From a virus: a DNA stretch of 24,592 nt. Both the position numbers and the translations under genes were made by a program. Shown here in pieces: positions 1 through 24,592 of the stretch. The stretch spans positions 1 through 24,592 of IMG/VR virus record IMGVR_UViG_3300021961_000606, one strand, 5' to 3'. The notes below the pieces were generated by a model, which made no database searches, was not told the origin of the DNA, and was given only the letters and a program-made list of their open reading frames with translations. Numbering within the stretch: position 1 is the first letter of the stretch; every line of letters begins with the position of its first letter.

Positions 1-108
1 ACTCTTCATTGCTTCTTTATGTAACATTGATTCTAATAACGCTTTATCTGATTTAAATGCCAAAAATAATAAACATTGTTCAAGAGGAAGTGTACTTACT
101 TCATCCAT
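1..108 (-). CDS. Truncated hypothetical protein (first 36 residues visible)
   Basis: An open frame starts at the ATG at 108-106 and runs off the left edge, so only about 36 N-terminal residues are visible (begins MDEVSTLPLEQCLLFLAF). It overlaps the last 13 bases of the upstream 219-aa gene in another frame, which suggests translational coupling. The visible part looks helical, with a Leu/Phe-rich stretch followed by charged residues. I do not recognise the family. Because it follows a tail-assembly-like gene, a second tail-assembly chaperone is one possibility, but that rests on position alone. Confidence 0.6.
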   Translation of the reverse strand, partial: MDEVSTLPLEQCLLFLAFKSDKALLESMLHKEAMKS

Positions 109-755
109 TTTCCTAATATCCCCTCCTGCGAGGTCAAAGATTGAGCTATAACCTTTCCACTTTTTACCAAAGTTTTCTTGATGCTGGGTGGTATTTCCAT
201 CTCCTTCAAAGAGTTCAGGGTAGCGTGGAGTAAGTCCTTCCACAAAACGATAAAAAAAAACAACGCACCGAAGTGAACATCCATTCTAACCGTTAACCAT
301 TTCTCCCAATCATCTTTACCTTGGTATGGTTCTATCTGATATAGTTCACCTTTTTTACTTGTAACTGGTCTATATAAGATATTCATTATCTTTGCCCAAT
401 TCTTATCTATGGTTAATCCATCATATTGGGATACATCCAAATACGCACCATAAGCCATCTTAGATAAGTTTGGTTCAAATCCATATTCTACTCCACCAAT
501 AGTTACAAATCGTTGTAGTGGTAAAGATTCAGGTTTTTCTAATTTATAAAATCCATCTTTGAATTTAGTATATGATTCTAAAGACATTCCTCTGATTGCA
601 TCTAAATGTACACCACATAAGTGATGAATCATCAAATCCAATTGTACATCTTCATTATCTTTATAATTCTCTAAATCTTTTTGCAAGTTTAAATAACTCA
701 AGAGAGTTACATCTTCCCATTTAGTTGGGATTTCTATTTCAAAAGTTTGTTTCAT
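96..755 (-). CDS. Conserved phage protein, possibly tail-assembly related
   Basis: This 219-aa protein opens with an IEIPTKWEDVTL segment and has a central IGGVEYGFEPNLSKMAYG stretch followed by NILYRPVT and IEPYQG. From memory, this pattern (PTxWxDxTL, PxLSKMxxGxxxD, IMxILYRPV) is common in Bacteroidota tailed phages, usually near tail genes. No biochemical role is established to my knowledge. Near residues 160-175 there is a hydrophobic run (GALFFFIVLW) that looks like a buried helix rather than a membrane anchor. The gene starts one base after the preceding coiled-coil gene and its stop overlaps the next start. A tail-assembly chaperone role is a guess from size and neighbours. The gene itself is well supported by length and compact spacing. 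Confidence 0.8.
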   Translation of the reverse strand: MKQTFEIEIPTKWEDVTLLSYLNLQKDLENYKDNEDVQLDLMIHHLCGVHLDAIRGMSLESYTKFKDGFYKLEKPESLPLQRFVTIGGVEYGFEPNLSKMAYGAYLDVSQYDGLTIDKNWAKIMNILYRPVTSKKGELYQIEPYQGKDDWEKWLTVRMDVHFGALFFFIVLWKDLLHATLNSLKEMEIPPSIKKTLVKSGKVIAQSLTSQEGILGKWMK

Positions 756-756
756 A

Positions 757-975
757 TCAGTTCAAGTTTATTGTTGGTATTTGTAAATGTATTACTGCCT
801 CTTCTAATTGTTTAATGTATCTTTCTGCCTTCTTCAAGGTTGCCTCTCTTTTCTTCACCATTTGGTCCATCACTATGATTTTGGAACGAAGTTCTTCATT
901 CTCATCTCGTAAGGATTGTGCAAATAAGATTAATTCTTTAATCTCACTTTCGTTCCATGTTTGTTCTTCTCTCAT
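757..975 (-). CDS. Small coiled-coil protein
   Basis: This is a 72-aa, highly charged protein. Residues from about 8 to 65 form a likely continuous coiled coil, with heptad-like Leu/Ile spacing (for example ELILFAQSLRDENEELRSKI and later KKAERYIKQLEEAVIHL). It has no signal peptide or membrane segment. It sits one base after the large terminase stop and one base before the next gene, so it is part of the same transcript. The function is unknown. Small coiled-coil proteins in packaging or tail-assembly regions can act as scaffolds or chaperones, but nothing here distinguishes these roles. It is real by spacing and lack of a competing frame. Confidence 0.7.
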   Translation of the reverse strand: MREEQTWNESEIKELILFAQSLRDENEELRSKIIVMDQMVKKREATLKKAERYIKQLEEAVIHLQIPTINLN

Positions 976-976
976 A

Positions 977-2128
977 TTATCTAATACTCAAGGTATATTT
1001 ACCTTTTTGTTGTTGTTTTAATGATAACTTAGACATTGCCACATATCTCATTGCATCCATTGCGTGGTCAAATCCATCTTGTGGTATATCAGTTACATAA
1101 CCATATTTGTCAGTTGAGTATTCGTATCCATACATCTCATTGATAATGTTTTGTGATTGTTTGGTTACATGAAGTTTATAGTTTTGTACTACACCTATAC
1201 CGAATGTTCTACTATCAGGGCCTTTTACTACTCCTTTAGCATTGAATCCTGCTCGGTATAATTCTTCAACATTTCTTGGTTCTGAACTATCACACCAAAT
1301 CTCATCTTTTTCTATACCGATTTTTCTTAACTTAGTTATCAGTTCTCCAATAGATAATTGTGATTCGTATAATACCTCATCTATATAAAGGTTAGTTCCA
1401 TCTTTAAATACTGCAACTACTGCAAGTGGGTCATTCCAACCCCAATCCAATCCAAATCCTACAAACTCACCTTCCACTTCATCTACTATCTCGAATTGGT
1501 AGATTGCCTTATCGTTAGCAGCATATTCTCCTTTACCATATATCAACCATTTCTTTATATTGGTATGTTGGAGTGATTCGATAGATTTAATCATCTCTGT
1601 GGGAAGATATGGGTTATCCTTGTAAGTTGTAACATATCTATCACAATCTTGCATCTGTCTTAACCAATGATATGGTGATATAGTTGGGTTATATGCAAGT
1701 ATAATCTTACCTGATGTTCTAATGGATAATTGGAAATAAGATTCTTCATCTACTTCTGATGCTTCATCTATAAAAAGTATATCTGATTTTACTCCTCGTA
1801 GTTTTTCGGGGTCATCAGTATTAAGGAATAGTATGTTAGTGCCATTAGGGAATTTATATATTCTATCTGATGTATTGAATCTATCTTCAGAGTATATACC
1901 GAGTTTGGTTAGTATATCCTTAAAATCCTTCATTACTGTTCGTTTTAAGGAGGGTACTGTCTTTCTTACTATGGTTATATCCTTTGGTTCTTTTAATCCC
2001 TCTACGATGAGATATTGTAGGATAGAATAAGTTTTACCACTACGCGTACCTCCTATGTGATGAGAGATTCGTTTAGTGGTTTCTAATAAATGCTCAAATG
2101 TAATTGCAGTATCAATAGTTACTTCCAT
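977..2128 (-). CDS. terL: Terminase large subunit
   Basis: This is the DNA-packaging motor, an ATPase that pumps DNA through the portal plus a nuclease that cuts concatemers. In the 383 aa, the Walker A motif GGTRSGKT lies at residues 26-33 and the Walker B ILFIDE at 117-122, followed by ASE. The C-terminal RNase H-like nuclease is visible as GLDWGWNDP (acidic D228), IWCDSSEP (D280) and FDHAMDAMRY (D354/D358). This order and spacing fit the Terminase_3/Terminase_6-type large subunits of tailed phages. The protein is a little short for the family because almost nothing precedes the Walker A motif. It overlaps the end of the small-terminase gene by 17 bases, which is typical of the pair. Confidence 0.95.
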   Translation of the reverse strand: MEVTIDTAITFEHLLETTKRISHHIGGTRSGKTYSILQYLIVEGLKEPKDITIVRKTVPSLKRTVMKDFKDILTKLGIYSEDRFNTSDRIYKFPNGTNILFLNTDDPEKLRGVKSDILFIDEASEVDEESYFQLSIRTSGKIILAYNPTISPYHWLRQMQDCDRYVTTYKDNPYLPTEMIKSIESLQHTNIKKWLIYGKGEYAANDKAIYQFEIVDEVEGEFVGFGLDWGWNDPLAVVAVFKDGTNLYIDEVLYESQLSIGELITKLRKIGIEKDEIWCDSSEPRNVEELYRAGFNAKGVVKGPDSRTFGIGVVQNYKLHVTKQSQNIINEMYGYEYSTDKYGYVTDIPQDGFDHAMDAMRYVAMSKLSLKQQQKGKYTLSIR

Positions 2129-2426
2129 CTGAACCTGATTTGTTTATGTTGATTGAGATTTGATGTATTCTTTGGTCTATCTCTGCTCTCATTTCTACTG
2201 ATGCCTTCTTTGGTACGATAAACTCAAGTAATCTAATGTTTAACTTTGCTGCCTCTAATGGGTCTCTTTCTCTTATCTTTTGTAAATCTTCTCTTAGTGC
2301 ATCAATTCCTTCATTTGCCAATCTTGATATTGCCAACTTGGCTTGTTCGGTACTTCTATTTAGAGAACCGGGTTTTCTTCCACCAAGTTTATTGCCTTGT
2401 TTGAATAAGTGTTTTTTCTCTTCCAT
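2112..2426 (-). CDS. terS: Probable terminase small subunit
   Basis: This 104-aa basic protein begins with a KQGNKLGGRKPGSLNRST segment, a signature seen at the N-terminus of many phage small terminases. An alpha-helical region follows (AISRLANEGIDALREDL, then LEAAKLNIRLLEFIVPKK). Small terminases recognise the packaging site and regulate the large subunit. The gene lies directly upstream of and overlaps the large terminase by 17 bases, which strongly supports the role. A classical helix-turn-helix is not obvious by eye, so the DNA-binding mode is uncertain. The ATG is preceded by an A-rich leader and no Shine-Dalgarno sequence. Confidence 0.8.
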   Translation of the reverse strand: MEEKKHLFKQGNKLGGRKPGSLNRSTEQAKLAISRLANEGIDALREDLQKIRERDPLEAAKLNIRLLEFIVPKKASVEMRAEIDQRIHQISININKSGSDGSNY

Positions 2427-2454
2427 GGTTTTCTCATCGATATTTAATCGTTCT

Positions 2455-2607
2455 TTAATATAATAACACGAGTAAAAATAAAAATAACAAATACCCTACA
2501 AATAGAAAGGAAAGAGGGTATCTATCACTTGCTTCGATAAATCTTCTCTTCCAATCAGATGTAGGGTTACCATGGTTATGTCTAAAATTAAAGCAAGTAT
2601 TACCCAT
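2455..2607 (-). CDS. Small single-pass membrane protein (50 aa)
   Basis: This short open frame fills most of the gap between the small terminase and the next upstream gene. The ATG is at 2607-2605 and the TAA at 2457-2455. It encodes 50 aa. The first 30 residues are polar and include HNHGN, DWKRRF and EASDRY. The last 20 residues are almost purely hydrophobic (PLSFLFVGYL followed by LFLFLLVLLY) and form a C-terminal membrane anchor. Strong segregation of polar and hydrophobic residues argues against a chance frame. The positive RR pair before the hydrophobic segment predicts an N-in tail-anchored topology. The function is unknown; a holin-like or membrane-targeting role is possible but not shown. 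Confidence 0.6.
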   Translation of the reverse strand: MGNTCFNFRHNHGNPTSDWKRRFIEASDRYPLSFLFVGYLLFLFLLVLLY

Positions 2608-2643
2608 ATCAGTACTAATCTTACATAGAATTCAAATATATAT

Positions 2644-2958
2644 TTATATATCTTCTTCATTTTGTTTATAACTCCCTCTTGGTCCTCGTTTCTTACGAGA
2701 TGCCTTTCTTTGCATTTCTATCTTTGCTTGTTCAGAAAGTGTATCTTCTAAAAACTTATCAAATGGTCCATTCATTGTATAAATCAAATCATTCAATTCT
2801 TTTATCCATAATTTAAATGTTTCTCTATCCATTTGAGATATTGGTGGATACTTTGATTTTATTTCTTCTTTTAATAACCAATACTGAAGATAGTATTCAT
2901 TTGTTTTTAGTTTCTCAGTATCTTTTGTACCGAGATAGTTTTCAGTTATTTTAGGCAT
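2644..2958 (-). CDS. Hypothetical protein with basic C-terminus
   Basis: This 104-aa soluble protein is predicted to be mostly helical. The N-terminal two thirds are mixed charged helices (LKTNEYYLQYWLLKEEIK; FKLWIKELNDLIY). The end is very basic (RKASRKKRGPRGSYK at about residues 84-98), which could contact nucleic acid. Its ATG overlaps the last 8 bases of the sigma-like gene, indicating coupling. It precedes the 50-aa membrane gene and the small terminase. I do not recognise a family. The position between a sigma-like protein and the terminase suggests a late-gene or packaging accessory role, which is inference only. Confidence 0.7.
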   Translation of the reverse strand: MPKITENYLGTKDTEKLKTNEYYLQYWLLKEEIKSKYPPISQMDRETFKLWIKELNDLIYTMNGPFDKFLEDTLSEQAKIEMQRKASRKKRGPRGSYKQNEEDI

Positions 2959-3520
2959 TGAATGGATTTTTAATCATGTCCTTTAAATGTTCTCTTATCT
3001 TTTTAATACTGATGAATGTTGTACTTTTACTTATACCGATTTTGTTCGCAATCTCTATCATCGTATCATCGTTTCCATAATATAATTCGAATAGTTTTGC
3101 CTTAGGCCACATACGAGTAGTTCCTAATCTTTCTAATTCTTTTTTTACATTATCATACGCTTCCATTATTGCTAAATCTTGTTCTATCGGGTAAACCTCA
3201 TCTTGTAAATCCCAATTTTCTTCTATAAAAGAATCTTGTGAATAACTAATAAGTAATCTTTTTCTTTTGTTTATTTTGTTTATCCACCTCGTTTGTAAGA
3301 AGCGGTAACAATACATAAGATTAAATGAATCGGCGTAATAGATACTTGGATTTCCTTTCTCTAAAAGATAGATGTATAAATCACCTACTAAATCTTCTGC
3401 CTCTTCTCTATTTTTAGTGATGTTTGTAGCCGATTGAAGTAACCATACATAATGTTCTCTTTGTAGAATTTCCATCCTTGATTTTAATTCTTCTAATCTT
3501 TTACGGCTCAAATCTATCAC
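2951..3520 (-). CDS. Sigma-70-like (ECF-type) protein
   Basis: This 189-aa protein has the two-part layout of small sigma factors. The N-terminal half has a region-2-like helix, NREEAEDLVGDLYIYLLEKG, at about residues 37-56, matching the usual pattern of an acidic AEDLVQ-type helix. The second half has a region-4-like helix-turn-helix (LFELYYGNDDTMIEIANKIG, then ISKSTTFISIKKIREHL, about 143-179) in which TMIEIANKIGISKSTT resembles the sigma region 4.2 turn. Such proteins bind core RNA polymerase and direct it to particular promoters. Here it sits just upstream of the packaging genes and could drive late transcription. The alternative is a terminase-linked DNA-binding protein with a sigma-like fold. 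Confidence 0.6.
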   Translation of the reverse strand: MIDLSRKRLEELKSRMEILQREHYVWLLQSATNITKNREEAEDLVGDLYIYLLEKGNPSIYYADSFNLMYCYRFLQTRWINKINKRKRLLISYSQDSFIEENWDLQDEVYPIEQDLAIMEAYDNVKKELERLGTTRMWPKAKLFELYYGNDDTMIEIANKIGISKSTTFISIKKIREHLKDMIKNPFNA

Positions 3521-3865
3521 TTACACTCCTTGGGTTTTAATGAAGTTATTAATTGTATTCACTGCCTCAACCCAATACTTTGCCGATGATTGACAAGCAC
3601 ATGGTTGGATTGTATTAGTTTTGTTTATTCTCTGAAACCAATTCCATATCGGTCCCATGTGTTCTTCAGGTATGTGGTGATGAATAGAACTCATCACATT
3701 CTTGAGATGAGTCCATTCTTCAGGTGTGAATATATCAGGAGTGAATGTAGAGGATACATCCTCCTGTGTATCAACTTCACTTGAATTAAATAATTCATCA
3801 AAAGCTATTTTGTCAGCATCACTATTTTCTTGAAATAGTTCATCATTACTATTTTCTTGTATCAT
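3521..3865 (-). CDS. Hypothetical protein with acidic N-terminus and PCxC motif
   Basis: This 114-aa protein begins with about 45 very acidic, probably disordered residues. They include a near repeat, NDELFQENSDAD / FDELFNSSEVD. The C-terminal half looks folded: IPEEHMGPIWNWFQRIN, then PCACQSSAKYWVEAVNTIN. The W-N-x-F...PCxCxSSxxYW pattern is, from memory, shared by many small phage proteins whose role is unknown. The CxC plus His residues could bind a metal. Its stop is immediately followed by the start of the sigma-like gene, so the two are tightly coupled. An anti-sigma or sigma-partner role is conceivable from that arrangement but nothing in the sequence proves it. Confidence 0.65.
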   Translation of the reverse strand: MIQENSNDELFQENSDADKIAFDELFNSSEVDTQEDVSSTFTPDIFTPEEWTHLKNVMSSIHHHIPEEHMGPIWNWFQRINKTNTIQPCACQSSAKYWVEAVNTINNFIKTQGV

Positions 3866-3866
3866 A

Positions 3867-4073
3867 TTACTTTAATTTAACTGGTCTATCTAAGTCTAAA
3901 AATTGTTTCACATCTTCGTAGTGCGGATTCTTATCTGAGATACCGAATCCCATAGTAGATAAAACTTTTACGAGGTCATTAACATTTTCCATCTTTGAGA
4001 AATTAACGAAGTAGAATATCTCTTCATCTTGTTTTGTTTGGAAGTCTAAACTTCCTGAGCTTGGTTCGAACAT
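3867..4073 (-). CDS. Small hypothetical protein
   Basis: This is a 68-aa protein with a mixed alpha/beta look: DEEIFYFVNFSKMENVNDLV, then LSTMGFGISD and a basic tail DRPVKLK. It has no membrane segment, signal peptide or recognisable motif. It lies one base before the next gene and about 20 bases after the preceding one, fitting the operon. I do not recognise it. The NVNDLVKVLSTMGFGI segment could be a helix of a small DNA- or protein-binding fold, but that is only an impression. Confidence 0.6.
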   Translation of the reverse strand: MFEPSSGSLDFQTKQDEEIFYFVNFSKMENVNDLVKVLSTMGFGISDKNPHYEDVKQFLDLDRPVKLK

Positions 4074-4094
4074 AATTTTTGGTTTTTATAATTG

Positions 4095-4307
4095 TTAAAA
4101 TAATTTTACTCCTTTACAGTTTCCATCATATCTTGGATTAGTCAAACGATTAAGAATTTCTTTACGTCTACAACACCCACATGATTTAAATCCCAGAATA
4201 CCCACAGCAATGAATGTGGAGATACGATAACCATATCCCAAGGTAATCACATGGATTAATGCCTCTACCCAATCACCAATTTTGATGTGTTCTAAGAATT
4301 TACGCAT
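4095..4307 (-). CDS. Small hydrophobic Cys-rich phage protein
   Basis: The best start is the ATG at 4307-4305, giving 70 aa (MRKFLEHIKIGDWVEAL...). A longer frame from 4379 exists, but it would overlap the HNH gene by 80 bases, whereas the chosen start overlaps its stop by only 8 (ATGCGTAA). A hydrophobic run at about residues 15-43 (ALIHVITLGYGYRISTFIAV) leads into FKSCGCCRRKEILNRL. That short C-G-C/basic/LN signature is familiar to me from small Bacteroidota-phage proteins of unknown function. The pattern suggests membrane association with a Cys-rich end that could bind metal. A lysis or membrane role is possible but unproven. Confidence 0.6.
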   Translation of the reverse strand: MRKFLEHIKIGDWVEALIHVITLGYGYRISTFIAVGILGFKSCGCCRRKEILNRLTNPRYDGNCKGVKLF

Positions 4308-4719
4308 TTTTATTTTGTTTTTGAGTTCTATGGTAGTATCTGATATTTTCTTTTTGTGTAACTTGTCTGAGATTATCAATGTGATTATTTAATTTATTGT
4401 TATCAACATGGTCAACCACAAATCCTTCATATAATGGTTCACCGTATTTGTTGAAGTGTTGATAAACTAATCTATTCAATCTGAGAGATGTTCTATAATT
4501 GTTTTCATTATAGATGTTAGCGTAGTAGTATCTACCTGTGCCGAATGATAATTGTATTTCTCGTAAATCACCTTGGTTAGGTCTATTTCCTCTTCCTAAT
4601 GGTCTTGTGGTTAATACTCTACCGAAATTGGTGATGTAATATTCAGGAAAACCTTTAATAGTTTTCATTTCTTCACCTTGTTGCAATGCCGTGTAAGTTA
4701 CTGGTCCTCTTTTTTTCAT
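4300..4719 (-). CDS. HNH homing endonuclease (NUMOD4 + HNH_3)
   Basis: This 139-aa protein has an N-terminal NUMOD4-like segment (residues about 19-75, with IKGFPEYYITNFGRVLTT) and a C-terminal HNH_3 nuclease core (about 84-125, with VVDHVDNNKLNNHIDNLRQV containing the catalytic-type His104 and Asn pairs). Such free-standing enzymes cut DNA at specific sites and spread themselves into related phages. The leader holds AAAGGAATGAAATT before the ATG, with an AGGA that could act as a weak Shine-Dalgarno, unusual in this window. It also follows an unusual hairpin-rich 168-base gap. It shows no truncation. Confidence 0.85.
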   Translation of the reverse strand: MKKRGPVTYTALQQGEEMKTIKGFPEYYITNFGRVLTTRPLGRGNRPNQGDLREIQLSFGTGRYYYANIYNENNYRTSLRLNRLVYQHFNKYGEPLYEGFVVDHVDNNKLNNHIDNLRQVTQKENIRYYHRTQKQNKNA

Positions 4720-4793
4720 AATTTCATTCCTTTGTTTATAAATATTTGTTTTTAAAATTCTTGTAATTTTTCTGAACTTTTTGTTATATGAGT

Positions 4794-4889
4794 AGGGGAA
4801 TCCTTTTTATTCAGTTCATTCCTTCATTGTTTTCCCCTGGTATCTTTATTTTCTCGAAGTGGAAGGTTTTATAATCTTCCACTTTTTTT
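4794..4889 (+). ncRNA. Candidate structured RNA with intrinsic terminator
   Basis: The 168-base gap between the HNH gene and the replication gene holds two hairpins. The first pairs AGGGGAA (4794-4800) with TTCCCCT (4832-4838). The second pairs AAGTGGAAG (4857-4865) with CTTCCACTT (4876-4884) around a 10-base loop. It is followed by a run of seven T on the plus strand, so read in that direction it is a canonical rho-independent terminator. All genes here are on the minus strand, so a plus-strand terminator is unexpected. Either a short plus-strand RNA ends here, or the second hairpin works both ways and ends the replication-gene transcript. I see no convincing promoter. Confidence 0.35.
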
Positions 4890-5463
4890 ATATGTTATCG
4901 AAAACTTTATCAAATTCTTCTTCAGTAGTAATTTTACTATTTTTAAATTTAAAGAAGCTACTATTAGTATTTTTATTATTATTTTCAATTAAAAATTCAT
5001 CACCATTTACTATTTCAGCTTCAACTTCATCTTCATTTCCAGTATGGTTTTCACTAGGTTTACCATAAGGTAAACCATAAGGTAAACCATTAGGTTTTTT
5101 TATGGTTTCATTTAGGTTAGTTTCTGAAGTTAAGGGTTTTGAATCTTTTTTAGGTCTTCCACCATTACTACCATTTTTTCTTCTTGAATCAGTAAAGATT
5201 TTTCTATTTTCAATTTCCATTGCTAATCTATCATTGTAATAGTATCCATCAGCATGAAGTGGAAATCTTTCTAAAATAGTTTCATCTCCTCCAGCAAGTT
5301 GTAAATCATTTTTGGTAAGTTTGTTTTCTTTTTGATGTTGGTAGCAAAGTAGTAGAATATACTTTCCTCTTTGTTCATGTGTCATTGTAAGAGTACCCAC
5401 TATAAAATCTTGTGTGTATAGTAATACAGCTGGGTCTTTACCATTTGTTTTTTTGTTTGCCAT
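4888..5463 (-). CDS. Replication-organiser-like protein (DUF1376/YdaU type)
   Basis: This 191-aa protein has an N-terminal domain (residues about 9-90) resembling the winged-helix DUF1376/YdaU family of phage replication proteins: DPAVLLYTQDFIVGTLTMTHE, then QRGKYILLLCYQHQ. Next come a basic SRRKNGSNGGRPKK stretch (93-106), a low-complexity GLPYGLPYGKP repeat (126-136), and an acidic, Asn-rich C-terminal tail with FDKVFDNI at the very end. Family members are thought to help start phage DNA replication. The DNA for the GLPY repeat forms an inverted/direct repeat cluster, listed separately as a possible origin. The gene may be driven from the 77-base AT-rich gap upstream (TATATTTA at about 5490), but that promoter call is weak. 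Confidence 0.6.
   Translation of the reverse strand: MANKKTNGKDPAVLLYTQDFIVGTLTMTHEQRGKYILLLCYQHQKENKLTKNDLQLAGGDETILERFPLHADGYYYNDRLAMEIENRKIFTDSRRKNGSNGGRPKKDSKPLTSETNLNETIKKPNGLPYGLPYGKPSENHTGNEDEVEAEIVNGDEFLIENNNKNTNSSFFKFKNSKITTEEEFDKVFDNI
5042..5124. repeat. Iteron-like repeat cluster, candidate origin of replication
   Basis: GGTTTACC (5057-5064), GGTAAACC (5069-5076) and GGTAAACC (5081-5088) are separated by identical ATAA spacers. They give an 8-bp perfect inverted repeat plus a 12-bp direct repeat. Degenerate AGGTTT/ATGGTTT copies continue to both sides (5044, 5093, 5103, 5113). The cluster is inside a replication-organiser-like gene, where several phages place their origin. The protein repeat GLPYGLPYG that it encodes looks like a by-product of the DNA pattern. 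Confidence 0.4.
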
Positions 5464-5540
5464 AATTTCCTTATTTAATTGTTTCTATATGTATAAATAT
5501 ACACAACTTTAGAAAACGAAAAGAATTTTACTATTTTTTT

Positions 5541-5840
5541 TTATTTTTCTATTGACCAATCTAAATTCCATTCATGGCAACCACTTGCCGTATCAAAATA
5601 AATTCCCTTTTCAACTCTAATTTTTTTAGTAAGGTTATGAATAAATCTCGAACCTACTTCACATCCATCATGATTCCAATATAAATCAAAACCATCTTTA
5701 CTGATATTTGTAATATCAATACTAAAACTAATTGTCTCATCCATATTATCAGGTCTAAGCATAGTTTCATCCAATTTACTTAATTCTTTTCCAATTATTG
5801 AAAAGATTTCTTTAACCAATTTTTGTTTGTTCTTTTTCAT
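5541..5840 (-). CDS. Hypothetical protein
   Basis: This 99-aa soluble protein has a helical, Lys-rich N-terminus (KKNKQKLVKEIFSIIGKEL) and then alternating beta-like segments: ETISFSIDITNISKDGFDLY, GCEVGSRFIHNL, and a Trp-rich end CHEWNLDWSIEK. It contains two Cys and no known motif or membrane segment. It sits 15 bases after the GIY-YIG-like gene with an A-rich leader (AAAAAAAAATG), and 77 bases before the replication gene. I do not recognise it. The compact composition and position support a real early gene of unknown function. Confidence 0.6.
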   Translation of the reverse strand: MKKNKQKLVKEIFSIIGKELSKLDETMLRPDNMDETISFSIDITNISKDGFDLYWNHDGCEVGSRFIHNLTKKIRVEKGIYFDTASGCHEWNLDWSIEK

Positions 5841-5855
5841 TTTTTTTTATTTAAT

Positions 5856-6446
5856 TTAATTTACATGCTTCCAACTCATTCTTCTTACAACTTTTTTTAT
5901 TGCCATATAAGTTACACCATAATTTGATGCTAATTCAGTTATAGATTTATTGTTTTTTTCAAATTCAATTCTAATTTGTTTTACTAATTCAGGATTTAAT
6001 TTAGCATCCTGATGATTTACACCTACATATTTTTTTTCTAAATGTGGTATTTTTGGTTTTGGAGGTTCGTATCCATTATTTTTACCTACAAATATTTTAG
6101 AATATCTTTCAAGATTTTTAATTCTTGTTGTATGTCCTCGTTTAATATCATCAGTAGTTATTTTAATTTTGGTGTTATTCTTTTTTCTTGTTAATCTACC
6201 TTTTGTTACCCTAACCTCTTGTCTTTTTAGCAAATCAACATAATGTAATTTAGAATCTCTTTTACCAAAATATTTTAATTGTAATTCTATTTCCCTATCA
6301 CCGGCAGTTTTAGAGCAAGGATATGCCTCTAATAATATAAATTCTTGATACTTGCCAAGTCTTGGTCTAAATTTAGGATTTTGTGTACAACCAACTTTTA
6401 GTTTTCCATTCTCCTTAATTGCATAATAAACATAGTGTAATTTCAT
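5856..6446 (-). CDS. GIY-YIG-like homing endonuclease with HTH tail
   Basis: This 196-aa protein has an N-terminal region (1-75) that looks like a divergent GIY-YIG nuclease. YVYYAI (5-10) and LKVGCTQNPKFRPR (16-29) stand where the two beta strands would be, and an acidic REIELQ (about 51-56) follows. Its C-terminus (about 145-196) has AKLNPELVKQIRIEFEKNNK, then ELASNYGVTYMAIKKVVRR and SWKHV. This is the AKLT/ELA-YGVS/TWKHV helix-turn-helix tail frequent on phage homing endonucleases. The canonical GIY and YIG residues are altered, so activity is uncertain. It is the first gene after a Bacteroidota-type promoter and may be expressed early. Confidence 0.6.
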   Translation of the reverse strand: MKLHYVYYAIKENGKLKVGCTQNPKFRPRLGKYQEFILLEAYPCSKTAGDREIELQLKYFGKRDSKLHYVDLLKRQEVRVTKGRLTRKKNNTKIKITTDDIKRGHTTRIKNLERYSKIFVGKNNGYEPPKPKIPHLEKKYVGVNHQDAKLNPELVKQIRIEFEKNNKSITELASNYGVTYMAIKKVVRRMSWKHVN

Positions 6447-6525
6447 TTATTGTTATATTTGTTCATAAGACTATATAAAAAAACCCTCAATGGTTAAAAA
6501 AACTTTTACTTTTTTAAGTTATAAT

Positions 6526-6558
6526 GTAAAGATACGAAAAAAAATTTACATATACAAA
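6526..6558 (-). promoter_or_regulatory. Bacteroidota-type promoter for the early-type block
   Basis: On the minus strand, TTTG (6558-6555) is followed after 20 bases by TATCTTTAC (6534-6526). This is one base off the Bacteroidota consensus TTTG-N19-21-TAnnTTTG, with TTTA in place of TTTG. It lies between the terminator after bS21 and the GIY-YIG-like gene, giving a leader of about 70 bases. It is the best promoter match I found in the window. Confidence 0.45.
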
Positions 6559-6584
6559 TAAAAAATAAATTATTTTTGACATAA

Positions 6585-6614
6585 AAAACCCCAATCAATA
6601 TTGAAAGGGGTTTT
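6585..6614 (-). terminator. Rho-independent terminator after bS21 gene
   Basis: On the minus strand, AAAACCCC (6614-6607) pairs with GGGGTTTT (6592-6585). The loop itself contains the palindrome TCAATATTGA (6604-6595), and the run of T continues after the stem. It lies about 68 bases downstream of the bS21 stop and just before the next promoter, so it separates the late block from the next unit. The shape is nearly symmetrical and could also stop plus-strand transcription. Confidence 0.75.
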
Positions 6615-6681
6615 CCGTATAAATAAGGAATAAAATAAACTGATGGCACTCAAATTTATCTTACTTATAAATATTATGAAA

Positions 6682-6897
6682 TCAAATTTTAAACAATTTT
6701 TCTTGTTGAAGTTGTAAATCGTTTCTTCTTTTAGCCTTTTGTTTTATCAATCTTCGTTTAGTTGTTGGTTTAACATATTCTCTTCTTTCTTTCAACTCCT
6801 CTATGTGGCCAGAAGCTGAAACCTTTTTCTTTAATACTTTTAATGCTTGGTTTATATCACCATTTCTAACTTTTACTGCTACTAATGAAACTCCCAT
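6682..6897 (-). CDS. rpsU: Ribosomal protein bS21 homologue
   Basis: This 71-aa, very basic protein has the same length as E. coli bS21. Its features line up along the whole chain: VAVKVRNGDINQALKVLKKK at residues 6-25 against the VKVRENEPFDVALRRFKR start, a central Gly30, RREYVKPTTKRR at 38-49 against the FYEKPTTERKR core, and a KQKAKRRN tail. bS21 sits on the small subunit near the 3' end of 16S rRNA and affects start-site choice. The ATG shares its A with the TAA of the upstream gene (TAATG), so translation is probably coupled. No Shine-Dalgarno is present. A terminator follows. S21 is known as one of the more frequent ribosomal proteins in phage genomes. Confidence 0.88.
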   Translation of the reverse strand: MGVSLVAVKVRNGDINQALKVLKKKVSASGHIEELKERREYVKPTTKRRLIKQKAKRRNDLQLQQEKLFKI

Positions 6898-7166
6898 TAT
6901 CTATTATTTTGTTGTAAATATTTTATTTCAGTTCTTAAAGATGCAACTTCTTCTACTAATTTTAGTATTTGATTTCTCATCTCATCTTTTTCTTTTGAGG
7001 ATTGTTCGAGTAAAGTCTCTAACTTACCGATTCTATCTTTACAATCGTGTTTTATAAAATCTTCTTCTTTATCTTTTCTTTCTGCTCTTTTCTCGTAATA
7101 TCTCCATGCAGAGGCACCTGTCAATGTACCAAGTAAAGTTACCAATACCGTGTATATGTTTTCCAC
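6897..7166 (-). CDS. Membrane-anchored coiled-coil protein
   Basis: This 89-aa protein has an N-terminal transmembrane segment (about residues 4-21, IYTVLVTLLGTLTGASAW) followed by a basic patch RYYEKRAERK. The rest is a long coiled coil (RIGKLETLLEQSSKEKDEM, then LVEEVASLRTEIKYLQQ). This is the layout of small holin-associated or spanin-like phage proteins and of XhlA-type haemolysin proteins, but no family-specific motif is visible. It overlaps the bS21 start by one base and the previous gene stop by one base, a tight cassette. A lysis or membrane role is plausible. No endolysin is visible in the window to support this. Confidence 0.7.
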   Translation of the reverse strand: MENIYTVLVTLLGTLTGASAWRYYEKRAERKDKEEDFIKHDCKDRIGKLETLLEQSSKEKDEMRNQILKLVEEVASLRTEIKYLQQNNR

Positions 7167-7777
7167 TATAAGAATGATTTAATTGTTACTAAATGTCCAT
7201 CCATGTACGATGTATCGTAATCTTTACCAATTTCAGATTCAATTTCACCCATCAAATCTTGGAAATCAGCAACAATAACAGTTGCCTCATCAAGTTTTTC
7301 TTGTGTTGTAGAACCTGATTCAATTGCATCTTTTTCAATTCCAAATACATTATCTGCCAATTGTGCAGCAGAACGAATCATTCCAATAGTATCTTCGTTT
7401 AAGTTTGTTTGAGATTTTAAATCTTCAAATGTTCCTATGGCACCAGGGCAAATATAAAATTGTTTAGTTTGATAACCAAATACATCAATCTCTGATTCAG
7501 CCATTTCAACTGAACCTGATGCAGGTTCTCCTGAATAAGATGAATCAATTGATGGTTGTGCTTCAAACTTTTGTATTAGTTCTTGTTTTATTCTCAATGA
7601 GTTAAATCTAGCATTCACTCTATCATAAGGTGATGAGTGTTTACTCATATTTTCACTATCCCATTTTGATTTACAAATGGCATATGCTTGGTCTGATTCA
7701 TAGGTTTGAGTTTCTTCACTCATACATCTACCGATGAATTCTTCTTCTGTTTCTGATTTTCCTGGATTAATTGGCAT
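7166..7777 (-). CDS. Phage morphogenesis-associated protein with N-terminal CxxxW motif
   Basis: This 203-aa protein begins with ETEEEFIGRCMSEETQTY and then DQAYAICKSKWD. The pattern F(I)xRCM...(D)QxxAICxxxW is, from memory, a short domain often found at the N-terminus of, or next to, prohead proteases and capsid genes in Bacteroidota phages. After a polar linker, the second half contains EIDVFGYQTKQFYICPGAIG, then a mainly helical acidic region with LADNVFGIEKDA and DFQDLMGEIESEI. The function is unknown; the first part may bind zinc or be a docking tag. It is two genes downstream of the XkdF-like protease, which supports a head-maturation link. Confidence 0.6.
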   Translation of the reverse strand: MPINPGKSETEEEFIGRCMSEETQTYESDQAYAICKSKWDSENMSKHSSPYDRVNARFNSLRIKQELIQKFEAQPSIDSSYSGEPASGSVEMAESEIDVFGYQTKQFYICPGAIGTFEDLKSQTNLNEDTIGMIRSAAQLADNVFGIEKDAIESGSTTQEKLDEATVIVADFQDLMGEIESEIGKDYDTSYMDGHLVTIKSFL

Positions 7778-7778
7778 A

Positions 7779-8114
7779 TTATTGTAATCTAAATCTAAAA
7801 TTATTAAATGAAAAACTTACTACTTTATCTCCGGTAGTTAGAGTTCGCCAGTTACCTGAAGTATCTACTACGGGCACATTATATTGTGCAGGATTCTTTT
7901 CTGCTTTAGTATCACTACCACCCGAAATTCCATCACCAATTGGACCATTTATCCAATAAAGTTTATGAGTAGTTTGTGAACCATCTTCTTTAATCCATGT
8001 GGTACGCACAGGATTCGATGGTGTTGCAAGAGTTGTTAGAACTCTCCAAAAATCACCAAAAGTGGCATTTGGTGCCAATTTAATTAATTTGTTATGTGCA
8101 GAATTACTATTCAT
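7779..8114 (-). CDS. Hypothetical small beta-rich protein
   Basis: This 111-aa protein has a short helical start (AHNKLIKLAPNATFGDFWRV) and then beta-type segments (TTWIKEDGSQTTHKLYWING, WRTLTTGDKVVSFSFNNFRF). No Cys, membrane segment or known motif is seen. Its ATG overlaps the stop of the protease gene by 4 bases (ATGA), and the next gene follows after one base. This places it inside the protease cassette. It could be a small structural or decoration protein. I do not recognise a family. Confidence 0.6.
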   Translation of the reverse strand: MNSNSAHNKLIKLAPNATFGDFWRVLTTLATPSNPVRTTWIKEDGSQTTHKLYWINGPIGDGISGGSDTKAEKNPAQYNVPVVDTSGNWRTLTTGDKVVSFSFNNFRFRLQ

Positions 8115-8746
8115 TTTTTTAACAAACTTTTTATATGTGATAATAAGATTTCTGCCTCATTATCATTCAAATCGTTTATATCTTTTGTAAATAATTGTGA
8201 GAACTTTTCAGTAGATGCCTTGTGTTCAAAGATACCCTCAATAGAGAATCCCTTGTATTTACCAGCCTTTACTTCTTCCCACACTTTATCATTATCAACT
8301 TTATATACACCGAACCAAGTTCCTTTAGGTAAAGTAAAGCCATATAAATTTGATTTATCTTTTCCTGATTGTTCAATAATCCAACTTTCGGTTAAGTAAA
8401 CATCATTTACTTTTTTATCATGTTCAACCGTAACTTCCCCATTGTATTTGTTCTTCATGAACTTTCTTGCAATCTTCTCGATTTGTTCAGGTTTAAAGAA
8501 TACATTATACATTCCCATTTGTTCATCCATACGAACAATCTTCTTGTGTGGGATTAATAATGGTCCTGCAACTAATCTCTTTTCAGTATCAACCGTTTGG
8601 AATTCTACCTTTTGTTTATTGAAGAATACAAAATCTCTTTCAATTGCAGGTTCTTCTACAAATGAATTGGCAAATACACCTGAATCAATATCATCATCTT
8701 CAATGATTAGTTCAAATAATTCTAAATCTTCAAACATTCTATTCAT
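8111..8746 (-). CDS. XkdF-like prohead protease (Peptidase S78_2)
   Basis: This 211-aa protein matches the XkdF family of putative phage serine proteases, which process the prohead. Visible family features are EKRLVAGPLLIPHKKIVRMD (55-74), FKPEQIEKIARKF (84-96), VEHDKKVNDVYLTESWIIEQ (107-126) with likely catalytic His109, and KAGKYKGFSIEGIF (160-173) with likely nucleophile Ser168. The N-terminal 30 residues are acidic. The leader carries the 17-base motif also found before the 52-aa gene. Such proteases usually sit between portal and capsid. Here the gene is downstream of the tape measure, far from the portal, which is unusual. Confidence 0.8.
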   Translation of the reverse strand: MNRMFEDLELFELIIEDDDIDSGVFANSFVEEPAIERDFVFFNKQKVEFQTVDTEKRLVAGPLLIPHKKIVRMDEQMGMYNVFFKPEQIEKIARKFMKNKYNGEVTVEHDKKVNDVYLTESWIIEQSGKDKSNLYGFTLPKGTWFGVYKVDNDKVWEEVKAGKYKGFSIEGIFEHKASTEKFSQLFTKDINDLNDNEAEILLSHIKSLLKK

Positions 8747-8749
8747 AAT

Positions 8750-8766
8750 CTTTTATTATTTAACAA
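8750..8766 (-). promoter_or_regulatory. Conserved AT-rich leader, copy 1
   Basis: The 17 bases TTGTTAAATAATAAAAG (minus strand) end 3 bases before the protease ATG. An identical copy precedes the 52-aa gene near the tape measure, and a shorter variant precedes the connector gene at 22044-22057. It could be a translation-enhancing A/T-rich leader, or a promoter core for a phage sigma factor. Confidence 0.4.
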
Positions 8767-8778
8767 GAAAATCTTAAA

Positions 8779-10641
8779 TTATCCACCAAAGGTAGCTGCA
8801 CCATTCGTGCGTCTATCTAATGCTTGATTTGAAGATATATCTTGTGATACTACATAAGCTTTAATTGGTCTATCTTGTGCTGTTCCTATGGTTGCAGCAA
8901 GTTGTGTTTGAGGAGTTGCACCTGGCGTTGTTTGAACTTGTGGTATAGACATTCCTTGTGGTGATGCAAATGCTGGTGGTGCACCAACTGCTCCACCTCC
9001 ACCACCACTAACACCTGCAGCTGCACCTGCTTCGTTTATTTGTTTAATACCTTGAACACTAGCAGCAATAACTGATGCAATTGATAATGCTCCACCGATT
9101 CTTGAAGGAATAAATGCAGGGTTAGGAATACCAGGAGGTAATATTGGCGGAACTGTATTCATTTGTGTAATGATTTTAGCAACTGCTGCTCCCTTTTCAA
9201 TTAATAATCCTGCTATTGCTAATGCTTTGTTCTTTCCTGCTATTTGACCTAATAATTGACCAAACTGTGCATATAAATCAATATATTGTTCTTGAATTGC
9301 TAACTTAGCATCTTTTGCAGCCCTTTCAGTTTCAATCTCTTGGTCAGTAATCTTTAATCTTGCATCAGCAAATTTCTTTCTGATTTCAGTTTTTTGGAAC
9401 TCATTAAGTTCTTCATTAGAAAGTTCAGTTTCTTCTTGTTGTCTGAGTATATCTCTTTGTTGAGCTAATCTTTCTAAATCTTGTTCAAAATCATAATCAT
9501 ATAATTTATTTTCTCTATCTAAATCTTCTAACTTAGCTTGTAATTCACTTAAACGAATACCTCTTTCTATCTCAGCCTTTTTCTTTGCTTCTTCTAATGC
9601 CTTCTTTGCAGCCTCCTCGTTTATTTTATTTTGAGTTTCAGTAAACCCTCTTAATTGAGAAACATAATCTGCCTCTGCATTAATCTTATCTGCTTGTAAT
9701 GTTTTATATTCTAATGAATCTTTTTTGTAGAGTGCCATTTTATCATCTAAATCTTTCAATCTAGCTTGTTGTGCCAACTCTGCAAATCTTCTTTCTACAT
9801 CTAACTTTTCTTGTTCAGTTTGTGCAAGTGTTAGTGCTTCTTCTTTTAATTTCTTTAATCGTGCCTCATCTAATTTATCCTCTGCCTCCATCCTCTTTAT
9901 CTTTTCTTCTAAGGCTTTCTTGGCAGCATCTTCTTGTTCTTTTAGATTTTCTTTTTGAGTTTTGGTCATCTTCTTTGTACCTTTCTCAAAATTATCAACA
10001 TTCTGAGTAAAGTTATCACCAAACTGAGTTACTGATTCTTTGGCAGATTCCCATGCACCTTTAAAATCACCTTTGAATAATTTACCAATTGCTTCACCTA
10101 CTTTACCTATTGATTGTAAAAGTGCACCTATTGCTGAATAAACATATTTGAATGCAGAAGTTACTAATGGCATTACATCTAAAGCCAATTGAGTAAATTG
10201 TTCTATTGCTGGTTGTAAGGCATCAACTATACCTTGGAATAATTGTTCAAACGCAATAAATAACGGTTCCATCTTTTTCATGGAATCTTCCGTCTTTGAG
10301 AATGCAGCAATTAATGTACCAACTAAACTAACTATTAAACCAATACCAGTTGCCTTTAGGGCAAAACCCCATGATTTTGTTGCTAGTTCTACTTGTTTTA
10401 ATCCTTTGAATAATTGACCTACGGGACCAGGTGCACCTTCAAGAGTACCTTTCAAATCATCTGCAGACATTGCAGAAGATTCCAATGCATCTCCAGTATC
10501 ACGAATTGCTGCAGCAAGTTTATTAAACTCGGCAGAACCTGCAACAACTTCTCTTTGGGCCTTTTTTAAATCACGAAGTTTTTGTAAGGAATCTCCGGTA
10601 TTGATTACCGCATCTATATCAATTTTTACTTTTTCTGCCAT
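8779..10641 (-). CDS. Tail tape measure protein
   Basis: This 620-aa protein is thought to set tail length and line the tail tube. It has the typical layout. The N-terminal helical region includes LRDLKKAQREVVAGSAEFNK. A hydrophobic Gly/Ala-rich segment spans about 92-115 (WGFALKATGIGLIVSLVGTL), and there is a second at about 465-525. A very long charged coiled coil lies between about 220 and 450 (KKALEEKIKRMEAEDKLDEA and similar). The C-terminus is Gly/Ala/Pro/Gln-rich. At roughly 0.15 nm per residue, the length implies a tail near 90 nm. The ATG lies inside the end of the 52-aa gene. The gene is transcribed after the tail-tip genes, the reverse of the common siphovirus order. Confidence 0.85.
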   Translation of the reverse strand: MAEKVKIDIDAVINTGDSLQKLRDLKKAQREVVAGSAEFNKLAAAIRDTGDALESSAMSADDLKGTLEGAPGPVGQLFKGLKQVELATKSWGFALKATGIGLIVSLVGTLIAAFSKTEDSMKKMEPLFIAFEQLFQGIVDALQPAIEQFTQLALDVMPLVTSAFKYVYSAIGALLQSIGKVGEAIGKLFKGDFKGAWESAKESVTQFGDNFTQNVDNFEKGTKKMTKTQKENLKEQEDAAKKALEEKIKRMEAEDKLDEARLKKLKEEALTLAQTEQEKLDVERRFAELAQQARLKDLDDKMALYKKDSLEYKTLQADKINAEADYVSQLRGFTETQNKINEEAAKKALEEAKKKAEIERGIRLSELQAKLEDLDRENKLYDYDFEQDLERLAQQRDILRQQEETELSNEELNEFQKTEIRKKFADARLKITDQEIETERAAKDAKLAIQEQYIDLYAQFGQLLGQIAGKNKALAIAGLLIEKGAAVAKIITQMNTVPPILPPGIPNPAFIPSRIGGALSIASVIAASVQGIKQINEAGAAAGVSGGGGGAVGAPPAFASPQGMSIPQVQTTPGATPQTQLAATIGTAQDRPIKAYVVSQDISSNQALDRRTNGAATFGG

Positions 10642-10777
10642 ACCATATTCGTTTAATTAAATCTTTTGTAGATTTCCAATTGGAAGGTAATTCATATCTG
10701 CCTTTGGCAATATCAATATTATGGGAGTTACCATAAAACTTGTTTAGTTCCAAAATATTTAATAATTGTGAAATCAT
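10619..10777 (-). CDS. Small protein upstream of tape measure (52 aa)
   Basis: This short frame starts at the ATG at 10777-10775 and ends with TGA at 10621-10619, overlapping the tape-measure start by 23 bases. It encodes 52 aa: MISQLLNILELNKFYG, a middle with DIAKGRYELPSNWKS, and a basic end LIKRIWYGRKSKN. The leader contains the same 17-base motif as the protease gene, ending 5 bases before the ATG. That and the overlap argue that it is translated. Genes directly before tape measures are often tail-assembly chaperones, but this one is too short and lacks recognisable motifs. I leave the function open. Confidence 0.55.
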   Translation of the reverse strand: MISQLLNILELNKFYGNSHNIDIAKGRYELPSNWKSTKDLIKRIWYGRKSKN

Positions 10778-10782
10778 AAGTA

Positions 10783-10799
10783 CTTTTATTATTTAACAA
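10783..10799 (-). promoter_or_regulatory. Conserved AT-rich leader, copy 2
   Basis: The same 17 bases as at 8750-8766 occur here, ending 5 bases before the ATG of the 52-aa gene. The match is exact even though the genes they precede are unrelated, so the motif is likely selected. It sits at the junction between the glycosyltransferase cluster and the tape-measure segment, where a separate transcript could begin. Confidence 0.4.
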
Positions 10800-10810
10800 A
10801 AAAAACGAAT

Positions 10811-11503
10811 TTAGTTAGGGAGTAGAGACCAGTAATCCTCTCTAAAGTGTGGATTAAGTTTAATTACACCTGATTCAGTATTAGTTCTATCAGTTATTTC
10901 GTATATTTCTTCATTAGGTTTATCACCCATACCTGATATATGGTACACACCCATCCCCCATCGGTATATCATGGTATATCTACCTAAATCACCAATATGG
11001 ATATCTGCATTATTGTGGAATGTTAACCAATTATCCTCGCCGATAGATTTGTCGATAATCTTACCAACTTTTTTTAGATAGTTCCATTTATAACAATTGC
11101 CATTATTAATACTATCGCCTAATCCTTGGTATTGGTTATGTGAAAAGAAATAATGTTTCTGGTCTCGTAGTATATCTTTGTTTGGATATAGAGTTCTATA
11201 CATCTCATTTATTTCTAATGCATGGGGTGAAAGTAAATCATCATCATCTAATCGGTATATCCAATCATATCTGCACTGAGTAAATCCCCATTCTAATTTT
11301 TTACCTACTGAAGAGAACCTTTCATCAAGGTTTATAATCTTAATATTAGGATGCTCAAACACATATTTTACATCAGGTGAATCATTTATTATCACCATCT
11401 CTGAACTTTCCTTAAATCGTTCGTATTGTAGTAAATACGAGTGTATTGCTTCTTCTAATAACCAACTTCTTTGGTAGGTTAGAGTTAAAATTGAGATTCC
11501 CAT
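10811..11503 (-). CDS. Family-2-like glycosyltransferase
   Basis: This 230-aa protein has a GT-A type N-terminal nucleotide-sugar-binding fold. It starts with ISILTLTYQRSWLLEEAI (3-20), has the acidic IINDS (38-42), and carries the metal-binding motif YRLDDDDLLSPHAL at 83-96. IGEDNWLTF (154-162) could supply the catalytic acidic residue. No membrane segment is present, so it should act in the cytoplasm. It would transfer a sugar from a nucleotide donor to an unknown acceptor. Its start overlaps the upstream glycosyltransferase by 19 bases. It is the last of four such genes in a row, placed between tail-fibre-type genes and the tape measure. Acceptors could be phage tail proteins, phage DNA or host glycans. 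Confidence 0.8.
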   Translation of the reverse strand: MGISILTLTYQRSWLLEEAIHSYLLQYERFKESSEMVIINDSPDVKYVFEHPNIKIINLDERFSSVGKKLEWGFTQCRYDWIYRLDDDDLLSPHALEINEMYRTLYPNKDILRDQKHYFFSHNQYQGLGDSINNGNCYKWNYLKKVGKIIDKSIGEDNWLTFHNNADIHIGDLGRYTMIYRWGMGVYHISGMGDKPNEEIYEITDRTNTESGVIKLNPHFREDYWSLLPN

Positions 11504-12111
11504 AGTTTTATATCTTCTTGTTGTTGGCCAAAAAATTCACCTCTTCGTGTTGTTATAGAGATTTCATCATGCCCTAAATCCATATTTTTTATCATGTATC
11601 CACCTCCTTTTACAAAACGAATAAGGAAATCATCACCACATGCAATCTTTAATCTTTCATCTATCTCTACCCAATTGTCCTTGTGAATGAAGAAAAGGCA
11701 TCCCCATCCCCAAGGTCTCCCCACAATTGGTTCTCTCTCATATTGTAATTCTACATTCTCTCCATAGTAATTACCTGTCCACATTCCGGTCACACCCTCA
11801 TCCATGTGATGTAACATCCAATAGAATATATCAGTATCAAATTCTATATCATCGTTTGATATACATAAGTTTTTGTATTGAGAAGTTCTTACTCCTAAAT
11901 TCCACGCAGGATTTACGAATATATTTTCTTCTTGTGGTAGATATACTAACTTTTTTATAGAATCTAAATAGCTTGGTTTTAAGCTGGTATTATTATCAAT
12001 TAGTATTATCTCACCTACTTCATGGCAATCGTTTAATTTTAGTAGGTTTCTATGGATTCTATCACTATACCACATTGTTGGTATGATTACCGAAAATTTA
12101 CTTCCACTCAT
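11485..12111 (-). CDS. GT-A-type glycosyltransferase
   Basis: This 208-aa protein begins with FSVIIPTMWYSDRIHRNLLK (6-25), followed by EIILIDNN (34-41), FVNPAWNLGV (65-74) and the metal-site motif CISNDDIEFD (83-92). GWGCLFFIHKDNW (135-147) and CGDDFLIRF (158-166) follow in the acceptor-binding half. This order is typical of family-2-like GT-A enzymes. No signal peptide or membrane anchor is visible. It overlaps its upstream neighbour by 14 bases and its downstream neighbour by 19, so the cluster is probably translated in a coupled way. The sugar and acceptor cannot be read from the sequence. Confidence 0.75.
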   Translation of the reverse strand: MSGSKFSVIIPTMWYSDRIHRNLLKLNDCHEVGEIILIDNNTSLKPSYLDSIKKLVYLPQEENIFVNPAWNLGVRTSQYKNLCISNDDIEFDTDIFYWMLHHMDEGVTGMWTGNYYGENVELQYEREPIVGRPWGWGCLFFIHKDNWVEIDERLKIACGDDFLIRFVKGGGYMIKNMDLGHDEISITTRRGEFFGQQQEDIKLWESQF

Positions 12112-13075
12112 TTATCTTTTTCCTTACATCGTTTAACATCCATGTTGAAATAGAATACTCTTTGCTCTCATCAATTTCTTCTATCCATTCACTTTTTTCA
12201 TTTTTGGAATGTAACCACAAGTGTGATACATAGGGGTATTTCTCCATTATCTCTGCATAGAACGATTTTCCTATCTCTTGGGTACATTTGTATTCACCCC
12301 ATTTGAAATCGTTTACTTGCGGTAATTTCATCCATATATCACATAGTTCTCCACCATGATGGCATCTATCCCAAAACGAACTCCAACCAACAAAATCTTC
12401 AAATAGATAAAGTAAGGTCAAACCAAAGTTCCAATCTTCTTTATGTGTTGGCAACCATTTGATACAAGTTTCATTTGTGATTGATTGCCATGAGAAATCA
12501 CCACCTATCCAAACTACTCCTTCGTTTTGTTGGAATTTGGTGTTGTTTAACATATCCCAAATAAAAGGAGATTTAGATTCCCAATTTTGCCAACAATCAT
12601 TTCGTGGGAACATAGGGATTTCATCGTATCCTCTTATCTCTCTTGTAAATCCTGGCACACATCCATCAGGTTCTATCTTATTGTAGAATGAAGTATGTGG
12701 GTCATAACTTCTACAAATTGTATTCTTTGGTGCACGAATAGGGCCAATACATAAATCATCAGTATCAATATAAGTTCCACCAAACTGATATAATAAAATC
12801 AATCTAAATAAATCACTAAAATCTCTTGGGTTTGCTTTTCGGTATTGTTCTATCTTTTCTACTGACATTGGTATTCCTTCAAACCATGTATTATCGAATG
12901 GTAATACTTGTACGCCGAATTTATCATCAAATTGTTCTTGTTTAAGTGAATTTGATACAATAATAATAACATGATTAGGGTTGAATACTCTTGTAGAATA
13001 CACACAATCTTGTAGAATTCTTAATCTATCAGGCCAAATGTGGCCATCCCAATAAAACCAAATTATATTAGACAT
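12098..13075 (-). CDS. GT32-like DXD glycosyltransferase
   Basis: The start is taken as the ATG at 13075-13073, giving 325 aa (MSNIIWFYWDGHIWPDRL...). The longer frame from 13117 would overlap the previous gene by 55 bases, while this start overlaps by 13. The diagnostic block is FSDLFRLILLYQFGGTYIDT followed by DD (86-107). It matches the SDxxRxxxLyxxGGxYxDxD signature of the Gly_transf_sug/GT32 group, with DTD binding the metal and nucleotide sugar. HLWLHSKN near the C-terminus provides a His often seen in this group. Relatives include alpha-mannosyl- and capsule-type transferases. It appears cytoplasmic and is the second gene of the four-gene cluster. Confidence 0.8.
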   Translation of the reverse strand: MSNIIWFYWDGHIWPDRLRILQDCVYSTRVFNPNHVIIIVSNSLKQEQFDDKFGVQVLPFDNTWFEGIPMSVEKIEQYRKANPRDFSDLFRLILLYQFGGTYIDTDDLCIGPIRAPKNTICRSYDPHTSFYNKIEPDGCVPGFTREIRGYDEIPMFPRNDCWQNWESKSPFIWDMLNNTKFQQNEGVVWIGGDFSWQSITNETCIKWLPTHKEDWNFGLTLLYLFEDFVGWSSFWDRCHHGGELCDIWMKLPQVNDFKWGEYKCTQEIGKSFYAEIMEKYPYVSHLWLHSKNEKSEWIEEIDESKEYSISTWMLNDVRKKINEWK

Positions 13076-14037
13076 GATTTCTTTTTTGTTTGTTGTATCC
13101 AAAACCAATAATACCACGATGCAGTATCTTGTTTAGGTTCAGGTGAATCAAATGGTAACTCATTCATGTATTTGGCTTTATAGAATAATCCTGATGTATC
13201 GTTTACTACACCAGCATTATGCATAATATTCATTTTAAAATAATCTTCTTTTGATGATGTTCCCCATGAAAAATCAAAATTTGGATGAGTTATAGTTTTT
13301 TTACCCATTAACCAACCTTTCCAAAGAACTGCCCACATATCTGAACACCATATTTGTATTTCATGATATGGAACTCTTGGTGGTGAATCGGGGGAATGTG
13401 TATGTGCTCTATCTAATGCAATTTTTTCATTATTTAAATCAGTAATTTCTTTAAACATTCTATCTGATTTAATTTCTACCCAATTCCAATAATCATAATC
13501 TAAACCTTTCATAATGTATTGTGCACCGATACAATTTAATTCATTTTCTTTTACCAATTCTTTTGGTATTTCCATGATATCGCACATTGCATCCAATACA
13601 TCTTCACCTTTACTGATAATATAATCATGTCCTATATACCATCTTACATCAGAACCATACCAATTATCATCTTGAACCATTTCAAAAGTAATCCATTCAC
13701 TTGGATTTCTTGTAAAAAGAATATCACAATCATGATAAAAGATTGCATCCTTTACCAAATAGGGGTGTTGTTGGAAATGTTGTTTTAGGATATTAGGACG
13801 AATAGAAGAGATATAATGTTTATTTTCTCTTGTATCATCATAAAAAAAGAATCTTGCTGGATAAGTGTTTGCAAGTTTAATCCAATCTTCAGGAATAACT
13901 CCATTTACTTTCCAACATACAATATCCATATCGTTAGGATTTACTCCCATTGACATGAAGTTATTAATCATTACTTCAACCTGCCATCTATAATAGTTCG
14001 TGGCTGGTTGTGCACAAACATACCTTACTTTTCTCAT
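13063..14037 (-). CDS. Putative glycosyltransferase, HPAT/SGT-like motifs
   Basis: This 324-aa protein starts VRYVCAQPATNYYRWQVEVM. It has an SSIRPNILKQHF block (77-88) followed by AIFYHDCDILFTRNPSEW (98-115), in which DCD is the likely DXD metal site. Later blocks are VRWYIGHDYIISKGEDVL (131-148), HEIQIWCSDMWAVLW (225-239) and HPNFDFSWG (251-259). The order (xWQ..M near the start, xRPxxLxxxx, acidic D-x-D-x-x-F-x-R-P, then an E-x-x-x-x-x-x-M-x-A block) reminds me of plant hydroxyproline O-arabinosyl- and peptidyl-serine galactosyltransferases. That is recall, not a search result. The gene directly follows a tail-fibre-type gene (27 bases) and leads the cluster. Confidence 0.6.
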   Translation of the reverse strand: MRKVRYVCAQPATNYYRWQVEVMINNFMSMGVNPNDMDIVCWKVNGVIPEDWIKLANTYPARFFFYDDTRENKHYISSIRPNILKQHFQQHPYLVKDAIFYHDCDILFTRNPSEWITFEMVQDDNWYGSDVRWYIGHDYIISKGEDVLDAMCDIMEIPKELVKENELNCIGAQYIMKGLDYDYWNWVEIKSDRMFKEITDLNNEKIALDRAHTHSPDSPPRVPYHEIQIWCSDMWAVLWKGWLMGKKTITHPNFDFSWGTSSKEDYFKMNIMHNAGVVNDTSGLFYKAKYMNELPFDSPEPKQDTASWYYWFWIQQTKKKSCLI

Positions 14038-14064
14038 ACCAATAAATATAACCTTTTTAAATTC

Positions 14065-14922
14065 TTATAATGGAACACAATTTCCACTAACACAAACTGA
14101 TATATCAATTACAACTCCACTTGAATCAATTTGTGCAACTCTAAATGGACCAGTATCAGTATCAGTAGATACATTTGAGTATGCAACCCATCCTGCAACT
14201 CCACCTTGACCGTAGATTGTATCACCAAGTGTTAAATCAAAGTATCCACCATCAGCGTTAGTTAAAGTTTGGATTAAGTAATTGGTATTACAATAATCTG
14301 AACAAGTTCCTCTAACTGCACCATGAGTATAAATTGTTGAACCGGGTGGGGTAAAATCACAATGTATTGAATCACCACATTCGTATGCTACAGCCGAGTA
14401 AAGAGTTGCATCAGGAGCTGATGGTGAGAATGTATCTGATAAAATTGTTCCACATAATACATCTCCTGCACCTAGCGTACCAACTTGGAATTGTACTACA
14501 TCTCCAACATTAAACTCGTATGTTTGTGCAGTATTATAATAATCAGATGTATTACATTCTTCAATTAAGTAATTATAAACTGCTGCAGTAGTAGTACTTG
14601 TAGTAGGAACTGCTGTGGTTGTACTCGTTGTAGGTGAAACGGTTGTAGTGCTGGTCGTTGTTGGTGAAGCAGTAGTAGTACTTGTTACAGTTGGATTTTC
14701 AACTACCTCATTTGTACAAGAACCTTTTGATATTAATTTAATACATACAGCACTATCATCAACGGTACAATACGCAAATGAACCAACTGAAGGTAAGAAA
14801 ATATTAGTACAATCTGCAGATTGTGTATATGTGTTACAATCAGCAGAATATTGCACAGAGAAGTTAGGTCCAGCATTTGAACCTAATTGTGTTAATGTTA
14901 TTTTTCTTACTTCGTTTGCCAT
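14065..14922 (-). CDS. Tail-fibre-type protein with mucin-like linker
   Basis: This 285-aa protein has at least four parts. Residues 1-75 form a Cys-rich domain (SADCNTYTQSADCTN, LPSVGSFAYCTV, ISKGSCTN). Residues 77-114 are a Pro/Thr/Ser linker of PTTSTTT-type repeats. Two related beta modules follow at about 116-165 (YLIEECNTSDYY, FNVGDVVQF, DVLCGT) and 213-255 (YLIQTLTNADGG, LTLGDTIYG). The ending is Cys-containing (CVSGNC). No catalytic motif is visible. The layout fits an exposed virion adhesin or decoration protein at the end of the tail module. It is followed by the glycosyltransferase cluster. A purely structural role is equally possible; the receptor is unknown. Confidence 0.6.
   Translation of the reverse strand: MANEVRKITLTQLGSNAGPNFSVQYSADCNTYTQSADCTNIFLPSVGSFAYCTVDDSAVCIKLISKGSCTNEVVENPTVTSTTTASPTTTSTTTVSPTTSTTTAVPTTSTTTAAVYNYLIEECNTSDYYNTAQTYEFNVGDVVQFQVGTLGAGDVLCGTILSDTFSPSAPDATLYSAVAYECGDSIHCDFTPPGSTIYTHGAVRGTCSDYCNTNYLIQTLTNADGGYFDLTLGDTIYGQGGVAGWVAYSNVSTDTDTGPFRVAQIDSSGVVIDISVCVSGNCVPL
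14581..14694 (-). repeat. Mucin-like Pro/Thr/Ser repeat linker (285-aa protein)
   Basis: This array encodes residues 77-114 in repeats of STTTxxPTTS type (variants ASP, VSP, AVP). About four degenerate units of 24-27 bases are present. Related units occur at 15307-15582 and 20644-20772 in two other genes. Thr and Ser make up most of the residues and no charged residue is present, as expected for a flexible or O-glycosylated stalk. Confidence 0.85.
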
Positions 14923-14934
14923 GTTTTATTGATA

Positions 14935-16146
14935 TTATATCTCAGTTATAGTAACACTTCTTGTAAAATCTGTCCAACCAGTTGATGAATTATCTTTCAT
15001 AACATTATTCAAATTAACAAAATTTGTCTGATTAAGATAAGATGCAGTTTCATATAACACACCATCATAATAATCTTCAAATAATATATTAATAGGTCCT
15101 GGTATATAAGCATCAGTAGATGATGTAAATAACTGATTCCATTGGGTTTGATTACTATCTATAAATTCAGCATCGGTAACTATTGTTGTACCATTAGTAA
15201 TGGTAGTATTAATAAAATATGTAAATGGATTAGTAGAATAACGATAACCAAGTTCCGTCCAATAACTACCAGTTCCACTTAAATTTACTTCTAATCTAAT
15301 ATTTTTATTTGGAGAAGCGGTGGTTGTGCTGGTTGTTGGAGCAACAGTTGTTGTAGTAGGCGAAAGCGTTGTAGTAGGAACTGCAGTTGTTGTGCTGGTT
15401 GTTGGAACTACAGTTGTTGTGCTCGTAGTAGGCGAAACCGTTGTAGTAGGAACTAAAGTAGTTGTGCTAGTAGTAGGTGAAACAGTAGTTGTGGGAACTA
15501 AAGTAGTTGTACTCGTAGTTGGAACTGCAGTTGTTGTACTGGTTGTTGGTGAAACTGTTGTAGTACTTGTGGTTGTAGGAACAAGACCTTCAATTGATGA
15601 ACTGAAATAGAATGAACAATCAAGTTCATTTACTGTTGCTGCATCTGAAATGATTGGACCTAATAATTGTATCTTACAAGTTCCATTCTTTAAGTTATAA
15701 TCATTTATTGCTCGTAAATGGTAATAATTTCCTCTCCATTGAACGATATCATTCAACTCCATCTCGAAGTAATCCGCAAGTGGAATAATTGCACTAGCGT
15801 TGATTAAACGAGTTCTTGGGTTATATAAAAGGGAAACATATTTATCCCAATATTGTGTATATAAAGAGCCAGTAGGTGTAACTCCATAAGGTGGAGTTTC
15901 ATTATAGAATAAAAGTGAATTAGAGCCAGTACTTGGTTCTAACCCATCATAATAATCAAAATAAGGGAATTGTTCTCTTTCTGAAACTTCTACATTTGTT
16001 GAAGAACCATTTTGATAATGCTGTATATAATATGGTTCACAATCCTTTAATCCATTATAAAAATAAATGTGCGGGAGTGTTCTAACCGGTTGATAATTTA
16101 CCGATGAAATAAAGGTTGGAATATATATTTTATTTTTTACAGCCAT
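14935..16146 (-). CDS. Tail protein: baseplate-type domain plus linker and C-terminal domain
   Basis: This is a 403-aa protein. The N-terminal part (1-185) includes IYIPTFISSVNYQPVRTLPH, YWDKYVSLLYNPRTRLINAS and FEMELNDIVQWRGNYYHLRA, then CKIQLLGPI. The tail of the pattern (YNPRxRxxxA...DIVxxxGxYYxLxxIxDYN...KxQLL) resembles the C-terminal part of tail/baseplate hub-like proteins of Bacteroidota phages. Residues 189-280 are the longest mucin-like linker in the window. Residues 281-403 form a beta-type domain (LEVNLSGTGSYWTELGYRYS; INTTITNGTTIVTDAEF) that may bind a receptor. The gene follows the 703-aa tail gene after 9 bases, and the two together may be one split ancestral protein. Confidence 0.65.
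   Translation of the reverse strand: MAVKNKIYIPTFISSVNYQPVRTLPHIYFYNGLKDCEPYYIQHYQNGSSTNVEVSEREQFPYFDYYDGLEPSTGSNSLLFYNETPPYGVTPTGSLYTQYWDKYVSLLYNPRTRLINASAIIPLADYFEMELNDIVQWRGNYYHLRAINDYNLKNGTCKIQLLGPIISDAATVNELDCSFYFSSSIEGLVPTTTSTTTVSPTTSTTTAVPTTSTTTLVPTTTVSPTTSTTTLVPTTTVSPTTSTTTVVPTTSTTTAVPTTTLSPTTTTVAPTTSTTTASPNKNIRLEVNLSGTGSYWTELGYRYSTNPFTYFINTTITNGTTIVTDAEFIDSNQTQWNQLFTSSTDAYIPGPINILFEDYYDGVLYETASYLNQTNFVNLNNVMKDNSSTGWTDFTRSVTITEI
15307..15582 (-). repeat. Mucin-like Pro/Thr/Ser repeat linker (403-aa protein)
   Basis: This array encodes residues 189-280, about 92 residues made nearly only of Thr, Ser, Pro and Val/Ala/Leu. The units alternate between PTTSTTT and PTTTVSP types, so the repeat has a mixed period of about 24-45 bases. 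It is the longest of three such arrays. Its reverse strand produces an artificial Val-rich frame that is not a gene. Confidence 0.88.
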
Positions 16147-16155
16147 AATCTAATT

Positions 16156-18267
16156 TTATTCGCCAGAGAATCCTATTGCCTTAAAGTAACAAGTTGTTGC
16201 TGCAATATCTGCTGCCTCTACTATATATGTATAAGTTGAACTTGAACTTGAACCTAAATCCAAATCAGTTTCAACACCATCTAAATCTCTAACAAATCTC
16301 CAATCATTTGTAATACCACCACCGGTGAAAGTAAATGTAATACTTGTTCCTTCTGCTACAGTTCTTCCAGTATATCCACTATCAGGGTCATTATCAAATC
16401 CACTTGCCATTGGTGAGTAAACCGATGTGAATGCATTTACAATAAATTCAGTTCCAATTTGAATAGAACATTCGGCTGATGCAAATGAAGTAAATTCAGT
16501 TGTAACTGATGCTTGTGCTAAGAATCCAACTGCTCCTTGTGTTGCAGAACCTGATGTTCCAGTATTTGTTAAATAAACTAAAGGAGTAGATGCAAATTTA
16601 GTTTCTACTTTAAACTCACCTTGTGAGAAGAAGTTTTCAGTATCTATATAATATGTTTTACCATATTCTCTATTCTCTGCTTTAGAGAATTGCTGAGATA
16701 CATAATCACCATCCAATTTATCACCGAATTGTAATTGATTAACAGCAAGGTTGTTTGCTGGTATTACTTCTATTTTATCGTTAAGATTTATATATTTGTT
16801 AAAATCTTTTGTTGCACCTTTATTGTACCAATTGTTAAATGTTTCTACAATAAACTCTCTTGGTTTTGTTTTATTTGGGTAAATAACTAAATTATATTTC
16901 TTTTGTACCGAAGTTATAAAATCAATCAACTTAATACCACTTGTACCATAAGGCATATTCTGGCCTATGTTCATAACTAATCCATCTCCACCTTGGTTTA
17001 CTTTTGTTACTTGTAAGTAACCTTTTGTAGAATTATCAGGATTAAGTGTTACTTTAAAATTACTACCACCTTGATTTTCATATCTTAAATAAAATTCATA
17101 ACTATCTACATCTAAAGTATCCGAATTCCATTCAGTTAATAATTCAAACTTTTCAGTTTTTGTTTGTGGAGAATTATAAATTTGAATATCAGTTAAATAA
17201 TTGTTTATATTTGTAAGTTCAATAGTAGAATCTATATTATTTAATGAATCTTTTATTTCTAAATAAAATTGTGGGATTCCATTGCCAGTTGCTGATGAAC
17301 TTACTTCAAAATTTAAATTTAATAATCCTCTTAATCTTGATGCAATTCCTAATGAATATTCTAAATTAGAATTAATTGAATCAGCCGGATTTTCTTGTAT
17401 GTTAAACCATTCTAACTTAACTGCAGAACCTGCATTCATTACTAAATCAGTTCCACTTCCACTTACTGGTGCAATCTTAAATAAACCGTATGTTTCTAAA
17501 TCATAATTTGTAAACACTGGATAACGAAGATTATTATTACAAATCATGTACACATTATCCAAAAATGGTTCATCCCAAAATGAAGATGAGTATGTATAAC
17601 CAAATTGTTGGAATATAGCATCCCATACTTTCTTTATACGAATTGCAGGTTTAAAATCTTGTACACATAATGAACCCGATGGTGAATCTATACCAGTTAA
17701 GTTTTCTTCGGGTGTATATTGTATTTTTTGCCCATACTCAGCAAGAGGATAAACAATATCTCCATCAAACAAATCTCCATTCCAAGATGCAGATATATTT
17801 TCGTAAGATGCTGTATGATTGAATTGTGCTAAAGAAGAAGTTAAATCAGTTAGATAATATCGGTTGATATCTCTACCAAAAGAACTCAATCCTCCGTATA
17901 TAGAAATCTCGTAGGATTCAACGAATTTGTTTGCATATACATTTACTTGGTTTAATTGTAAATAACCCTGAGAAATGTATATACCATCGAAATCGAAGTA
18001 TGCAGGAACTTTAACATTGGTTCTAAACAAGTATGGATTCTCTACTGCAATGTCATAAACATGCTGAAAGAATGCATCATTAGTTTTAGTGCCAGGAATA
18101 GTAATTTGACGAGTAAAATCAGAAGGTAGAACACCTAAATCAAATAAACCCGTAACATTATCTGATACGAGTATTTGTTCATCAGAGAAAGTATCGAGTT
18201 CTTCATACCCATTACTTCCTGATGCCATTAACCTGAAATTAAATCCTTTACTACTATTAACTCCCAT
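16156..18267 (-). CDS. Large tail/baseplate protein (hub-like)
   Basis: This is a 703-aa protein. Its N-terminal region includes FDLGVLPSDFTRQITIPGTK (42-61), then FFQHVYDIAVENPYLFRTNV and a YFDFDGIYISQGYLQL stretch. This IxIPGTKxNxxFFxHxYDI pattern is, from memory, a hallmark of a large tail protein in Bacteroidota phages. The middle is beta-rich with many aromatic residues. The last 110-120 residues (from about 585) look like an added Ig-like module: TEFTSFASAECSIQIG, GTSITFTFTGGGITNDWRFV and a final CYFKAIGFSGE. It shares one base (TAATG) with the stop of the 387-aa gene. A tail-tip, Dit/Tal-like role is likely from position, without catalytic residues to prove it. Confidence 0.65.
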   Translation of the reverse strand: MGVNSSKGFNFRLMASGSNGYEELDTFSDEQILVSDNVTGLFDLGVLPSDFTRQITIPGTKTNDAFFQHVYDIAVENPYLFRTNVKVPAYFDFDGIYISQGYLQLNQVNVYANKFVESYEISIYGGLSSFGRDINRYYLTDLTSSLAQFNHTASYENISASWNGDLFDGDIVYPLAEYGQKIQYTPEENLTGIDSPSGSLCVQDFKPAIRIKKVWDAIFQQFGYTYSSSFWDEPFLDNVYMICNNNLRYPVFTNYDLETYGLFKIAPVSGSGTDLVMNAGSAVKLEWFNIQENPADSINSNLEYSLGIASRLRGLLNLNFEVSSSATGNGIPQFYLEIKDSLNNIDSTIELTNINNYLTDIQIYNSPQTKTEKFELLTEWNSDTLDVDSYEFYLRYENQGGSNFKVTLNPDNSTKGYLQVTKVNQGGDGLVMNIGQNMPYGTSGIKLIDFITSVQKKYNLVIYPNKTKPREFIVETFNNWYNKGATKDFNKYINLNDKIEVIPANNLAVNQLQFGDKLDGDYVSQQFSKAENREYGKTYYIDTENFFSQGEFKVETKFASTPLVYLTNTGTSGSATQGAVGFLAQASVTTEFTSFASAECSIQIGTEFIVNAFTSVYSPMASGFDNDPDSGYTGRTVAEGTSITFTFTGGGITNDWRFVRDLDGVETDLDLGSSSSSTYTYIVEAADIAATTCYFKAIGFSGE

Positions 18268-19430
18268 TAGATAATCAGTTTGTATGTTTGTCCATAATCA
18301 AAATCAAATGCATATTGGATTACTTTATCCACTACGCCAGTTTTGAATTGAATAGAATTAGTTTTTATTGTGATTGGTCTTACTTTATCAGTTGGTTCAT
18401 CATATACCCAATAAATCTCATCACTAACCATAAGTTGTTTAAAGATTTCGTTATATGCTTCATCTACCCAATCAGTATTTACTCTGATTGATTCCGAAGT
18501 ATCTACGAGGTAGTTTAAGTTATTGGAATCATAATCGTTATACGATAAACTTGAACCTCCCCATGAACCGATTTGTGGCTGGTAAACTGAACGATTAACA
18601 TTAAATGTTTTCGTGTTTACCATGTTGAAGTTAAAGTAATCAAATTGACCGTATCTATTTTTCCACTTAATTCTAATATTTGGATACTTCTGATTACAAG
18701 TTAAGTTGTAAGTTATTGGTGTTCCCATAGGAGTTACACCATTATATGCTTGAACAGTAAAATAATCAATAGATGCCGCAAATGGAAATCCACTTTCACT
18801 TTGTCCAATTGGATATTGGTCTATTTGACCAGATGTTGCAGTTGATGATGCTAAACTATATACTGCAGTTCCATAAATCGATGTATAAACGATTCTATCA
18901 GGAGTTGAACCATAACCATAGTCACCAACATAAACACCGCTTAACCCCACATTAAAATCAAAGCTAGATTGTGTTACCGGTCCATCTGTCATTAATGGCC
19001 AATGTGGAGTCTTCTCCCATATACTCTGAGAGATTGGTTCTTGGAAAAGTGAGTATCCATCAATGTATTTATCTACACTTGATGTAATATGAGAACCAGT
19101 TACATAAGTTGTTCCATCAAAATATTGCCAATATCCATCCACCGTAAAATACTTTACATTTGATGGATTTGCTTCTAATAAATCAGTAAGGGTTGAGTTA
19201 AGTATTCTACTTACATCAAATATACCCACATTAGATTCATTAGGATATTTTACCAAAGTATAATTTGGTGATGATGGTTGTGCTGCTTCTGCACCTGCCC
19301 AATAGTATAAATCTAATACATACTGAAACGATGATGATGTTATCACGCCAGTACTTTCACTCAAAGTAAATGCAATGGGTGATTGTGCAAGATTAAGTTT
19401 AGGTGGTGTTTGTGTGATACTTAAAGCCAT
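18267..19430 (-). CDS. Tail protein (distal-tail-like)
   Basis: This 387-aa beta-rich protein is full of Ser, Thr, Tyr and Asn. Features include LSITQTPPKLNLAQSPIAFT at the start and VGIFDVSRILNSTL at about 67-80. Late in the chain is a KYPNIRIKWKNRYGQFDYFN block, followed by TKTFNVNRSVYQPQ. The WKNRYGxFDYFxF segment recurs, to my memory, in tail proteins of related phages and suggests a Dit-like or baseplate component. No enzymatic motif is seen. The gene lies between the gp10-like tail-completion gene and the 703-aa hub-like gene, so it is part of the tail-tip cassette. The preceding 50-base gap is AT-rich with no clear promoter. Confidence 0.6.
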   Translation of the reverse strand: MALSITQTPPKLNLAQSPIAFTLSESTGVITSSSFQYVLDLYYWAGAEAAQPSSPNYTLVKYPNESNVGIFDVSRILNSTLTDLLEANPSNVKYFTVDGYWQYFDGTTYVTGSHITSSVDKYIDGYSLFQEPISQSIWEKTPHWPLMTDGPVTQSSFDFNVGLSGVYVGDYGYGSTPDRIVYTSIYGTAVYSLASSTATSGQIDQYPIGQSESGFPFAASIDYFTVQAYNGVTPMGTPITYNLTCNQKYPNIRIKWKNRYGQFDYFNFNMVNTKTFNVNRSVYQPQIGSWGGSSLSYNDYDSNNLNYLVDTSESIRVNTDWVDEAYNEIFKQLMVSDEIYWVYDEPTDKVRPITIKTNSIQFKTGVVDKVIQYAFDFDYGQTYKLII

Positions 19431-19483
19431 ACTTGTAAATCATTTATATATTTAACCAATTTTTCTTAAAAAAGTATGGAGGG

Positions 19484-19900
19484 TTATGTACTCTTTAATT
19501 CTTTAACTATCATTTCTGCATAATCATCAGAAAACTCTTTAATGAATTTATCCCATTCTTTTTTAACCGATGGGTCTTCTAATGCCTTTTTACCAAAATT
19601 CCAATTACCTTTTCTTTCTGCAGTTTCTTTTAATTTAGTTCTTTTTACAACTGCCGGTGGGTCATTAAACCATTTACCATATTCTGCTCCAGTTGGTGCA
19701 ATATCTAAAGATACTGAAATTACCGATTTATTTTGGCCATTTATTACCTTAATAATGTTAGAAGGTCTATTGGCTTGGTTTATTTTTCTTTTAAGATTAC
19801 CGGTATCCTTTGGTGCATAAAATAGTGCAACATTCTTAATCTGATTTGCTACTTGATTAAGTTGTTTACTACCCTTAATAATTGAATTTAAATTAGCCAT
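19484..19900 (-). CDS. HK97-gp10-like tail completion protein
   Basis: The start is the ATG at 19900-19898 (MANLNSIIKGSKQLNQVANQ), 138 aa. A longer frame to 19948 would overlap the previous gene by 46 bases, and this start leaves only 2 bases between stop and start. The family pattern is ANQIKNVALFYAPKDTGNLK (about 18-37), in which A-P-x-D-T-G-x-L is the hallmark of HK97 gp10-type proteins, followed by EYGKWFNDPP and a Lys-rich helical C-terminus. These proteins sit at the head-tail joint or finish the tail. Position after the connector and tail-terminator-like genes agrees with the role. Confidence 0.75.
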   Translation of the reverse strand: MANLNSIIKGSKQLNQVANQIKNVALFYAPKDTGNLKRKINQANRPSNIIKVINGQNKSVISVSLDIAPTGAEYGKWFNDPPAVVKRTKLKETAERKGNWNFGKKALEDPSVKKEWDKFIKEFSDDYAEMIVKELKST

Positions 19901-19902
19901 AA

Positions 19903-21516
19903 TTAAGGAATAGTTGTAGTTGTTGTAGTTGGTGGTGGACAACTCCATGTAATATTTTGAAAATCAGTTAAAGTTTCAGATAAAGTATCTTCTATTTGAC
20001 CATTCCATGCATTTACACCAATAATACTTCCTGAAAAATAAGGTATAGTTCCTAATGTTGAATTACCAAATTTGCCAAACCAATTTTTAGCACTCATAGT
20101 AGCTACACTTGTACTTGCATATGCAGAACCGGTAACACTACCACTACCTATTAAATTTAAATCCTCATATAATTTAATAGAATTATTTCCACCATCAAAT
20201 AATAAACTGTACATATGCGGATTATTATCCAATGTAATTGAACCTGAAGTATATCGAGGGTAACCAGGATTTGTTTGAGAAGCCAATCTAGCATAATACA
20301 TCATAGAATTAGATGTATCTATCCACCAAAAATCAGAGTTTTCTGGTGTTGTTGGTATTGCCCAAACTGCCATATTACCACCGGTATTATTTATACTTCC
20401 ATAAAATTGTAATGAAAAATTATTACTAATTGGTATTCTTCTACTATCGGGAGTAACTACTGAACCTGTTACTTCTAATCCATTTATTGTACAATTTAAT
20501 GGCCAATAAGGATATGTTGTCCAGTTACCCATAAAATTAATACCACCATAAGTTAAATCATCATACCAAAACTTATTTAATGAAGAACTCTCAATATATC
20601 CTTCGATAGTTGGACCATATATTTGTGTTAATAATGTAGCTTGAGTAGTTGTGCTAGTAGTTGGAACTAATGTAGTAGTGCTAGTAGTTGGAACTAATGT
20701 AGTAGTGCTAGTAGTTGGAACTAATGTAGTTGTGCTTGTAGTTGGCGATATAGTTGTAGTACTTGTTGTAGGTAAAATGCCAGTTTGGCATTCTATACAA
20801 CTTCCATAAAAATCTAATGGTTTAAGATTTACATAATCCCAACTATTAAAATTAGTTACTTCTGAATCAACATAAAAACAATTTGTAGTTGTTCCAATTT
20901 GTGATGAAAAATAATCCCCAACATTTACACTACCACTAATTACAGCATATTTGTATTCAGATGTTAAACAATCTTGTATCTTATATCCATTACCATCAGG
21001 CGATATCAAAAAAAAACTAAAACGATTTCTATCATTGTGAACCGTAAGTGTGAATGTACACACCCACCCTGCCAGGCCATTATTAAACCTATCTTCAAAT
21101 GGTTCACATAATATATCTGAAATTATTTCAAATCCATCTACACCATTCGCAGTATATGATGTTAAATCGTTTATAATTGCAAGTGTGTTTGCGTGTATAT
21201 CAACTGTATCATCTACTCCATAGAATGGAATAGTTTGAGTGTTGAATGCTCCACCACTTTCGTTATTTCTATTTTTGATTTTATCTGCAAGTATAAGTTG
21301 TATTTCCCATTGAGTAGTAGTACCAACAAAGTTAGATGACAAAATAGATACATTACCCACTGGGTATTGTGGGAATTCTCTTGTATCAAAATCTTGAATC
21401 AATCCTTGTGTAACTACTTCAATTGAAGGATGATTATTCATAATTGTTTTGAAATAATTCAAAACATTATAATATAATGTATAGTTTACACCTGAATTAT
21501 GAACTATTGCTGCCAT
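19903..21516 (-). CDS. Tail-terminator-like protein with fused domains and linker
   Basis: This 537-aa protein appears to be a fusion. Residues 1-170 (IEVVTQGLIQDFDTREFPQY; QWEIQLILADKI; ILCEPFEDRFNNGLAGWVCT) match, from memory, a conserved tail-terminator/completion-type protein of Bacteroidota phages that normally ends here. Residues 177-220 are a Cys/NVGD beta module (YKIQDCLTSEY, SVNVGDYF, NCFYVDS). Residues 249-291 are a PTTSTTT linker. Residues 295-525 look like a LamG/ConA-type beta-sandwich (FSLQFYGSINNTG, MYSLLFDGGNNSIKLYEDLN, FSGSIIGVNAWNGQ). The last residues, CPPPTTTTTTIP, are a linker with nothing after it. A normally small joint protein thus carries a probable carbohydrate-binding extension. 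Confidence 0.6.
   Translation of the reverse strand: MAAIVHNSGVNYTLYYNVLNYFKTIMNNHPSIEVVTQGLIQDFDTREFPQYPVGNVSILSSNFVGTTTQWEIQLILADKIKNRNNESGGAFNTQTIPFYGVDDTVDIHANTLAIINDLTSYTANGVDGFEIISDILCEPFEDRFNNGLAGWVCTFTLTVHNDRNRFSFFLISPDGNGYKIQDCLTSEYKYAVISGSVNVGDYFSSQIGTTTNCFYVDSEVTNFNSWDYVNLKPLDFYGSCIECQTGILPTTSTTTISPTTSTTTLVPTTSTTTLVPTTSTTTLVPTTSTTTQATLLTQIYGPTIEGYIESSSLNKFWYDDLTYGGINFMGNWTTYPYWPLNCTINGLEVTGSVVTPDSRRIPISNNFSLQFYGSINNTGGNMAVWAIPTTPENSDFWWIDTSNSMMYYARLASQTNPGYPRYTSGSITLDNNPHMYSLLFDGGNNSIKLYEDLNLIGSGSVTGSAYASTSVATMSAKNWFGKFGNSTLGTIPYFSGSIIGVNAWNGQIEDTLSETLTDFQNITWSCPPPTTTTTTIP
20644..20772 (-). repeat. Tandem 27-bp mucin-like repeat (537-aa protein)
   Basis: This array encodes residues 249-291, in LVPTTSTTT units. 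Two successive 27-base units (20657-20683 and 20684-20710) are identical and a third (20711-20737) differs at two bases, which indicates very recent duplication. The other two arrays in the window are more diverged, so this one was probably expanded last. Confidence 0.9.
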
Positions 21517-21522
21517 AAGTTA

Positions 21523-22041
21523 TTATAGTTGTATCCCACCAAAATATTGATTTGTTTGGTCAGGATAGATTTGAGTTTGGTTTCCAACTGATTGTAAGTA
21601 CTGAGGTATTTGATTAGAATAAGAAATCAAATAATTTTGTAATCTTAAAGCATAATAATCAGCATTAGTTTGTGCTTGTTGTTTAAGATAATCTATCTCT
21701 GTCTTACTTGGTGCAACACCTTGTTCAGATTGTTGTTTTACTGCACCATTTGATTTAAATTGAACTGCACTAAATGGGATGTATTCTACACACGCATACC
21801 ATATAAGTGTAGGTTTGATATGGTCTGATAATAAATCTTGGTAATACACACTTAAATCACCTATAGTCCCATCTTCTATTTTCAATGAAAGATAATCATA
21901 TAGGACAGTTCCAATTAAGTTCTTTATATACTTTACTTGTGCAGTTACCATGAATGGTAATAATGCATCAGCATCTATTGCACCTTGTAGTGGTGTGTTT
22001 TTGATAATATCATTTCTTGTTATGAATAATGCGGTAGCCAT
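21523..22041 (-). CDS. Head-tail connector-like protein
   Basis: This 172-aa protein is mainly helical: ALFITRNDIIKNTPLQGAID, then DALLPFMVTAQVKYIKNLIG and LYDYLSLKIED, with IKPTLIWYACVEYIPFSAVQ in the middle. The order (RxDI...G..D.....P.......IkxllG..LYdyl....kP.L.....eyip) resembles the DUF6712-type connector/adaptor proteins that sit directly after the portal in Bacteroidota phages. It probably docks under the portal to join head and tail. The C-terminus is Gln/Asn/Tyr-rich and may be flexible. The leader has TTAAATAATATAAGAT before the ATG, a variant of the conserved leader at 8750 and 10783. It starts 8 bases after the portal stop. Confidence 0.65.
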   Translation of the reverse strand: MATALFITRNDIIKNTPLQGAIDADALLPFMVTAQVKYIKNLIGTVLYDYLSLKIEDGTIGDLSVYYQDLLSDHIKPTLIWYACVEYIPFSAVQFKSNGAVKQQSEQGVAPSKTEIDYLKQQAQTNADYYALRLQNYLISYSNQIPQYLQSVGNQTQIYPDQTNQYFGGIQL

Positions 22042-22049
22042 ATCTTATA

Positions 22050-23354
22050 TTATTTAAAAATTGTTTTAAAATGTGCTGAATTAGTACCATGAGTTCTGAT
22101 GAATTGTAATTCCTCATTATCTCTCTTTATGGTTTCTTGTTCAATATCCATATCAGGTTCTTCATCAGGAGTTGCCATAGAATCATTTACATCATCTTCT
22201 ACTTGGTCAATTGTTTTACCTGTCTCTTCTGCAGTTTGAGAAAGAATTACCAATGGAGTTAATTGTTCAAAGTACAATTCTAAATCAGGATGTCCACCTT
22301 CAGTTAATGCCATATTGATAAAGTTTAACAATAGGTTTTGGAATGGTTGGATTGTCATCGTTTGTAAGATAGAGAATGCCGTTTTCATTTCTTCTGATTG
22401 AGAAGAGAAACCATTGTTTGCAGTTCTAATACCAAACAATAAAGGTGAAGTAATCTTATGTCCTACCAATATTCTATCTTGTGCATATTCTGCAATGTAT
22501 TGGAACTTCTCATGTAAGTTATCAATCTGAATTGGAGTAATAGTAGGTTGGTTTTCTTTATCATCGTTAAATGATACCATAAATCTACCACCATTATTAG
22601 TGCCAGTAAATTTAGCATACAATAAATCTTCGATTGTTTGTCTTTCTTCAGGTGCCGGAACTCCATTGTTAAAATTAATCATCAAAGTAGGTAAGAACCC
22701 ATTTGTGATTGAATTTAAGTGAAGATTAGATAATTCACCTTCTGCAATTGCAAATTGAAGAGCAGATACCCAATCAGGTAAAGAATAATAATATAGATTA
22801 GGTGTATAATCTTTGATATATAGGATTTCTCTTTTTTCATTAGATGTACCAAATGCAGGGATTTTAATTTTATCCTTTATCTTTCTCTGGTCTTTCCAAT
22901 CAGTACAATAGTAGAAATTCTCTACTCTTGTATTATCGTACAATTTCTCTGCACGAAGGGTTTGTACTGGTATATGATAGAACTTGATTACTTTTGTATG
23001 GTCATCATTCCAATATACTTGATACGCAGCATTACCATACAATTTCAAATCGAATGATACTCTCTTCGTTTCTTCTTGTGGTATAATCTTCTCAAATCCC
23101 TTTTGTAATTCAGGATTGGAAGTATATAACCCCTTACCAAAGATTAAATCTGCTAAGTTATTTACTGAGGTTGAGTTAGTAGTTGAATCGTTATATGCCA
23201 TAACAACTGCATCCCAAAAATCATCTTGGCCAAATAGACCAAACGGCACCCACGCATATCTTGTTTTTGTATCTTCTGATATTTGTGGTAGAACCGAATC
23301 TGAAAAGTTTACTACACTAAACTTACCTTCTCTTTTAATTGATTGTGTATTCAT
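22050..23354 (-). CDS. Portal protein
   Basis: This 434-aa protein would form the dodecameric ring through which DNA enters and leaves the capsid. The N-terminal half includes WVPFGLFGQDDFWDAVVMAY, VNNLADLIFGKGLY and FDLKLYGNAAYQVYWNDD, a typical portal pattern. The central part has YAEYAQDRILVGHKITSPLL-like features (AEYAQDRILVGHKITSPLLF). Then comes FSSQSEEMKTAFSILQTMTI, followed by helices (PFQNLLLNFINMALTEGG), consistent with the portal stem and wing. The C-terminal 40 residues are acidic. Position just before a connector gene fits. No capsid or protease gene follows directly; the protease lies far downstream. Confidence 0.85.
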   Translation of the reverse strand: MNTQSIKREGKFSVVNFSDSVLPQISEDTKTRYAWVPFGLFGQDDFWDAVVMAYNDSTTNSTSVNNLADLIFGKGLYTSNPELQKGFEKIIPQEETKRVSFDLKLYGNAAYQVYWNDDHTKVIKFYHIPVQTLRAEKLYDNTRVENFYYCTDWKDQRKIKDKIKIPAFGTSNEKREILYIKDYTPNLYYYSLPDWVSALQFAIAEGELSNLHLNSITNGFLPTLMINFNNGVPAPEERQTIEDLLYAKFTGTNNGGRFMVSFNDDKENQPTITPIQIDNLHEKFQYIAEYAQDRILVGHKITSPLLFGIRTANNGFSSQSEEMKTAFSILQTMTIQPFQNLLLNFINMALTEGGHPDLELYFEQLTPLVILSQTAEETGKTIDQVEDDVNDSMATPDEEPDMDIEQETIKRDNEELQFIRTHGTNSAHFKTIFK

Positions 23355-23355
23355 C

Positions 23356-23793
23356 TTATGGTAAAATTATATATCTATTTATTGTATCGTTTGAAATGTA
23401 TGGATAATCACCACCTTCAGGTAAAGGTGTTTGGTTAACATAATTTGGTTTATCTTCACTTTGTGATACGAAGAATGCAAGAGAGCCTCTCCATGATACA
23501 TCACCAACTACTAATGATTCAGAACCTGATGGTCTATATTTTGGATAGATTGTCATTCTAAATTCATTACCAACAGGCGTATCAAAGTTTGTTTCTGCAT
23601 CAAAATCTACACTAAAGGAAACGAAGGATTCGTATTCTGAATAACTCCATGCAGACCCACTTAAATTAATTGTTGGCCAATTCTTTAATGTGGTCATATC
23701 TTGTAAATCAATACTCAATACTTCTGAACCACTAGGTAATGGTTCTACTCTAATACAATATTGATTGGTGGAATTCGTGAAATATGTTAGCAT
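23356..23793 (-). CDS. Hypothetical beta-rich structural protein
   Basis: This 145-aa protein is rich in Ser, Tyr, Phe and Pro and predicted mostly beta: QYCIRVEPLPSGSEVLSIDL, WSYSEYESFVSFSVDFDAET, EFRMTIYPKYRPSGSESLVV, VSWRGSLAFFVSQSE and a final NDTINRYIILP. It reads like a small virion or tail protein with a jelly-roll or Ig-like fold, but I do not recognise a family. It follows a terminator and starts the next transcript, one base before the portal gene. Translation is probably coupled to the portal, so a head or neck role is plausible. Confidence 0.6.
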   Translation of the reverse strand: MLTYFTNSTNQYCIRVEPLPSGSEVLSIDLQDMTTLKNWPTINLSGSAWSYSEYESFVSFSVDFDAETNFDTPVGNEFRMTIYPKYRPSGSESLVVGDVSWRGSLAFFVSQSEDKPNYVNQTPLPEGGDYPYISNDTINRYIILP

Positions 23794-23860
23794 TATCTAT
23801 GATTTATCTATTATTATCTTATATATAACAACGCATTATCTATAAATAGTACGAAAACAA

Positions 23861-23884
23861 AAATCCCCACCGAAGTGGGGATTT
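23861..23884 (-). terminator. Strong terminator with UUCG tetraloop
   Basis: On the minus strand, AAATCCCCAC pairs with GTGGGGATTT around the loop TTCG. This is a C(UUCG)G tetraloop hairpin of 10 perfect pairs, and it is followed by a T-rich TTGTTTTCG. It sits about 66 bases after the tail-tube-like gene. A second small hairpin (ACTCTAT with ATAGAGT, 23903-23920) precedes it. It probably limits read-through from highly expressed upstream genes. Confidence 0.85.
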
Positions 23885-23949
23885 GAGTTTATATATAGTG
23901 GAACTCTATAAGAATAGAGTATTGCTCCCTATATCAATTCTATACTGAA

Positions 23950-24495
23950 TTATGAATTAGTTCCGTACACAATTGTTGGTTGAGTAGTCAATCCTGCGAA
24001 AGCACTTGTGGTGGTTGAACCTGATAAGAACGATGCAGGTAATTTCTCCATACCTGTGAAAGTAGTTGAATAACCGTAAAGGTCACCCATTGCTCCACCT
24101 GTTTGGATAGTACCAGCCGTTAAATCAGCACCTTCTTTTTCACCAACTAACAATGCATCACCATTCATTGTCCATACTACGATTTGTGGTCTACCATAAG
24201 CCAACAACTTTAATTGAGTTGTCATCTCGTTGGTTAACTTCTTCAAGTTCAATGTTAATTCTTGAGTGAAGAAAGTTGTACCATTATCTCGTGATGTATT
24301 TACAGTTTCAGTATAGCTGCTGTTTCCTTTCAACTCGTAGTAATATACGGTTGAGCCAGATGGTAGAGCAGTCACTTCACCATTTCCGTCTTTGGTAAAA
24401 GAACCAGTAGTAAAGTTTAGAAAGTAAACTCCTTGAAGTCCACCTACTGAATCTTTACACACTTCATTTCTTCCCGCTGTTATGTTACAAGCCAT
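23950..24495 (-). CDS. Probable tail tube (major tail) protein
   Basis: This is a 181-aa protein. Distinct features are CKDSVGGLQGVYFLNF (13-28), VYYYELKGNSSYTETVNTSR, TFFTQELTLNLKKLTNEMT, KLLAYGRPQIVVWTMNGDAL and MGDLYGYSTTFTGMEKLPAS. From memory, the pattern KDSxGGLxxVYFxN...YELKGNSxxxxxxxxSRxNGTTFFxQxLxLxLKKL...LLAYGRPxxxV...TGMEKxPA belongs to a major tail/tube-like structural protein of Bacteroidota phages. Its placement before a strong terminator suits a highly expressed structural gene. The alternative is a capsid decoration protein. The start ATG has the leader ACACTAAAAGT with no Shine-Dalgarno. Confidence 0.6.
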   Translation of the reverse strand: MACNITAGRNEVCKDSVGGLQGVYFLNFTTGSFTKDGNGEVTALPSGSTVYYYELKGNSSYTETVNTSRDNGTTFFTQELTLNLKKLTNEMTTQLKLLAYGRPQIVVWTMNGDALLVGEKEGADLTAGTIQTGGAMGDLYGYSTTFTGMEKLPASFLSGSTTTSAFAGLTTQPTIVYGTNS

Positions 24496-24524
24496 ACTTT
24501 TAGTGTTTTTGTTTAGTTAGTTAA

Positions 24525-24592
24525 TTAATATGCTCCGTAGTAAACGATATCTTGTCCAATACCGAATTGTACGCCTGCAGTGTATCGCATGA
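24525..24592 (-). CDS. C-terminal end of a truncated gene (possibly major capsid protein)
   Basis: Only the last 22 codons are visible before the TAA at 24527-24525: RYTAGVQFGIGQDIVYYGAY at the end. The upstream part lies outside the window. An ATG within the visible part is not necessarily the start. The segment is beta-like and aromatic-rich, as at the end of many virion proteins. A major capsid protein would be expected near a tail-tube and portal gene, so that is my guess, but 22 residues cannot prove it. The next gene begins 29 bases later. Confidence 0.45.
   Translation of the reverse strand, partial: MRYTAGVQFGIGQDIVYYGAY

Follow-up and report, generated by a model that had tools for sequence, protein, structure and literature searches.

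A predicted iteron-type replication origin inside the DUF1376-type initiator gene of a phage

Replication origins that lie inside the gene of the initiator protein have been described for several phages. The iterons of λ gene O are about 18–20 bp long, longer than those of the locus reported here. As described in an account of λ and Stx phages (PMC7466680), the iterons lie in the middle of gene O beside an A+T-rich tract, and their number varies, which alters the length of the protein. An account of Bacillus phage SPP1 places the direct repeats and the A+T-rich unwinding element of oriL inside gene 38, which encodes the origin-binding protein (PMC6316719). In lactococcal phages, TP901-1 ORF13 and Tuc2009 Rep2009 are described as binding direct-repeat regions within their own genes, which serve as origin (PMC8965321).

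The stretch of DNA analysed here (the window) is a virus record of 24,592 bases, classed as linear. It carries, inside a gene of the DUF1376 type, an array of short repeats that a preliminary description had put forward as a candidate iteron-type origin within an initiator gene. Support for this proposal comes from the recurrence of the array across initiator families and reading frames and from a homologue in Tuc2009. As in ori-λ, the iterons occupy a central part of the initiator gene and adjoin an A+T-rich tract, and as in SPP1 oriL, repeats and A+T-rich element lie inside the gene of the putative origin-binding protein. However, both λ and SPP1 rely on initiators of other families, and SPP1 has its own loader and helicase (gp39/gp40), none of which was seen among the window proteins scanned. 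As in the window, the repeats of ori2009, the origin of Lactococcus phage Tuc2009, are located within the gene for the initiator, contain AACC half-sites 11 bp apart and are followed by short repeats, in this case of the GGATAG type. This origin differs by its DnaD-like initiator, kin of that of locus L026 and not a DUF1376 protein, and by its direct AACCA units in place of GGTWWACC palindromes. The window protein shares its domain family with the DUF1376/YdaU primosomal proteins of prophages; a literature search of partial coverage found no description of an origin inside DUF1376/YdaU genes.

We estimate at about 0.83 the probability that the array is the replication origin of the phage, located inside its own initiator gene in the style of λ O, SPP1 38 and Tuc2009. 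This predicted intragenic iteron origin combines repeats in helical phase within an initiator gene, an adjoining A+T-rich tract, and DNA conserved beyond the protein. It would be an origin of a known kind; what appears to be new, on sequence comparison, is DUF1376 as an origin-carrying initiator family and a common two-part layout. The features of the locus are as follows.

4888–5463, minus strand: DUF1376-type replication initiator gene, 191 aa (Pfam DUF1376, PHROG primosomal protein, iterated profile, AlphaFold model)
5046–5117, minus strand: chain of seven ACC half-sites in 11–12 bp phase, degenerate flanking copies included
5057–5064, 5069–5076 and 5081–5088, no strand assigned: three core iterons, GGTTTACC, GGTAAACC and GGTAAACC, at 12-bp spacing with spacers ATAA/ATAA
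5014–5038, minus strand: 6-bp tandem repeat GAAGAT/GAAGTT/GAAGCT (coding strand), located 3′ of the iterons and proposed to open the strands
4891–5013, no strand assigned: A+T-rich stretch, 20–24% GC, extending between the short repeat and the end of the gene; putative unwinding region

An inverted repeat plus a direct repeat with degenerate copies on both sides had been reported at 5042–5124. The sequence GGTTTACC-ATAA-GGTAAACC-ATAA-GGTAAACC is indeed present at 5057–5088 as an exact match, and TRF delimits a 12-bp array at 5062–5095. Within the window there is a single instance of the three-copy pattern, and 0/100 dinucleotide shuffles contain it. On the minus (coding) strand, ACC half-sites start at 5117, 5106, 5095, 5083, 5071, 5059 and 5048, that is at successive spacings of 11, 11, 12, 12, 12 and 11 bp, with the core repeat in the middle of the chain. 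The reported interval is about right for these iterons but leaves the 6-bp repeat element (about 5014–5038) just outside. A chain of at least seven ACC half-sites at 11/12 bp was obtained in 1/1000 synonymous-codon shuffles of the window gene. Three GGTNNACC sites arose in 76/200 synonymous shuffles preserving GLPYGLPYGKP; the palindrome count in the window alone is therefore no evidence beyond the encoded protein and was dropped as a stand-alone argument. The window by itself cannot settle DNA against protein conservation, which comparison settles better. Judged by the comparisons below, the conserved unit is the ACC/GGTWWACC half-site in one-helical-turn phase, rather than the exact inverted-plus-direct arrangement of the preliminary description. 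GC skew, a check suggested there, was uninformative: it is negative on both sides of the array with no switch, and the main genes of the window all lie on one strand.

The window protein matches Pfam DUF1376 (PF07120) with 24 bits and E=5e-5, below the curated cut-off of 30.1, and a PHROG 'primosomal protein' with E=6e-6; with a family profile iterated from its relatives it scores 79 bits. These Pfam and PHROG matches are weak but consistent, and by profile comparison the protein is placed in the DUF1376 domain family. No O-like PHROG match was obtained for it at E up to 0.1, and one DUF1376 protein of a named phage carries the annotation DNA replication protein O. In the AlphaFold model, blocks of residues 11–90 have mean pLDDT values of 81–93 and residues 111–181 fall below 50, which indicates a confident N-terminal domain (about residues 11–100) and a disordered linker (111–181). 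According to this model, it is the disordered linker that the iterons encode. Matches in the viral structure library BFVD were DUF1376, Lin1244/Lin1753-like and replication proteins. A PDB structure search with the N-terminal domain gave weak winged-helix-like matches to IclR, ORC2 and MarR (best Z 4.5, below any safe threshold), and the best Foldseek E against PDB was 0.6, with no clear fold match.

Among 2.9 million viral contigs, a scan for GGTWWACC in three copies spaced 12 bp apart yielded 24 stretches: 17 in initiator-type genes, four in genes without assigned family, and three in unrelated repeat proteins that match the pattern (L009, L021 and L027). The initiator-type genes comprise five of DUF1376 (among them L018, the near-identical twin of the window), eight DnaD-like (phrog_5708), two of phrog_186 and two replisome organizers of phrog_13246, as assigned by profile scans of representatives (ten proteins in each of two scans) and for the remainder by shared N-termini. 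The four genes without assigned family (L005, L008, L020 and L016) have the layout seen in the initiators; L005 and L020 were profile-scanned without trusted match, and L016 is truncated before its N-terminus. In bacterial genomes, initiators accounted for 3/20 of the pattern stretches. The reading frame of the array differs between genes. Over 20 of them (17 viral and three genome loci, with the near-duplicates L008, L010, L015 and L022 left out), the core encodes GxP (phase 0) in 12 and VN or VY (phase 2) in seven, and it occurs in both phases in one (L017). The DNA core is thus kept while peptide and frame change. The loss of the DNA repeat in relatives that retain the protein, which had been proposed as a refuting outcome, is the opposite of what the comparison showed: the DNA core persists in relatives as well as in unrelated initiators, and other DUF1376 genes have differently worded 11- or 12-bp iterons.

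The four-base spacers are identical in 4/20 array genes versus 12/13 other pattern loci, in a comparison that left out L027 and the genome stretches L028, L033, L035, L038, L040 and L047; with these six genome stretches added, the other loci have identical spacers in 13/19 cases (versus 4/20, Fisher p=0.004). Initiators therefore hold the core and let the spacers drift, whereas at the non-initiator loci the whole unit is mostly a simple tandem repeat. The same triple at 11-bp spacing gave 0 viral matches. At 15-bp spacing there were 13 stretches, about three of them initiator-like by reading (L226, L056 and L126) and the remainder in repeat proteins, in other genes or with no ORF printed. The reversed motif CCAWWTGG gave five stretches, two of which are DUF1376 genes with CCATATGG arrays (L049 and L050), so that it is not a clean negative control. 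A variable-gap scan returned at least 119 stretches, which were left out of the counts. An extra GGTTAACC lies near gene position 209 in L004 and L032, far upstream of the main array and within an AACCA-rich stretch (seen in L168). In the Gallionella genomes L039, L043 and L045 there is a short tandem repeat of the CTAGGTTTACCC type, which no initiator-like ORF spans.

DUF1376 genes were also gathered regardless of repeats, from PF07120 searches of 398 Pseudomonadota-side genomes (28 with a match) and of 395 genomes of Bacteroidota, the phylum of Aquimarina (three with a match), together with named phages and viral relatives. The periodicity of the DNA exceeded that of synonymous shuffles in 14/47 DUF1376 genes versus 5/107 control ORFs (Fisher p=4e-5). 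This set results from the removal of 5/52 profile matches (near-duplicates or masked bases) and includes the window gene, which misses the cut-off (3/200 shuffles). Chains of 4-mers at 11/12 bp were significant in 9/46 DUF1376 genes, the window's own gene being left out, versus 1/107 control ORFs (p=9e-5), and other chain spacings in 0–2 of the 46; about 80% of the tested genes have no significant 11/12-bp chain by this statistic. The wording of the iterons varies by member, with AACGNNCGT-type units at 11 bp in L176, GTTNNAAC at 11/22 bp in L177 and GCGNNCGC at 11 bp in L174. A period of 11 bp cannot be an in-frame protein repeat. In Rac YdaU, two sites only were found and no clear array was readable.

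The nearest relative of the window gene is L003, whose protein is 66% identical. Its ACC half-sites are at gene positions 346, 357, 368, 380 and 391, compared with 346, 357, 368, 380, 392, 404 and 415 in the window, which thus has two units more, a difference that shows up in the protein alignment as a gap of 8 residues. A copy of GGTTAACC read in the VN frame is also present in L003. The link to an experimentally known origin is provided by the DnaD-like family bearing GGTATACC arrays, which has 42.9% identity over 64% of the query with Tuc2009 Rep. The annotation of the Tuc2009 gene reads 'Rep; contains origin of replication', and the gene contains four AACCA units spaced 11 bp apart, then GGATAGG-type short repeats.

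Short repeats also follow the iterons in the window. TRF finds a period of 6 at 5014–5036, with 15/18 matches at lag 6, a value reached in 0.2% of control windows. The GC content is 0.20 at 4891–4960 and 0.24 at 4960–5056, and 1000-base windows across the record have 26–36% GC. With the score threshold set at the 99th percentile of control windows, a tandem repeat of 5–7 bp is present within 100 bases 3′ of the arrays at 24/30 loci and on the 5′ side at 0/29 (p=3e-11; the 5′ flank of L016 was left unscored, hence n=29), the loci having been picked for carrying arrays and including kin (nine DnaD-like with Tuc2009), so that they are not independent. This two-part layout is common to the loci while the 3′ repeats themselves vary: GAAGNT in the window, ACTGGA in L003, TCACCA in L016 and L017, AAACA in L006, AGGATAG in L026 and Tuc2009, and ACACCAG in L174. 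Repeats with a period of 5 or 7 do not preserve the reading frame. An account of Bacillus subtilis assigns the recruitment of DnaD to a single-strand motif opposite the DnaA-trios (PMC10201434); we use this element as a model for the 3′ short repeat, not as a test of it.

We propose that the N-terminal DUF1376 domain (residues about 10–100) binds GGTWWACC/ACC iterons, one per helical turn, and that this phased binding would line up the bound protein along one side of the helix as a nucleoprotein array. Strand opening would follow in the adjacent short tandem repeat and A+T-rich tract on the 3′ side, and the initiator would recruit the host helicase and replisome, directly or via a host loader, to give an active origin. 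The gene may tolerate the iterons because the part of the protein that they encode is the disordered linker after the DNA-binding domain. A wider proposal, to which we give even odds, is that at least four initiator families (DUF1376, DnaD-like, HTH/DnaB_2-type and phrog_13246) share one hidden origin design, with one-turn AACC/GGTWWACC iterons in the linker and a 3′ strand-asymmetric repeat of 5–7 bp acting like a DnaA-trio/DnaD element. DUF1376 would then be a large unrecognised class of origin-binding initiators, with the iteron sequence switching between members. Such a role would give DUF1376, a phage and prophage domain of unknown function in Pfam, a testable job. If this is true, origins of uncultured phages could be read from sequence alone, the GKPxGKP, VNHxVNH and HMDNHMDN linkers of phage replication proteins would be the coding shadow of iterons, and the 3′ short repeat might be a phage counterpart of the single-strand elements of bacterial origins.

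The array might instead have no DNA function and be a repeat at the coding level only, produced when replication slippage expanded a low-complexity linker (GLPYGLPYGKP). The spacers in the window are identical and a recent tandem duplication could explain the 12-bp copies taken alone; moreover, three palindromes often survive synonymous shuffling (the 76/200 above), and unrelated proteins with GKPxGKPx repeats match the pattern too (L009, L021, L029, L031 and L037). However, one DNA core is found in two frames and in several peptides with drifting spacers, members of the DUF1376 family have out-of-frame 11-bp iterons, and the half-site register is the same in the 66% identical L003, which makes slippage unlikely as the sole explanation. 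Plasmid iterons also serve autoregulation, and a regulatory operator or the site of another protein (initiator autoregulation, partition or packaging) would suit a locus with a sigma-like gene (2951–3520) and terminase genes nearby. Yet the array lies mid-gene in the linker in every family and not at a promoter, its carriers are initiator families and not repressors or terminases, and the corresponding site in the homologous Tuc2009 gene is, as described for that phage, the origin. We therefore consider it very unlikely that the site is an operator instead of an origin.

Regulation at the RNA level, through an mRNA hairpin, was considered as well. The window RNA folds better than 200/200 shuffles (z -3.45), as do L019, L176 and L049, and L006 has a z of -2.86. 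This stability is not kept in L003 (z -0.86), Tuc2009 (z -0.02), L177 (z -0.61) or L026 (z -1.11), and looks like a by-product of the palindromes; the hairpin was rejected as scarcely credible.

Named phages have, immediately downstream of the DUF1376 gene, a gene for a DnaC-like/helicase loader, replication protein P, DnaB or a primase/helicase; in Rac-SA53 it is ydaV, a putative replication protein gene. Apart from HNH endonucleases, no loader, helicase, primase or other replication-type gene was recognised among the proteins scanned (two sets of ten window proteins and a third of six window and four L018 proteins), which do not cover window ORFs 14065–18267 and 19903–21516 and small ORFs. 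Beyond the terminase, the L018 contig contains a capsid-type gene, followed by the gene that stands at the right end of the window. This continuity makes it probable that the complete genome measures about 30 kb and is circularly permuted. In that case, DUF1376 is the sole replication-initiation gene found among the proteins scanned, and helicase function would have to come from the host.

Several other genes of the window, all on the minus strand, were noted. Directly downstream of the initiator gene, 4300–4719 encodes an HNH endonuclease with a weak NUMOD4 match. Between the initiator and terminase genes, 2951–3520 encodes a sigma-factor-like protein (phrog_1740, UPF0122), a possible phage late regulator. 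A small ORF at 6682–6897 matches a phage-encoded ribosomal protein S21 (phrog_21469, E=5e-8). In the tail region, four consecutive glycosyltransferase-like ORFs occupy 10811–14037, one with a weak galactosyl transferase match, and the genes at 14065–16146 and 19903–21516 contain long SPTTSTTT/VPTTSTTT repeats with TRF periods of 27, 45, 54 and 72.
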